Source: Stygiobacter sp. RIFOXYC2_FULL_38_25 (GTDB taxonomy: Bacteria; Bacteroidota; Ignavibacteria; Ignavibacteriales; Melioribacteraceae). Taken from it: 64,000 nucleotides of DNA. Position numbers and translations under genes: made by a program. Location: positions 62,001 through 126,000 of the forward strand of contig MHAZ01000003.1 of NCBI GenBank assembly GCA_001803165.1, read 5' to 3'. The notes under the pieces are model-generated. The model was not told the DNA's origin. It searched no databases and worked only from the letters and a program-made list of their open reading frames with translations. This document shows, one piece after another, positions 1-64,000 of the stretch. Position 1 is the first letter of the stretch, and every line of letters starts with the position of its first letter.

Positions 1-1312
1 TTCTTAGAATTGAAGCAATGCGGGCGTGAGCGTATTGCAAATAGAAAACCGGGTTTTCATCCGACTGCTTCTTAGCAAGCTCAAGATCAAAATTTAAGTG
101 GCTTGTAATGCTTCGCATATTGAAAAAGTATCTCACAACGTCGGCGCCAACCTCATCAACTAATTCATCCAGAGTAATGTAATTAGCTTTGCGGGTGGAC
201 ATTTTTACAACTTCACCCTTTTGCATAATTGTAACAAACTGATGAATAAGAACTTTCACTTTTTCGTAATCGTAACCTAAGGCGCGCAAACCGGCAAGTA
301 CATCGGGGTAAGTTGCGTTATGATCCGAGCCAAACAAATCAATCATTAAATCATAACCACGTTCAAATTTGGTAATGTGGTAAGCTATATCGGGCAAGCG
401 GTAAGTCGGCTCGCCGGTTGATTTCACAATAACTTTATCTTGCTCGTTGCCAAGCTCGGTAAGTTTAAGCCAGATAGCATCTTCTTTTTCATAAGAAAGA
501 TTTTTCTTCTTGAACTCTTCAAGCAGAGCTGTAATCCTTCCATCTTCGTACAAAGTATGCTCATTAAAGAAGTTTTTCATCTTAATGCCAATTGCATTCA
601 TCGTTTTGATGATATCGGCAAAGATTTCTTTTTCGGCAGTCTGCTTAAAAATTCCCTCAGCATCTTCGCTTGTTAGTTTATCACCATGCTCACTAATCAG
701 TTTTGCCGCAATTTCTTTAATGTATTCGCCCTGGTAATAATCTTCCGGAAAAGTGATTTCATTACCAAGTAACTCTAAATAGCGAAGGCGGACTGAATCG
801 CCGAGAACACGCATTTGCCTTCCGGCATTGTTGAAGTAGTATTCACGGTCAACATCGTAGCCAATCCATTCAAGCAAGTTTGCGACTGTATCTCCAATTA
901 CCGCATTTCTTCCATGCCCGACTGTTAACGGTCCGGTTGGATTTGCGGAAATGAATTCCACCATTGCCTTTTTACCGGCGTACTTTTCTGATCTGCCAAA
1001 ATTTTCTTTCTTCTCAAAAATTTCTTTTATGATGGAAGGAATGTATGACGAAGTGAAATAAAAATTAATAAATCCGGGACCGGCTATTTCTACTTTCTCA
1101 ATTACCGATTTGTCGTATTCAAGATTCTCAATTATTTCTGTTGCTATCTCGCGAGGATTTCTTTTCAATTTTTTGGAAAGAATCATTGCCGCGTTAATTG
1201 CATAATCGCCATGACTTTTCTGATTCGGAACGCTAAGAACGTAATCAATTTCTTTTAGGTAAGGAAGTTTTTCTGAAGTCGTGCTGAATAAATCTATTAA
1301 ATATTTTTTCAA
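1..1312 (-). CDS. argS: arginyl-tRNA synthetase, N-terminal part (C-terminus beyond left edge)
   Basis: Minus-strand reading frame not in the ORF track; TTG start at 1312 preceded by GGAGAAAAG; translated FISANPTGPLTVGHGRNAVIGD is the ArgS class-I HIGH-type motif. Confidence 0.9.
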   Translation of the reverse strand, partial: MKKYLIDLFSTTSEKLPYLKEIDYVLSVPNQKSHGDYAINAAMILSKKLKRNPREIATEIIENLEYDKSVIEKVEIAGPGFINFYFTSSYIPSIIKEIFEKKENFGRSEKYAGKKAMVEFISANPTGPLTVGHGRNAVIGDTVANLLEWIGYDVDREYYFNNAGRQMRVLGDSVRLRYLELLGNEITFPEDYYQGEYIKEIAAKLISEHGDKLTSEDAEGIFKQTAEKEIFADIIKTMNAIGIKMKNFFNEHTLYEDGRITALLEEFKKKNLSYEKEDAIWLKLTELGNEQDKVIVKSTGEPTYRLPDIAYHITKFERGYDLMIDLFGSDHNATYPDVLAGLRALGYDYEKVKVLIHQFVTIMQKGEVVKMSTRKANYITLDELVDEVGADVVRYFFNMRSITSHLNFDLELAKKQSDENPVFYLQYAHARIASILR

Positions 1313-1332
1313 TCTTTTCTCCGTTAAGGTAA

Positions 1333-1686
1333 TTATTTGTCTTCTGCAACGGTAATTACCGGCGCATCGCCCCATAACTTTTCTAAGTTATAATATGCTC
1401 TCGCTTCGTGCTTAAACACGTGAAGCACAACATCAAAGTAATCCATCAAAACCCAATTAAGCGTTTCAAAACCTTCACGGTGGTAACACTTAATTCCCCG
1501 CTCTAATAGCTTCTCATCAACGTCATCTGCAATTGCTTTTACTTGTCGGTCGGAATCGGCAGAACAGATAACAAACAAATCAGCAATTCCGCCGGAGAGT
1601 TTTCTAAGATCAAGAATCTTAATGTTGTAACCTTTTTTCTCTTTAGTAAGCTCTGCAATCTCTTTAGCAAATTTTAGTGCGTCCAA
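1333..1686 (-). CDS. rsfS: ribosome silencing factor RsfS
   Basis: DLRKLSGGIADLFVICSADSDRQVKAIAD...GFETLNWVLMDYFDVVLHVF is RsfS/Iojap-like. Confidence 0.92.
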   Translation of the reverse strand: MDALKFAKEIAELTKEKKGYNIKILDLRKLSGGIADLFVICSADSDRQVKAIADDVDEKLLERGIKCYHREGFETLNWVLMDYFDVVLHVFKHEARAYYNLEKLWGDAPVITVAEDK

Positions 1687-1693
1687 TGTTTCC

Positions 1694-2182
1694 TCACTTA
1701 AATGGTGTCAATGAAAAATAATCTTTACCTATCACTACTGTTACATCAATAAAATAGTCTTTGTTCAATTGCTGAATCACATTTTCGTTTTTGATTCCAA
1801 GCGACTTAGCAACTTTGTAAGCGTTCGCCATATTTCCAATCCGGTCAATAATCAGAGTTTCGTCAACGTCTGAAGATACATAATTTCCAATGTCGGCGAC
1901 ATCGAAACCTTTGCTTCTTAAAAAATCAGTATAGCGGTCTGCAACGCCGCTTACTCCGCAGCCGTTTCTTACATCCACTTGAATAATATCTTCCGCACCT
2001 TTGGCATCCGGCGCCAAAAGTTCTTGATCCTCTTTATACGAAAGTTTTATATAAAGCGAATAAACCATGAAAATGATCACGGCAGAGAGTAAGAAAATAG
2101 AAACATTTATTAGAATGTTTACTGTTGGAGATTTTAGGCTTGCCGGTTTTTGTTTTGGCTTTGCTGGATTATACTTTTCCAA
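1694..2182 (-). CDS. membrane-anchored LytR C-terminal domain protein
   Basis: One TM segment then VDVRNGCGVSGVADRYTDFLRSKGFDVADIGNY, LytR_C-like. Confidence 0.75.
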   Translation of the reverse strand: MEKYNPAKPKQKPASLKSPTVNILINVSIFLLSAVIIFMVYSLYIKLSYKEDQELLAPDAKGAEDIIQVDVRNGCGVSGVADRYTDFLRSKGFDVADIGNYVSSDVDETLIIDRIGNMANAYKVAKSLGIKNENVIQQLNKDYFIDVTVVIGKDYFSLTPFK

Positions 2183-2238
2183 TTTTTCCCGTAAAAAAAA
2201 GTTCTTGTACTTTCAAAGCCAAATTTAATAAAAATGCG

Positions 2239-2748
2239 CTACTCTTTCCCGAATTCATCTCCTCCAAAGAAATAATCTCTGGAATTTGAGAAGAACCCAT
2301 TGGAATAATAAGGATTGTAGTATCCGAAAGGTGAACTGCGGTATTGAAGTATCACAGACATATTATCACTGACTTTGTAATTCATCTGAACGCGGCTGAG
2401 ATAAACTCCGTTAATCTGTTTAGCAAAATCTTTTCCAAAAGAACTATATGGTGAGTTTAGCACGCTTATATCGGTTTCAAGGTTTAGTTTATCGCTAAAT
2501 TGAAAAAGCATACTGTTGGTGTAAGTACCAAGAGCCATTCCGCCACCGCTGCCAAATGCGGAGTATGAGAGACCAAAACTATGGCGCATCTGGAAGTCTT
2601 CTATTCCAAGAAGTCCAAATGGAAAAGCCGAGTTGTTCTTATTAAATATTCCGCTTTTAACATCAACAGATTTATTAAGATCATCTCTAAACTGAGCAAA
2701 CGAAGCCGAAAGAGAAATCAGAAATAATAGCAGTATGGTCTTTTTCAT
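2239..2748 (-). CDS. secreted/outer-membrane hypothetical protein
   Basis: Signal peptide MKKTILLLFLISLSASFAQ; no recognised domain. Confidence 0.55.
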   Translation of the reverse strand: MKKTILLLFLISLSASFAQFRDDLNKSVDVKSGIFNKNNSAFPFGLLGIEDFQMRHSFGLSYSAFGSGGGMALGTYTNSMLFQFSDKLNLETDISVLNSPYSSFGKDFAKQINGVYLSRVQMNYKVSDNMSVILQYRSSPFGYYNPYYSNGFFSNSRDYFFGGDEFGKE

Positions 2749-2852
2749 TTATTCACCAGTTTTTGTCTTTAACAATGAAGGAAGCGCTTTGGTTTCCAAA
2801 CTCACTTGGAATAATATTTCATTTTTCACAAGCGTTCAAGTCAAATATAAAG

Positions 2853-3344
2853 CTATTTTATGCGGACAATCATTTCAATTTCAACCGGTGCATTAAGTGG
2901 TAATTCGCTAACACCGACGGCGCTTCTTGCATGCTTACCTTGCTCGCCAAATACTTGTACCAAAAACTCGGAAGCACCGTTGGCAATTTTTGGCTGTCCG
3001 CTAAATCCGTTTGAAGAATTCACAAAGACAGTCAATTTTACAATTTGATCAATCTTCTCAAGATCACCAATAACACTCTTAACAGCGCTTAAGCAATTAA
3101 CCGCACTTTGGCGGGCACAAAGAATTGCTGTTTCTTCAGCGACAGTTTCAACAACTTTTCCTTCTGCAATCAATTTACCATCTTTAATTGGCAACTGTCC
3201 GGATGTATAAACAAGATTTCCGGAAATTTGCGCCGGGATGTAAGCTGCAAGCGGTTTGGGCGCAGTTGGTAATTCATGCCCAATAATCTCTTTTATTTTC
3301 TCTTCGAACATTTTCACTCCAATTTTTGCTGTAAATATATTCAT
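2853..3344 (-). CDS. RidA/YjgF family protein
   Basis: SGNLVYTSGQLPIKDGK...ARSAVGVSELPLNAPVEIEMIVRIK; likely true start at MFEEKIKEI. Confidence 0.88.
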   Translation of the reverse strand: MNIFTAKIGVKMFEEKIKEIIGHELPTAPKPLAAYIPAQISGNLVYTSGQLPIKDGKLIAEGKVVETVAEETAILCARQSAVNCLSAVKSVIGDLEKIDQIVKLTVFVNSSNGFSGQPKIANGASEFLVQVFGEQGKHARSAVGVSELPLNAPVEIEMIVRIK

Positions 3345-3552
3345 TTTAGATCACTTGCTCTTGCTCATAATCTTAATCTTGATCGTGTTAAAATGCAAAA
3401 AGGAAGAGCGATCAAGATCATGAGTAAGAATAAGATCAAGAGACTAATCACTATTTACACTTGAGTTCAAAACCAAATGCTGCTGATTGTCACGTTTTAC
3501 TTTTAACGAATAGATCAATGACTTATCTTTGCACACAAACAAAGGAGAAGTA

Positions 3553-4314
3553 ATGGTCGGCGAGAAATTTCAGAAGCTTTATGAGATAATGAGAAAATTG
3601 CGTGAAGAATGTCCTTGGGATATGGAACAGACACATGATTCTATTAAAGCCGCTACTCTCGAGGAAACTTACGAATTGATTGAAGCCATTGACCAGAAGG
3701 ATTATCAGGAGCTCAAAGCTGAGCTTGGTGATTTGCTTCTCCATATTGTCTTTCATTCGGCTATTGGTGAAGACAATAAAACATTTAACACAGAACAAGT
3801 TATTGATTCGATTTGCGAGAAACTTATACGTCGCCATCCGCACGTTTTTGGCGATGTTGAAGTCAAAGACACAAAAGAAATTTTGAAGAACTGGGAAGAA
3901 ATAAAATTAACAGAGGGACGCGAATCCGTTTTGGAAGGTGTTCCCAAACAACTACCCGGTTTAGCACGCGCTTACCGCTTGCAAGAGAAAGCTTCCAAAG
4001 TTGGTTTCGATTGGGAAAAGAAGGAAGATGTTTGGAAAAAAGTGATTGAAGAAATTGAAGAGATGCACGAAATGGAAGCCGAAGGTAACATGACCAAACT
4101 TGAAGAAGAGTTTGGTGACGTTTTTTTTGCTTTAACGAACTATGCGCGTTTTCTTGGTATTAATCCTGAAAATGCTCTTCGCCTAACTAATGAAAAATTC
4201 ACTAAACGGTTTTCTTACGTAGAGAAAAAGATTACCGGGCTCGGGAAAAAACTTTCTGAATCTAACCTTACCGAAATGGATAAGTACTGGGAAGAAAGTA
4301 AAAAGTACGATTAA
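3553..4314 (+). CDS. mazG: nucleoside triphosphate pyrophosphohydrolase MazG
   Basis: LREECPWDMEQTHDSIKAATLEETYELIEAI repeated-domain MazG motif; ATG at 3553 follows AAAGGAGAAGTA. Confidence 0.93.
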   Translation: MVGEKFQKLYEIMRKLREECPWDMEQTHDSIKAATLEETYELIEAIDQKDYQELKAELGDLLLHIVFHSAIGEDNKTFNTEQVIDSICEKLIRRHPHVFGDVEVKDTKEILKNWEEIKLTEGRESVLEGVPKQLPGLARAYRLQEKASKVGFDWEKKEDVWKKVIEEIEEMHEMEAEGNMTKLEEEFGDVFFALTNYARFLGINPENALRLTNEKFTKRFSYVEKKITGLGKKLSESNLTEMDKYWEESKKYD

Positions 4315-5234
4315 GAATTTTTGTTGTTACTGGAATAATGTACCTCGTATGCTTCAATAATATCTTTTACTAATCTGTGGCGCACAACGTCAACTTTCTC
4401 AAAGTATATGAATGCGACGCCATCTACGTGCTTTAGAATTTCCTTCACATGCACCAATCCGCTTTGAGAATAGCTGGGCAAATCAATCTGAGTTATATCT
4501 CCGGTAATAATTGCTTTAGAGTTTGGTCCAAGTCTTGTTAAAAACATTTTCATCTGCATTGCGGTAGCGTTCTGAGCTTCATCTAAAATAACATAAGCGT
4601 TGTTCAATGTTCTTCCGCGCATGAATGCAAGCGGTACAATCTCAATCATCCCCTTTTCAAGATAATTTCTAAGCTGCTCACCGGGAATCATTTCCTCCAA
4701 TGCATCGTAAAGCGGACGAAGATAAGGATCAATCTTCTCTTTGAAATCGCCGGGAAGAAAGCCCAAACTTTCGCCAGCTTCTACAGCAGGTCTAGCTAGA
4801 ACAATTTTTCTAACAGCGCCTTTTTTAAGCGATGCAACTGCAAACGCAACAGCCAAATATGTTTTTCCGGTTCCGGCAGGTCCAATTGCAAAACAAATAT
4901 CGTTCTCTCTAACAGCCTTCCAATACGCAACCTGATTTGGCGTCTTTGCTTTGATTACATCCTTCTTAGAATAAAGAACGATGCTGTCAAACTCATTGCC
5001 ATTAATTATTTCCTTGCCTTGAATGGTGAGGTCAATAATCGTATAGACATCATTTGGGGCAAGTTTACCCGTTGTGTTGAGAACGAAAATCATTTCCTTA
5101 ATAATTTTATCAATTGCCTCAACTTCATCAACAACGCCTTGAACAAAAACATTATCCCCGCGAACGATTACATTGGCAGAAAATCTTTCTTCAATCGGCT
5201 TAATGTTGCTGTCATTGAATCCAAGAAATGACAT
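4311..5234 (-). CDS. PhoH-like ATPase
   Basis: FAIGPAGTGKTYLAVAFAV Walker A, VILDEAQNATAMQMKMFLTRLG, PhoH family. Confidence 0.93.
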   Translation of the reverse strand: MSFLGFNDSNIKPIEERFSANVIVRGDNVFVQGVVDEVEAIDKIIKEMIFVLNTTGKLAPNDVYTIIDLTIQGKEIINGNEFDSIVLYSKKDVIKAKTPNQVAYWKAVRENDICFAIGPAGTGKTYLAVAFAVASLKKGAVRKIVLARPAVEAGESLGFLPGDFKEKIDPYLRPLYDALEEMIPGEQLRNYLEKGMIEIVPLAFMRGRTLNNAYVILDEAQNATAMQMKMFLTRLGPNSKAIITGDITQIDLPSYSQSGLVHVKEILKHVDGVAFIYFEKVDVVRHRLVKDIIEAYEVHYSSNNKNS

Positions 5235-5308
5235 TAAATCAACGCCTTCAAGTTTTATTGCTTTTTCGTGCTGCGTAAGAACCTCCGTTACTTGTTCACA
5301 AAATATAG

Positions 5309-5340
5309 AAAGCCCTTCTCACCGAAATGAAAAGGGCTTT
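5309..5340. terminator. hairpin terminator downstream of the LysM gene
   Basis: AAAGCCCTT-ctcaccgaaatgaa-AAGGGCTTT inverted repeat. Confidence 0.65.
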
Positions 5341-5378
5341 ATCGTATAAATTGCTTTCACTTCTTAATATTGTTTCCC

Positions 5379-6080
5379 TTAATTAACCGGTGTTTGAGTT
5401 TGTGTTGCTGGAGCCGGTTTATAGTTTCTTCTAATCTTTTCGTACTTAGATTTTTCTTCTTCAGTCAAATTAGGAATTTGGAACATTTGTTTTGGGAAGA
5501 TCAAATCCGGATTCTTAATCTGGTCGCGGTTAGCTTTATAAATCATTGGCCAAGCGAATGGATTTGAATAATGTTCTTTCTTCTTGGCAATTCCCCAAAG
5601 ATGATCACCCTTTACAACTTCGTAAGAAACTTCTTTAGGTTTTTCAATCCAGGCATCAAGCTTTCTTTGGAGTTGGTTATGAACTATATCAAAGAATTCC
5701 GGCAATGCAGAAATTTTGTTCTTCTTCATTGCATCAAGTTCAGCTTGGCGGTCTGCTTTAGGAGCTTCTTGTGCGTCTATCTTTGCACTTAAATCGCTCA
5801 ACTGTTTTCTGAAATTGTCAATATCAGCTTTTGTAGCACCAAGCATTGTATATAATTCATTTATGCATTGATCAAAAGTTTTAAGACCATCGCGCATTTT
5901 CTTCAAGTTAGCAACTTCGCTCTTAAGCGAGTTCAATTCTGTAGTTAGCGCAATTCTTTTTTCTGTTAAGCGGTTGATTTCGCTCTGCCATTCTTCCTTA
6001 GTCATTTCTTCTTGAGCAAAAATATTTGCAGCAAAAACAAAGAAGAAAGAACCCAGCATTAATAATCTAATTGTTTTCAT
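5379..6080 (-). CDS. LysM-domain secreted protein
   Basis: Signal peptide, coiled coil, VVKGDHLWGIAKKKEHYSNPFAWPMIYKANRDQIKNPDLIFPKQMFQIP. Confidence 0.82.
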   Translation of the reverse strand: MKTIRLLMLGSFFFVFAANIFAQEEMTKEEWQSEINRLTEKRIALTTELNSLKSEVANLKKMRDGLKTFDQCINELYTMLGATKADIDNFRKQLSDLSAKIDAQEAPKADRQAELDAMKKNKISALPEFFDIVHNQLQRKLDAWIEKPKEVSYEVVKGDHLWGIAKKKEHYSNPFAWPMIYKANRDQIKNPDLIFPKQMFQIPNLTEEEKSKYEKIRRNYKPAPATQTQTPVN

Positions 6081-6100
6081 TTTATTCTCCTTTGTTCTTT

Positions 6101-6367
6101 TTACAAACCAATTTTTTCAAGATTCTTCTTTGTTTCAGCTTTTTCTTTATTGCATTGCTCTAATTTAGAATTCTTTTCAGCTATTTCTCTTTCGAGAGCA
6201 GCCTTTTCAGATTTCAAACCATTTACTTCTTTTTCTAAAGCTTTAACTTCGGAACGGAGAGCGTCTAGTTGAGCCATTTGTTCCTCAGAAACACCACTGC
6301 ATGCAGTAAAACCGATAGCACCGGCAATCAGCACTGCCACAAGGGCTTTGTTGATTAGTTTCTTCAT
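6101..6367 (-). CDS. small coiled-coil lipoprotein
   Basis: Lipobox-like IGFTACSG and heptad-rich ALRSEVKALEKEVNGLKSEKAALEREIAEKNSKLEQ. Confidence 0.65.
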   Translation of the reverse strand: MKKLINKALVAVLIAGAIGFTACSGVSEEQMAQLDALRSEVKALEKEVNGLKSEKAALEREIAEKNSKLEQCNKEKAETKKNLEKIGL

Positions 6368-6464
6368 TACTTACTCCTTTGATTAATGAGTTTTTTCTGG
6401 ATCGAAATATAAAGATTTTTTCGTCCAGAGAAACGGTAAAACATAAACCCAATTTAGACTTTAA

Positions 6465-7169
6465 TTATATAACTCTTTTCTCTACTAAGCTTGTATATGA
6501 GTTCCCGGCAATAATTAGGTGATCAAAAACTTGAATTTCCAGCAGTTTTCCGGCTTCGACCAATTTTCTTGTTAACGATATATCTTCATTGCTTGGCTCA
6601 GAATTTCCGCTCGGATGATTGTGCAGCAAAATGATATTTGCCGAGCTGCTTTCTATCGCAACTTTGAAAACCTCCCGCGGATGAACAACACTGCTGCTTA
6701 AACTTCCCTCAGAAACTTTTTCATACTTTATAATCTTGTTGGATGAGCTTAAACAAATTACAAAGAACATCTCTTTCAGCTCATCTCTTAACATTGGAAT
6801 GAAAATCTCTGCTACATCACCAGGAGAAGTAATCTTGTTCGAAAATTTCCACTTCTTTTCAGAATCAACTCTGCGGCTAAGTTCGAACGCAGCAAGAAGT
6901 GTGGCGGCTTTGTCTTTCCCGATTCCATGAAAACTCTTTAGAGCATCGTGAGTCTGTGAAGTGAGAAAATTAAGATCGTTGTACTTGTTGATGAGGTTTT
7001 GCGCAACTTCAATCACCGATTGGCCTTTTGTACCGGTGCGTAAAAGTATTGCAATTAGTTCTGCGTTGGAAAGACTTTGCACTCCGCGAAGAATCAATTT
7101 CTCTCGCGGACGGTCATCAAGCGGAAGTTCCTTTACTTTCATTTTTCCCCCTCGGGGTTTTATTCCCAC
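6465..7169 (-). CDS. radC: RadC family JAB-domain protein
   Basis: [16 protein letters not shown] ... [41 protein letters not shown]. Confidence 0.92.
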
Positions 7170-8701
7170 TCAATAGTTGCCGGCGGCTTCGAGCTAATGT
7201 CGTAAACAACTCTATTCACGCCGCGAACCGAGCGGATTATTTTGTTTGACACATTTTCTAAGAAATCTCCATCAAAGCGGAACCAGTCGGCAGTCATACC
7301 ATCGGTAGAAGTAACTGCGCGTAACGCAATAACGTTTTCGTATGTTCGTGCATCCCCCATTACACCAACAGTTTGAACTGGAAGCAAAACTGCAAACGCT
7401 TGCCAAATTTTATCATACAGATGAAACTCGTGAAGCGCACTTATGAAAATATCATCTGCTTCGCGAAGAATATCTAAACGCTCTTTTGTTATTTCGCCAA
7501 GCACACGAACAGCTAATCCGGGACCGGGAAACGGATGACGTTTGATAAATATTTCCGGCAAACCTAGTTCACGACCAATTGCTCTAACTTCATCCTTAAA
7601 AAGTTCGCGGAACGGCTCGATGAGTTTCAGATTCATTCGCTCCGGCAATCCGCCAACATTATGATGAGTTTTAATTGTAACCGATTGACCTTTAACCGAA
7701 ACCGATTCAATCACATCCGGATACAAAGTACCTTGAACTAAAAATTCAGCATCGGAATATTTTTTTGCTTCGCTCTCAAAGACTTCTATGAATGAGTTAC
7801 CAATAATCTTCCTCTTTTTTTCCGGTTCAGTAACACCGGCTAAGCGGGAAAGAAACAACTCGGAAGCATCAATATGAATAACATGCAAATTGTAATGATC
7901 ATCGAACATTTTAATGATTGCTTCGCTTTCATTCTTTCTCATCATGCCATGATCTACATGAAAGCAGACAAGCTGCTCGCCCACAGCTCTGTGAATCAAG
8001 ATAGCCGCTACTGAAGAATCAACGCCGCCGCTCAAAGCGCAAATAACTTTTTTGCTTCCCACCTTTGCCTTTACTTCTTCTATCTCTTCACTTATAAAAT
8101 GCTGAGGAGTCCAATCAGCCTTACAGCCGCAAACTTCAAAGATGAAATTGTCCAAAACTCGTTTCCCAAATTGCGTATGTGCAACTTCGGGATGGAACTG
8201 CACTCCAAATATTTTTCTTTTGGGATCGGAGATAGCACAAAGGGGAGAGTTTTCTGTTTTTGCTGTAACAGTAAAACCATTTGGCATATCTGTTACATAA
8301 TCGCCATGACTCATCCAAATAACGGAACCATCGTTCACGCCCATCAACAAAACATCATCATCAACCAATTCTATGTTGGCTTTGCCATACTCGCGGCTTT
8401 TTGCTGCTTCTACTTTTCCGCCAAAGTTAGTTGTAATAAGCTGCAACCCATAGCAAATGCCGAGAATTGGAATACCAAGATTAAATATCTCGGGATTAAC
8501 CTTTGGCGAATCATCTTCGTAAACGCTCATTGGTCCGCCGGAAAGAATAATTCCGGTTGGGTTTTGTTCTTTAATTTTCTCAACGGGAAAACTGTGAGTA
8601 TGAATTTCACAATACACTTTGCTTTCGCGAATGCGGCGGGCTATTAGTTGAGTGTATTGTGAGCCGAAATCAAGTATTAAAATATTTTGTTGATGTTGCA
8701 T
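7160..8701 (-). CDS. guaA: GMP synthase (glutamine-hydrolysing)
   Basis: [42 protein letters not shown]-term [13 protein letters not shown] track extends to 8749 but MQHQQ at 8701 is the likely start. Confidence 0.96.
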
Positions 8702-8759
8702 AGGATGGTCTTGAATAAAAAAGGGGTTGTCTAATTTTTTCTTGGTCACACTGAGTGCC

Positions 8760-8845
8760 CGCTTCTATCGCGTCATGCGAAGCAAGGAGTCGAAGTGCGA
8801 CATAATCTAATATTCCATTTCTCGACTTCGCTCGAAATGACAATC
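8760..8845. repeat. REP-like intergenic repeat
   Basis: GTCATGCGAAGCAAGGAGTCGAAGTGCGAC and TCTCGACTTCGCTCGAAATGACA, partly complementary modules. Confidence 0.5.
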
Positions 8846-8882
8846 AGTATTTATAAGACAACCTCTAAATAATTTAGAAATA

Positions 8883-9263
8883 TTATTGAGCTATCTGAGC
8901 TTCGTAACCGGCAGCGTCAAGCAATTCATTTAACTGGCTTGCGTCAGCAATTTCCACTTTAATAATCCAGCCTTCTCCATATGGATCGGAATTTACTTGC
9001 TGCGGCTCATCATTTAATCTTTTGTTCAACTCGATAACTTTTCCAGTTACCGGCGCATAAAGATCGCTCACAGTTTTAACTGCTTCAATCGTTCCAAAAG
9101 TCTCGCCCATTGTTACTTCCGCTAAATCCGGATTGATATCAACGTAAACTATATCTCCGAGTTCGCCTTGAGCATACTCGGTTATTCCAATTGTTCCAAC
9201 ATTACCTTCAATTTTAATCCACTCGTGATCTTTAGTGTACTTTAGATTAGCCGGAATATTCAT
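8883..9263 (-). CDS. gcvH: glycine cleavage system H protein
   Basis: KYTKDHEWIKIEGNVGTIGITEYAQGELGDIVYVD, GTIEAVKTVSDLYAP lipoyl site. Confidence 0.95.
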   Translation of the reverse strand: MNIPANLKYTKDHEWIKIEGNVGTIGITEYAQGELGDIVYVDINPDLAEVTMGETFGTIEAVKTVSDLYAPVTGKVIELNKRLNDEPQQVNSDPYGEGWIIKVEIADASQLNELLDAAGYEAQIAQ

Positions 9264-9273
9264 TTTTGCCTCG

Positions 9274-10614
9274 TCAATTTGTTTTGAAGTGATGATCTAT
9301 AAAAGATGTATCAAACTCACCTTTAATAAACTTTTTATTCATTAAAACTTTTTGATGGAACGGAATTGTTGTCTTAATCCCTTCTATTTTGAATTCATCA
9401 AGAGCGCGCTTTGCTCGTTTAATTGCATGAGCTCTATCGGTTCCCCAAACAATCATCTTCGCAATAAGTGAATCATAATTTGGTGGAATAACATATTCTG
9501 TGTAAACGTGTGAATCTATACGCACTCCAAATCCGCCCGGGAAGTGCAAGTACTCAATTGTGCCGGGTGAAGGACGGAAGTTTGCATCGGGATCTTCGGC
9601 ATTAATTCTAAATTCTATAGCGTGCCCGTGCGGTTTTTCCGGTATATCTTCAACTCTTTTACCGGCAGCTACCAAAATTTGATTCTTAATTAAATCAACA
9701 TGGTTAACCATTTCCGTAACCGGATGTTCAACTTGAATTCTTGTGTTCATTTCAATGAAATAAAAATTCATATGCTTATCAACTAAGAACTCAATCGTTC
9801 CGGCTCCTTCATAGTTAACAGATTTTGCGCCGAGTATTGCCGCTTCACCCATCTTCTTGCGTACTTCATCAGTAATAAATGGTGAAGGAGATTCTTCAAT
9901 TAACTTTTGGTGCCTCCTCTGAATTGAACAATCTCTCTCACCATATTGATAGACGTTACCAAAGGTATCGCCCATAATTTGAATTTCTATATGATGCGGA
10001 TTCTCGATATACTTTTCCATATAAAGATCGGGATTCGAGAATGCAGAATTTGCTTCGTTGCCGGCCGTTTGAAATGCTTTTTCAATTTCATCTTCCTTCC
10101 AAACAATTCGCATTCCTTTTCCGCCGCCGCCGGCAGAGGCTTTTAGCATTACAGGATAACCAATTTCAGCAGCAATTTTCTTCGCTTCATCAACGTCTTT
10201 TACTATTCCTTCACTTCCGGGAACTACTGGAACGCCAACTTTCTTCATTGTTTCTTTTGCAAAAGCTTTATCGCCCATTCTACGTATTGAATCAGCAGAA
10301 GGACCAATAAATTTTATTCCGCTGTCCGCACAGATTTCACTAAAGTCTGCGTTCTCTGCAAGAAAGCCGTAACCGGGATGAATTGCATCTGCGCCAGTAA
10401 TTGCAGCAGCAGAAAGTATATTCGAAATTTTTAAATAGCTTTGACTACTTAAGGCGGGACCAATGCAAACGGCTTCATCGGCAAAAACCACATGAAGAGA
10501 CTCGCGGTCAACTTCGCTGTAAACTGCAACAGTTGGAATTTCCAACTCCTTGCAAGTTCTAATGATTCTTAGTGCTATCTCGCCTCGGTTAGCAATTAGG
10601 ATTTTCTTAAACAA
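9274..10614 (-). CDS. accC: acetyl-CoA carboxylase biotin carboxylase subunit
   Basis: [50 protein letters not shown]. Confidence 0.96.
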
Positions 10615-10640
10615 GATTTCCTCTTATAAAAATGATAACA

Positions 10641-11105
10641 CTAATTCTTTTCGACTAAAAATAGTGGCTGGTTATATTCTACTGGAGTTCCGTTCTCAAC
10701 CAATATCTTTAAGATTTTACCGCTGCAATCGCTTTCTATTTCATTCATAAGCTTCATTGCTTCAACAATACAAAGAACAGTACCTTGAGATATTGAATCT
10801 CCAACTTGAACATAAGAATCTGCATCCGGTGAAGGAGCGCGGTAAAACGTTCCAACAATTGGAGAACGTATTTCGTGATGATTAGACTTTGCCGGTTCTG
10901 TTGGAATTGCTGCATTTATATCGGCAGCTTGCTGAAGCGATACAGCTGGACGTGCAGCCTCAACTGGAACTGACTGCAATTGAACCGAAGTCTGATGAGA
11001 ATTTTTAGAAATTTTTATTTTGAGTTCACCTTCTTGAACGGAAAATTCGGTAACCTCACTTTGCTCAACAATTTTGATGAGCTTCTTAATTAAGTTTATA
11101 TCCAT
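10641..11105 (-). CDS. accB: acetyl-CoA carboxylase biotin carboxyl carrier protein
   Basis: VEAMKLMNEIESD biotinylation motif. Confidence 0.95.
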   Translation of the reverse strand: MDINLIKKLIKIVEQSEVTEFSVQEGELKIKISKNSHQTSVQLQSVPVEAARPAVSLQQAADINAAIPTEPAKSNHHEIRSPIVGTFYRAPSPDADSYVQVGDSISQGTVLCIVEAMKLMNEIESDCSGKILKILVENGTPVEYNQPLFLVEKN

Positions 11106-11117
11106 CTTTATCTTCTA

Positions 11118-11684
11118 TTAGTTTTTAACTCGTTCTACGTATCCGCCCGTGCGGGTATCAACTTTAAGAACATCACCTTCATTGATGAAAAGAGGAACTT
11201 GAACCTTTGCGCCGGTTTCAAGTTTTGCCGGTTTCAAGGCACTGTTTGCAGTATCGCCTTTGAAGCCGGGTTCTGTCTCTACTACTTTCAAGAATACAAA
11301 GATTGGAACTTCTGCGGAAATAATTTGATCGTCGTTATCTCTTAACAATTCAACTTCATCTCCCTCTTTCAGATAATCAGCGCCATCGCCAAATTGTTCT
11401 GCGGGAACGGTGAACTGCTCGTAATTTTCGTTATCCATCAAAACCAAACCGCTCTGTTCTTTATATAAGAATTGATATTTCCTTCTTTCAACACGCACTA
11501 CTTCTACAGATTCGCCGGAACGGAAAGTGTTATCCAAAACTTTTCCGGTTCTCATATTCTTTAGAGTTGTACGAACAAAAGCACCGCCTTTGCCAGGCTT
11601 TACGTGTTGAAATTCCGTAATTACAAATGGGTCGCCTTTATATTTTATTATCAGACCATTTCTGAAATCTGAGGTATCAGCCAT
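11118..11684 (-). CDS. efp: elongation factor P
   Basis: FQHVKPGKGGAFVRTTLKNMRTGKVLDNTFRSGESVE; VDTRTGGYVERV. Confidence 0.96.
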   Translation of the reverse strand: MADTSDFRNGLIIKYKGDPFVITEFQHVKPGKGGAFVRTTLKNMRTGKVLDNTFRSGESVEVVRVERRKYQFLYKEQSGLVLMDNENYEQFTVPAEQFGDGADYLKEGDEVELLRDNDDQIISAEVPIFVFLKVVETEPGFKGDTANSALKPAKLETGAKVQVPLFINEGDVLKVDTRTGGYVERVKN

Positions 11685-11754
11685 GTTTCACCTATTAAAC
11701 TTTGTAAAAAATAACTACCACTTGCTACTAATGCAAGGTAATCAATTTAATTAA

Positions 11755-12441
11755 TTATTCTGCTTGAACAAGATATTTTTCTAATTCCATATATGGAACT
11801 GCTGTAACGTAATCTTTCTTAATTGTCTCAAAAAGAGCATTTGCTTCTTCTTTCTTTCCGGCTTTCAAATATGCAATTCCCGCTTTTAGGAGAAATTCCG
11901 GATTAGAAGGATTTGCTTTACCAATCTTTGCAGCTTCTTGGTATAAATCGGCAGCGTCTTCATATTCTTTCTTTGTTTCAAGAACACCAGCTTTGCCGGC
12001 AAGCGCGCTTGATTTCAATAAATAGTTAGAACCGGAATAATCGTTATATAACTTATAAGCTTCTTCAGAATTTCCAGTGATTGAATAAGCATTGGCTAAC
12101 ATGATTTTTGCTAACTCTCCTTCTTCTGAGCTGCCATATTCATCAACAATTTTCTTTAAGCCGGTAATATTCTGAGCCGGAACGCCATCAATTGCCATCT
12201 TATAACTGCCTGCCTCCATCAAAGGAGTTACTTTGGCAACGAGAGCAGCAGCAGCTTTGTTATCATTGAAAATTTTGTTTGTGTAGAGGATATAAGCAAC
12301 AACTATAACCGCAACTACACCTAAACCAATCAAGAATTTTGCTTGGTTAGCCATAAAAAAGTCATGGAACTTATAATAGCTTGTTACAAGTTTGTCTTCT
12401 TTCATTTCTCTTTTAGAAATCTTTTTTCTTGCTTCTAACAC
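11755..12441 (-). CDS. TPR-repeat membrane protein (YfgM-like)
   Basis: Single TM FLIGLGVVAVIVVAYILYT followed by TPR-like repeats. Confidence 0.65.
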   Translation of the reverse strand: MLEARKKISKREMKEDKLVTSYYKFHDFFMANQAKFLIGLGVVAVIVVAYILYTNKIFNDNKAAAALVAKVTPLMEAGSYKMAIDGVPAQNITGLKKIVDEYGSSEEGELAKIMLANAYSITGNSEEAYKLYNDYSGSNYLLKSSALAGKAGVLETKKEYEDAADLYQEAAKIGKANPSNPEFLLKAGIAYLKAGKKEEANALFETIKKDYVTAVPYMELEKYLVQAE

Positions 12442-12498
12442 TTTTAACCTCTGTTTTTGATAATTCTTTGTAAAATTCGGGCGAAAATCTAAGAAAAA

Positions 12499-13548
12499 TT
12501 ATAGACCTATTCTAATGTGATTTGAAAAAATCCACGCGTTCTGATTTAGAAAAACTTCGACTCTATAAACTCCGGGCTCTTTAACTTTAAATTCAGCGTC
12601 AAATCCATCAATTGCATCAACAAGTTCACCATTTCTAACCAGTTTAATTGTGGCGGAAATATTAGGCAAAATAACCCGCAGCTTAATTTTTTCAATAAAA
12701 GGAAGCGATTCTCCCATTTGATGAATATGCTCTCCATCTTCGGCAAAAAAGCGGAAGCCTTTTGCATCGCCATAGTAATAGTTTGAAATAAAGCAGCTTC
12801 CGTTTCGCAGAGCCTTATAAATAAGATTCTTTGCATGGACTATATCCCGGCTGTCTTTTGAAGGATTTAGCTTTTCTTCAGTGATAACATGAGTACGAAC
12901 AGACTTAAATAAAACTTTATACGGAAAAACTTCCATTTCAAAAAAGCCAAGCAAATTTAGTTTATGAGCATGAGCGTCAACGCCGCCAATACCAACTACT
13001 TTTCTTTCCAGATTCAGCTTGTCCCAAACTCCGAGAGTTTCTTCAGTCGGTCCAACTATCGAGCGAAGCGGATGAATGATGTAATTATACTTATTCTGCT
13101 CGGTTAATCCCTCCATCCATTCAGACATGTGATTCCAAATTTCAATACCATCAAAATCTTTGCATTCCCACTCTGTCCATGGATACGGCGGATGCTGAGT
13201 CATAGAACTTCTTTTCTCATGCGGGTGAGCTATAAAACTAATTCCGCCAAGTTCTTTAACTTTTTTAGTGTACTCTTTAGCCGGTATTCTTGTACTAATC
13301 GTTTCCGAAATTCCCATCGCCAATAGATGGTTCTGATTCATCTTATCATTTATTTCACATCCAACCAGAAGCAAAGTGTTATCATACCAACGTTCATAAC
13401 CTTCTTGCAATGCGCGCAATGTATTATGGTCGGTTAGTATTAAATAGTCCAATCCGCATTCTTTACCAAATTCGGCAATTTCCGGCACTTCGCCGGAGCC
13501 ATCTGAAAAAACGGAATGAATATGTATAACACCGATGTATTCAAACAT
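12499..13548 (-). CDS. PHP-domain metal-dependent phosphoesterase
   Basis: IGVIHIHSVFSDGSGEVPEIAEFGKECGLDYLILTDHNTL; GGISFIAHPHEK; GIGGVDAHAH. Confidence 0.85.
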   Translation of the reverse strand: MFEYIGVIHIHSVFSDGSGEVPEIAEFGKECGLDYLILTDHNTLRALQEGYERWYDNTLLLVGCEINDKMNQNHLLAMGISETISTRIPAKEYTKKVKELGGISFIAHPHEKRSSMTQHPPYPWTEWECKDFDGIEIWNHMSEWMEGLTEQNKYNYIIHPLRSIVGPTEETLGVWDKLNLERKVVGIGGVDAHAHKLNLLGFFEMEVFPYKVLFKSVRTHVITEEKLNPSKDSRDIVHAKNLIYKALRNGSCFISNYYYGDAKGFRFFAEDGEHIHQMGESLPFIEKIKLRVILPNISATIKLVRNGELVDAIDGFDAEFKVKEPGVYRVEVFLNQNAWIFSNHIRIGL

Positions 13549-13579
13549 ATTCTACCAAGAAATTTTAGCGTGGAGGGTG

Positions 13580-13638
13580 TTGTCTCAAAAGAAGCTAAAT
13601 AAGTTTATTAATCTTACTCTCATCTTCTCTTGAGACAA
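13580..13638. repeat. long-arm inverted repeat between PHP and ABM genes
   Basis: TTGTCTCAAAAGAAG ... CTTCTCTTGAGACAA arms of 15 nt with one mismatch. Confidence 0.6.
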
Positions 13639-13646
13639 TCACAAAA

Positions 13647-13955
13647 TTATTGAGCGTTATTAACTTCGAACAAAGTAGTGTACTGGGTGGTTTGTTCTTT
13701 AATCATATCGGAGAGCTTCGTCATAAGGATATCAATTCTCTCGTCAGTGTTATCTTCAAAACTATCGTATGCTTCTTGTGTCTTAAAGATGTAAATTTCT
13801 TCAAAATTGTTTGCTTTATTCTTCTGCTCGAAAACAGAATAACTTTCCAAACCTTCTGCTTTTACCAAGTTTTTTAATTCACGCACTACATCTAAATAAT
13901 CATTTCTCCGTTCCGGGTGAACGCTGTACTTGATTGAAAAAACAACTCTACTCAT
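13647..13955 (-). CDS. antibiotic biosynthesis monooxygenase (ABM)-like small protein
   Basis: KYSVHPERRNDYLDVVRELKNLVKAEGLESYSVFEQKNKANNFEEIYIFKTQEAYDSFED. Confidence 0.6.
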   Translation of the reverse strand: MSRVVFSIKYSVHPERRNDYLDVVRELKNLVKAEGLESYSVFEQKNKANNFEEIYIFKTQEAYDSFEDNTDERIDILMTKLSDMIKEQTTQYTTLFEVNNAQ

Positions 13956-13965
13956 TTATTTCCTC

Positions 13966-14859
13966 TTAAATTGTTATCTCACCATTAAAAACTACTTTTG
14001 CCGGACCAGTAAGAGAGACATCATCAAAATTTTGTCCGTCAAATTTGAAATCAACAACAAGTTGATCTCCACTTTTAGCCGAAAGTTTTACCGGCTTATT
14101 AATCAAACCATTTCTATACAACACAACAGCAGAAGCTACCGATCCGGTTCCGCAAGAAAGAGTTTCATCTTCAACACCTCGCTCATAGGTTCTAATTTTC
14201 ACCAGTCCATCAACAACTTGAACGAAATTAACATTAGTTCCATCCGGTGCAAAATCCTTGTGATACCTAATCTCTTTGCCGAGTTCAAAAACCGGAAAAT
14301 CATCAATCGAACTGAAGCCGGATTTAAGTTCCGCCGGATTTCTTAGAACATCCTCAATCCTTATCACAACATGTGGCGAACCGGTATCTGCAAACGAAGC
14401 ATTAACTAACTGCCCGGCAAACTTAACCTTAAAATTAAGCTTGATTTGCGAGGGAGGAAGTAAATTGAATTTCACCCTTCCGTCAGCCAAAACTTCACCG
14501 GTGTAGCGCCTCGAATTGAAAAGAAAACTGATACCAGAATTACTTGCCAAGCCATTTTCTGCTGCATAAAGTAAAGAACATCTTGAGCCGTTGGCACAAA
14601 GTGAACCGCTATATCCATCGGCATTAAAGTACTTCATTCCAAAAGCAACCTCGTTAGCCGGCTCGAGTACCAATACACCATCAGCACCAATGCCCGTTCG
14701 CCGATTGCAAATTTGAGCGATTTTCTCGTGTGTCAACTCAAGTTTCGGGTTGATTTTTGAATCAAAAAGGATAAAATCGTTACCCGCTCCGCTCATTTTT
14801 GTAAAGAAATACTTCTCCATTTCGAGTTCAAATTTACGGGAATAGGATTCCTTAAGCAA
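13966..14859 (-). CDS. dapF: diaminopimelate epimerase
   Basis: FTKMSGAGNDFILFD, LCANGSRC, YERGVEDETLSCGTGSVASA. Confidence 0.95.
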   Translation of the reverse strand: MLKESYSRKFELEMEKYFFTKMSGAGNDFILFDSKINPKLELTHEKIAQICNRRTGIGADGVLVLEPANEVAFGMKYFNADGYSGSLCANGSRCSLLYAAENGLASNSGISFLFNSRRYTGEVLADGRVKFNLLPPSQIKLNFKVKFAGQLVNASFADTGSPHVVIRIEDVLRNPAELKSGFSSIDDFPVFELGKEIRYHKDFAPDGTNVNFVQVVDGLVKIRTYERGVEDETLSCGTGSVASAVVLYRNGLINKPVKLSAKSGDQLVVDFKFDGQNFDDVSLTGPAKVVFNGEITI

Positions 14860-14980
14860 CGAAAAAGATGATTTGGCATGGTTTTTTGACTTGAAAATAA
14901 CTCGTTTGAAACGATAATCAATAGCGAAGAACTATTTATTTCTTCCTTTGACGATTTTGTAACTAAAGAAAACATTTAGC

Positions 14981-16384
14981 ATGGAAGAAAAAACCTCAAT
15001 AGGGCTATTTAAGACCGCTAAAGTAGAAGTGGTTGATAGGAAGATGAAAGCATTTTTGATTTTGAAAAATGCTGACCCGGAGAACTCAATCCCATTATCA
15101 AAAGAATACATTAAAGATCTACTTGTTTCTACGGGTATTAAAATTGGTATTAAAGATGAGGTTATAAATGATATTCTTGAAGGAAAGATTAATGAAGATA
15201 GAGTTTTAGTAGCCGAGGGAGACTATCCGCAACCCGGTAACGATTCATCAATTCAGTTTTACATTTCTGTGGAAAAATCTTTAAAACCACAATTGCAAGA
15301 AGACGGGCACATTGATTACAAAGAAGTAAAAATTGTAGAAAGTGTTGCCAAAGATGCACCGCTCGCAAAAAAAATAATTGCTACTGTTGGCTCACCCGGC
15401 AAAGATCTTTTTGGTAACGAAATACCGGGTCTCTACGGTAAAGATGTTCAATTTACAGCCGGGCAAGGTACCTACAGAGACCCGGCGGAAAACACATTGT
15501 TCAGAGCATCTATTGAGGGAATTATTTTTTATGATGCAAAATCTCATACTCTTGAAGTTCAAAAACTCTTTGTTGTGCCCGGTTCCGTTGACTATTCAAC
15601 CGGAAATCTGCATGTAAAAAGTTCGGTAGAAATTAAGCAGAATATCAAAGCCGGTTTCTCCGTAGAAACTCCTTATAACATTGATGTTAAAGGTGGGATA
15701 GAGCAAGCTGTTGTAATTTGCGGCGGCACATTAAATGTGAAAGAAGGGATTAACGGTGATGGGAAAAATATCATTACTGTTGGTGAGGATATTCATTCGG
15801 GGTATATATCGAACCAAATAATAAAATGCAGCGGAACAGTTCATGTTTCCTTCGAATTGCGAAATTCCTCAATCGAATGCGATGATGAAGTTATAGTAGT
15901 TAAAAATAACGGCGTAATTATCGGCGGAAAAATTACTGCGACAAATAAAGTTACCTCACCAATAATTGGGAATGATTACGGCGTTAATACAGAAATTGAA
16001 GTTGGAGTTGTACTAAAACACAAAGAAAAATATATACGTAAGCAAACAGAAAAAAATGATATCGAAAAGAATGTTGAAGAGCTGAAGAAGCAAATTTCAT
16101 ACATTGCACAAAAACCAGATAATAATGCAAGGGCAATGCAATTGATGAACTATAAAGAAGTTTGGGGCAAGTATACAGCTTTGCTAATTAAGATTAAAAA
16201 TGATTTGAAAGAAATTGAAACCGCTTACTATGCAGTAGAGAATCCATCTATTTTCGTTATAAATAAAGTGTTCCCCGGAACTATTATCAAAATAAAAGAC
16301 AAGCTATTTGAAGTAAAAGATATGATGACGCACGTTAAGTTTCATTTGGTTAATAATGAAATAGCTTATACTAATTTTAAATAG
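14981..16384 (+). CDS. FapA/DUF342 family protein
   Basis: FVVPGSVDYSTGNLHVKSSVEIKQNIKAGFSVETPYNIDVKGGIEQAVVICGGTLNVKEGI beta-solenoid core. Confidence 0.82.
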   Translation: MEEKTSIGLFKTAKVEVVDRKMKAFLILKNADPENSIPLSKEYIKDLLVSTGIKIGIKDEVINDILEGKINEDRVLVAEGDYPQPGNDSSIQFYISVEKSLKPQLQEDGHIDYKEVKIVESVAKDAPLAKKIIATVGSPGKDLFGNEIPGLYGKDVQFTAGQGTYRDPAENTLFRASIEGIIFYDAKSHTLEVQKLFVVPGSVDYSTGNLHVKSSVEIKQNIKAGFSVETPYNIDVKGGIEQAVVICGGTLNVKEGINGDGKNIITVGEDIHSGYISNQIIKCSGTVHVSFELRNSSIECDDEVIVVKNNGVIIGGKITATNKVTSPIIGNDYGVNTEIEVGVVLKHKEKYIRKQTEKNDIEKNVEELKKQISYIAQKPDNNARAMQLMNYKEVWGKYTALLIKIKNDLKEIETAYYAVENPSIFVINKVFPGTIIKIKDKLFEVKDMMTHVKFHLVNNEIAYTNFK

Positions 16385-16458
16385 TGCATTATATGGTCTT
16401 TACAAACAACCACAAAAACAATTTAAAGTTTTCCATTTGAAACCTTGGGAGGAGTAAA

Positions 16459-16827
16459 ATGATTAAAATAACCACCAACGCGGCTAAGAATAGGCTGTAC
16501 ATCTCTATGATAGGAGTAGTCACTCTTGAAGAAGCGCAAAAATCAAAACTTACAATTGAAGCTTCGGTTGCTGCATTAAAAATTGGTTTTGATGTAATTA
16601 ATGACTTATCCAAATTTATTAGGGGTGATGATGCCGCTGGAGGCGTCCTTAAAGAAATAATAATTCTTCTTATTCAAAAGGGAGTAAACAGAGTTGTTAG
16701 GGTTGTGGGAACTTCCAAAACCGGTTTGCTGCAGTTCGCAAATAATTCGCTTCAAATTGAGCAATACAAAATTAGCTATGTACCAACCCTTGAAGAAGCC
16801 GAATTGCTATTAAGGAAAGTTGAATAG
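16459..16827 (+). CDS. small STAS-like protein
   Basis: 122 aa; GFDVINDLSKF...VNRVVRVVG resembles SpoIIAA/STAS-type folds; RBS GGGAGGAG upstream. Confidence 0.45.
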   Translation: MIKITTNAAKNRLYISMIGVVTLEEAQKSKLTIEASVAALKIGFDVINDLSKFIRGDDAAGGVLKEIIILLIQKGVNRVVRVVGTSKTGLLQFANNSLQIEQYKISYVPTLEEAELLLRKVE

Positions 16828-16839
16828 GCGCGAACCATT

Positions 16840-16960
16840 TTTATTTTTCGATATAAGCATTTAAGCCGATAACAACATTTTTACCATTTATGACGCATTG
16901 CGTTGTCATATTTCCGTGCGTAGTGGCAACAACTAATGTTTTGCCCGACGCGCTTGGGGT
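16840..16960 (-). pseudogene. possible 3' remnant of a gene
   Basis: Minus frame reads PTPSASGKTLVVATTHGNMTTQCVINGKNVVIGLNAYIEK* with a stop immediately upstream and no start/RBS. Confidence 0.35.
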
Positions 16961-17125
16961 TGGCTCTTACAGTTCAATTGTTATAATAAGTTGTACAAGT
17001 CACCATACAATCTGAAGTACTTATTGTTGGTTAAATCTACGTAGCAAAAATTATATCGTTATTCTTACAACAGAAGTATCCGGTTACCCCAAAAATGCGG
17101 ACATGAGAAAACAATTTTGAGCCAG

Positions 17126-17815
17126 TTAAGTAGATTTAAAGCGGTAACCTACGCCCTTAATTGTTTCGATTAGATATGCGTATTTCTCTAATTTCTTGCG
17201 GATATTGAGAAGGTGTACATCAACGGTTCTTTCTACTACAAAAACTTCGTTGCCCCAAACTTCATTCAAAATTTTTTCTCTGTTAAATACTTTGCCGGGA
17301 TTGGATGCAAGCAAAAACAATATTTCAAATTCTTTGCGCGCCAGGTCAACCGGTTTACTCTCAACTTCTACAGAATATTTTTCGCGGCTGATTGAAATTG
17401 GTCCCTCATTAATTTCGCCGGACTTCTCAACTGAGTTGGAAAGCAGTTCCGCATTTCTGAGATTCGCTTTAACTCGCGCCAGAATTTTATTAATTGAAAT
17501 TGGCTTCTGAATAAAATCACTTGCGCCCAAATTCAGCCCGCGAATTTCGTCTGCCTCCGATGTTCTGGCAGTTAAAAAAAGTATCGGCGTGTTTTTGAAT
17601 TTCTCTATGGTTTTAATTCGTTGACACACTTCATAACCGTCCATTTGAGGCATCATAACATCAAGAATTACCAAATCCGGGTTTAGCGAAAGCTTCTCAA
17701 GTGCAACTAATCCATTAGGAGCTGTAATTACTGAGTAACCTTCACGAGTAAGGTTATACTTCAATAACTCAAGAATATCTTTTTCATCATCTACTACTAA
17801 TATCTTGGAACTCAC
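17126..17815 (-). CDS. PhoB-like OmpR-family response regulator
   Basis: REC domain LVILDVMMPQMDGYEVCQRIK plus winged helix RTVDVHLLNIRKKL...TIKGVGYRF; next to PhoU and PstS. Confidence 0.88.
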   Translation of the reverse strand: MSSKILVVDDEKDILELLKYNLTREGYSVITAPNGLVALEKLSLNPDLVILDVMMPQMDGYEVCQRIKTIEKFKNTPILFLTARTSEADEIRGLNLGASDFIQKPISINKILARVKANLRNAELLSNSVEKSGEINEGPISISREKYSVEVESKPVDLARKEFEILFLLASNPGKVFNREKILNEVWGNEVFVVERTVDVHLLNIRKKLEKYAYLIETIKGVGYRFKST

Positions 17816-17818
17816 CGG

Positions 17819-18484
17819 TTAATTCTCCAGAACCTTTCTATGTGTAACAATTTTTGCTTCCGTTAAAAAAAGAAGATGCTCTGCAATGTTTGTTGCATGA
17901 TCTGCCAGCCTTTCAATTTGTCGTGCAAGAATTAGCATGTGTGCAAGCGGCTCAATCAACTGCGGGTCAGATTTCATTTTACCTGTGATGAATTCAAATG
18001 AAAATTTATTTAAGTCGTCAACTTTCTTATCATTCTTAATCACCTGATGCGCTAGTTCCCCATTGGAATGTATAAACGAATCAATAGCGCAGCTAACCAT
18101 TGTATGCGCCTCTTTCGCCATGCCGGCAATCCCAGATTCATCAATTAAATTTCTAAACTGAGTAATCTTTGATGCTCTGTTAGAAATGCTAACAGAAATA
18201 TCGCCGCATCGCTCAAGCTGATTATTAATCATCAGTGTCGAAATCACTGATCGTAAGTCGAATGCAATAGGCTGAAAGAGAGCTAATATATTTTCACATT
18301 GAATCTGCAGCAATTCATCATAAGCATCAACTTCATCATCTTTGGCTTTAATATCTTTAATGGAGGAATCATCCCCGGTTTCAATCAAATTTATTGCTTT
18401 GCCAACTTGATCATCCACAATAGATGCCATCCTGACTAAATTAGTTTTTAATTCTTCCATATCTCTTTGAAATTGATGCGGCAT
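17819..18484 (-). CDS. phoU: phosphate signalling protein PhoU
   Basis: FQRDMEELKTNLVRMASIVDDQVGKAI...ERLADHATNIAEHLLFL. Confidence 0.93.
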   Translation of the reverse strand: MPHQFQRDMEELKTNLVRMASIVDDQVGKAINLIETGDDSSIKDIKAKDDEVDAYDELLQIQCENILALFQPIAFDLRSVISTLMINNQLERCGDISVSISNRASKITQFRNLIDESGIAGMAKEAHTMVSCAIDSFIHSNGELAHQVIKNDKKVDDLNKFSFEFITGKMKSDPQLIEPLAHMLILARQIERLADHATNIAEHLLFLTEAKIVTHRKVLEN

Positions 18485-18497
18485 CTTGCAGTTCCTT

Positions 18498-19328
18498 TTA
18501 TCTCTTCACCGGGAAATATCCAACCTCTGCAACTATTCTCTGACCTTCTTTACTTAATGCCCAATCAACGAACTTCTTTATGTTTCCTTCCGGCTTCTTT
18601 CTTGTGTACATATATAGAAAACGTGAGATAGGATACTCACCGGATTCAATATTTTTTTTGTTTGGTAAGAAGGCTTTCGAATCGGGATCTTTTTTTACGG
18701 CAATGTCTTTTATTCCCTTGGCATATGCTGCGCCGCCAAAACCGATAGCATTTTTATCTTTGCTTACAGCGTTAACAACAGCAGCTGTACCGGGCAAACT
18801 CTGTACATCGGAACTAAAATCTTTGTTTTCCAAAACATGTTCTTTGAAATAAACGTAAGTACCGGAGCTGTTCTCCCGACCGTACATAATTATTTTAGCA
18901 TCTGAGCCGCCAACTTCTTTCCAGTTTTTTATTTCACCGGTGTAGATGCCTTTGATTTGTACAAGTGTGAGATCATTTACTTTTTTGTTAGCCTTATTTA
19001 CGTACACACTTAAGCCATCTATTGCAACCTTTATTTCTACTCCGGTAGAACCATACTTATCTTTCAATTTTTCAATTTCACTTTGCTTCATCGGTCTTGA
19101 AGCATTACATATATCTGTTGAACCGTTCAACAAAGCTGCAATTCCTGTTCCTGAGCCGCCGCCTGTAACTTGAACAGCTATACCGGGATTCGATTTCATA
19201 AAAACCTCAGCCCAGCGTTGAGATAGAATTACCAAGGTATCCGAACCTTTTACTGTTATTGTTTCTTCCGGAAGGGAGAAACCAAAGAGTGTTATAAACG
19301 TTATTGCCGCTAATATTATTTTTTTCAT
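18498..19328 (-). CDS. pstS: phosphate-binding protein PstS
   Basis: ITVKGSDTLVILSQRWAEVFMKSNPGIAVQVTGGGSGTGIAALLNGSTDICNASRPMK. Confidence 0.9.
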   Translation of the reverse strand: MKKIILAAITFITLFGFSLPEETITVKGSDTLVILSQRWAEVFMKSNPGIAVQVTGGGSGTGIAALLNGSTDICNASRPMKQSEIEKLKDKYGSTGVEIKVAIDGLSVYVNKANKKVNDLTLVQIKGIYTGEIKNWKEVGGSDAKIIMYGRENSSGTYVYFKEHVLENKDFSSDVQSLPGTAAVVNAVSKDKNAIGFGGAAYAKGIKDIAVKKDPDSKAFLPNKKNIESGEYPISRFLYMYTRKKPEGNIKKFVDWALSKEGQRIVAEVGYFPVKR

Positions 19329-19354
19329 TTTGCACCTTAATCAGTTTAAGCAAA

Positions 19355-19376
19355 GGGCGCCCCACGAAAGACGCCC
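19355..19376. other. intercistronic GC hairpin between the T9SS gene and pstS
   Basis: GGGCG-ccccacgaaaga-CGCCC. Confidence 0.4.
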
Positions 19377-19398
19377 AGTGACTAGAGTGAGAGAGAAA

Positions 19399-22242
19399 TT
19401 ATTTTACCAACACCATTTTCTTAGTTATAACATTGTTATTTGTTTCTAAGCGGTAGAAATACATACCACTTGAAAAACTTCCGGCATTCCATGATACTGA
19501 ATAACTGCCGGCTTGCTTAAATCCATTTACTAATGAACCAACTTCTTGACCAAGTACATTAAAGACACTCAATTTTACAATACCATCCTTCGGCATTGAA
19601 AACTTGATTGTTGTACTTGGATTAAATGGATTCGGATAATTCTGGCTTAATTCATACTTAGTTGGAAGAGCGTGATTCGTTTCTTCTTCAATATCCGTAG
19701 CCGTAAATACTAAGCTACTCCATCCTTCTGCCCAATTCTGTGTACCAAAAGCTCCAACAAAGTTTGCCGTTGTATCAAAGAAGCCATCGTTAGGCGGTGT
19801 TGCCGCACCAGTGAATACCGGTGAACCAGCTAACGGCATTGGATTTGGCTTAGCTACATTAAATGCATCTGATAACTTTACATCTGCATTATTCGTAAAT
19901 GTTCTTCCGCCTAATCCGGTAAACCAAGTTGGCATTTCTGTTTGGAATGTTGCGTCTGTTGATTTGAATGTTGCTGTTGTTGAACCGGAAATTATGCTAT
20001 TCTTTATGAAAGCTGCCGTTCCGCCTTTCATGTCCGCAACAGTATTTGTCCCATCAACCAACAATCCTTGTGGCCAGCCCATTATTAATGCATTGTGAAT
20101 CTTATTCTGTGATGATCTTCTTAAATGCATTCCGTTTCTGAACAATGAATTGAACGTTGTGCTTGTTGTAGCTGCCGGTCCAATTAAAGTTACATTGTAC
20201 CATGTTGGAGATGTTCTTGGTGAATTTGTTGATCCGCTTCCATCGTTATCACTCTCAAATCCATTTGATTGTGATGCATCTGCGATTGCAGGGTCACGTA
20301 ATGATAATAGAAATTGCAGCTTTCCGCTGTATCCAAAGTCTGTATCAAAGTCATCATCCCAGCCGCGGTAAGCAATTAAATACTTTGCGTTTACTGTTCC
20401 GCCAAAGAATTCAAAAGAATCGTCGCCGGAATAACTAACTTGTATGTATTCTAATTTTGTTTTGTTACCTACACCGCCAAGCGTTAAACCGTTTATCTCG
20501 TTGTTCAATGAATATGCTATGCCTGGATATTCAATACGGACATATTTCATAACACCGCTGTTATCTTCTACATCGGTTCCGCCATATTCATCGCCCGGAC
20601 CTTCAATTAATGCTTTACCGCCGGCAACGTTTATAGGAGCTTTACCAAGAAGGATAATTCCTCCCCAGTCACCGTAGTTTGGTGTTTTAGTTGAACCGGC
20701 TTTTGTGAATTCACTTGTAAATACAATCGGTTCATCTTTAGTACCTTCAGCAAAGATCAACCCGCCAGGTTTAACAACTAAAGAACCTTGCGATGCATTC
20801 TCTCCATAAATTTTTACACCAGGTTCAATTGTTAAAGACGCACCCGATTGAACTCGCACGATTCCTTTTAATGTATAATCTTTTCCTTTTGCAAGGGTAA
20901 CATGTGTAGTAATATCGCCGGCAATAATTTCGGAAGGTTTAGCTGGAACTTGGATTGATAATGAGCTCCAACCAGCCGTCCAATCTCTGTAACCAAATGC
21001 ACCAATATAATTTGCAGTTGCATCGAAGAAACCATCTGCCGGTGGATTAGCTGCACCGGTGAAAACCGGCGAACCGGTTGTTGGCATTGGATTTGGGTTA
21101 GCAAGGTTATATGCATCAGCAAGTTTTACATCTGCATTAGCAGTAAATGTTTTACCGCCTAAACCTGTAAACCAAGTTGGCATATCAGTTTGGAATGCCG
21201 CGTCTGTTGATTTAAATGTTACTGTTGTTGAACCGGCAATAATGCTGTTCTTAACAAATGCTGCTGTTCCGGTTTTCATATCCGCTACTGTGTTAGTTCC
21301 ATCTATCAATAAACCTTCCGGCCAGCCAAGTATTAATGCGTTAGCAATTTTGTTTTGTGATGATCTTCGTAGATGCATTCCTCTTTTGTATAAGCTGTTA
21401 ATTGTTGATGTAGTTGTTGCAGCCGGACCAATTAATGTAACGTTGTACCAGGTTGGTGATGTTCTGGGTGAATTTGTAGAACCGCTTCCGTCGTTATCGC
21501 TTTCAAATCCATTTGATTGTGAAGCATCTGCAATTGCCGGATCGCGAACACCTAAAAGAAATTGAAGTTTACCGGAATAGCCAAAGTCTGTATCAAAATC
21601 ATCATCCCAACCGCGGTAAGCAATTAAGTATTTTGCATTAACAGTTCCGCCAAAAAACTCGAATGAATCATCTCCTGAGTAGCTTACTTGAATGTATTCT
21701 AACTTTGTCTTGCTTCCAACGCCGCCAAGTGTTAAACCGTTTATTTCATTGTTTAATGAATATGCAATGCCGGGATATTCTATTCGTACATATTTAAGAA
21801 CGCCGCTGTTATCATCTGCAACAGTTCCGCCATATTCGTCTCCCGGACCTTCAATTAATGCTTTACCGCCGGCAACGTTTATCGGCGCGTTTCCTAAGAT
21901 GATTATGCCGCCCCAGTCACCATAGTTAGGAGTTTTTGTAGCACCCGGTTTTTTGAACTCACTTGTAAATACAATTGGCTTATCTGCGGTGCCTTCTGCC
22001 ATAATTTTACCGCCAGGCTTTACAATCAAAGATCCCTGCGAGGTGTTTTCTCCGTATATAATTGTTCCGGGCTGAATGGTTAGCGTAGCACCGGGCATTA
22101 CTCTTACTATTCCTTTGAGTAAATATGTTTTATCGGATGTAAGTGTTTGATTCGTAGTAATATTTCCGCTAAGCGCCTCTTGTGCTGAAATATTTGAAAC
22201 TAAAATAGCAGCTAAAACAACTGTCCTTAAAAAGAACTTCAT
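19399..22242 (-). CDS. internally duplicated beta-helix surface protein with T9SS type-A sorting domain
   Basis: Two ~415-aa copies, each with LKGIVRVxxGAxLTIxPG, NYGDWGGIIxLG.APINVAGGKALIEGPGDEYGGT, SGDDSFEFFGGTVNAKYLIAYRGWDDDFDTDFGYSG; C-term NYPNPFNPSTTIKFSMP...KKMVLVK. Confidence 0.88.
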   Translation of the reverse strand: MKFFLRTVVLAAILVSNISAQEALSGNITTNQTLTSDKTYLLKGIVRVMPGATLTIQPGTIIYGENTSQGSLIVKPGGKIMAEGTADKPIVFTSEFKKPGATKTPNYGDWGGIIILGNAPINVAGGKALIEGPGDEYGGTVADDNSGVLKYVRIEYPGIAYSLNNEINGLTLGGVGSKTKLEYIQVSYSGDDSFEFFGGTVNAKYLIAYRGWDDDFDTDFGYSGKLQFLLGVRDPAIADASQSNGFESDNDGSGSTNSPRTSPTWYNVTLIGPAATTTSTINSLYKRGMHLRRSSQNKIANALILGWPEGLLIDGTNTVADMKTGTAAFVKNSIIAGSTTVTFKSTDAAFQTDMPTWFTGLGGKTFTANADVKLADAYNLANPNPMPTTGSPVFTGAANPPADGFFDATANYIGAFGYRDWTAGWSSLSIQVPAKPSEIIAGDITTHVTLAKGKDYTLKGIVRVQSGASLTIEPGVKIYGENASQGSLVVKPGGLIFAEGTKDEPIVFTSEFTKAGSTKTPNYGDWGGIILLGKAPINVAGGKALIEGPGDEYGGTDVEDNSGVMKYVRIEYPGIAYSLNNEINGLTLGGVGNKTKLEYIQVSYSGDDSFEFFGGTVNAKYLIAYRGWDDDFDTDFGYSGKLQFLLSLRDPAIADASQSNGFESDNDGSGSTNSPRTSPTWYNVTLIGPAATTSTTFNSLFRNGMHLRRSSQNKIHNALIMGWPQGLLVDGTNTVADMKGGTAAFIKNSIISGSTTATFKSTDATFQTEMPTWFTGLGGRTFTNNADVKLSDAFNVAKPNPMPLAGSPVFTGAATPPNDGFFDTTANFVGAFGTQNWAEGWSSLVFTATDIEEETNHALPTKYELSQNYPNPFNPSTTIKFSMPKDGIVKLSVFNVLGQEVGSLVNGFKQAGSYSVSWNAGSFSSGMYFYRLETNNNVITKKMVLVK

Positions 22243-22268
22243 ACCTTCTCCTTTTTGGTTATTAAATC

Positions 22269-25064
22269 TTAGTTTAGTTTATACGATAAGCTGACGGATA
22301 TAGTTTGACCTTTCTTAGATAACTCAGAAACTTTGTCGCCATCGGGAGTTCTTTGTACAAATTTGAAATCTTGCGCCAGTAAATCTCTTACGGCAACTTT
22401 TAAGCTTAACGCCTCAAATATTTTTTTAGAGAATGAAAGATCAACCTGGTCTCTTGGTTTTTCGATTACATCGCCCAACCCGCCAAAACCAACTTTGGAA
22501 ATCTTTTCTCCAACCTTGTTATAAATAACTGAAGCTGTAAAGCCGTTATTAAAACCTTCATAGTAAAGACCGGCATTTAATATGAAATCTGCCTGACCTT
22601 GCAGAGGTCGCTCAGATTGTTGAAAGCCCGCATCTTCTAATTCTATTTTGGAATCTATCCAAGAAAGGTTGCCTATGAATGAAAAATCGGAAAGCGAGTT
22701 AGATATAAAATCCAAAGACTTTCTTGCTTCAAATTCAACACCTAAGTTTTTGGCTGTCTTAGCATTTTCGTAAGACCTTAAAGGCTCGAATGATGATGAC
22801 GACAATAAAACTTGCTCAATTGGGTCTGCAAATTTTTTATAGTAAGCACTTACGGCTAACAACTCTTTTGGTGCCGGATAATATTCTAACCTTGCATCGT
22901 AATTTGTGATTAAACTTCTTTTGAGATTCGTATTGCCAATCACCAATTCGTTTTGAACAAAATCGAAATATGTGAAAGGTGCTATTTCTCTAAACTCCGG
23001 TCGTGCAATTGTTCTGCTATAAGCCAATCTGAAATTAATAGACTCTGTAGCTTCCCATGTTAGGTTGAGGCTTGGGAATAAATCTTTATAGTCAGTGTGT
23101 ACTTCTACACTTTCTCCGGTTCTGGTTTGGCTAAAAAGATTTTGCTTAGAATTCTCATATCTAATTCCGGTAATAACTTTAATATTACTGATTGGCTGGA
23201 AGTCCATCATTGCATAACCGGCAGAAATTGTTTGGTTCGAGTTGTAACTATCGGTCGGCTGAGTGATTTCAATTACTTCAATAAATGTTGGATTGATATT
23301 AGAGGCAGCGAATATTTGATCAACCGACTGCTGAAGTATTTGGTCTTCTTCAGAAAAATTTCCACCCGGAATATTTCTGAAACCAAATATTCTTGCAGTA
23401 AACTCCCTCTCCTTTTTATCGAAAGTGTATCCCAACTTAAAAGTCGGCATCGAGGCAGCCTCAAATGGCTTCACTTTGAAATTTAGATTAGCGCCGTATG
23501 ATTGATCACCGAGATTTCCAAAATAGCGCGTACCTATTGATTGATCTAACAGAAAGCGAAAGGGTTGATCCGTATCCTCAATACCCCTTGCGTAGATATA
23601 CCTTCTCGCATCCGGTTCGTTTCTTTCGGACTTAGCGTAATTCAGATTCCAATCAACTTTTAAGCTTCTTAGAAAATCGAAATGATGTTCGCCGATTAAT
23701 TGATGAGATTGAAGCGAGCGAGAAACGAAACGAAGTGCTGTAACTTTTCTTGTTTGTTGAGTGTAATTATATAAACCTTCATAAACTGTAGTCTCGTCAT
23801 CACTGGAATTGTTGTAAACATTCTTCAAACTGATTTTGTGATCTTTGCCTTGCTTGTAGCTAATATTAACTAAGGCTCCCCAGTTTACATTCATTGTGTT
23901 GTTACTTCCGGAATATTGAAAACGCGGACCTTCAAAAGTGTAAGAAGCTTGTTCTAAATTTTTGTTCTCTGCTGAGTTGGAATAAGTTAAGGAACCAATG
24001 TAGCCGAGCACTCCTTCATCAAATCCTATTTGGTTTCCTACATTCAATCTGAAGCTTGAATTGAGAGGCGCATTTAGAGATTTGGTCTGCCAGTTATTTT
24101 TAAAGGATAATCCGATATTTTGCAGCTGCTCACTTGTATAATTTGTTTTATTAACTTTCTCACCGTTGATTAATGAAGGTAAGTCTCTAGTTCCATCATC
24201 AACCCCAAGATAATCTCTCGTGCCGCCGTTGTATGAATTGAAACTCTTAAATGTTGTGTTTGTGTTTACCGAACTGGAAACGCTTAAATCGAAAATGAAT
24301 TTTGATGGAAATTCAATTGTGTTTATTTCAACCAAGCCGCCGGTGAAATCTGCCGGTTTATCCGGAATAAAAGTTTTTGATGTTAAAACATTTTCCATCA
24401 AACTTGCCGGAAAGATATCATAAGCGAAAGTTCTTTTTTCCGGGTCTGTGCTTGGTAAGTTTGAACCATTCAGCATAGTATTGTTATATCTATCACCAAC
24501 TCCACGGATATACGCGTACTTGCCTTCGGAGATTGTTACTCCGGTCATTCGCTTCAGAACATCAGCACCATCCGAGCTATTATTCTTTGAAATCAATTCT
24601 GCGCTCTGCCCATCAACTATATTTAGTGAGTTTCTCTGGATATTAAGCACGCTAGCTTCTGTTGCCTTTAGTGCTTCAGCGGAAACAACTACTTCATTTA
24701 ATTCAGTTGTTGCCGGTTCTAGTTGAATGTTTACCACTGTATTCTGACCGGCAGTAACGACTACATTGCTAACAACTAATGTCTGATATGAGATATACGA
24801 AACGCGTAATTGATACTTACCGGTTACTAATGATTTCAGAGCGAATGTTCCATCTAAATCTGTTGAAGCTCCGGTTGTTGTTCCAACAATTAATACGCTG
24901 GCGCCAATTAAATCTTCGTTAGTTGATTTGTCTGTTACCTTTCCGCTAATTGTTCCTTTTGCTTGAGCAAATCCAATTGAACTTGCTGAAAGGAATAGAA
25001 TTACTAATAAGGTAAATAATAATTTGTAAGAGCTATTCGTGTAGTTCTTAATTTGGTAATACAT
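22269..25064 (-). CDS. TonB-dependent receptor with carboxypeptidase-regulatory-like N-domain
   Basis: GTISGKVTDKSTNEDLIGASVLIVGT, plug YAYIRGVGDRYNNTMLNGSNLPSTDPEKRTFAYDIFPASL, C-terminal beta strand. Confidence 0.93.
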   Translation of the reverse strand: MYYQIKNYTNSSYKLLFTLLVILFLSASSIGFAQAKGTISGKVTDKSTNEDLIGASVLIVGTTTGASTDLDGTFALKSLVTGKYQLRVSYISYQTLVVSNVVVTAGQNTVVNIQLEPATTELNEVVVSAEALKATEASVLNIQRNSLNIVDGQSAELISKNNSSDGADVLKRMTGVTISEGKYAYIRGVGDRYNNTMLNGSNLPSTDPEKRTFAYDIFPASLMENVLTSKTFIPDKPADFTGGLVEINTIEFPSKFIFDLSVSSSVNTNTTFKSFNSYNGGTRDYLGVDDGTRDLPSLINGEKVNKTNYTSEQLQNIGLSFKNNWQTKSLNAPLNSSFRLNVGNQIGFDEGVLGYIGSLTYSNSAENKNLEQASYTFEGPRFQYSGSNNTMNVNWGALVNISYKQGKDHKISLKNVYNNSSDDETTVYEGLYNYTQQTRKVTALRFVSRSLQSHQLIGEHHFDFLRSLKVDWNLNYAKSERNEPDARRYIYARGIEDTDQPFRFLLDQSIGTRYFGNLGDQSYGANLNFKVKPFEAASMPTFKLGYTFDKKEREFTARIFGFRNIPGGNFSEEDQILQQSVDQIFAASNINPTFIEVIEITQPTDSYNSNQTISAGYAMMDFQPISNIKVITGIRYENSKQNLFSQTRTGESVEVHTDYKDLFPSLNLTWEATESINFRLAYSRTIARPEFREIAPFTYFDFVQNELVIGNTNLKRSLITNYDARLEYYPAPKELLAVSAYYKKFADPIEQVLLSSSSFEPLRSYENAKTAKNLGVEFEARKSLDFISNSLSDFSFIGNLSWIDSKIELEDAGFQQSERPLQGQADFILNAGLYYEGFNNGFTASVIYNKVGEKISKVGFGGLGDVIEKPRDQVDLSFSKKIFEALSLKVAVRDLLAQDFKFVQRTPDGDKVSELSKKGQTISVSLSYKLN

Positions 25065-25099
25065 TTAATTTCTCTCTCTTTTTGTTTTATTTACTGGTG

Positions 25100-25166
25100 C
25101 GAATTTAGATTTCAAGTATTAACTGTGAGTTAAAGGACGGTTAAGGAATTGTTAAGTTTTTCTTAT
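25100..25166. promoter_or_regulatory. candidate Pho-box array in the TonB receptor / M28 divergent promoter
   Basis: TTAA at 25119, 25130, 25141, 25152 (11-bp period) plus TTAT at 25163; CGAATTTA (7/8 to minus-strand TAnnTTTG) at 25100-25107 lies 11 bp from the array. Confidence 0.65.
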
Positions 25167-25247
25167 AGGCTGAAAACGACTTGGTAAATCATTTTTGCAT
25201 TTATATGTTTTACGTGAGGAATTATCCTTACTCAAATAAGGATTGGT

Positions 25248-26891
25248 GTGAAAATTAAAGAATACATCATTGCGTTTTCAGTTATAGCAGCGAGCCCATT
25301 TTTGTATGGGCAAAACAATCAAACAAAAGAACTGTTTAGCAAAGAATTGTTTAAGAACCACCTTTCCTATCTTGGAAGTGATAGTTTGGAAGGAAGAGCT
25401 CCGGGGACACATGGTGGAAATTTAGCTGCAAAGTATTTAGCCAAAGAGTTCGAAAAATTAAAGCTGACTCCGACTGGAAAAGAGCAAAAGTATTATCAAT
25501 ACATTCCTTTTCACGGAAGTAAGCCACTTCACAATTCAAAGCTAAGTATCAAGTTTGATTCTGAACTAATAGGATTCCGCTTAAAAGAAGATTTCCTGAT
25601 GTACCAAACAAACAATCCCGTTTTTATTCCAACTGAAACGCAAATGGTTTTTGCTGGCTATGGTATAACCGCCAATGAATTTGATTATAACGATTACCAC
25701 GATTTAGATGTTGAGGGAAAAATTGTTGTGTTTCTTGATGGTGAACCGCATTCAATTGATCCGAATTACTTTAATGGAGAAACGCCAACTATATATAGCG
25801 CTCCTGAAGTGAAACAACGGATCGCACTTGCACATGGAGCTAGGGGAAGTATTTTAATTCCAAATAGAGAAACAGGCGGATTCAATTGGGAAAAAGCAAT
25901 ACAAGATTTTGCTTTTGAAAATCTAACTTTGGCTTCAACACCTTCCACAAGTTTCGATATTATGATCAATCCGGAAATTGCAGATTTACTGTTTACCGAC
26001 AGCGGGTTTACTATTGAAGATATTTACACGATGAAAAAAGAAAACAACTTGAAGGTTTTTCCTCTAAATGGAGTCCTAACTTTCCAAGGAAGTTTTAAGC
26101 AAAGAGATTTCGTTAGTCCAAATATTGTTGGAATTATTGAAGGAGATGATTCTACATATAACGACAGCTATGTTTTGATTACCGCGCATTACGATCATCT
26201 TGGGATTGGTCCTGCTGTTAATGGTGATTCAATCTATAATGGTGTTTTTGATAACGCTGCCGGTGTTTCGGCATTGCTTGAAATCGCGAGAGTGTTTTCA
26301 AATCCGGAATTTTATAATCGCCGCTCCATCATATTTGTAATTCTTACCGCGGAAGAATTTGGTTTGCTGGGTTCAGAGTTCTACATCAATAATCCCATTA
26401 GACCACTACATAAAACAGTAGCTAATATTAATATTGATGGAATTGCCTCCTTTGATAACTTCAAAAGTTTTGTTGCCGTTGGAAAAGAATATTCAACACT
26501 AATTAACTTTATGAGAAATGCCGCGGCGGCAAGAAACTTAAAAGAAGCTGAAATTCCCGAAGAGTTTAATTCGGTAAATACATTCACAAAGTCGGATCAG
26601 TTTACTTTTGCTAAAGCCGGAATTCCCTCGTTATTGATAACAGAGGGAACCGATTATATGAGCATAACGCGAGAAGAAGGCATTAAGAAAATGATAGATT
26701 TTGCAAGCAATGTATATCATTCGCCGGCGGATGATCTTAGCTTGCCATTAAATCTTGATGCAGCTTTACAGCATGTTGATTTACTATTTGGGGTTATAGA
26801 TGAACTTGTCAATTCCGAGACCGAACCGGAATGGAATGCATCATCTCCGTTTAGATTTGCAAGGATACTATCTCGAAAGGCTATGAAGTGA
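25248..26891 (+). CDS. M28-family zinc peptidase with PA-like insert
   Basis: GTG start; VLITAHYDHLGIG, GVFDNAAGVSALLEIAR, FVILTAEEFGLLGSEFY. Confidence 0.88.
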   Translation: MKIKEYIIAFSVIAASPFLYGQNNQTKELFSKELFKNHLSYLGSDSLEGRAPGTHGGNLAAKYLAKEFEKLKLTPTGKEQKYYQYIPFHGSKPLHNSKLSIKFDSELIGFRLKEDFLMYQTNNPVFIPTETQMVFAGYGITANEFDYNDYHDLDVEGKIVVFLDGEPHSIDPNYFNGETPTIYSAPEVKQRIALAHGARGSILIPNRETGGFNWEKAIQDFAFENLTLASTPSTSFDIMINPEIADLLFTDSGFTIEDIYTMKKENNLKVFPLNGVLTFQGSFKQRDFVSPNIVGIIEGDDSTYNDSYVLITAHYDHLGIGPAVNGDSIYNGVFDNAAGVSALLEIARVFSNPEFYNRRSIIFVILTAEEFGLLGSEFYINNPIRPLHKTVANINIDGIASFDNFKSFVAVGKEYSTLINFMRNAAAARNLKEAEIPEEFNSVNTFTKSDQFTFAKAGIPSLLITEGTDYMSITREEGIKKMIDFASNVYHSPADDLSLPLNLDAALQHVDLLFGVIDELVNSETEPEWNASSPFRFARILSRKAMK

Positions 26892-27718
26892 AAATATTCT
26901 TATCTGCCTCAATTTTAATTTTAGCTGTTAGCGGATGCAGCATCCTGGGTCCGAGTAATACGGTAATAAAAATAAAGGGCTCTGAGACAATGGTAAATTT
27001 AACAAGGCGATTGACTAAAGAATATTCCAAGGAGAATCCGAATACCAGTTTTATTGTTGAAGGCGGCGGAACAGGAGCGGGCATTATTTCTCTTGTTGCT
27101 AATGAAATTTTGATCTCAACCGCTTCAAGAAATTTAGAACCCGAAGAAGTTAAACTTGTTGCAGAGAGATATGGAACTGTTGGCGTTTCAACTTCAATAG
27201 CTAAAGACGCACTTTGTATTTATGTGAACAAAGCTAACCCAATTACAAATTTAACGACAGAACAATTAGTAAGAATATTCTCCGGGAAAATTACAAATTG
27301 GAAAATGCTTGGCTTTGCCGACAGAACAATAAATGTTTACTTAAGAAATAATTCTTCGGGTACATTACAGTTATTCAAGAAGCTCGTATTAAAGGAGAGT
27401 CAATTTGCAAACTCAGCAAAATCATATGATACGATTGCCGAACTGCAAAGCGCGGTAGAGAAGAACGAATATTCTATTACGTTTTCCGGTTTAGTTAAAG
27501 ATACAAAGTGTAAAATAATTTCTATCGAAAATATCGAACCTACTAACATTAATGTTGTAAGCGGTTATTATCCTCTTTCCCGCTATTTACATTTCTATAC
27601 ACTGAAACAGCCCGAAGGTGAAATAAAGATTTTTATTGACTGGGTATTAAGCGCAAAAGGACAAAAGATTATTGATGAGGAAGGATTTTATTCTTTATTC
27701 AACTACTCGCTGGAGTAA
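26888..27718 (+). CDS. second PstS-like phosphate-binding lipoprotein
   Basis: AVSGCSILG lipobox; IKIKGSETMVNLTRRLTKEYSKENPNTSFIVEGGGTGAGIISLVANEILISTASRNL; overlaps the M28 stop. Confidence 0.85.
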   Translation: MKIFLSASILILAVSGCSILGPSNTVIKIKGSETMVNLTRRLTKEYSKENPNTSFIVEGGGTGAGIISLVANEILISTASRNLEPEEVKLVAERYGTVGVSTSIAKDALCIYVNKANPITNLTTEQLVRIFSGKITNWKMLGFADRTINVYLRNNSSGTLQLFKKLVLKESQFANSAKSYDTIAELQSAVEKNEYSITFSGLVKDTKCKIISIENIEPTNINVVSGYYPLSRYLHFYTLKQPEGEIKIFIDWVLSAKGQKIIDEEGFYSLFNYSLE

Positions 27719-27722
27719 GTGA

Positions 27723-28634
27723 TTATACTGCAATTGAAGTGATGCTTCCCTCGTTACCTACTAATACTTCTTCTTTCAGATCCAGCTTATGAAGATTTAC
27801 ACTTATATCGAAAGGAAATGCGTCAATCATAAAATAGGAAGCTTGTTTTTCTTCTGTGCATGCACCGGCATTTACAAAACGTATTTTCTTCCTGAAGTAT
27901 TCACGCATTTCATGACTGTGCCCATGCAAAACCAGTTTAACATTGTTCTCGGAAAAAAGGTTAAGAAGTTTTTTCTTGCCGCGTAGCTTCATCGTGTAGC
28001 TCTCGATTTTATTCCAAAGAGTATTCTCAGAACTGGTTGAGATTTCCGATTTCTGATAGAAATGATGATGAATCAATACGATTTTAACTTTGTCATTAAA
28101 CTTTGGTCTTGTTAGATAACTTCTTATAATATTGCGGTTGGCTTTGCTAATTCTTCCATTCGAAGCAAATGGATTTTTAAATCTTGAATATTCATCTATC
28201 GAGTTCAATCCTACCAGCACTATATTTTTCAATTCCTTTATGAATGGGAAAAACACTTCTTCGTGAGGACGAATAGTGTTTTCGAATAATTCATGAAAGT
28301 GTCCGGCAAATCTCATAACTTTTTCCTTGTAGCTAACATTAAGGCACTTAAAAGGGAAGTTAAGAACATCCTGAGCAGTTTGTGGTCCGCCAAAAATATC
28401 ATGATTGCCAATCACAATAGATGATTTTTCGCTATGCAGAAGGCTGAAACTTTGAAGTAAATCTCTAAACTGAATTAATTCTTTTTCTTCAGCATTGTCG
28501 GAAATATCTCCGGTGAAAACGAAGTGTTGAGCCCCATTTTCTAACGCGTGTTCTATTAATCCTTTAATCTTAGCAATGTTGCTCTTCTTAAAATTCGAGC
28601 ACAAGTGTAAATCAGAAAGATGAGCAATTCTCAT
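27723..28634 (-). CDS. calcineurin-like metallophosphoesterase
   Basis: RIAHLSDLHLCSN, FTGDISDNAEE, IVIGNHDIFGG, VLHGHSHEMRE. Confidence 0.92.
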   Translation of the reverse strand: MRIAHLSDLHLCSNFKKSNIAKIKGLIEHALENGAQHFVFTGDISDNAEEKELIQFRDLLQSFSLLHSEKSSIVIGNHDIFGGPQTAQDVLNFPFKCLNVSYKEKVMRFAGHFHELFENTIRPHEEVFFPFIKELKNIVLVGLNSIDEYSRFKNPFASNGRISKANRNIIRSYLTRPKFNDKVKIVLIHHHFYQKSEISTSSENTLWNKIESYTMKLRGKKKLLNLFSENNVKLVLHGHSHEMREYFRKKIRFVNAGACTEEKQASYFMIDAFPFDISVNLHKLDLKEEVLVGNEGSITSIAV

Positions 28635-28657
28635 TTTTACCTTTAGAATCTGAAGTA

Positions 28658-28713
28658 CAAAAATATATTACCAATATTATCAGATTATTAAGGCAGCGTT
28701 AACAAACTATTAA
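28658..28713 (-). promoter_or_regulatory. candidate Pho-box array and -7 element for the metallophosphoesterase gene
   Basis: TTAT 28677, TTAA 28688, 28699, 28710; CAAAAATA at 28658-28665 = TATTTTTG on minus, 8/8 to TAnnTTTG, 11 bp from the array. Confidence 0.68.
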
Positions 28714-28729
28714 CTATTCAGAACCAGTT

Positions 28730-28785
28730 TTAACAATTACTTAACTGTAGGTTAATTATGAGGTAACAATAGAACACGATATTTG
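28730..28785 (+). promoter_or_regulatory. candidate Pho-box array and -7 element for the neuB-like gene
   Basis: TTAA 28730, 28741, 28752 and GTAA 28763 (11-bp period); GATATTTG at 28778-28785 (7/8 to TAnnTTTG), 11 bp from the array. Confidence 0.68.
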
Positions 28786-28808
28786 TGCTGTAATTAAGGA
28801 GCTATCTA

Positions 28809-29705
28809 ATGAGTACAAAAGTAAAAATTGGTTCGCGTTTAATTGGCGAAGACGAGCCGGTATATATTATTGCAGAAATTGGAATAAACCATAATGGTTC
28901 AATGGCGTTGGCAAAGAAGTTAATTGACGGAGCTGCTTTTGCCGGATGCGATGCTGTAAAATTCCAGAAGAGAACTCCGGAATTATGTGTTCCTCAGGAT
29001 CAATGGAATATTGAACGGGATACTCCCTGGGGAAGAATTACATATCTGGAATACAAACATAAAATTGAATTTGGCTTCTCCGAGTATGAGCAAATAGATT
29101 TTTACTGCAAAGAAAAGGGAATTGACTGGTTTGTTTCCGCATGGGATGAAGAGTCTGTTGAGTTTATCGAGCAGTTCAATCCGATAGCCTACAAAATTGC
29201 TTCTGCAACTCTTACCGATGAAGATTTACTGTATAGAATTCGTCAAACCCAAAAACCGGTGATACTCTCAACCGGAATGTCCACAATGGAAGAAATTGAT
29301 GAAGCAGTTAACAACCTTGATAAAGATAACTTACTTCTCGCTCAATCAACTTCTACATATCCTTGTAAAGAAAGTGAGTTGAACTTAAGAATGATAGAAA
29401 CCTACAAGCAGTTGTACCCGAATATTCCAATTGGTTACAGCGGTCACGAAACGGGATTAGCACCAACATTAGCAGCAGTAGCTTTAGGTGCAACTTTTGT
29501 AGAAAGACATATCACTTTAGACCGGGCAATGTGGGGAACGGATCAGGCGGCTTCAGTTGAAGTTAATGGAATGTTTCAGTTAGTAAGAAATATCAGAGAC
29601 ATTGAAAAATCTTTAGGTGACGGCAAAAAAAAAGTTTACTCAGGCGAGTTAAAAAATCTTACTAAGATGAGAAAGTATAAAAACTCTCAAAAGTTAGTTG
29701 GTTAG
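28809..29705 (+). CDS. NeuB-family N-acetylneuraminate/nonulosonate synthase-like protein
   Basis: VYIIAEIGINHNGSMALAKKLIDGAAFAGCDAVKFQKRTPELCVP...YKIASATLTDEDLL...ILSTGMSTMEEI; no SAF domain at the C-terminus. Confidence 0.9.
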   Translation: MSTKVKIGSRLIGEDEPVYIIAEIGINHNGSMALAKKLIDGAAFAGCDAVKFQKRTPELCVPQDQWNIERDTPWGRITYLEYKHKIEFGFSEYEQIDFYCKEKGIDWFVSAWDEESVEFIEQFNPIAYKIASATLTDEDLLYRIRQTQKPVILSTGMSTMEEIDEAVNNLDKDNLLLAQSTSTYPCKESELNLRMIETYKQLYPNIPIGYSGHETGLAPTLAAVALGATFVERHITLDRAMWGTDQAASVEVNGMFQLVRNIRDIEKSLGDGKKKVYSGELKNLTKMRKYKNSQKLVG

Positions 29706-29774
29706 TTTTATGTGGTGGTGAGTAAGCAATGCCCTTATCTCCGGCACTGCTAAAGGGTTCCACAGCCCTCCTCA

Positions 29775-29800
29775 AAATCCCCTCTTAAGGGGATTTCTTT
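29775..29800 (+). terminator. terminator after the neuB-like gene
   Basis: AAATCCCC-tcttaa-GGGGATTT followed by CTTTT. Confidence 0.6.
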
Positions 29801-29821
29801 TAAACACGAGAAGGAAATAAA

Positions 29822-29941
29822 ATGAAAAAAATATTAATCTCTCAACTCTTTATACTAATAAGTTTCGTATTGTCTGTAATAGGCAGTGTTCATTTCATAA
29901 AACTTATACTTACTTATGAATTATTTAGGCAGATAGATTAG
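29822..29941 (+). CDS. 39-aa single-TM small ORF
   Basis: GAAGGAAATAAA RBS-like; MKKILISQLFILISFVLSVIGSVHFIKLILTYELFRQID*; below track length cutoff. Confidence 0.3.
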   Translation: MKKILISQLFILISFVLSVIGSVHFIKLILTYELFRQID

Positions 29942-29974
29942 ATAGAAAATTCAATGACAGCTTTGCATGAGAGC

Positions 29975-31726
29975 TTAAGCAGTTGCTTTGAGGTTTGCAT
30001 AGTTGTTGGACAACATAAACTTCTGTTTCTTTTCTTCTTTGATGAGATTAACATCAACCAATATGAGACCGTCAATACAGTTCTCGAAATCCGGGTCTGT
30101 TCCAAAATCTAAAAAGTTTACCCCTCCGGTCTCGCATAATTCAGAATAATGTTTATAGAGAACCGGCACCGTAAACCCGAATGGCTTAAGTATCTTTTTT
30201 AATATTTTGTAATCATCCTTTGTTGTTTCTCCGGTAAAAATATTTGCAAGCTCTGCAGAGCTATTTTCTGATATGATAAACTTTCTCTTGGATTCAATAA
30301 GCTGCTCTTTACTTCCATACCATTTGTTAAAGTAATAGACAATCATTTCTTTGGCGGCAGCCGGATAGTTATTGCTTATGCTAACACCACCGAATAAATA
30401 TTTAACGGAATTATCATGCTGAAGATAAGCGCCTATACCCTGCCAAAGGTAATTAAGAGCGTTTGTGTTCCAATATTTACTTTGAACAAAACTTCTTCCA
30501 AGTTCTATCGAATCGCTTAAATAGTTTTCAGTAAAAGTTGGACTATAATTAAACAGAGTTGAAGTATAAAAGCCTTCGCTCCCAACTTTTTCCATTATTT
30601 GATTTCCTGAGCCTATTCTATAAGAACCAATAATTTCCAACTCTGCTTCATCCCATAAGATTAAGTGTGAATAGTGCGTATCGAACTTATCAAGATCGTA
30701 GTTTTTCCCGGTTCCCTCACCTACTTTTCTAAACGTTAATTCACGCAAACGAGCTATTTCATTTACGGTGTGGGGAGATTCATTTCGTGTAGTTAAGAAA
30801 ATCCGGATGTTGTTCTTGGTTATACCGAGCAACTGAGAGTTAAGAAGCTCCATTTTGATAAGCTTTCTATCTACCGGGTGAATTACGTTTTTCTCAGTCG
30901 TATAAATTCCTTTTTTGTTTTTGCCGATCAGATATACGTGCTTTTTCAGCAACTTTGTCTGATACTCATTATCAATTAGAGCTGAAGAAAAAACCTTTGC
31001 AGGAATAATATCCCCAATTTTTAATTTTATTACATGATTTGTCTTGTTGAATAGCTCGTGAGAAAGCAGCAGCATCGAGACTTTTTTGTTCAGTAAAGAA
31101 ACAAAATAAAACAGAAACGAGTTGCGCGCTTCAATGTAAACCGGAAGTACAGGAGAGCTGAATCTATTTGCAAAATGTACCGCCCCTTTATGCCATTTAG
31201 AATCAACAATGGAAAGTCCCTTTAAGCGGGAAACTTCTGCCGCCGGAAATAGAATTACTGCAAATTCATTTTGCAGCGCTTGCCGAATTTCGTTAATTGA
31301 ATTTTTCTGTGCTGATTTACTATCGAGTTTAATCGGTATAAGTAAATTGCGTATTGGTTCTATGTTGTATAGAATTTCATTCGCAACAATCTTCACATCG
31401 CGTCTTACTTCTAAAACCGCCTTGAGAAGCGAGAGAGCGTCTAAACTGCCAATCGGGTGGTTGGCTACACAAATTACTCTGCCATGTGATGGGATTTTAT
31501 AATGATCTCTGCTGGAAATGAGGTAAGAAAAGTTCAGCTCATCAAACAACTGATTGATAAACTGCTTGCCATCCAGATGGGAGTAATTTTTGATAAATCT
31601 TTCAACTCTACTCAGGTAAATTAATTTCGAAACTATTTTAGCAAGAACCTTTTCAATAGCAATTGAAAGGCGTGAGCTGCCAAGTTTTAGCTTTAACGAA
31701 ATAACGTTAGTGAGTTCAGTTTTCAT
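29975..31726 (-). CDS. two-domain acyltransferase: PlsC-like N-terminus plus GNAT (OlsB/hemolysin-like) C-terminus, OlsF-like
   Basis: VANHPIGSLDALSLL (HX4D), VILFPAAEVSRL; then LRELTFRKVGEGTGKNYDLDKFDTHYSHLILWDEAELEIIGSYRIG. Confidence 0.8.
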   Translation of the reverse strand: MKTELTNVISLKLKLGSSRLSIAIEKVLAKIVSKLIYLSRVERFIKNYSHLDGKQFINQLFDELNFSYLISSRDHYKIPSHGRVICVANHPIGSLDALSLLKAVLEVRRDVKIVANEILYNIEPIRNLLIPIKLDSKSAQKNSINEIRQALQNEFAVILFPAAEVSRLKGLSIVDSKWHKGAVHFANRFSSPVLPVYIEARNSFLFYFVSLLNKKVSMLLLSHELFNKTNHVIKLKIGDIIPAKVFSSALIDNEYQTKLLKKHVYLIGKNKKGIYTTEKNVIHPVDRKLIKMELLNSQLLGITKNNIRIFLTTRNESPHTVNEIARLRELTFRKVGEGTGKNYDLDKFDTHYSHLILWDEAELEIIGSYRIGSGNQIMEKVGSEGFYTSTLFNYSPTFTENYLSDSIELGRSFVQSKYWNTNALNYLWQGIGAYLQHDNSVKYLFGGVSISNNYPAAAKEMIVYYFNKWYGSKEQLIESKRKFIISENSSAELANIFTGETTKDDYKILKKILKPFGFTVPVLYKHYSELCETGGVNFLDFGTDPDFENCIDGLILVDVNLIKEEKKQKFMLSNNYANLKATA

Positions 31727-32079
31727 AAATCCTTAATTTCTTGTTGGATGAGTTTTTCATCATGGAGTGAGTTTAACAACTCAAATCTTTCCGGATTTAA
31801 TTCCAGTTTATATTCGTTGATAAAAACATAGCTGATGTCTTCGGTACTCTTAAGCCATTGTTTGTTTGCAAGTATTTCTAATAGGATGCGGTTTTCTTTG
31901 TCGGATAAGTCCTTTAGTATAAACCGTTCTTCATTGGAAAGCTTTTTAGAATATTCTTCTTCATTTTTTATCTTTCTATAAATATTCCGTTTGTATTTAC
32001 TGATACGGTGAAACTCATTCACCAGATTTTCAAAAAATGGAGAATTGTATAAGACGATATCGAAATTTATCCGAGACAA
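31723..32079 (-). CDS. hypothetical protein, overlaps the OlsF-like gene
   Basis: 118 aa; stop overlaps next ATG by 4 nt, implying translational coupling. Confidence 0.6.
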   Translation of the reverse strand: MSRINFDIVLYNSPFFENLVNEFHRISKYKRNIYRKIKNEEEYSKKLSNEERFILKDLSDKENRILLEILANKQWLKSTEDISYVFINEYKLELNPERFELLNSLHDEKLIQQEIKDL

Positions 32080-32103
32080 TTAAAACTCACCGCAAGTTTC
32101 ATA

Positions 32104-32337
32104 TCAGAGCGTAGCCAAAGAATCTATATCGGCAGGATAGACCGGTAGTTTCTCAGCATCGGGATTAGAGTACTTAGCGCCTTTAGTTGAAAGCAAAAGA
32201 AGAATTAAAATTGAAAGTCCCGGCAAAACTTGTCCCATCGTAAACCAATCCTTTTGGCTTCTCGATTTCTTATTTGCAATAAGAGAACAAATTGTACCGG
32301 AGACCAACCCAATGATTGCATAATAAAGTCCAAACAT
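32104..32337 (-). CDS. small two-TM hypothetical protein
   Basis: 77 aa, MFGLYYAIIGLVSGTICSLIANKKSRSQKDWFTMGQVLPGLSILILLLLSTKG. Confidence 0.6.
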   Translation of the reverse strand: MFGLYYAIIGLVSGTICSLIANKKSRSQKDWFTMGQVLPGLSILILLLLSTKGAKYSNPDAEKLPVYPADIDSLATL

Positions 32338-32359
32338 AACTTCCTCTAATAATGTTGAA

Positions 32360-32415
32360 CAATATTATATAACGAGTATTAACTGAAGATGAACGAATCA
32401 TTAAGTTTGTGTTAA
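32360..32415 (-). promoter_or_regulatory. candidate Pho-box array for the 32337-29975 operon
   Basis: TTAA 32379, TGAA 32390, TTAA 32401, 32412 (11-bp period); CAATATTA at 32360-32367 (7/8) 11 bp away. Confidence 0.65.
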
Positions 32416-32440
32416 ATGATTGCCGCAATGCCTTATCCAG

Positions 32441-32668
32441 CTACAAAAGGGAAAAAGCCGCGTAAAGAGAATATTGGCTGCTATGGATATCTATAAGTTC
32501 TACGTTGTCAAAATTCTTATAGGAAATTTTGAGAAGAGTGTTTTGTTCGTTACGAACTGTTAGAAATGTTTCTCCGATATTCTCCACAACTCCTATGAAA
32601 CTTTGTTTATCAGAATGTTTGGGAAGCGGGAAATTATATTTAACAAGTTTACCAATTGATAATTCCAT
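32441..32668 (-). CDS. small hypothetical protein
   Basis: MELSIGKLVKYNFPLPKHSDKQSFIGVVENIGETFLTVRNEQNTLLKISYKNFDNVELIDIH; start trimmed from track (32680). Confidence 0.5.
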   Translation of the reverse strand: MELSIGKLVKYNFPLPKHSDKQSFIGVVENIGETFLTVRNEQNTLLKISYKNFDNVELIDIHSSQYSLYAAFSLL

Positions 32669-32691
32669 ACAGCACCTCAATTTGTTCTGAT

Positions 32692-32747
32692 GAAACTTAA
32701 CAGTTCGATTTTACTATACGGTTAAGTGAGCGTTAAAAATCCATTAA
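32692..32747 (-). promoter_or_regulatory. candidate Pho-box array for the 32668 gene
   Basis: TTAC 32711, TTAA 32722, 32733, 32744 (11-bp period); GAAACTTA 32692-32699 (7/8) 11 bp away. Confidence 0.62.
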
Positions 32748-33024
32748 TTTTCAAAGTGGAAGCTGAGTGGAAAACTATATGAGATGATTCGATCCAACTA
32801 GAAAACGATGCGACTATGAATGATATTATTGGCTAATTTCTATAAAGCTAATTAAGATGGCGGTTTCCAAAAATGAAGTGAACCCGAGGCGACAATTCTC
32901 GAATCAATTTTTTGAGGACATTAATAAATTTCATACGACCTTTTTCAAACCAGTAAGTATTAGCTAAGCAGCCATTGCCAACCGGTTTGTAATTGCTTTT
33001 GTACTTTTCAAAATAAACTCACTT

Positions 33025-36000
33025 TCATTTTTTAATTTCCTGAAGAGAATTTTCTACTAAACTAAGCAGTGTATTTTTGGTAAAAGGTTTAGCTAAATAA
33101 AAATCAAATCCTTCACTTAAAAAACGTTCTCTATCGCCTATCATAGCATAAGCTGTTACGGCAATTATGGGAACATGCATATATCCCGGAATTTTTCTTA
33201 TTTGATTCATTGCTTCAACACCATCTATTCCCTCCCCGAGATTTATATCCATTAGTATCAAGTCGAATTGTTCTTTCGAAGCCAATGTTACTCCTGTAAT
33301 TCCGTCCTGAGCTTCTATTATTCTTAGATGAGCCGCCAGGCAATGATTCATAAATAAGCGGTTTGAAGAATTGTCATCAACTATCAATGCAGTTTTTAAT
33401 CCTTTTTCACCTGTAGTAGGAGGTTTAACAAATGTTGTTTTACTCCTTTCTTCTACCTTCATTTTAATTTGGTTTTCATCCAAAATCGCCGGCAGCCAAA
33501 TTGAGAAAGTAGTTCCTTTACCTACTTCACTTTCTACTTGGATAAACCCTTTCATTAATTCAACAATTCTTTTGGCAATTGTTAACCCGAGTCCCGTTCC
33601 TTCGTGACCCCTGCTGTAACCTTCGTCAACTTGTCTAAACTCGCTAAAGATTTTTTCTAAATTATGCTTTGATATTCCAATTCCGGTATCAATGATTGTA
33701 ATAACTGCCCAATCTAAATCTTCTTTTCTTTCGTGATGCAAAGAGATAAAGACACCTCCAACTTTTGTAAACTTGACTGCGTTGTTAACCAAATGAAAGA
33801 TTGCTTTACCAAATAGTTCGCTGTCAATCTGAGCCATCATATATGTATCACTGAGCTCTGTTTTCAAAAATAGCCGTTTTGCCTGAGCCATAGGTGTAAA
33901 AGATATTGCCCTTTGTTTAATTTCGTTTGCAAGGTTGTAGGGTTTCAACTTTAAAAACGATTTCGCTGTCTCAAGCTTTGAAATTTCCAAGATCTCACAC
34001 AGAGTGTTGTTTAATCTTTGCCCTCCTTCAATAATGTTATTTACAAATGCCAAATGCTCTTGATTTTCCAATTCATTCTGAAGCAATTCTGCAAAGCCTA
34101 ATACGGAAATTAACGGCGTTCTCAATTCATGGCTCATATTAGTAAGGAAGCAGTTTTTAAGTTTATTCATCTCCTCTGAATGCTCTTTTGCTTTTATAAG
34201 TTCTTCCTCAACTTTTTTCCTCTGAGTAAGATCTACATACATGCCATATATGCCAATTATTTTATCATTTAGAGTAACGGGGACGCCAATGATCTGCACG
34301 TACACATTAGAGCCATCTTTTTTTCTGCGGTAGCTTTCTTTGTTAATATAGTTACCGCCGCGAGTTAAATCGGAATAACTCTTAGCTTCCACTCTCAATT
34401 CGGGTGGAACGATTGAATCCGATAATGGCTTTCCCTTAATTTCATCAAGAAAATATCCAAATAAAATTGTGAACGACTCGTTAGTAAGTACAATTCTATC
34501 TTCATCATCCAGCAGAACAATAGCAATAGGAGAATTATCAAATAATTGCGCAAACTTATTTTTTTGAAAAATAATTTCTTCTTCTGCTTGTTTACGGTCT
34601 GTAATATCATTTATACTTGATAGAATGCACTTTTCATTTTGTATTGATATTATTTCCGCAGAAAACAGCCCTACTATTGTATCACCGGATTTTTTATTGA
34701 ACGAGAATGTCTTACTCGAAATGCTATTTCCTTTCAACAATTCCGAAATAACATATTTGCGGTTGTTTTCGTCCTCCCAAAGATTTAATTCTACCGAAGT
34801 CTTTCCTGTGACTTCTTCTGTTGTGTAACCGGTTATAGAATAAAAACTATCGTTTGCTTCTATTATTTTCCCATCTGATAATCTGGTAATTGTTAGGGCA
34901 TAAGATGCAGATCTAAAAGCTGATGAGAATTTCTCTTCGCTTCTTCTAAGTTCTTCCTCCGTGCGTTTCCGCTTCTCTTCATTCCGTATATATTCGAGCG
35001 CAAAAGATATATCTGTTGCCATTTCGGAAAGTAAACTAATTTCTTGTTCATCAAAGAAATTGACTTCATTTGAATAAATACAGTAACAACCAATTATTTT
35101 TCCATCACCTTTAAGCGGGAATGCCGCAAATGACTGATAACCATATGCCAATGAATTTCTTTTCCAAATTTCCGTTAGAGATTTGTCTTTTTTTATATCA
35201 TTCGAAATAAAGCAATTCCCTATGTTCAAAGCGTTAACTATTGGATTAGAGTTATAATCAACATCTATTAAATTGTTTACCGAACCGGCTGTTGCAAATG
35301 TTTCAATCTTCTTCGTATCATTATTTATAATACCAATCCAAGCACTCTGAAATTTCCCAACATCAATTGCAATCATACAGGCATCTTTAAGCAACTGATT
35401 GGGATCGTGAATTCTAACAATTGCCTGGTTGATATTACTTAGTACGGCATACACACGGTTTAATTTTATTATTCGTTCTTCAGCACGTTTACGGATTGCA
35501 TTTTCAGAAGAAAGTTCCGCTGTTCTTTCAGCCACCAATTCTTCCAGATGCTCATTTATTTTTCTTAAATCGTCCTGCGTCTGTACCAGTTCCTCATTTC
35601 TCTGTACGGCAGCCTCATAAGAAGAGAGAAGCAATGTAAGCATCTGCTGTTGACCTGCTGTGATAAACCGTCTCTTGCCTCCTAACATTATTTCAACGCC
35701 AATTCTTACTCTTTCATTTTTGTAAATATTTCTATTAGATAGAATATGCTGAACATGGGAGATGAGATAGTCTTCACTATAGGGTTTTGTAATAAAATTA
35801 TCTGCGCCGCAAGATATTCCTTCAAGAACATCTTCAGTCCTGGTAAGAGCAGTCAGTAGAATAACCGGAATATCCATCATTTTTTCACTGGCTTTTATTT
35901 CTTTGCAAAGCTCGTAACCATTCATTTCCGGCATTACAATATCACTAATAATCAGCATGGGTTTACGTTCATTAATGCATTCCAGCGCAATGTTTCCGTT

Positions 36001-36126
36001 AGTTGCTGCTACAACTACGTAATCATTTTTTTCTAAAAGATAGCTTAACTGCTCCGCTTGTGTCGGGCTGTCTTCTACTACAAGTATATAGTCAACATTA
36101 TTTGGATGATTCATTTTTACATTCAT
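33025..36126 (-). CDS. hybrid sensor kinase REC-GAF-PAS-PAS-HisKA-HATPase-REC
   Basis: REC MLIISDIVMPEMNGYELCKEIK; HisKA FLTNMSHELRTPLISVLGFAELL; HATPase GTGLGLTIAKRIVELMKG; C-term REC LILMDINLGEGIDGVEAM. Confidence 0.92.
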   Translation of the reverse strand: MNVKMNHPNNVDYILVVEDSPTQAEQLSYLLEKNDYVVVAATNGNIALECINERKPMLIISDIVMPEMNGYELCKEIKASEKMMDIPVILLTALTRTEDVLEGISCGADNFITKPYSEDYLISHVQHILSNRNIYKNERVRIGVEIMLGGKRRFITAGQQQMLTLLLSSYEAAVQRNEELVQTQDDLRKINEHLEELVAERTAELSSENAIRKRAEERIIKLNRVYAVLSNINQAIVRIHDPNQLLKDACMIAIDVGKFQSAWIGIINNDTKKIETFATAGSVNNLIDVDYNSNPIVNALNIGNCFISNDIKKDKSLTEIWKRNSLAYGYQSFAAFPLKGDGKIIGCYCIYSNEVNFFDEQEISLLSEMATDISFALEYIRNEEKRKRTEEELRRSEEKFSSAFRSASYALTITRLSDGKIIEANDSFYSITGYTTEEVTGKTSVELNLWEDENNRKYVISELLKGNSISSKTFSFNKKSGDTIVGLFSAEIISIQNEKCILSSINDITDRKQAEEEIIFQKNKFAQLFDNSPIAIVLLDDEDRIVLTNESFTILFGYFLDEIKGKPLSDSIVPPELRVEAKSYSDLTRGGNYINKESYRRKKDGSNVYVQIIGVPVTLNDKIIGIYGMYVDLTQRKKVEEELIKAKEHSEEMNKLKNCFLTNMSHELRTPLISVLGFAELLQNELENQEHLAFVNNIIEGGQRLNNTLCEILEISKLETAKSFLKLKPYNLANEIKQRAISFTPMAQAKRLFLKTELSDTYMMAQIDSELFGKAIFHLVNNAVKFTKVGGVFISLHHERKEDLDWAVITIIDTGIGISKHNLEKIFSEFRQVDEGYSRGHEGTGLGLTIAKRIVELMKGFIQVESEVGKGTTFSIWLPAILDENQIKMKVEERSKTTFVKPPTTGEKGLKTALIVDDNSSNRLFMNHCLAAHLRIIEAQDGITGVTLASKEQFDLILMDINLGEGIDGVEAMNQIRKIPGYMHVPIIAVTAYAMIGDRERFLSEGFDFYLAKPFTKNTLLSLVENSLQEIKK

Positions 36127-37184
36127 TAGAATTCCCCGTTCATTTTTTTTATTAATGTTATAAGGGCTGTTGTAATATCTTCCGGAGAAAGAATATATGT
36201 AGCTGCGTCCAACTTAATAGCCTCACCCGGCATTCCATGCACAACAGAACTTTCATTATCCTGAACAAAAGTAACAGCGCCTTTTTCTTTCAACAATTTT
36301 AGTTCATCGGCGCCGTCCCTCCCCATTCCCGTCAGTAATATTCCAACAGCTCTATGTCCAAATACTTGCGCTGCTGTCCGGAAAAGATAAGCTACAGAGG
36401 GACGCAAACCATTTTCCAGATTATGATTGCTAAGAACTATTCTTGGTCCACTTTCAACTCCCATATGAAAATCATCCGGGGCAACGTAGCCGTGACCAGG
36501 CAAAAGTTTTTCTCCATCAGATGCAATATGTAATTGAAAGTTAGTAGAGCTCTTTAGCCATTCTACAAAGCCTTCGGTAAATCCGTGCGAGATATGCTGC
36601 ACAATTAGTAGTGGTACCGGCAAGTTCTTGGGTAACTTATTAAGAATTTTTTGTAATACAAGAGGTCCGCCGGTTGAAGCCCCTATAACAATAATTTGTA
36701 TAGAGGTTTCCTCCTTTATTTTATTTTCTATCGCCGTTACAGTATGGGTATATTTTTCAAACTCTCGTTTGGTGCGTCTAACGATTTTCACTTCAGACAT
36801 TAATTTCAAAGTCTGTATCAGTTCTTGTTTATCTTTTTCATAATCGGGATGATCTACACTTGAAGGCTTCTTCACTATTGCTAAAGCTCCGGCTTCAATC
36901 ATACTAAATGAGAAGACTACATCTTTAGCAGCTAAACTAGAAGTAACAATTACAATTGGTGTGGGACAAGTCTCCATTATAATACGAGTTGCTTGCTTGC
37001 CGTCTAATTTCGGCATTTGCCAATCCATTGCAACTATATCCGGGTTTAATTCTTTAACAGCTTCAACTGCTTCTTCGCCATCATATGCTGCCCCAACAAT
37101 TACAAAATCCGGATCGGAGCTTATTGCATGAATCAATAATTGCTGCATTACCGGCGAGTCTTCTACAATAAGGACTTTGATCAT
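36126..37184 (-). CDS. cheB: chemotaxis protein-glutamate methylesterase CheB
   Basis: REC MDWQMPKLDGKQATRIIM then IVIGASTGGPLVLQKIL...GILLTGMGRDGADELKLLKEKG. Confidence 0.94.
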   Translation of the reverse strand: MIKVLIVEDSPVMQQLLIHAISSDPDFVIVGAAYDGEEAVEAVKELNPDIVAMDWQMPKLDGKQATRIIMETCPTPIVIVTSSLAAKDVVFSFSMIEAGALAIVKKPSSVDHPDYEKDKQELIQTLKLMSEVKIVRRTKREFEKYTHTVTAIENKIKEETSIQIIVIGASTGGPLVLQKILNKLPKNLPVPLLIVQHISHGFTEGFVEWLKSSTNFQLHIASDGEKLLPGHGYVAPDDFHMGVESGPRIVLSNHNLENGLRPSVAYLFRTAAQVFGHRAVGILLTGMGRDGADELKLLKEKGAVTFVQDNESSVVHGMPGEAIKLDAATYILSPEDITTALITLIKKMNGEF

Positions 37185-37210
37185 CGTCTTTCACCTATTT
37201 GTTAGTAGCG

Positions 37211-37295
37211 GTTTAGGTTGTAAACTGTTAGGCAATAGGCTATTAGGCTGTAGACTGTTAGCTTTACACCTATAGTCCATCCACCAACAAGCCTA
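37211..37295 (-). repeat. downstream repeat flank of the four-helix-bundle gene
   Basis: Minus: TAGGCTTGTTGGTGGATGGACTATAGGTGTAAAGCTAACAGTCTACAGCCTAATAGCCTATTGCCTAACAGTTTACAACCTAAACC; begins at the gene's TAG stop. Confidence 0.8.
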
Positions 37296-37652
37296 TTTTC
37301 CATTGCGTATACTTCGAGCTAAAGCTCCTAATACTTTTTCAGTTTCCAATAACTTTAAGTTACTCTCGTTTGCGATTGATTCTTTTACGTAACCCAAGCG
37401 GATTGCTAACCCAAACTGATAATGCAGTTCTCTTAATGACGCGAAAGCAATTTCAAGGAATCGAAGGTATTCAGTTTGACTTTCGCGAGCACATCCTTCA
37501 ACGATGTTTGATGGAACGGAAACCACTGCCCTTCTCATCTGAGAAGTTAAGCCATAAATTTCTTCTCTCGGAAATTCTCTTGTTATCTGATAGATTAAAA
37601 CTGCAATTTCATCAGCAAGTTCAAATGCTCTGAGTTTAGTGTGATCTCTCAT
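37293..37652 (-). CDS. four-helix-bundle protein (S23 / 23S rRNA intervening-sequence protein family)
   Basis: FELADEIAVLIYQITREFPREEIYGLTSQMRRAVVSVPSNIVEGCARESQTEYLRFLEIAFASLRELHYQFGLAIRLGY. Confidence 0.92.
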   Translation of the reverse strand: MRDHTKLRAFELADEIAVLIYQITREFPREEIYGLTSQMRRAVVSVPSNIVEGCARESQTEYLRFLEIAFASLRELHYQFGLAIRLGYVKESIANESNLKLLETEKVLGALARSIRNGK

Positions 37653-37660
37653 CTTTTTCT

Positions 37661-37694
37661 CCTATAGTCTAATAGGCTACAACCTATTAGCCTC
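37661..37694 (-). repeat. upstream repeat flank of the four-helix-bundle gene
   Basis: Minus: GAGGCTAATAGGTTGTAGCCTATTAGACTATAGG; perfect CTAATAGG...CCTATTAG palindrome starting 5 nt after the cheA stop. Confidence 0.8.
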
Positions 37695-37697
37695 TTG

Positions 37698-39980
37698 TTA
37701 CAAAAGTTTTTTAATTACTTCCAAAAGATTACTCTGATCGAAACTACTTTTTACTATATAAGCATCGGCGCCAACATCTATTCCATGTTCACGGTCCTCC
37801 CGCGATTCTAAAGCAGTAACTAAAACCACCGGCAACTCGCTAAGTTTTTTTTCTTTTCTAATTTTTGCTGTAAGTTCAAATCCGTTCATCCTCGGCATAT
37901 CTACATCAGAAACAATCAAATCATATTTACCTACTAATGCTTTGGTAAATGCATCAATGCCATCAACAGCCGTCTCAACTACATAACCGGCAGTTTCAAC
38001 TATATTTTTTATAAGTGTCCTTGATGTAATAGAATCATCAATAACAAGGATTCTATATTGCCTTGATGTTTCGGCTTCTACTTCCCGTGCCACTTTAAAT
38101 GAATAGTCTGCATTGATTGCCGATTTCAATAGATCAGAGACATTAATAACCGGAACAATTTTACCCGAACCCAGCACTGTGGCTCCGTTTATATTTCTAA
38201 CTCTGCTTAATTGTTTTCCCAATTCTTTAACAAGAATTTGGCATTCCTCTACTATGTCATCAACCTCAAAAGCTATTTTTTTATCTGCGTAACTAAGAAC
38301 TATTAACTGAACGATATTTGTCTGACTATCTTCCTCATTCTTTTTTGATCTGTTCTTACCATTCCCGTTTGTCAGCTGTAATATTTTGCTAAGGTTGGCA
38401 ACGGTAAGAATTTTCCCCTCAATCATTATTGTTTTTTTATTTTCAACAGTCTTAATCGTATCACTGTTTACTCTTAAAGTGCGTTCAATATTTATGGTTG
38501 GTATTACAAACAAATGTTCAGATGCATTAACTATAACGCCCCTTAAAGTTGAGAGTGTGAGAGGTAGAATTAGACGGAACGTTGTTCCAATTTTCGGCTG
38601 ACTTTCAACTGTGACTGAACCGCCAAGTTTTTCTACCTTCTCACGCACTATGGCTAAACCTAAACCCCGTCCCGAAATGTCTGTTATAATTTGACTTGTA
38701 GAAATGCCGGATTGGAATATCAGCAACAAAGTTTCTTGTACGCTTAGTTTTTCGGAAGTCTCATTAGTTATCACCCCGGTCTTTAGTGCAGCATTGCGAA
38801 CTTTCTCTAGCTCGATGCCCGAACCGTCATCTGAGACAATAATTTCAATATGGCGGCTTTCCGTAGTATTAAAACTTAGCGTCACTTTACCATGGGCAGG
38901 CTTATTTAATTTTTTCCTTTCGGAAGGTTTATCTATTCCATGATCAATACAATTGCGGACAAGATGAATTAACGGAACTTTCAATTCTTCTAAAATCCGC
39001 TTGTCAACTTCTACTTCTTTTCCATTTATAATTAGCTCGACCTCTTTACCCTTACTCCGCGCAAGTTCTCTTACGAATTTCGGGAAACCTTCAACTATCG
39101 TAGATATTGGAAGCATCAAAATACTTTTCATTGATTCGACGTGATAATCAATCATTCGTCCATGTATGCGCTGGTCATTATCCAAAGCTTGGAATACATT
39201 ACTAATTTTGCCGGTAAGCTCGTCTAGTTTTCCTTTTTCATGATCAATTATTTCTTTTAATTGCATTCCTTTTGCCACAGAATGATGAGACTCCCATTTT
39301 CTAGTTTCCTTTTTCCACGTTTCAATAAAATCTATTATCGTTTTCAATTCGGAGGTTCTTTGCACAGCCGCAATTTTACTCTGAATCATTTCTTCCGCTT
39401 GTAGAAAAAGGGGATCTAATTTTGAGGTTGGTATTCTTACTGTTTCAAATTGTTGTAATTTTTCTTCACCAAAAGAAGTTACAGCAGCTGCGCCACCGGC
39501 TAAGGATTCATTCCTCGAAATATTTTCATCTGATTTTAGAGTAGGGATTTCTTTTACATCATCAGTGACACTTTTGGTTTTTTCTACAAGAATAGAATTT
39601 ATTTTTTCCAATAACTCTTTGCATTCAACGGAAGTTTTTGTTTCACTGTCCGAAACCATGCCGGAAATACAATTAATGGCGCTATGAATAAGGTCATACT
39701 GTAAAGCAACTAAGTTCATTCCCTCATTTTTTATTTTCCCGAATATACTTTCTAAAATCTGACAGATAGATTCAACATCTTTCTTATTAACAGAGCGGGC
39801 TGCACCTTTTAAGCTGTGTGCTTCGCGGAAAATTGTTTCAACTATTTCATTGTTCTTTGCGCTTATCGGCAGCTTCTCTAATTCGATTAAACCGGCAGTT
39901 AATTTCTGTATATGCTCTTCTGCTTCAATCCGAAAAGTAGCTTGAAGCCGTTGTAAAAACTCTTCATCTTTTTTATCCAT
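37698..39980 (-). CDS. cheA: CheA-REC hybrid histidine kinase
   Basis: HPt EAHSLKGAARSVNKKDVE; LVRNCIDHGID; GRGLGLAIVREKV; CheW-like domain; C-term REC LIVSDVDMPRMNGFELTAKIR; MDKKDEEFLQ at 39980 is the likely start (track 40055 start lies inside the repeat). Confidence 0.93.
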   Translation of the reverse strand: MDKKDEEFLQRLQATFRIEAEEHIQKLTAGLIELEKLPISAKNNEIVETIFREAHSLKGAARSVNKKDVESICQILESIFGKIKNEGMNLVALQYDLIHSAINCISGMVSDSETKTSVECKELLEKINSILVEKTKSVTDDVKEIPTLKSDENISRNESLAGGAAAVTSFGEEKLQQFETVRIPTSKLDPLFLQAEEMIQSKIAAVQRTSELKTIIDFIETWKKETRKWESHHSVAKGMQLKEIIDHEKGKLDELTGKISNVFQALDNDQRIHGRMIDYHVESMKSILMLPISTIVEGFPKFVRELARSKGKEVELIINGKEVEVDKRILEELKVPLIHLVRNCIDHGIDKPSERKKLNKPAHGKVTLSFNTTESRHIEIIVSDDGSGIELEKVRNAALKTGVITNETSEKLSVQETLLLIFQSGISTSQIITDISGRGLGLAIVREKVEKLGGSVTVESQPKIGTTFRLILPLTLSTLRGVIVNASEHLFVIPTINIERTLRVNSDTIKTVENKKTIMIEGKILTVANLSKILQLTNGNGKNRSKKNEEDSQTNIVQLIVLSYADKKIAFEVDDIVEECQILVKELGKQLSRVRNINGATVLGSGKIVPVINVSDLLKSAINADYSFKVAREVEAETSRQYRILVIDDSITSRTLIKNIVETAGYVVETAVDGIDAFTKALVGKYDLIVSDVDMPRMNGFELTAKIRKEKKLSELPVVLVTALESREDREHGIDVGADAYIVKSSFDQSNLLEVIKKLL

Positions 39981-40004
39981 CCCGTCAATCCTTTCTAGTT
40001 GAGT

Positions 40005-40119
40005 TAGGTTGCTTAGGCTGAAGACCGTTAGGCTATATGCTGTTAGCCTAAGCACCTACAGTCTATCCACCTAAAAGTCTAATTTCCTACTGCCTAATAG
40101 CCTACAGCCTATTATCCTA
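40005..40119 (-). repeat. gene-less copy of the S23-type repeat element
   Basis: Minus: TAGGATAATAGGCTGTAGGCTATTAGGCAGTAGGAAATTAGACTTTTAGGTGGATAGACTGTAGGTGCTTAGGCTAACAGCATATAGCCTAACGGTCTTCAGCCTAAGCAACCTAA; begins at the MCP stop codon. Confidence 0.8.
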
Positions 40120-41865
40120 AATTTTATACTGTTCCACCATTGCTTTTAATTTCTGTCCTAACTCATTCAAACCTTTCGCTGCTTTTTCCGCTTGTAACAT
40201 ACTCGCTGCATTTTCAGCTCCAGCTTGATTTATGTTATTCATCGCTAATCCGATTTGGTCCATACCAACTACTTGCTGCTGACTTGAAGCAACAATTTGA
40301 GTTGCAGCTTCAACTGCTCTGCTGCTTCCTTCTGCCAATTTTCTTATTGATTCTCCCGCTTGAGTAGATTGCTTTACTCCATTTTCTACTGCTTTGCTGG
40401 TCTGCTCTGTTGCCATTACTGCCGCGCTTGTAGCTTTTTGTATATCTACTAAAATGTTTCGTACCAATATGGTTGCTTGTTTTGATTGCTGTGCGAGGCT
40501 TTTTATTTCCTGCGCAACAACTGCAAATCCTTTCCCTTGTTCGCCCGCCTTTGCTGCTTCAATTGATGCATTTACTGCCAATAGATTTGATTGATCTGCT
40601 ACATCATTAACTGATGCAATGATTCCACCAATCTGCTGGCTTTGTTCGCTTAAGCGAACGATTGTATTTGCAACAGATTCCATCTGAACTTGAATGTTAT
40701 TCATTCCACTTACAGTTTCATCCACTGCTTTTTGACCGGTCTGCGTTACCTGAGAGACTTGCTGTGCATTCTCTGAAACACGGCTGGCTTTTTGATTGGA
40801 TAGTTGTGCTGCTTGACGCACTTCTTCTACTGTTGTTGTTGTTTCGCTGATTGCAGATGCTGTTTCCGCAGCTCCCGATGCAACTTGTGTTGTTGCTGCT
40901 AAAATTTCGCTGGCTGATGAACCTAGTAAATTTACTCCTTCAATAATATCTTTCATTATGCGCCGGAGATTGTTAAGCATTTGCAGAAATGTATTTCCTA
41001 AAACATCCTTGTCGGATTGCGGGACAATAGAACATGTTAGATCTCCGTTAGCAATTTTTTTTGCAGCTTCCGCCATTTCTTTTAACACATTTACCATTTT
41101 TGCAAATGTCTGGTAAAGTCTTCCAACTTCATCTTCCCTATCAGTGGTTGCCAGCTCAATATTTAAATCGCCTTCACTAATTCTCGCGGCAACTTCAGTA
41201 ACCTCGTTGAGTGGTTTAGCAATTGTTTTGTTTAACACCATTACCATTGCAACGCTGAAGAAAAGCGCTAAAGTACCGAAGACAAAAAAGAGAAGAATTG
41301 CAGTATTAGCTTCTCGCTGATCAATCATAAGCTGGTCTTCAGCATCTTTTGTGGCTTTATCACCTAATTCAGTTGATAGGACTCTTATTTTTTCAAAGCG
41401 ATTAGCCTGAACTGTTGTTCCGAGTTTTTGCGCTTCAACTATTTTTCCATTTTGTATTAACAATATCTCTTCATCTCTAGTAAGCCGATACAAGTCAATT
41501 TCATTTTTCAATTCTTTCAATCGGTTTTGAATTTCAGAATCAGTATTAAGTTTGGAAAGTTTTTCAATAATGTCATTAATTTCTTGTCTCCTATCAATTA
41601 TACTCTTTTCAAATTCGTCCTGTTCTTTTTTATTCTTTGTCAACATCATATCCAAAATTGCGGCTCTGTTATAGTTTTGGTGAGATCTCAATTGCCGAAG
41701 CTCGAGTGCAATCTGAAAATTTACTTCATACAATTCCTTTTCAGATTGTGTGATATTCTGTAGATCACGGTAAGCAATAAAAATTACTGCAATGAACATT
41801 AAACATATCAATCCGAAACTAAATAACAGTTTAGTGCGTGTTGTTAGATTCATAAAATATTTCAT
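40117..41865 (-). CDS. methyl-accepting chemotaxis protein 1
   Basis: 4HB-type sensor, TM, HAMP, signalling tip [55 protein letters not shown]. Confidence 0.95.
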
Positions 41866-41897
41866 GTTTATTGTTCCTCTTTCTATGAAAAAGATTT

Positions 41898-43544
41898 TTA
41901 TAATTTATACTGATCAACCAGTATTTTTAATTTTTGTCCCAACTCATTCAAACCCTTAGCTGCTTTTTCAGCTTGTATCATGCTGGCTGCATTTTCAGCA
42001 CCGGCTTGGTTTATATTATTCATTGCCAAGCCAATTTGGTCCATACCAACCACTTGCTGTTGACTCGACGCTACAATTTGAGTTGTTGCTTCTACTGCTC
42101 TGCTGCTACTTTCTGCTAACTTTTTTATTGATTCACCGGCTTGGGAAGATTGCCTCACTCCATTTTCTACTGCTTTGCTGGTTTGTTCCGTTGCCATTAC
42201 CGCCGCACTTGTTGCTTTCTGTATATCAATCAAAATGTTTCTTACCAATATTGTTGCTTGTTTTGATTGCTGTGCAAGGTTCTTAATTTCTTGAGCCACA
42301 ACTGCAAATCCTTTTCCTTGTTCGCCCGCCTTTGCTGCTTCAATTGATGCATTTACTGCCAACAGATTTGATTGATCTGCTACATCGTTAACTGATGCAA
42401 TGATTCCGCCAATCTGCTGGCTTTGCTCGCTTAAACGCACAATTGTATTTGCAACGGATTCCATCTGAACTTGAATATTATTCATCCCGGCTACCGTTTC
42501 ATCAACTGCTTTCTGTCCGCTCTGAGTTACTTGCGAAACTTGTTGAGCGTTCTCAGCAACACGGCTTGCTTTTTGACTTGATAGCTGCGCTGCTTGTCGT
42601 ACTTCTTCTACCGTTGTTGAAGTCTCGCTGATTGCAGATGCTGTTTCCGCTGCACCCGATGCAACTTGTGTCGTTGCTGCTAAGATCTCACTCGCTGAAG
42701 AACCTAGTAAATTTACTCCTTCAATAATATCTTTTATTGATGAGCGCATTTTTTCAACCATCTGACGAAATGCTAACATGAGAATACCTGATTCATCGGC
42801 TCTAATTGCTATTGTAGAAAGATCGTTAGTGAGATCACCGGCAGCAATTCGATTGGCAGCCTTAACTGTCAGATTCAGAGGTTTTGTTATACTCAGTGTA
42901 AGGGAAGTAATAATCGCCGCAGATAGAACTACAGCCAAAATTCCGAGAATGAGTATGGTTGTACGCCCTGCACGATATACTCTTTCCGCCTCTTGAAAGC
43001 GGAGAAGTGTTTGCCCTTCCACATGTTTAATCAGTGTGCTTGAATTATTAATAAGTCGTTTAACGGTGGGGTAGGCTTTGGTAAATACATAAACAGTTGC
43101 AACGCGGGTATTACCCTTAAAAGCCATATCAATTGCTTCTCCTGTACGCTGTTGAGCGCTATCAGCAGTAAGTGTAATTTTATTAAGAAGCATCAATCCA
43201 GTTGAGTCGTTGCCGGTAATTAGTTTTTTGATCTCTGCAAGATTCTTATGATAATTTTTCCAGCTGTCGGTCCAGTTGTCTTTCATTTTCTGGAGGCTCG
43301 CATTTGATTCATTATTATATTTTAACAGCAGCGTACCTCTTACAGCCAATGCAATTTCTCTTGCGTTATCTATCATGTTATTAGCCAGCTGCGTTCGTAC
43401 ATTTTCAACTCCAACAATCGTTTTAAGTTCGGAATCAACACTACTCACAGCATCCAATCCTATTACAATAATGACAATCATCAGAATAATTAAGAGACCG
43501 AAACTCAATGTCAATCTTAATCCTATTTTCATGTTCTTAAACAT
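41898..43544 (-). CDS. methyl-accepting chemotaxis protein 2 (paralogue)
   Basis: Near-identical signalling domain to MCP 1 with a different sensor; MFKNMKIG start at 43544 is likely. Confidence 0.95.
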
Positions 43545-43574
43545 TTTTCGTTTTCTCCTATAATAAATGACCAT

Positions 43575-44210
43575 TTATTCCGCTTCCTGATGCACGATAA
43601 TTTTTTCGTCCCTTAATATTTTTTCTGAATCAAGAATGATTGTATGATCACCGGTAATTCCTTTCAAATACTCTGCCCCAATTCCTATTGCCGAAATAGG
43701 CGAACTTTGAAGCTCATCAACTGCAACTGAACGGGTTCCGAGAATAACATCCGCCAGAATACCAAACTCTATCTGCTCATTTCTAAGTACTATAACTTTG
43801 TTCAATTCCCCCAAGCCTTTTTCCGGTAAATTGAAAAATCTTTTCAGATCAATTACAGAAATAATCTGTCCACGAATGTTTATGATTCCTATTACAAACG
43901 AAGGCACCCCGGGTAGAATTGTAAAATCCTTTAACGGATATACTTCGCGGCAAAACGATGTTTCTATTCCATACTTTTCGTAAGCCAAACTGAACTCAAT
44001 AATTTCGATGAAATCTTTTTGAGCCGACTCATCTTTAATTTCCACAGCTAAGTTTTGGGCTCTTGTTTTTAGTATAGCTCGTTTCTCTTCGGGAGATATT
44101 TTTATTTTTTGATTAAGAGATTCTTGCAGCGAATCAATTTTATTTTTTATGCCTTCCCAATCATATTTTGAATTTTTCTGTTCACCAATTTCAGATTTAG
44201 TTGCCGTCAT
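43575..44210 (-). CDS. CheW-domain protein
   Basis: YGIETSFCREVYPLKDFTILPGVPSFVIGIINIRGQIISVIDLKRFFNLP; MTATKSE start likely. Confidence 0.9.
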   Translation of the reverse strand: MTATKSEIGEQKNSKYDWEGIKNKIDSLQESLNQKIKISPEEKRAILKTRAQNLAVEIKDESAQKDFIEIIEFSLAYEKYGIETSFCREVYPLKDFTILPGVPSFVIGIINIRGQIISVIDLKRFFNLPEKGLGELNKVIVLRNEQIEFGILADVILGTRSVAVDELQSSPISAIGIGAEYLKGITGDHTIILDSEKILRDEKIIVHQEAE

Positions 44211-45675
44211 AATTAGCTCCCGCTTGTATAGACGCACTTAATATTTCTTTGAATCTTCCGGCAGTTAACCCCTCCGATTCGGGGAGTATATCCTCAACTT
44301 TGCACTTACTTAAAAGTGATAGAACTATTTTATAATTCTTTTGGGCGCTTTTTGTCTTCCCAAGCTGCTTATATATGTTTCCAAGAGCATAGTATGAGAG
44401 AACAAAATTAGAGTCTATGTACATTGCCCGTTTCAGCGAAACTATAGCTTCACTTAGTTGATTGTTTTCTTGAAGGATTATTGCCTGAAGGTAATATAAG
44501 CGCGGATCTAGTTTATAAGTGGCTATTGCTTCTTCACAAGCAGCCTTCGCTTCATTAAGTTTTCCCCGGTTAGCTAAATCACGAATTTCAATTATGTGTT
44601 GTTCTGTCGTGCGGTCTTCTTTTAGAACTTCATCAAGTATCACTGTGCTGTTTTCTACCGGAGATGATAATGATGGAAGCAGTTCGTAAGTATCAGTAAC
44701 TTTTTCTTCTATTTTATCCGGCGGCAAAGTAATTGGATGATAAATAGAATTCGGGCTAACCGGCAATTGAAACGACAACTCTTCACGCGGCGATTCCATA
44801 ACCGGGATCTTATTTTTCCTTTTAGTTTTAGTAAAAGGTTTCCTAAAAACCACAGCTCCCGGCAAGTTAATATGGGTGAATTCCGAAAAGTTCTGAACAG
44901 ATAGCTCACTCGCCGAAACTATTAGATAGCCCCCATGTTGGAGAGCGTTATATAATCTATTCGTTACTTTTCCAGAGCAATCATTTGTGAAATACATCAG
45001 CACGTTACGGCAAAAAACTATATCCATCGCATTCGTATTATTCAGCGGAGATGGGAAAACATCTTCCGCTAAATTGAGATATTCAAATTTCACCATATCT
45101 CTTATAGCGGGAATAACTGAGTATTTATTTTTTTCTCTCTGCACACAATAATTTTCTCTTAACCATTTAGGGGCATTTCGAAATGACCAGTGGCTGTATT
45201 CCCCCTCAGCAGCTTTTCGCAAAACATGTAGATTAACATCAGTTGCCAGAATAGTGATGTTCCAAGAGCTGATATTTGGAATTACTCTCGAAAGTGCAAT
45301 GGCAATGGAATAGGGCTCTTCACCTGAAGAACAACCGGCACTCCAGATTCTGATGCATTTCTCTTTTTGCCGCAAACTTACAAGTTCCGGAAGAATCTTT
45401 TGCATTAGAGCTTCAAAGGTTTCCGGTTCACGCCAAAAGAATGTTTCGTTAATTGTAAGGTGCGCTGCTAAGACTTCCAAGCTCTGCGAGTGTTGTTGGG
45501 CAGAGATAAGATGAAGCGCAAATTGCTCAATATCATTAAAACCACAATTATTTGCGGCAGGAACTAATTTTCGTTCTAAGTCATTCCATCTTTCTTTGGG
45601 AAAATGCAACCCAAGTCCTGACGAAATAAAATCACTAAGTTTTAATAGAGTATGTTCCGACAAAATATGTTTCAT
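44197..45675 (-). CDS. CheR methyltransferase with C-terminal TPR repeats (WspC-like)
   Basis: LTINETFFWREPETFEAL, RIWSAGCSSGEEPYSIAIAL, DIVFCRNVLMYF; TPR KLNEAKAACEEAIATYKLDPRLYYLQAIILQENNQLSEAIVSLKRAMYIDSNF. Confidence 0.92.
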   Translation of the reverse strand: MKHILSEHTLLKLSDFISSGLGLHFPKERWNDLERKLVPAANNCGFNDIEQFALHLISAQQHSQSLEVLAAHLTINETFFWREPETFEALMQKILPELVSLRQKEKCIRIWSAGCSSGEEPYSIAIALSRVIPNISSWNITILATDVNLHVLRKAAEGEYSHWSFRNAPKWLRENYCVQREKNKYSVIPAIRDMVKFEYLNLAEDVFPSPLNNTNAMDIVFCRNVLMYFTNDCSGKVTNRLYNALQHGGYLIVSASELSVQNFSEFTHINLPGAVVFRKPFTKTKRKNKIPVMESPREELSFQLPVSPNSIYHPITLPPDKIEEKVTDTYELLPSLSSPVENSTVILDEVLKEDRTTEQHIIEIRDLANRGKLNEAKAACEEAIATYKLDPRLYYLQAIILQENNQLSEAIVSLKRAMYIDSNFVLSYYALGNIYKQLGKTKSAQKNYKIVLSLLSKCKVEDILPESEGLTAGRFKEILSASIQAGANYDGN

Positions 45676-45686
45676 CCCACCCTTCT

Positions 45687-46151
45687 TTAAACTATTTCAC
45701 CCAATATTTTCTCTTCCTCATTAGTGAGAAATTTTTCCAGATCGGTTATTAATACGATGTTACTATCAATCTTGCTTATGCCGGAAAGATAGACTGTGTA
45801 TGGAAATGCCTCTGCAGAATCTACAATTTGGCTTTTGCCAAGTTCATATACACCCGAAACTGAATCAACAACAATTACAATTAAACGTTTGGATGTTTTT
45901 GCAATTACGAATTGCGCTTCTAAGGATAATTCTTTAGTTGGTAAGCGGAATCGTTTGCGGATATCTATTACAGGAATAATTAATCCTTGATAATTCACAA
46001 TGCCTAATACTATATCCGGGGCTTTAGGCAAAGGTGTTATTTCTACCGAAGAGACCACTCTTTCAACCGCCGATAATTGAAACGCGTATTTGATGTCATC
46101 AAGATTAAATAAAACTATTTTATCTATATCACTAATGTCTATGTTATGCAT
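45687..46151 (-). CDS. CheW-domain protein
   Basis: YAFQLSAVERVVSSVEITPLPKAPDIVLGIVNYQGLIIPVIDIRKRF. Confidence 0.9.
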   Translation of the reverse strand: MHNIDISDIDKIVLFNLDDIKYAFQLSAVERVVSSVEITPLPKAPDIVLGIVNYQGLIIPVIDIRKRFRLPTKELSLEAQFVIAKTSKRLIVIVVDSVSGVYELGKSQIVDSAEAFPYTVYLSGISKIDSNIVLITDLEKFLTNEEEKILGEIV

Positions 46152-46527
46152 CCTTGCCTACCTGTCCGTTTAACGAAAGTTGTTCTATCAAATTTCTAAT
46201 TACCTGGATGTTTTCGTTTTTGTCAAAGAAGTAATCAGCTCCTTCTTCCGCACATTTAGTCTTATATGGAAGAAATGGGAAATTGGTGAAAACGCAAACT
46301 TTTATTTTGTTGTCTCGGCTTTTTATTTTTTTTAATACCTCAATGCCATTTAGTTCAGGCATCCTAATATCTAACAAAACAAAATCCGGACTTACTTCAT
46401 GAATGATTTTTACAGCTTCCTTCCCATTCGTAGCTTCACCAACTATTTCAACCGTGCTAATGTTTTTCAGCGATTCCTTAATTCTCTCCCTAACCATATC
46501 CGAATCATCAGCTATTACTATTTTCAC
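46144..46527 (-). CDS. single-domain response regulator
   Basis: KIVIADDSDMVRERIKESL...DFVLLDIRMPELNGIEVLKKIK. Confidence 0.9.
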   Translation of the reverse strand: MKIVIADDSDMVRERIKESLKNISTVEIVGEATNGKEAVKIIHEVSPDFVLLDIRMPELNGIEVLKKIKSRDNKIKVCVFTNFPFLPYKTKCAEEGADYFFDKNENIQVIRNLIEQLSLNGQVGKDA

Positions 46528-46628
46528 TGTGTCCCCTATTGCAGCAACTCGGCTAAATATAGATTAGAATGATTCAAAAAAGTGTAGGTCAATTGCTGAT
46601 TTCTTTGTAGGTGTTTGCCTGACATGAA

Positions 46629-46690
46629 TTAGGCTGTGGTACTTAGGTAGTAGGCTATTAGGCTATAGGCTGTTAGGCTGTATGTTATGG
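46629..46690 (-). repeat. third copy (partial) of the S23-type repeat
   Basis: Minus: CCATAACATACAGCCTAACAGCCTATAGCCTAATAGCCTACTACCTAAGTACCACAGCCTAA. Confidence 0.75.
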
Positions 46691-46712
46691 TTAGCTGCTG
46701 TTTATCGTGTTC

Positions 46713-47342
46713 TCATTCTATCAAATCATTTTTGATAGCGTAATGAGTCAATTCCGCATTATTTTTTAAGCCGGTTTTTTCAAGCACCCGGGTTCGGTAG
46801 GTACTGATTGTTTTATCACTCAAAAATAATTCGCGCGCAATTTCTTTAACCGATCTTCCCTTTGCAAGCATACACATTATTTGAAATTCACGTTGAGATA
46901 GCTTTTCATGAGGAAGCTTACTAATACCATTTTTTTCATCAAAAATAATTTTCTCAGCTAAAACCGGGGTAATGTACCTTCCACCGCCGGCAATTTTTTT
47001 AATTGCTACTGCCAGTTCTTCCGTGACGCTATATTTACACAAATAACCGGATGCACCTAAATTAAATGCTCTAATAGCATACTGTTCTTGCGGGTGTACA
47101 CTTAATATTAGTACGTTTTCTTTTTCTTCCCTATCCTTTATCGTCTTAAGAATATCGAGACCGCTCAAACCGGGCATTGAAATATCTAGTATTACCAAAT
47201 CATAGTTACTTTGTTCAATTTTAGTAAGAGCTTCGTGTCCATCTCTAGCTTCCTCTACATTTGAAACCTCGTCCATTTTCATTACAATTTGTTTCAATCC
47301 TTCTCTAACAATGGAATGATCGTCCGCAATTAACACATTCAT
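46713..47342 (-). CDS. NarL/LuxR-family response regulator
   Basis: LVILDISMPGLSGLDILKTIK; HTH LSQREFQIMCMLAKGRSVKEIARELFLSDKTISTYRTRVLEKTGLKNNAEL. Confidence 0.93.
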   Translation of the reverse strand: MNVLIADDHSIVREGLKQIVMKMDEVSNVEEARDGHEALTKIEQSNYDLVILDISMPGLSGLDILKTIKDREEKENVLILSVHPQEQYAIRAFNLGASGYLCKYSVTEELAVAIKKIAGGGRYITPVLAEKIIFDEKNGISKLPHEKLSQREFQIMCMLAKGRSVKEIARELFLSDKTISTYRTRVLEKTGLKNNAELTHYAIKNDLIE

Positions 47343-47354
47343 ATTTCCCTCCTC

Positions 47355-49562
47355 TTAATTTATAGGAACAGAGACTACTAAGGTGGTGCCTTTATTTAGT
47401 GATGATATTATTTCCAAAGCGCCGTTAAATTGTTTCAGCCTCTCTCTCATACCCATAAGACCAAGTGAATTTTTAGAGTTAAGCTTCTCCTGGCTGGCCC
47501 CCACTCCATCATCAATAATTTTTAAGATTATTGTCCCATCGGAAGCAAACAGTTCAACATCAACGTTTTTCGCTTTTGCATGTCTGATAATATTCGTCAA
47601 CCCTTCTTGCAATATTCGGAATAATGTTAACGTAAGGTTCTGGTTAAGCATAGGAATTTCTTTTAAAATACAATTGCAGCTAATATCAGTTCTTTCATGA
47701 AATTCATGACAGTACCATTCAACGGAAGGAACAAGTCCCAAATCATCCAGCATTCCTGGTCGCAAAGTAGCGGAAATCTTTTGTACCTTTTTTAAAGTGT
47801 AGTTAACTATGCCGAGCATATCATTAATTTTTTTATCAACCAATATTTTATCTGTAACCTTTTCTTTGATACTACTTAAATCCATTCTGAGTGCTGTTAG
47901 AGACTGACCCAGCTCATCATGAATTTCTCTAGAAATTTCAGCTCGTTCGTTTTCTCTAACATCATTAAGATGTTTATAGAGTTGTTCTAATTGCTTTTTA
48001 GAATTATGGATTTCTTCTTGTGCTTCTTTACGCTCTGTAATATCTCTGGCAACCACCTGCACACTATTTTTCCCGCTCAAATTTATCGGTGTGGCAGTTA
48101 CATCGGCATAGAAGATTTTTCCCTTTAATGAAATTAATTTTTCTTCAATTGTTGGAACGTTAACTTCTTTTTCTATTATTTTCTTAACTCTCTGCTTAAC
48201 TACTTGTTTAAAATCCGGATGTACGAGATCAATTATTTTTTTACCAATCAGTTCTTCCTTGCTTGCGGCTTCAAATAATCTAACTGAGGATGTGTTTACA
48301 AAATGTATAATTCCATCCACATGTATAAGCACCGCATCAGGGGACTGTTCTACTAGCTTGCGGTATTTTTCCTCACTTTCGCGCAATGCTACTTCTGCCC
48401 TTTTGCTAATTGTTATATCATGAGCTGCTGCAAAGACCCCTTGTATCTCACCTTTCTCATTCTTATAAACAGTTGCATTATAAAGTACATCGGTGGTTGT
48501 TCCCGAAACATGTTTAATTGTTAACGGATAATCTCTTACGAAACCCTCGGCTAATACTTTTTTATATCCTGCTCTAGCCTTAGTCGGATAAGTAAAGTAA
48601 TTTGAAAAATCATCTCCTATAAGTTGTTTATGCGAGAACCCGGTTACTAATTCAGTCGCTTTATTCACATCGGTGATTTTTCCATCGGGACCAATAGTTA
48701 CAAACGGATCCAAACTGGCTTCTATCAGACTACGGTTGTATGAATTAGCGAAACGAACAGCTTCCTCTGCTTTAATATGTTCAGTTACTTCCCGCTCAAC
48801 CAGCAGAACCGAATTGGATTTTAAGGGTGAGAGTTTCCCTTCAAATAGTAATTCATTTTCATTGATTTTTAACGAGTGGTTAATATCTACAGCTTCACGT
48901 TTTTCCAAAGTTCGTCTAACATTGCTAAGAATAAAATCAGCTTGCGCTTTAGGAAATATTTCGTGAAGAGTTTTTCCAACCAATTCCATGTAAGTCTTAG
49001 AATGAAGAGAAGGATTCAATGTTAGTACTTCAACCAAACGTCCTTCATTATCAATTTCGATTATCATATCTGTCAATGCTGAGAATAGTGCGTGAAATTT
49101 TTCTTCATTCTTCTTTATAGATTCTTCAATCTCTTTACGTTTAGTAATATTATTACATATAACCTGCACCCCAATTACAGAAGCATCCTTGTCTATTATC
49201 CTAGTAATGTTCGAAAGAAACCAAAAGTTACCGGTAGGTAATTGAACAAAATCTTCATATTCTATATTGACATCGTTTGCTGCTGAGAGTTGTATTCGTT
49301 TCAAGAATTCTGAACCGGCTGTCCCACCAAATATTTCTAGTACAGATCCCCCGATGTATCCCGAAGTTTTTCCTCCCAGAATATAATTAGCTGCCTTGTT
49401 ACAGCTAATCACTATACCTTCTATGTTAAATACAAATATTGGAATTCCGATGTTCTCGAAAAGTAGTTTATAATACTCTATGTTTTCGTTAAATAGTTCT
49501 GCGGCGGGTCTTTGAATAGTGCAATCAACAGTTTCCATTTTCTTCCCCATTTTGTCTCTCAA
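47355..49562 (-). CDS. multi-PAS NarX/DegS-type histidine kinase
   Basis: PAS domains then ENERAEISREIHDELGQSLTALRMDLSSIKEKV...LVPSVEWYCHEFHERT...RHAKAKNVDVEL. Confidence 0.92.
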   Translation of the reverse strand: MRDKMGKKMETVDCTIQRPAAELFNENIEYYKLLFENIGIPIFVFNIEGIVISCNKAANYILGGKTSGYIGGSVLEIFGGTAGSEFLKRIQLSAANDVNIEYEDFVQLPTGNFWFLSNITRIIDKDASVIGVQVICNNITKRKEIEESIKKNEEKFHALFSALTDMIIEIDNEGRLVEVLTLNPSLHSKTYMELVGKTLHEIFPKAQADFILSNVRRTLEKREAVDINHSLKINENELLFEGKLSPLKSNSVLLVEREVTEHIKAEEAVRFANSYNRSLIEASLDPFVTIGPDGKITDVNKATELVTGFSHKQLIGDDFSNYFTYPTKARAGYKKVLAEGFVRDYPLTIKHVSGTTTDVLYNATVYKNEKGEIQGVFAAAHDITISKRAEVALRESEEKYRKLVEQSPDAVLIHVDGIIHFVNTSSVRLFEAASKEELIGKKIIDLVHPDFKQVVKQRVKKIIEKEVNVPTIEEKLISLKGKIFYADVTATPINLSGKNSVQVVARDITERKEAQEEIHNSKKQLEQLYKHLNDVRENERAEISREIHDELGQSLTALRMDLSSIKEKVTDKILVDKKINDMLGIVNYTLKKVQKISATLRPGMLDDLGLVPSVEWYCHEFHERTDISCNCILKEIPMLNQNLTLTLFRILQEGLTNIIRHAKAKNVDVELFASDGTIILKIIDDGVGASQEKLNSKNSLGLMGMRERLKQFNGALEIISSLNKGTTLVVSVPIN

Positions 49563-49676
49563 AGGATTTGGGAATAGCTAACTAAATAGATTCGCAATCA
49601 ATGTTTTTATACTTAAGTAATGTAAAGAAAATAGGTTTAATATGTAACAGAGACCTCGGAATAATTAATTTAGTGT

Positions 49677-49745
49677 CCGTCGGCTGACGGATCGAAGTGT
49701 GACAATTTAGTTTGTAGTGTCATGGTTCGACAAGCTCACCATGAC
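49677..49745. repeat. REP-like palindromes
   Basis: CCGTCGGCTGACGG hairpin and GTCATGG-ttcgacaagctca-CCATGAC hairpin. Confidence 0.55.
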
Positions 49746-49810
49746 TTAGTCTTAATATTTCAGAGGTCACCTTTTATTTAATTAATGAAAAAGTTTAGCA
49801 TAGCGAAATA

Positions 49811-49836
49811 AAAAAAGCCGCTTAAGCTGGCGGCTT
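49811..49836 (-). terminator. tmRNA terminator
   Basis: Minus: AAGCCGCCAGCTTAAGCGGCTTTTTTT. Confidence 0.8.
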
Positions 49837-49846
49837 GCAAAGGAAG

Positions 49847-50200
49847 TGGAGGTGCCGGGAGTCGAACCCGGGTCCGAAATTACCTTTCTATGAACGTCTA
49901 CACACATAGTCTATCTTTTAGTTTCATCCTCGGCAGCATTGATAGACAAATTATGCCGGAACTATCCCGTTAAATTTCACTGAATCAAGCCGGGAAAAAT
50001 GATTCAGCAATCATATCTAGGTCGGCGCTCAGCCAAGTCCCGATATGAGAGAACTTGGTGAACGGCTGCTTATATTATTAAGCAGCTAGGGCGTAATTAG
50101 ATTCGCCAGTTACAGTTTTTTCCGCCGTTTAACGTGTCTGCGGGGAACACGGTGCGCAGTTCAAAGAACGTATAATCCCGTCGAAACCAGTGTCACCCCC
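49847..50200 (-). ncRNA. ssrA: transfer-messenger RNA
   Basis: Minus 5' GGGGGTGACACTGGTTTCGACGGG; 3' GGACCCGGGTTCGACTCCCGGCACCTCCA; acceptor GGGGGTG/CACCTCC; tag ends ...ESNYALAA*. Confidence 0.95.
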
Positions 50201-50289
50201 AAAAAGAGTGTAGAGTGAAGAACAAAGAGTGTAGAGTTCTTCAATCAAATAACAAGGGGTAGAGAATATAAATGGGTTAAAAGAACAAA

Positions 50290-50838
50290 TTATTTTTGCC
50301 AATTAATATCGGCTGTTCCGGTAATAAAATTTTGGTAACGTGCCAAAACAAAAAGTAAGTCGGATAAACGATTTAAATAAATTTCTACTTCAGAATTTAT
50401 TTCTTCATTCTTACTTAACGAAACTACTTCTCTTTCAGCTCTTCTGCAAACTGTTCTTGCAAGGTGAAGATTTGCAGCGCCTTTAGAACCTCCGGGCAAA
50501 ATAAAGTTTTTTAGTTCCGGAAGTTTCGTCTCATATTTATCTATCAATAATTCAAGCCGTTCGTAGTTCTCTTTTTCGATTCGAGGAATTACAAAACCTT
50601 TATTTCCTTTATCAGCAGGAGTAGCAAGATCAGAACCAAGAACAAATAAATCATTTTGTAAACTCTGCAACAGGGAACAAAGTTCCTTATCATCAATCTC
50701 TGTAAGAGCAACTCCAATTACAGCGTTAAGCTCATCAACAGTACCGTAAGCGGCTATTCGTAGATCATCTTTCCAAACCCTCTTTCCGCCAAAGAGTGAT
50801 GTTTCACCATTATCACCGGTCTTTGTGTAAATTTTCAT
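50290..50838 (-). CDS. PduO-type cob(I)alamin adenosyltransferase
   Basis: KIYTKTGDNGETSLFGGKRVWKDDLRIAAYGTVDELNAVIGVA. Confidence 0.93.
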   Translation of the reverse strand: MKIYTKTGDNGETSLFGGKRVWKDDLRIAAYGTVDELNAVIGVALTEIDDKELCSLLQSLQNDLFVLGSDLATPADKGNKGFVIPRIEKENYERLELLIDKYETKLPELKNFILPGGSKGAANLHLARTVCRRAEREVVSLSKNEEINSEVEIYLNRLSDLLFVLARYQNFITGTADINWQK

Positions 50839-50843
50839 TTACT

Positions 50844-51902
50844 TCAATCCGCGTTGATAACTTTTACCGGCACTTTTCTGCTGCCAATCAATACGTGGAA
50901 TTGATTAGAGGGAGATAAAGATTTTTTTTTCATCAAACATAATGAAGAATAGCCATGTGAGTTAGCATAAACACCATGGGTTGTAATTGCACCGGCTTCT
51001 TCGCCATTCTCATCTAAAATTATTTTTTGATCATCTAAAATCCGCTCGGAAGAGACAACTTTTGCCAACTTACGTTGAATCTTATCATAAGTATCTAAAC
51101 GGGCAATTACTTCCTGCCCAATGTAACAACCCTTTGTAGAGCAAACATCGCAAATCAAATTAACTTCGTGAGGATTTGCATCAACATTAACTTCGTTTGG
51201 GAATGATGGAATTAATTTTTCCACACGAAAAGTATTTTGCGCGTGCTTACCGATTAACGAAAGATCAAAAACACTTTTGATCTTAAACAGATGATCTACA
51301 AAATCTGTTAGTCTTGCTGAGTCAATTAAGATTTTAATAGAATGACAAGAGTTGCTTTCATTATTCCTAAACAAGTAAAATGTAAATCCATCAACATCAA
51401 ACCGGCGAAAATCTTCAGCATCTGTCTTAGCTAATTCATCACCAACAAGCAGCATTGCAAAGGAATCCGCTTGAGGACCGCTCAATTCCAACAAACTAAA
51501 TTTGTCTGAAATGACTTCCGTTTTAATATCTTCCATTATGATGAACTTGTTGATCCAACTAAATAATCTATTCGAAGAATCATAATCGCTTAAAACCCAA
51601 TATTCATTATCTACAGAGATTAAAGTTGTCTTAGCTATAAATCTGCCTTTTTCATTTAGGAAAAGAGTATTCTTCTTGGTGAAAGGTTTGAGTTCCTTTA
51701 CATCATTTGTTGAAACACGGTGAAGAAAATCAACCGTATCCTTACCAATCATTTTTATCAATGTTGGTTGTTCAACAACTTTTAAGCAAACACCATTCTT
51801 TAATGCCGCGAGTTCTTCTTCAAGATTTGTGAAGCAAAGAAAAGAATTACCATCGTATATAGCTTGCGGATAATTTTCTTTTATGTATTCAAAAAAATTC
51901 AT
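50844..51902 (-). CDS. YgfZ/GcvT-like folate-binding protein
   Basis: KDTVDFLHRVSTNDVKEL...CDVCSTKGCYIGQEVIARLDTYDKIQRKLAKV (K-G-C-Y-x-G-Q-E motif). Confidence 0.9.
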   Translation of the reverse strand: MNFFEYIKENYPQAIYDGNSFLCFTNLEEELAALKNGVCLKVVEQPTLIKMIGKDTVDFLHRVSTNDVKELKPFTKKNTLFLNEKGRFIAKTTLISVDNEYWVLSDYDSSNRLFSWINKFIIMEDIKTEVISDKFSLLELSGPQADSFAMLLVGDELAKTDAEDFRRFDVDGFTFYLFRNNESNSCHSIKILIDSARLTDFVDHLFKIKSVFDLSLIGKHAQNTFRVEKLIPSFPNEVNVDANPHEVNLICDVCSTKGCYIGQEVIARLDTYDKIQRKLAKVVSSERILDDQKIILDENGEEAGAITTHGVYANSHGYSSLCLMKKKSLSPSNQFHVLIGSRKVPVKVINAD

Positions 51903-51938
51903 TAATGCACTTTCTCCGGAAATTCAGAATTGATTCTG

Positions 51939-52814
51939 TTAATATTTTCTTATCCACTTAGAAGTCATATTTGTAATATAAAGTTGGCGCTTCTCACTCC
52001 AATAAAATGGAATTGAATCGCGCAGCCTAATTACGTGCAATGAATCTTCCCAGAAATGACTTGTAAATCTGTATTCGTAATAATCGGGATACTTATCGTT
52101 ATTAATATTCGCTATCGTTCTTTTCATTGTAAGAGCGAAATATGTTTCCAAAAGATGAGGCGGCTTTTGCCAACCATCTGTCAAGAAGTAATTGTAGTTT
52201 CGGTTGCCAGATATTATTCCATCTTCATAATTAAGTTCTACATACTTCATGTTCTTCGGCTTCCAAGTTTTGATGGACATTCTGTTGAAGCCTCCGTGGA
52301 TCGGCACTTCAGATTCCCAGTGACGGATAAACGCACCGTCTCTGCATTCAAACAATGTTAGCCAAAAGAAAGCTGTACCTAATTTTGTGCTGTCCAGATT
52401 TATAAAACTCGATTCGAAGCCAATAACGTTTTTAGATTCTATAAAGCGCTCGCCCGGTTTGCTCTTGGCAATAACTGCAAGCACATAATTAGCTCCGTCT
52501 TGAAAATAGATTACGGCAGATTTTGGAACGTTATAAGTAAAAGTTCTATCAAATTCTACGAGATAGTTCCCCTCGCCATAATTATCGGCAACGTATTCTC
52601 TTAACGAAATCGTATCGCAAGGGAAACGATTTTTTGTTTGCTCTTTGTCAATGGCAAGATTGTATTCTTTAATATCTTGTTCCTTTGAAGCAGAAGTTGC
52701 AGCATCGCCTTCGGAAGTTCCGCTTTTAGAACATGCTGCAATAGCAGCCACCAGCAAAGAAAACACAAATAACAACTTAATAAGCTTCATGAAACTACCC
52801 CTTACTAAAATCAT
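51939..52814 (-). CDS. hypothetical lipoprotein
   Basis: Lipobox LLVAAIAACSKSG; true start probably MKLIKLLFVF. Confidence 0.6.
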   Translation of the reverse strand: MILVRGSFMKLIKLLFVFSLLVAAIAACSKSGTSEGDAATSASKEQDIKEYNLAIDKEQTKNRFPCDTISLREYVADNYGEGNYLVEFDRTFTYNVPKSAVIYFQDGANYVLAVIAKSKPGERFIESKNVIGFESSFINLDSTKLGTAFFWLTLFECRDGAFIRHWESEVPIHGGFNRMSIKTWKPKNMKYVELNYEDGIISGNRNYNYFLTDGWQKPPHLLETYFALTMKRTIANINNDKYPDYYEYRFTSHFWEDSLHVIRLRDSIPFYWSEKRQLYITNMTSKWIRKY

Positions 52815-54262
52815 TGTTTAGCTAATTCATCTAAAAAGTACGCAGCGCTGTATAAACCTTTTTCAAAATTTTCCAAACGGAAATGTTCATTTGGAGAATG
52901 TATATCATCCGAATCCAAACCTAAACCCATCATAACAGCCGGAGCTTTTAACTGCCTCATAAAGTCAACAACAATCGGTATCGAACCGCCTTCGCGCGTA
53001 AAAACAGTTTTTTTACCAAATGCTTTTGCCAATGCATTGGAAGCAGCATTAATTCCCGGGCTGTCTAACGGTGCCACAGCCGGCGGTCCAAAATGTAATT
53101 TACGGACTTCGGTCGTTACACTCTTTGGAGAAATTGATTTGAAAAATTTAGCAAACTCTTTTGCTATCTTTTCCGGATCTTGATTTGGTACCAATCTCAT
53201 GCTAATCTTTGTCATAGCTTTTGAAGGAAGAACTGTCTTAGCTCCCTTCTCCGTAAACCCGCCAATGATTCCATTACAATCCAAAGAAGGACGTACCCAT
53301 AAACGTTCTAATGTAGAGAAGCCTTTTTCACCTTGAAGTTCTTTAACAGCTAAATCTTTAGCATAAGCCTTATCCGAGAATTTCAATTTCTTAAAATTAT
53401 CTTTTTCTTTTTTAGTAGGTACTTGAACATTCTTATAGAAATTTTGTATTGCAATTTTGCCGTTTTTATCGTGCAACTTGCTAATCATCTTGGCAAGTTC
53501 GATAATCGGGTTTGCAACCGCGCCGCCAAAACTGCCGGAATGTAAATCCCGGTTAGCCGCGGTTACTTCAACTTCCATGTAAAGAAGTCCGCGCAAACCA
53601 TAAGTGATTGTTGGTACGTTTGGAGCGTACATGCTTGTATCGGAAATCATAATGCAATCACACTTCAGCAGCTCTTGTTCAGTCTTTAAGAATTCAGCCA
53701 GACTTGCGCTGCCAATTTCTTCTTCACCTTCAAACAAAAATTTAACATTAACCGGAAGCGAACCGGTTACTTTCATAAATGCTTCAACCGCTTTTAAGTG
53801 AACAAAATTTTGACCTTTATTATCGTTAGCGCCGCGAGCATATATTTTTCCATCTGCTATACGTGGTTCAAATGGATCTGAAACCCACAAATCAATTGGA
53901 TCTACAGGCTGAACATCGTAATGACCGTAAATCAAAACTGTCGGCTTTCCTGGCTGCTTCAGCCATTCACCATAAACTAAAGGATGACCTTTTGTGGGGA
54001 AAATTTTTACTTTTTCCATTCCCGCGGACTCAAACTGCTTTGCAACATAGTCTGCACATTCAACCATTTTGTCTTTGTGCGTATCAAGCGTGCTAATACT
54101 TGGAATTCTTATATAATCTTTTAACTCATCCAAATAAGCATCAAAATTATCTTTAAGATAATTGATGACTTTTTCCAAATTTCCTCCTGGACTATAACAG
54201 TAATGAAAGATATACTTTCTTTTCTTTGTATCTAATTTACACCTAAGTAGTGCTGGATTCAA
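52811..54262 (-). CDS. M20-family dipeptidase
   Basis: VLIYGHYDVQPVDPIDLW, FLFEGEEEIGSASL, NDNKGQ. Confidence 0.92.
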   Translation of the reverse strand: MNPALLRCKLDTKKRKYIFHYCYSPGGNLEKVINYLKDNFDAYLDELKDYIRIPSISTLDTHKDKMVECADYVAKQFESAGMEKVKIFPTKGHPLVYGEWLKQPGKPTVLIYGHYDVQPVDPIDLWVSDPFEPRIADGKIYARGANDNKGQNFVHLKAVEAFMKVTGSLPVNVKFLFEGEEEIGSASLAEFLKTEQELLKCDCIMISDTSMYAPNVPTITYGLRGLLYMEVEVTAANRDLHSGSFGGAVANPIIELAKMISKLHDKNGKIAIQNFYKNVQVPTKKEKDNFKKLKFSDKAYAKDLAVKELQGEKGFSTLERLWVRPSLDCNGIIGGFTEKGAKTVLPSKAMTKISMRLVPNQDPEKIAKEFAKFFKSISPKSVTTEVRKLHFGPPAVAPLDSPGINAASNALAKAFGKKTVFTREGGSIPIVVDFMRQLKAPAVMMGLGLDSDDIHSPNEHFRLENFEKGLYSAAYFLDELAKQ

Positions 54263-54362
54263 GTTGCCGGGTCAATGTTTCGTAGTTATAACTACACAAT
54301 TCTAACTACCTTTTCATACTTCCCCGAATATTGCTAAATTCATGTAGTAAAAAATTAGCGCG

Positions 54363-55721
54363 ATGATAATAGTTAAATACATACTGCGGAATCACTTTCT
54401 CCCCTTTATTTTTGCGTCTCTCATTCTGATTGCGGTTTTTTTGCTTCAATTTGTGATGAAAGTTGCCGATAAGCTTGTTGGAAAAGGTCTTGGCGCTTGG
54501 GTTATAACCAAGCTAATTGGCTTAAGCCTTGGCTACATTTTGGTTCTTGTAATACCTATGGCAGTACTTATTGCCACGCTTATGGCTTTTGGGAATATGT
54601 CTCAGAACAATGAAGTAACTATTTTTAAAGCGACCGGAATAAGTTTATACAAGATGATAATCCCTCCGCTGATTGCCAGTGTTTTTGTAGCGATTGGATT
54701 GGTGTACTTCAACAACAATATTTATCCCGATGCAAATCACGAACTGCGGATTCTACAAGAAGACATTGCCAGGAAGAAGCCAACCCTTTCTCTTGTGCCG
54801 GGGGTTTTCTCTCAAGAAGTTGCGAGCTACGCAATTTTAGTTAGAGAGATTGACCAAACAACAAACGAACTTAAAGAGATTACCATTTACGATTATTCGA
54901 ATCCGCCTAAGGTTAATATTGTTACTGCTGAAGAAGGGAAAATTTATTTTACTCCTACTCAGAAAAAATTAATGATGGATTTGAAGAATGGCGAGATTCA
55001 CGAATCGGATAATAACCAGCAAGACGTTTACAGAAAACTAAGATTCACGCGGCACAAAATTGCAATGCCGGCAGAACAATTCACTTTTGAACAGTCCGCA
55101 CCCGGCGGACCGCGCGGCGATAGAGAAATTGGGGCACCGGAAATGAAAGTGATTGTTGACAGCTTACGGAAAATTCAGAGCACTTATCTCACTGAGTTCA
55201 AATCAAAAATCAGTGCAACTATTAATCCCGCACCAAATCCTAACAGAGAGCAAAGCGGAAACGAATATGTGTATGTTAAGGTTGAGCAGCGTTTGAGAGC
55301 AAACCAAGCGGCTATGTCGGACGTGCTTTCCCGTCTTGAATACAACCGCAAAGAAATTAACCGCTACATGGTAGAGATTCATAAAAAATATTCTTTACCG
55401 TTTGCATGTATTGTATTTGTGCTAATTGGCGCACCGCTAGGAACAATGACACGCAAAGGTGGAATTGGAATGGCGTCGGGAATCAGTTTGTTCTTCTTTG
55501 TTATTTACTGGGCTTTTCTAATTGCCGGGGAAAAACTTGCCGACCGCGATTTGCTTTCCCCATTTGTAGGAATCTGGAGCGCAAATTTTGTACTCGGAAT
55601 TTTCGGCGTTGCGTTATTAATAAAGACAGCAAAGGAAAAAGTAACTCTCAGTTTCGATTTCATCACAAAGTACATTCCGCAATCCTGGAAACAGCAAGAA
55701 GAGCCAAATGAAAATTCTTGA
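54363..55721 (+). CDS. LptF/LptG-family permease
   Basis: YILRNHFLPFIFASLILIAVFLLQFVMKVADKLVGKGL...TIFKATGISLYKMIIPPL. Confidence 0.9.
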   Translation: MIIVKYILRNHFLPFIFASLILIAVFLLQFVMKVADKLVGKGLGAWVITKLIGLSLGYILVLVIPMAVLIATLMAFGNMSQNNEVTIFKATGISLYKMIIPPLIASVFVAIGLVYFNNNIYPDANHELRILQEDIARKKPTLSLVPGVFSQEVASYAILVREIDQTTNELKEITIYDYSNPPKVNIVTAEEGKIYFTPTQKKLMMDLKNGEIHESDNNQQDVYRKLRFTRHKIAMPAEQFTFEQSAPGGPRGDREIGAPEMKVIVDSLRKIQSTYLTEFKSKISATINPAPNPNREQSGNEYVYVKVEQRLRANQAAMSDVLSRLEYNRKEINRYMVEIHKKYSLPFACIVFVLIGAPLGTMTRKGGIGMASGISLFFFVIYWAFLIAGEKLADRDLLSPFVGIWSANFVLGIFGVALLIKTAKEKVTLSFDFITKYIPQSWKQQEEPNENS

Positions 55722-56790
55722 TAGATACTTAGTTAAGCAGTTTTTGCAGACACTCCTCTTTGCCCTCTTAGCATTCACTTTGATTTTTGTTGTGCTGGAC
55801 ACAATGGAAAATCTCGATGATTTTATTGATGAAAGCGTCGCCGGAAAACTTGTTCTGCAATACTACTTAGTTTTCATTCCGGAGATGATTAGAATAATTT
55901 TACCTATCTCCGTTCTGCTTGCAAGTTTGTTTACAGCCGGAAAGCTTGCCAACCTAAACGAACTAACAGCAATAAAAGCCAGCGGGGTTAGCCTTTATAG
56001 AATGATGATTCCCTTCTTAATTACTTCAATCCTCATTAGTTTTTTTACAGTTTACTTTAGCGGCTATCTCGTTCCAATGGCGAACAAACACAAAGTTTTT
56101 ATTGAACAGACATACATGAAAAAAGGCTTGGTGCATTTTGGAAGCAACATTTTCTTTCAAGATACCGGAAGCCGGATTGTAACAATAAATTATTACGATG
56201 TTTCGATGGGACAAGCTAACCAGGTTAGCATCCAAGAGTTTGATCCTAAAGACAAAACAAGATTGATTTCCAGATCGGATGCGTTCCGGATGAGTTACGA
56301 CTCTACTAAAAGCAAGTGGCAATTATTCAGCGGATCAACAAGAAATTTTTATGATAACTCTGAGCGGCTGGAAAAGTTTCTTGTTAAAGATTATCCATCA
56401 TTGCACTTTAAACCGGAAGATGTAATAAAGAAACAGCGCAAGCCGGAAGAGATGACTTTGAGCGAGCTAAAGAATTTTAGCGAAGAGCAGCTTAGAACCG
56501 GTAACAATGCAGTCCGGACTGAAATCGCTTACCACTCAAGAATAGCTTACGCGTTCTCAAGTATCATAGTTGTAATGTTCGGACTTCCGATCTCATCAAA
56601 CAGACGCCGCGGCGGCTTAGCTATTCAGTTTGGAATAAGCATGGCTGTTACTTTTCTCTACTTAGTGTTTATGAAGATAAGCCAAGCCTTTGGTGAGAAT
56701 GGCGTTCTCAATCCTTTCCTAACTGCCTGGCTGGCAAATTTACTTTTCTTGGTTATTGCTTTAGTAAACTTAAAACGGGCTATGAAATAG
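55708..56790 (+). CDS. LptF/LptG-family permease
   Basis: MKILDRYLVKQFLQTLLFALLAFTLIFVVLDTMENLDDF...LTAIKASGVSLYRMMIPF; overlaps upstream gene by 14 nt. Confidence 0.9.
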   Translation: MKILDRYLVKQFLQTLLFALLAFTLIFVVLDTMENLDDFIDESVAGKLVLQYYLVFIPEMIRIILPISVLLASLFTAGKLANLNELTAIKASGVSLYRMMIPFLITSILISFFTVYFSGYLVPMANKHKVFIEQTYMKKGLVHFGSNIFFQDTGSRIVTINYYDVSMGQANQVSIQEFDPKDKTRLISRSDAFRMSYDSTKSKWQLFSGSTRNFYDNSERLEKFLVKDYPSLHFKPEDVIKKQRKPEEMTLSELKNFSEEQLRTGNNAVRTEIAYHSRIAYAFSSIIVVMFGLPISSNRRRGGLAIQFGISMAVTFLYLVFMKISQAFGENGVLNPFLTAWLANLLFLVIALVNLKRAMK

Positions 56791-56952
56791 TTATACGTTT
56801 CGGATAGATTTGGATATTCAGATAATGTCATTGCGAAGCCATCTTGAGACATGATAATTGTGAATTCTATAAATAAAATATTTGGATAATGTGATTATTG
56901 TGAATGTAAAATTCTATTTAGAAGCAGGCTGCACTGGAAAAAGTAAAATATA

Positions 56953-57065
56953 AATTGTCGGCATTGGTTTACTCCGAAGTAAATGGCGGGCGGTGGTCCC
57001 GTAAACATAACAGGATATTCGGATTATAAACGCTGCCGTTGGTAATCTGGGCTTTGTTGTTGTGT
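56953..57065. repeat. intergenic sequence sharing motifs with 61441-61490
   Basis: TCGGCATTGGTTTAC ... ATGGCGGGCGGTGGTCCCGTAAACATAACAGGATATTCGGATTATAAACGCTGCCGTTGG. Confidence 0.35.
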
Positions 57066-57121
57066 GCCAATTGATAATTCTAGTATTTGAAGTGTGACCA
57101 AATAAAATATGAGGAGCATTT

Positions 57122-58285
57122 ATGAAAAATTCTGTTGTGAGCCTAGTATCAATATTCTTCTACAGAAAGCTTTTCTTATATCACCTTCCTTTAATGTTTC
57201 TTCTATTATCAGTTTTTCCATCATGTACTAATGATTCTGTTACCGAACCGGCAAACCGAATATTAACCGATGAATTAGTTGCAAAATTAGAGGCCGCAGC
57301 AGACAGAGTTGTTGTACATACACCGGGGCTCATCGCCTATATAATAAAAGACGGAGAAGAAGAAGTTCTCATTAAACGGGGCGTGAGCAATCTGGCGACA
57401 AATGAACCCGTTAATGAAAACAACTTTTTCAGAATAGCAAGCATTACAAAAACATTTACCACAGAAGCAGTATTGATCTTGGCTGATAAGCAGCTAATTG
57501 ATCTAAATAAAACTATCTCTTCTTATCTGCCCGAATATAATATTCCGGGAGGTGATCAGATCACGGTGCGAATGCTTGGCAATATGACAAGTGGATTAGT
57601 TAGTTTTACTTCCGATACTACATTTAGTACAAAATTATATACGTTAAGAGGTGAGGGGGTATTTAGTGCTCCTGAACTATTATTTTACACAAGTAAATAT
57701 CCTCTTAAATTTACTCCGGGTTTAAAATACGAATATTGCAATAGTAACACCGTCATCCTCGGTGAATTAATTAAAAAAGTGACAGGAAAATCAGTGTCTC
57801 AGGTATTTACTGAAGAAATATTTTTTCCGCTGGGAATGAGAAATACTACGTGGCCTACTTCCCGCTACTTGCCTACTCCATATTCTCATGGCTACTCAGC
57901 TAATGTGGGCTCGTTAATAGATGTGACTAATTGGAATCCTTCCTTTGCCGATGCTGCCGGCATTTTAATATCCAATTTCACTGATTTAAAAATATGGGCA
58001 AAAGAGATAAACGAAATGAGTCTGCTTTCCCCTACGTCAAAAGCTGAACGGCGGGGCTGGGTTGATGAGCATCCAATTGAGAATCCCGGGCAGTATTATT
58101 ATGGCTTCGGACTAATGAAATATAGAGATTGGATTGGGCATTCCGGTGTAATAGAAGGGTACAATACACAAATTTATTATAACATGGTTAAAGGGGTAGC
58201 GATAATTACAACAACAAACACCCAGGATAAATACCCGGCTGAAGCGTTATTTAATTTTTTCGCCGATATAATAGACTCTGAATAA
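57122..58285 (+). CDS. serine hydrolase (beta-lactamase/PBP class C-like) lipoprotein
   Basis: FFRIASITKTFTTEAVLIL (SxxK), YEYCNSNTVILGEL (YxN), IGHSGVIEGYN (HxG). Confidence 0.9.
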   Translation: MKNSVVSLVSIFFYRKLFLYHLPLMFLLLSVFPSCTNDSVTEPANRILTDELVAKLEAAADRVVVHTPGLIAYIIKDGEEEVLIKRGVSNLATNEPVNENNFFRIASITKTFTTEAVLILADKQLIDLNKTISSYLPEYNIPGGDQITVRMLGNMTSGLVSFTSDTTFSTKLYTLRGEGVFSAPELLFYTSKYPLKFTPGLKYEYCNSNTVILGELIKKVTGKSVSQVFTEEIFFPLGMRNTTWPTSRYLPTPYSHGYSANVGSLIDVTNWNPSFADAAGILISNFTDLKIWAKEINEMSLLSPTSKAERRGWVDEHPIENPGQYYYGFGLMKYRDWIGHSGVIEGYNTQIYYNMVKGVAIITTTNTQDKYPAEALFNFFADIIDSE

Positions 58286-58357
58286 CTGAATATTCACTTC
58301 TGTTAAGAAAAATATATTTTCTTATTAGTCTGGTTATAGAAAACTGAATTACTAAAA

Positions 58358-59521
58358 GTGAATAATATGGAGAGTAAAATGAAAACCCGGAATTTTCATT
58401 TATATAGCGTGTTTCTTACATCGATAATTATATTTTTAGTTCTTTCATGTTCGGAGAATTCCGGTCCGTCGGATCCCCTGGAAGGAGATTCAATTGAAAT
58501 GAATATTACCTTCGCACCTATTGAGGTTAAATCGACGGATGGAAAAATAAATCTGCTTTATAGCGTTCAGACTGAAGATTTTGAAACAAAGGGATATACA
58601 CTTAAAGATTTTCAAGCCATTAATTCAGCGAACAACACAATACTATGCAGTATAGCAGATACCACAAAATATTTACTTATAACAAAAACAAATATTCTCG
58701 CAGATGATTACCCGATGCGGGACTATTCCAATTTTAGAATAAGTGTCGGTTTGGTTTTAGATCCGGAACAGGTTCCGCAAAAAATAAAACATAAATTAAT
58801 AGTTGTTAAAGACGGTCAGGAAAAAACAATTGAAGGGGCTGAAACAAATGTATCCCGTGAACAAATACCTGTAATATCTTCGCCCTTAAAAGGTGAAAGA
58901 TTTATGTGCAATAATACTACCGTAATATCAAATAACATCCACCCTGTATATCAGATGAAGTACAGAGGAATTACAAGGGTGCCGGAGAGGTTTTGTGCTG
59001 ACTGGATTAAAATTGATGAGAACGGGAATTATTTTACCGGAGATTATCATGTTTGCGAAAACTGGTATGTTTACGGAGAAAATGTTTACGCCGTTGCAGA
59101 TGGTCAGGTTGTTTCAGTAAAAGACGGATATGCGGATCAATCGCCAGTATTTACTCAGCCCATACCAACTACACTTTTTGATGGAGACGGAAATAGTGTA
59201 GTAATTCACATAAACAGCGGATACGTTACTTATGGGCACTTAATACCTAACAGTATTTTGGTAAGACCGGGGCAAATTGTAAAAAATGGTGACGTGATTG
59301 GCAAGGTTGGCAATTCGGGCGATTCGGATGCACCGCATCTTCATTTTGGACTTCATACTGACTTTCCCTATTACATTTCTGAAGGACTGCCGTACTACAT
59401 CGACAGTGTTGAAAAATTGGGTTCAACAGGATTTCTTTTTGGCCCATATACCAAGCTGGCAACTACTGAAATACACTATAATGAGCTTGTGGAAAATTTT
59501 GGAGTATATAATTTGAAGTAG
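58358..59521 (+). CDS. M23-family peptidoglycan peptidase-like lipoprotein
   Basis: Lipobox FLVLSCSEN; HINSGYVTYGHLIPNSILVRPGQIVKNGDVIGKVGNSGDSDAPHLHFGLH. Confidence 0.88.
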   Translation: MNNMESKMKTRNFHLYSVFLTSIIIFLVLSCSENSGPSDPLEGDSIEMNITFAPIEVKSTDGKINLLYSVQTEDFETKGYTLKDFQAINSANNTILCSIADTTKYLLITKTNILADDYPMRDYSNFRISVGLVLDPEQVPQKIKHKLIVVKDGQEKTIEGAETNVSREQIPVISSPLKGERFMCNNTTVISNNIHPVYQMKYRGITRVPERFCADWIKIDENGNYFTGDYHVCENWYVYGENVYAVADGQVVSVKDGYADQSPVFTQPIPTTLFDGDGNSVVIHINSGYVTYGHLIPNSILVRPGQIVKNGDVIGKVGNSGDSDAPHLHFGLHTDFPYYISEGLPYYIDSVEKLGSTGFLFGPYTKLATTEIHYNELVENFGVYNLK

Positions 59522-59532
59522 GAAATTAAAAA

Positions 59533-61317
59533 ATGAAAAAAATATTTTTAACCGCATTTTTTATTATAATAGAAACTTGCAGCATTTATTCTCAAACCGG
59601 GAACACATTCACAGCAGCGTTCGATTCTCTTCACAAGAAATTACCAGTTTATTATGCGTTTACGGATTGGAAAAAAATAAACTGGGATAAATTATATTCG
59701 GAATTCAAACCAAGATTTGCTACCGCACAAGCTCAAAACGATTCAAGTGCGTTTATAATGGCAATGAAAGAATACACACATAGAATACCTGATGGACACG
59801 TTTCATTCTCGACAGGATTTTATTTCGGAGTTGTTTCAAGCATGGTTAAGGAGAAGAAAACACCGTGGGTGAGATTAGAAAAAAAACTAAGAGAGAAATA
59901 TATCGGCGGAAGTTACGGGTTCGCTATTATAAAACTTGATGACGGACGATTTGTTGTACGGCTTGTTACTTCCGGGTCACCGGCCGAGCTGGCAGGAATT
60001 AAATTTGGAGCAGAAATATTGGAAGTGAATGATATAAATATTCAAGATGCAATTGACTCGGTTTCGGTTCTTTGGGGTGAAAAAATCCCGGCTACTAAAG
60101 AGGGTAAGTTGATTAATCAGTGCCGTTTTATTGGAAGGGCACCCGTTGGGTCAATAATTAAAATAAAATATAAAAACAGAGGCGAACAGAATCCGAGCAT
60201 AAAAACTCTTTCGGCAGTGAATGATAATTTTAAAACTTTTGATCTCACTTCGATGATTGTACTCAAAGAACCCGAGGTTTCCACTAAAATTTTAGACGGC
60301 GGTTATGGATACCTTGAAATTACTGCCTGTATGCCGCCTATATCCGTTCTTACGGATTTCGTGAGTGCCTTCATCTCGCTTAGTTCTAATCCAATTGTAA
60401 AACAAAATGGAATGATTTTAGATTTAAGAATTAATTCCGGAGGGCAGGATTGTTTTGCTGCTGCGGTTGCCGGATGTTTTTATTCCGATACAACTTTCTA
60501 TGAGTATGAAAGCTATTACGATCCTGTTACTGAATCTTTTCAAAGAGCTAAGTCACCTCTCAACCACTTGAGTTTTCAAACATTGAGTTTTGTTAAGCCA
60601 ACAAAATATCCGCTTGGTTCATTATTTATTGAACCTCAGGGAGTATCATTCAAGGCGCCTGTTGTTGTAATGGTTAGTCCCAGAAATGAAAGTTCGGGTG
60701 AAGGAATTGCTATGGCTCTTCAAAAATTACCTCAATGTAAGGTTGTAAGTTTTTATGGTACTAATGGATCTTTTGGAATACAAGCAGAACCTTTCAAATT
60801 GCTTTCCATAGCAGATTCGTTAAAAGTCTCTTATCCCGATGGGCGTTCTTTAGACGCATATAATAGGATTCAACTTGATAGCGACAGCGATATGAAGGGA
60901 GGAGTGATTCCAAATATTCGTCCGCCTCTTAATGACGAGACGATTGACAAAATGTATTTGCAGGGAATTGATTATGAATTGGAATTTGCGCTTCAGGAAT
61001 TGAAAAAGATGAATGGAATTGTGGGGGTGCAAAACCATGATAATCAAATTCTTGAATCATATTCGTTATATCAGAATTATCCTAATCCTTTTAATCCGGT
61101 TACAAAAATAAAATATTCAATTCCCATTAATAGCCAAGTCACGATAAAGGTTTATGATATACTTGGCAAGGAAGTATCAACTTTAGTAGATAAGTTTACC
61201 AATGCGGGAAAATATGAGGTTGAATTTAATGCAAGCAACCTTGCAAGTGGCATTTACTTTTATCAAATGCTCTCTGTTAATACAACCAATACTAAAAAAT
61301 TATTATTTATGAAATAA
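59533..61317 (+). CDS. PDZ-S41 peptidase with T9SS type-A sorting domain
   Basis: GFAIIKLDDGRFVVRLVTSGSPAELAGIKFGAEILEVND; GMILDLRINSGGQD; C-term NYPNPFNPVTKIKYSIP...TKKLLFMK. Confidence 0.87.
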   Translation: MKKIFLTAFFIIIETCSIYSQTGNTFTAAFDSLHKKLPVYYAFTDWKKINWDKLYSEFKPRFATAQAQNDSSAFIMAMKEYTHRIPDGHVSFSTGFYFGVVSSMVKEKKTPWVRLEKKLREKYIGGSYGFAIIKLDDGRFVVRLVTSGSPAELAGIKFGAEILEVNDINIQDAIDSVSVLWGEKIPATKEGKLINQCRFIGRAPVGSIIKIKYKNRGEQNPSIKTLSAVNDNFKTFDLTSMIVLKEPEVSTKILDGGYGYLEITACMPPISVLTDFVSAFISLSSNPIVKQNGMILDLRINSGGQDCFAAAVAGCFYSDTTFYEYESYYDPVTESFQRAKSPLNHLSFQTLSFVKPTKYPLGSLFIEPQGVSFKAPVVVMVSPRNESSGEGIAMALQKLPQCKVVSFYGTNGSFGIQAEPFKLLSIADSLKVSYPDGRSLDAYNRIQLDSDSDMKGGVIPNIRPPLNDETIDKMYLQGIDYELEFALQELKKMNGIVGVQNHDNQILESYSLYQNYPNPFNPVTKIKYSIPINSQVTIKVYDILGKEVSTLVDKFTNAGKYEVEFNASNLASGIYFYQMLSVNTTNTKKLLFMK

Positions 61318-61440
61318 CGTATAACCCGTCCTTCAAGACGACCACTTTAAACTGTTCGGTATTTGTGCGGTTATTTAGTAGCGTTGTGAAAGTTAGTTGC
61401 TCTTTGAGTGTAGTTAACAAAATGAATTAATAAATAAATC

Positions 61441-61490
61441 ATCGGCATTCGTTTTCAAAGTTGCTTTGCTGTTATGGGCGGCGGCTTAAA
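61441..61490. repeat. intergenic sequence sharing motifs with 56953-57065
   Basis: TCGGCATTCGTTTTC ... TTATGGGCGGCGG. Confidence 0.3.
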
Positions 61491-61512
61491 AACAACGTCG
61501 TTAAGTTTCTTT

Positions 61513-62379
61513 ATGATCTTCAAATTCAACAAAGTCTATATAATAGAATCCCTGCCTGAAAACGAAATGAAAACAGGTAAATCTCTCTATGAAGAGTTTT
61601 TCCATCATAATGACGTTGATAATAGATATGACTTTGAATATCAATCTATAAAAAATGCAAATGGATTTAAGACTTTTTTAGAGATAGTTTTTTCAGAAAT
61701 AAAAGATAAAGGCGTTTTCCCTATTATTCATTTTGAAATGCATGGTGGTAAAGAAGGTTTACGGCTAAGTTCTAGCGAGGTTATTCAATGGAAAGATTTA
61801 GCATTTAGACTACTGAAAATGAACATAGAATTGAAAAATAAATTAGTCGTTGTTTTTGCTCTTTGTTATGGAGTACACTTTCTATCAGCGTTTTATGAAT
61901 TTATGGATTTCCGAACTCCGTTTGCTGGGTTGATCGCATCTACAGACTATGTAAAGGCAGGTGAAATCAAGTATGGCTTTCAAAAGTTTTACAAAATGAT
62001 ACTCGAAACTAAAAATGGAAATGATGCGATAAAAGGGTTGAATGAGCTTATCAATGAAGAAGATCGAAGATATTCTTTTTTGTCATGCAGATGGTTATTT
62101 AAGGAAGCATTCGTTCAATATTTAAAACTATGTTCAGCAAAAGAACGTAATAAAAGGACGGAGAGAATTATCACCAAAATAAAAAGCACTAATCCAAATG
62201 CGGAAATCACTAAAATTAGAAAGGAGCTCAAGGAATATTTACATAAAAACAATCAAGAAAAATACTTTATAACGGCACGCGATAAATTTTTAATGTATGA
62301 CTTAGACGGATCTAATAAATCACTTTTTGCTATTGAGTATCATGAAATTATGGGAGAAAAGTCAACTACTCTTCATTAG
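61513..62379 (+). CDS. stand-alone CHAT/caspase-like (clan CD) putative peptidase
   Basis: FPIIHFEMHGGKEGLRLSS (His-Gly) ... NKLVVVFALCYGVHFLSAF (Cys); downstream GLIASTDYVKAGEIKYGFQKFYKMILETKNGNDAIKGLNEL as in CHAT domains; likely start MIFKFNKV. Confidence 0.7.
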   Translation: MIFKFNKVYIIESLPENEMKTGKSLYEEFFHHNDVDNRYDFEYQSIKNANGFKTFLEIVFSEIKDKGVFPIIHFEMHGGKEGLRLSSSEVIQWKDLAFRLLKMNIELKNKLVVVFALCYGVHFLSAFYEFMDFRTPFAGLIASTDYVKAGEIKYGFQKFYKMILETKNGNDAIKGLNELINEEDRRYSFLSCRWLFKEAFVQYLKLCSAKERNKRTERIITKIKSTNPNAEITKIRKELKEYLHKNNQEKYFITARDKFLMYDLDGSNKSLFAIEYHEIMGEKSTTLH

Positions 62380-62455
62380 ATCATGTCTTCGAATCGCCTT
62401 AGTTTTATTAATTGTTTGTGATGGTTGTACTTAATGATGAGATCCACTTAGCAAT

Positions 62456-64000
62456 CTATTTCGTCTTCATTACAAATACGCCATCCCAATCTTCATCCGG
62501 CGGGCTTTCTATGTAAGCTTTGCATCTTTCTAAATACACCTTAGAAGTAAAATCATTTTCGGCTGTAAAACATTTTTCAAAGTATGAGGAAGCTTCCACA
62601 AATTTCTTTTGCTTGTACAATTCCAAAGCCGCACAATAATCAGCTAATGAGTTCAATTTTTGTTTCGCCATTTCATCGTCAGTCATACCAATCAGCTCAA
62701 AAACTTTAGTAGGTTTGGTTTTTCCCTTAACCTTTATGGAATCAAGCTCGCGCACCAGTACAAACTCTTTTGCCGCTTCGTAAGTTGATTCACTAATCAT
62801 AATAGCCGAATTATATTCTTTGTTAGCGCCTTCAAGCCGTGATGCTAAGTTTACGTTATCGCCCATTACAGTATAATTCTTATGCCTCTCGCCGCCAACA
62901 TTTCCAACTATAACATCGCCGGAATTTAGTCCAATTCTGATGTGAAGCGGCTTCTCCCCTTTCTGAATCCATTCTTGAGATATTTCCGAAACTTTGTTTT
63001 GCATTTCAAGAGCGGTTCTGCAAGCACGGTAAGCATGGTCTTCTTGTTCAAGCGGCGCGCCCCAAAACGCCATTACCGCATCGCCAAGATATTTATCAAG
63101 CGTACCGGTATTTATCATTATCAATTCAGTCATCTCGTGCAGCAATCCGTTAATGAACTTCACTAATTCTTCCGGAGACTTACCTTCGGAAAAAGTTGTA
63201 AAGCCAGCCATATCACTAAACAAAATAGTTACGCTCTTCTTTTCACCGCCAAGCTTCAGTTTATCCGGATTTGTTAAAAGCTCTTGCACAACTTGCTTGT
63301 TCACATATTGAGAGAACATTCCTTTTATCAAAACATTCTGCTGGCGTTCTTTTAGAAAATGAAAAGCTGTACTGCCGAAATAGCCGAAGACAACACCAAT
63401 TGCCGGGCTGACAACAGCCGTAACAATCTTAGCATGAATGAAGAAATAAACGCCGGCTTGGTAGATTGCGAACAACAGAAACAATACTACAATTAAGTTT
63501 AGAACTTCAACAAGAAAGCCAAAGCGAAGTTTTATCTTCCGAAGAAGTGAAGTCCCGAAGAAGGCAAAACCGGTTAGCAAGAAAATGAAAAATGTTTCGC
63601 TGAACTTAGACTGCTTCTTTAAGAAATCGTTGTTGATTACATTTTGTATTGCGTTGGCGTGGAATTCAACTCCGTACATTAAGTTATCTCCGGAGTGCTG
63701 CCCTTCGCTAAAAGCAACCGGAAAAATATCTTTGTCTTCCGGCATTGTAGAGCCGATAAGCACAATCTTGTCTTTAAAAATTCCGCTCTGAAGCAATCCA
63801 TCTTCCGAGTCCCAGATATTCAGCTCTATGCCGTCAACTTCATCAATTGTTTTGAAATCTTTGTCATCGAGAACATCTATTAGTGGAATTCTTTTGAAAG
63901 TTCCGTTCGAACCGTAAAAATTTACAAGCGTACTGTATCTATCAAATTGAGGAATCCTTTTATTGTTGTAATCGAAATAATCATCACCTCTGGAAGCAAC
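62456..64000 (-). CDS. CHASE2-domain adenylate/guanylate cyclase (N-terminus beyond right edge)
   Basis: KDKIVLIGSTMPEDKDIFPVAF (CHASE2 end), three TMs, SVTILFSDMAGFTTFSEGKSPEELVKFIN...LDKYLGDAVMAFWGAP; frame stays open to 64000, so the track start at 63796 (TTG) is internal. Confidence 0.93.
   Translation of the reverse strand, partial: VASRGDDYFDYNNKRIPQFDRYSTLVNFYGSNGTFKRIPLIDVLDDKDFKTIDEVDGIELNIWDSEDGLLQSGIFKDKIVLIGSTMPEDKDIFPVAFSEGQHSGDNLMYGVEFHANAIQNVINNDFLKKQSKFSETFFIFLLTGFAFFGTSLLRKIKLRFGFLVEVLNLIVVLFLLFAIYQAGVYFFIHAKIVTAVVSPAIGVVFGYFGSTAFHFLKERQQNVLIKGMFSQYVNKQVVQELLTNPDKLKLGGEKKSVTILFSDMAGFTTFSEGKSPEELVKFINGLLHEMTELIMINTGTLDKYLGDAVMAFWGAPLEQEDHAYRACRTALEMQNKVSEISQEWIQKGEKPLHIRIGLNSGDVIVGNVGGERHKNYTVMGDNVNLASRLEGANKEYNSAIMISESTYEAAKEFVLVRELDSIKVKGKTKPTKVFELIGMTDDEMAKQKLNSLADYCAALELYKQKKFVEASSYFEKCFTAENDFTSKVYLERCKAYIESPPDEDWDGVFVMKTK

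Follow-up and report, generated by a model that had tools for sequence, protein, structure and literature searches.

Between cheA and cheB, the window (the whole 64,000-nt stretch of Stygiobacter sp. RIFOXYC2_FULL_38_25 that was analysed) carries an S23 gene (23S_rRNA_IVP) enclosed by inverted TAGGCTGT-type repeats (Table 1). The window belongs to a 4.4-Mb genome that is 99.8% complete. The product of the S23 gene scores 107.5 bits against PF05635 (S23 / 23S_rRNA_IVP), for which the curated cut-off is 33.8, and is confidently predicted to fold as a four-helix bundle. The best structural match of the model is Xanthomonas XCC0516 (2GSC; TM 0.91, ~43% identity), followed by Avd, both alone (4DWL) and within the DGR RNP (8UB8), at a TM of ~0.77, which supports the Avd-like fold proposed in the initial annotation; the Avd profile itself reaches E=2.7e-7 and 30.9 bits, below its equivalog cut-off of 80. 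The closest named match of the protein is in a Melioribacter MAG. S23 is described as a pentamer in a passage of PMC4990558 that cites Lin et al. (2006). The lack of a reverse transcriptase, first remarked for the window, extends to the whole genome, in which RVT_1 has no match alongside 15 S23 genes, and a reverse-transcriptase partner was rejected on that count. Rfam returned no match within window positions 36000-47000.

Table 1. Features of the S23 cassette and of the surrounding che cluster (window coordinates).
Feature	Position	Strand	Basis
S23 gene (23S_rRNA_IVP, four-helix bundle), 119 aa	37293..37652	(-)	PF05635 E=4.9e-31; pLDDT 94.6; TM to 2GSC and 4DWL
5' arm: GGCTAATAGGTTGTAGCCTATTAGACTATAGG; S23 ribosome-binding site at its end	37657..37692	(-)	sequence; complementarity to 3' arm
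3' arm: forward words GGTGGATGGACTATAGGTG (37267-37285), then reverse words AACAGTCTACAGCCTAATAGCCTATTGCC...; adjoins cheB ribosome-binding site	37211..37292	(-)	sequence; repeat family D3
cheA, upstream neighbour	37698..39980	(-)	ORF and tblastn to homologues; likely start ATG at 39980
cheB, downstream neighbour	36126..37184	(-)	ORF and homologues
S23-less palindrome of the window word, between chemoreceptor gene and cheA; contains GGTGGATAGACTGTAGGTG, homologous to 3' arm of S23 cassette	40013..40111	(-)	
Solo array of the window word, no S23, same che gene cluster	46629..46691	(-)	genome-wide repeat search (46643-46691)

The anatomy of the flanks was confirmed from the sequence as originally described: starting 5 nt past the stop codon of cheA, the 5' arm closes with AGGAGAAAAAG-ATG, the TAG stop of S23 is part of a TAGGCT word, and the 3' arm reaches the cheB ribosome-binding site, AGGTGAAAG. 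The two arms are complementary with a score of 14; of 210 mismatched pairs built from arms of the genome's other S23 genes, one reaches that value. This bears out the first reading of the locus as an S23 gene within an inverted repeat cassette. The word is a variant of the 7-nt tandem (STRR-type) heptamer, because its spacing alternates between 7 and 8 nt. Among the flanks of L083-L162, the S23 stop codon frequently falls within a repeat word (TAG in TAGGCT or TAGCCTAC), and the arm and the coding end are therefore fused. A stable RNA hairpin at the cassette is weakly supported by the folding predictions, the predicted stem being weakly better than shuffled sequences (z = -1.7, with a second z-score of -2.0), and these values led us to drop it as the main feature. 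By inspection, no clear terminal inverted repeat (TIR) or 8-bp target duplication is present in the window copy.

Read along the minus strand, the chemoreceptor gene is followed in turn by the S23-less palindrome, cheA, the S23 cassette and cheB. The mechanical ORF call for cheA (37698-40055) begins at a GTG within this palindrome, upstream of the likely ATG; automatic annotation may therefore translate the repeat. A search that allowed up to three mismatches located the TAGGCTGT word at three sites of the genome, all in the che cluster (the chance of all three falling in one che operon is ~2e-5), and gave one further match, weak and unrelated. The association of repeat and S23 that the initial annotation had raised is supported, with a qualification: the word accompanies this S23 subfamily across phyla, but not genome-wide in one organism, where S23 is present at one of the three che places and absent from the palindrome and the solo array. 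Among relatives, the chemoreceptor-cheA junction is found in three states, namely the palindrome of the window, an empty gap of ~14 nt (L083) and a full S23 cassette (L084), and the cheA-cheB junction is full in the window, L083, L093 and L096 and holds a palindrome in L084. Orthologous cheA-cheB junctions are without S23 in 7 genomes of the order, with a gap of 13 nt in the closest, in agreement with the proposal that the cassette is an insertion. The nearest named relative carries S23 at the same cheA-cheB site (identity 76% for CheA/CheB and 85% for S23), with a divergence that is ordinary. Since this copy is common to a close relative and has no clear TIR or target duplication, it is probably a resident copy and not one that is moving at present, and the label of self-contained mobile element is not supported for it; its best explanation is vertical inheritance dating back to the separation from a Melioribacter relative or earlier. 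In L093 and L096, S23 is 74% identical to that of the window when CheB is 43-46% identical, and G021, which is nearer to the window (CheB ~55%), has an empty cheA-cheB junction; it follows that this junction has probably been entered at least twice.

Each of the 15 S23 genes of the genome occupies its own site, and 12 are flanked by inverted arms with a word of their own, including TTAGTAT (nuoC-nuoD), GATGCTA, GTAGAGT, GAGAATT, ACGAAGT and GAGCAAG. For 11 of these 12, no more than one of the 210 mismatched pairs scores as high or higher, and for the remaining gene 5 do. Sampled over 184 S23 loci, the arms consist of degenerate ~7-nt tandem repeats with a periodicity of 7-14-21 nt (lag-7 identity 0.42 vs 0.30 shuffled), which is sharp in the 108 loci from the window genome and its relatives; the arms of the window subfamily peak near 15, as the 7/8-nt alternation gives. 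Within the same 108 loci, scores of at least 12 were reached by 57% of matched and 1.8% of mismatched arm pairs. Median array length is 35 nt, or five heptamers, at a value that depends on the detection threshold, and its coincidence with the pentamer of the passage cited above is suggestive. Lag-7 arrays number 23 in 833 kb of the genome, against 0-4 for lags of 5, 8, 10, 11 and 13, and 11 of them are no more than 30 nt away from one of the 7 S23 genes in those 833 kb (0.03 expected); the remaining 12 are S23-less, several carrying, by eye, words of S23 cassettes located elsewhere in the genome. S23 is under purifying selection: in the window subfamily third codon positions are near saturation at 40% identity, with the first two positions at 73 and 83%. 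Decaying copies exist as well, as at L012 (G000:C1:201884-202192), where the S23 gene is interrupted by an in-frame TAA next to degenerate ATCAAGATTAAGATCACGAGCAAG repeats.

In these comparisons the heptamer word tends to go with the S23 protein family, and not with the genome. The signal was weak for plain shared 6-mers and clear for words that are repeated three times or more. Between genomes, the frequency of a repeated 5-mer in common rises from ~9% for dissimilar S23 proteins to ~50% for similar ones; dissimilar S23 proteins within one genome share words at background (7%), and the outer flanks of S23 loci show no word-protein effect. The association is significant (Mantel p=0.001), also when the window subfamily is left out, where r is small (0.15), and the two arms of a locus co-vary (Fisher p=2.7e-5, with relatedness uncorrected). 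Across Bacteroidota, Desulfobacterota, Verrucomicrobiota, Lentisphaerae, Spirochaetes, Calditrichota and further groups, the window subfamily retains TAGGCTGT/TAGGCTGA despite the low identity of its third codon positions. Recognition of the word by the protein is one way to read this pairing; co-inheritance in a cassette that moves as one unit could produce it without recognition, which counts against our preferred explanation.

By crude ORF calls, S23 is sense to its upstream gene in 161 of 165 loci, with both neighbours sense in 139 loci and both antisense in one; the upstream stop precedes the S23 start by a median of 68 nt, and upstream arms are G-rich and downstream arms C-rich. Such a bias in orientation would be expected from selection for read-through expression, or from a transcription-dependent mechanism. 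S23 recurs in nuo operons across the window's order, at nuoC-nuoD (L275-L304) and at nuoD-nuoE of a second nuo operon (L011). At nuoC-nuoD, seven of the examined genomes have S23 genes that are related to each other (52-63% identity between genera), a set in which the words differ (G003 has another word); G028 holds an unrelated S23 there (21% identity), and most other genomes examined have the junction without S23. The S23 genes found at nuoC-nuoD in several genera are mutual nearest relatives; this also fits vertical descent with many losses, contrary to the explanation that we favor.

One branch of relatives carries the marks of a DNA element. In some Desulfobacterota and Nitrospirota, the ends GTAACTACTCAGGTGGATAG occur up to 51 times per genome (at most two mismatches), and most of the examined copies are S23-less, with an S23 fragment retained in L325 and L335. 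An 8-bp duplication matches in 15 of 25 elements and is perfect in 10 (~0.1 expected), and S23-deleted copies also have target duplications. The element in L310 (1493-1946), 453 nt long, is complete: it has TIRs, S23 as the sole evident gene and TATTTTAA at both sides as a perfect 8-bp duplication. It is one example, and L399:2988-3321 another, of a MITE-like family with the TIR GTAACTACTCAGG and 8-bp target duplications in MAGs of these phyla (L307-L336 and L398-L417), the interiors of which include arrays of other heptamers (GGTTCAC) or none. The TIR stands upstream of S23 in 11 of 81 subfamily loci and, for the order to which the window belongs, in 1 locus out of 109; given its rarity outside this branch it should not be taken as the general mechanism, and its absence, with that of duplications, from the window copy and nearly all loci of the order means that two kinds of movement may be mixed. 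The inverted repeats of IS66 begin GTAAGCG and its direct repeats are of 8 bp (PMC11946415), and the IS66-type GTAA ends and 8-bp repeats of the TIR branch therefore make a transposase in trans possible. The search for an autonomous transposon sharing the TIR ended, after correction of the pattern, with 12 unpaired ends in draft genomes and no evident transposase, as judged from ORF starts rather than by profile search. The TIR was absent from viral contigs, among which XCC0516 as query matched two distant relatives of S23.

The reading that we find somewhat probable is that of a portable, selfish S23-heptamer cassette, akin to the intervening sequences (IVSs) of 23S rRNA, in which a ring of S23 would bind its own repeats. 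Such a cassette would be a ~0.5-kb unit in which a promoterless S23 gene stands between two arrays of one ~7-nt word, forward ahead of the gene and inverted behind it, and it would insert at gene junctions within operons in the sense direction, as its observed position and orientation suggest. S23 would be expressed by read-through from the upstream gene, and the pentamer may recognize its word on RNA or on a single strand, plausibly at about one heptamer per subunit; such recognition would account for the joint evolution of word and protein and for the S23-less arrays of the same word elsewhere in the genome. The cassette may undergo RNA processing, and S23 may drive its spread. The element would be selfish in the manner of S23-coding 23S rRNA IVSs, but sited in mRNA junctions, where insertion would be followed by long residence, vertical descent and decay, and one branch would move as a DNA element with TIRs and 8-bp duplications, perhaps by means of an IS66-type transposase in trans. 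Mobility as such is apparent from sequence in the relatives, through the empty, filled and S23-less states of junctions, the unrelated S23 at nuoC-nuoD and the 453-nt element with its duplication.

The strongest alternative, although considerably less probable, is a portable post-transcriptional regulator, in which S23 binds heptamer arrays in mRNA and controls the translation or decay of its own operon. Solo arrays would then serve in trans as the sites of a small regulon, and the module would be retained by selection at the cheA-cheB and nuoC-nuoD junctions. This reading is strongest for the che operon with its three arrays. The confinement of all copies of the word in 4.4 Mb to one operon also fits a local regulatory role. 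The ribosome-binding sites supplied by the arrays, purifying selection on S23, persistence at the same site in L083 and the nuo loci, and the translational role that MacGregor proposed for TAACTGA arrays (PMC4679880) point the same way. A regulator sits less easily, however, with the patchy presence at each junction and the many empty sites, the occasional S23 gene with stop codons, the dispersed near-copies with target duplications, and the unrelated functions of the neighboring genes.

We regard as improbable that the heptamer palindromes are conventional MITEs of an IS66-type transposase, with S23 as cargo. The GTAA-starting TIR GTAACTACTCAGG, its duplications and their resemblance to those of IS66 speak for such a passenger in the branch described above; yet the TIR is scarce upstream of S23, no transposase was seen at the 12 unpaired ends, and the pairing of word and protein would be left unexplained. 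A retroelement unit like those of diversity-generating retroelements, with S23 serving as the Avd of a reverse transcriptase, is highly unlikely: the fold and the Avd profile match would suit it, but the profile score falls far below its cut-off and the near-complete genome, for all its S23 genes, has no RVT_1. Slightly less credible still are REP/RAYT-type palindromes moved by Y1 transposases, for although four Y1_Tnp genes are present in the window's genome, G045 has 38 ends and four S23 genes without any Y1_Tnp, the repeat lies near just 1 of 24 Y1 loci, and the arms are arrays of words rather than a fixed REP; we rejected this candidate on the first two of these grounds.

Support for the preferred reading of a selfish S23-heptamer cassette also comes from beyond the window's order. 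Cyanobacterial plasmids have the same architecture, with S23 genes framed by classical heptamers, as by (GGGAACA)n and (TGTTCCC)n in Nostoc and by (AAAAGCT)n in Pseudanabaena, at sites that comprise cas6-cas4 (twice), cas10-cmr3 and transfer genes. Those within plasmid CRISPR-cas operons are at L223:1495-1863, L228:1501-1860 and L231:1492-1848. Heptamer arrays have been reported as TAACTGA, for which "no mechanism is evident" (PMC4679880), as GGGAATC in Xanthomonas and GGGGA(T/C)T in Nostoc, generally without association to mobile elements (PMC4692102), and as cyanobacterial STRRs. A literature search for which subscription papers and preprints were mostly out of reach found no description of a link between S23 and heptamers. 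Two old puzzles, the role of S23/IVP proteins and the heptameric tandem repeats of bacterial intergenic DNA, may share one answer. Tentatively, and with more doubt than belief, S23 proteins might be the recognition (perhaps mobility) proteins of a large, unrecognized class of minimal mobile elements, each ~450 nt in length with a single gene that encodes a four-helix bundle of 118 aa; the heptamer arrays of cyanobacterial, Xanthomonas, Beggiatoaceae and Bacteroidota genomes would be the remnants and non-autonomous derivatives of these elements, and S23-type 23S rRNA IVSs the rRNA-dwelling members. If S23 does bind its own word, it would constitute a small ring-protein family of evolvable sequence specificity, with natural protein-site pairs ready-made, and genes annotated as "four helix bundle protein" next to such repeats would become interpretable.

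The cassette shares features with several known systems. Its arms resemble bacterial heptamer arrays in being intergenic, ~7-nt tandem words that are patchy among relatives, those of Xanthomonas often forming inverted pairs; unlike the published arrays, to which no protein or mobile element has been tied, those described here frame S23 genes and are paired with the protein. The Avd of diversity-generating retroelements is related to S23 in fold and sequence, but the Avd profile stays below its cut-off and the genome has no reverse transcriptase. IS66-type MITEs have in common with one branch of relatives the GTAA-starting TIRs and the 8-bp duplications, which the window copy lacks, and differ in that S23 is the only ORF of the cassette and no transposase was found. 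The organization also resembles that of S23-coding 23S rRNA IVSs, such as the one of Coxiella burnetii (PMC4990558), a unit of ~0.4 kb with a sense S23 ORF between terminal inverted repeats and tandem heptamers (GACAGAT) directly 5' of that ORF. The window cassette has the same S23 ORF between inverted repeats and lies outside the 23S rRNA gene; unlike IVSs in rRNA helices, these cassettes occupy the mRNA junctions of ordinary operons, with S23 intact and under purifying selection.
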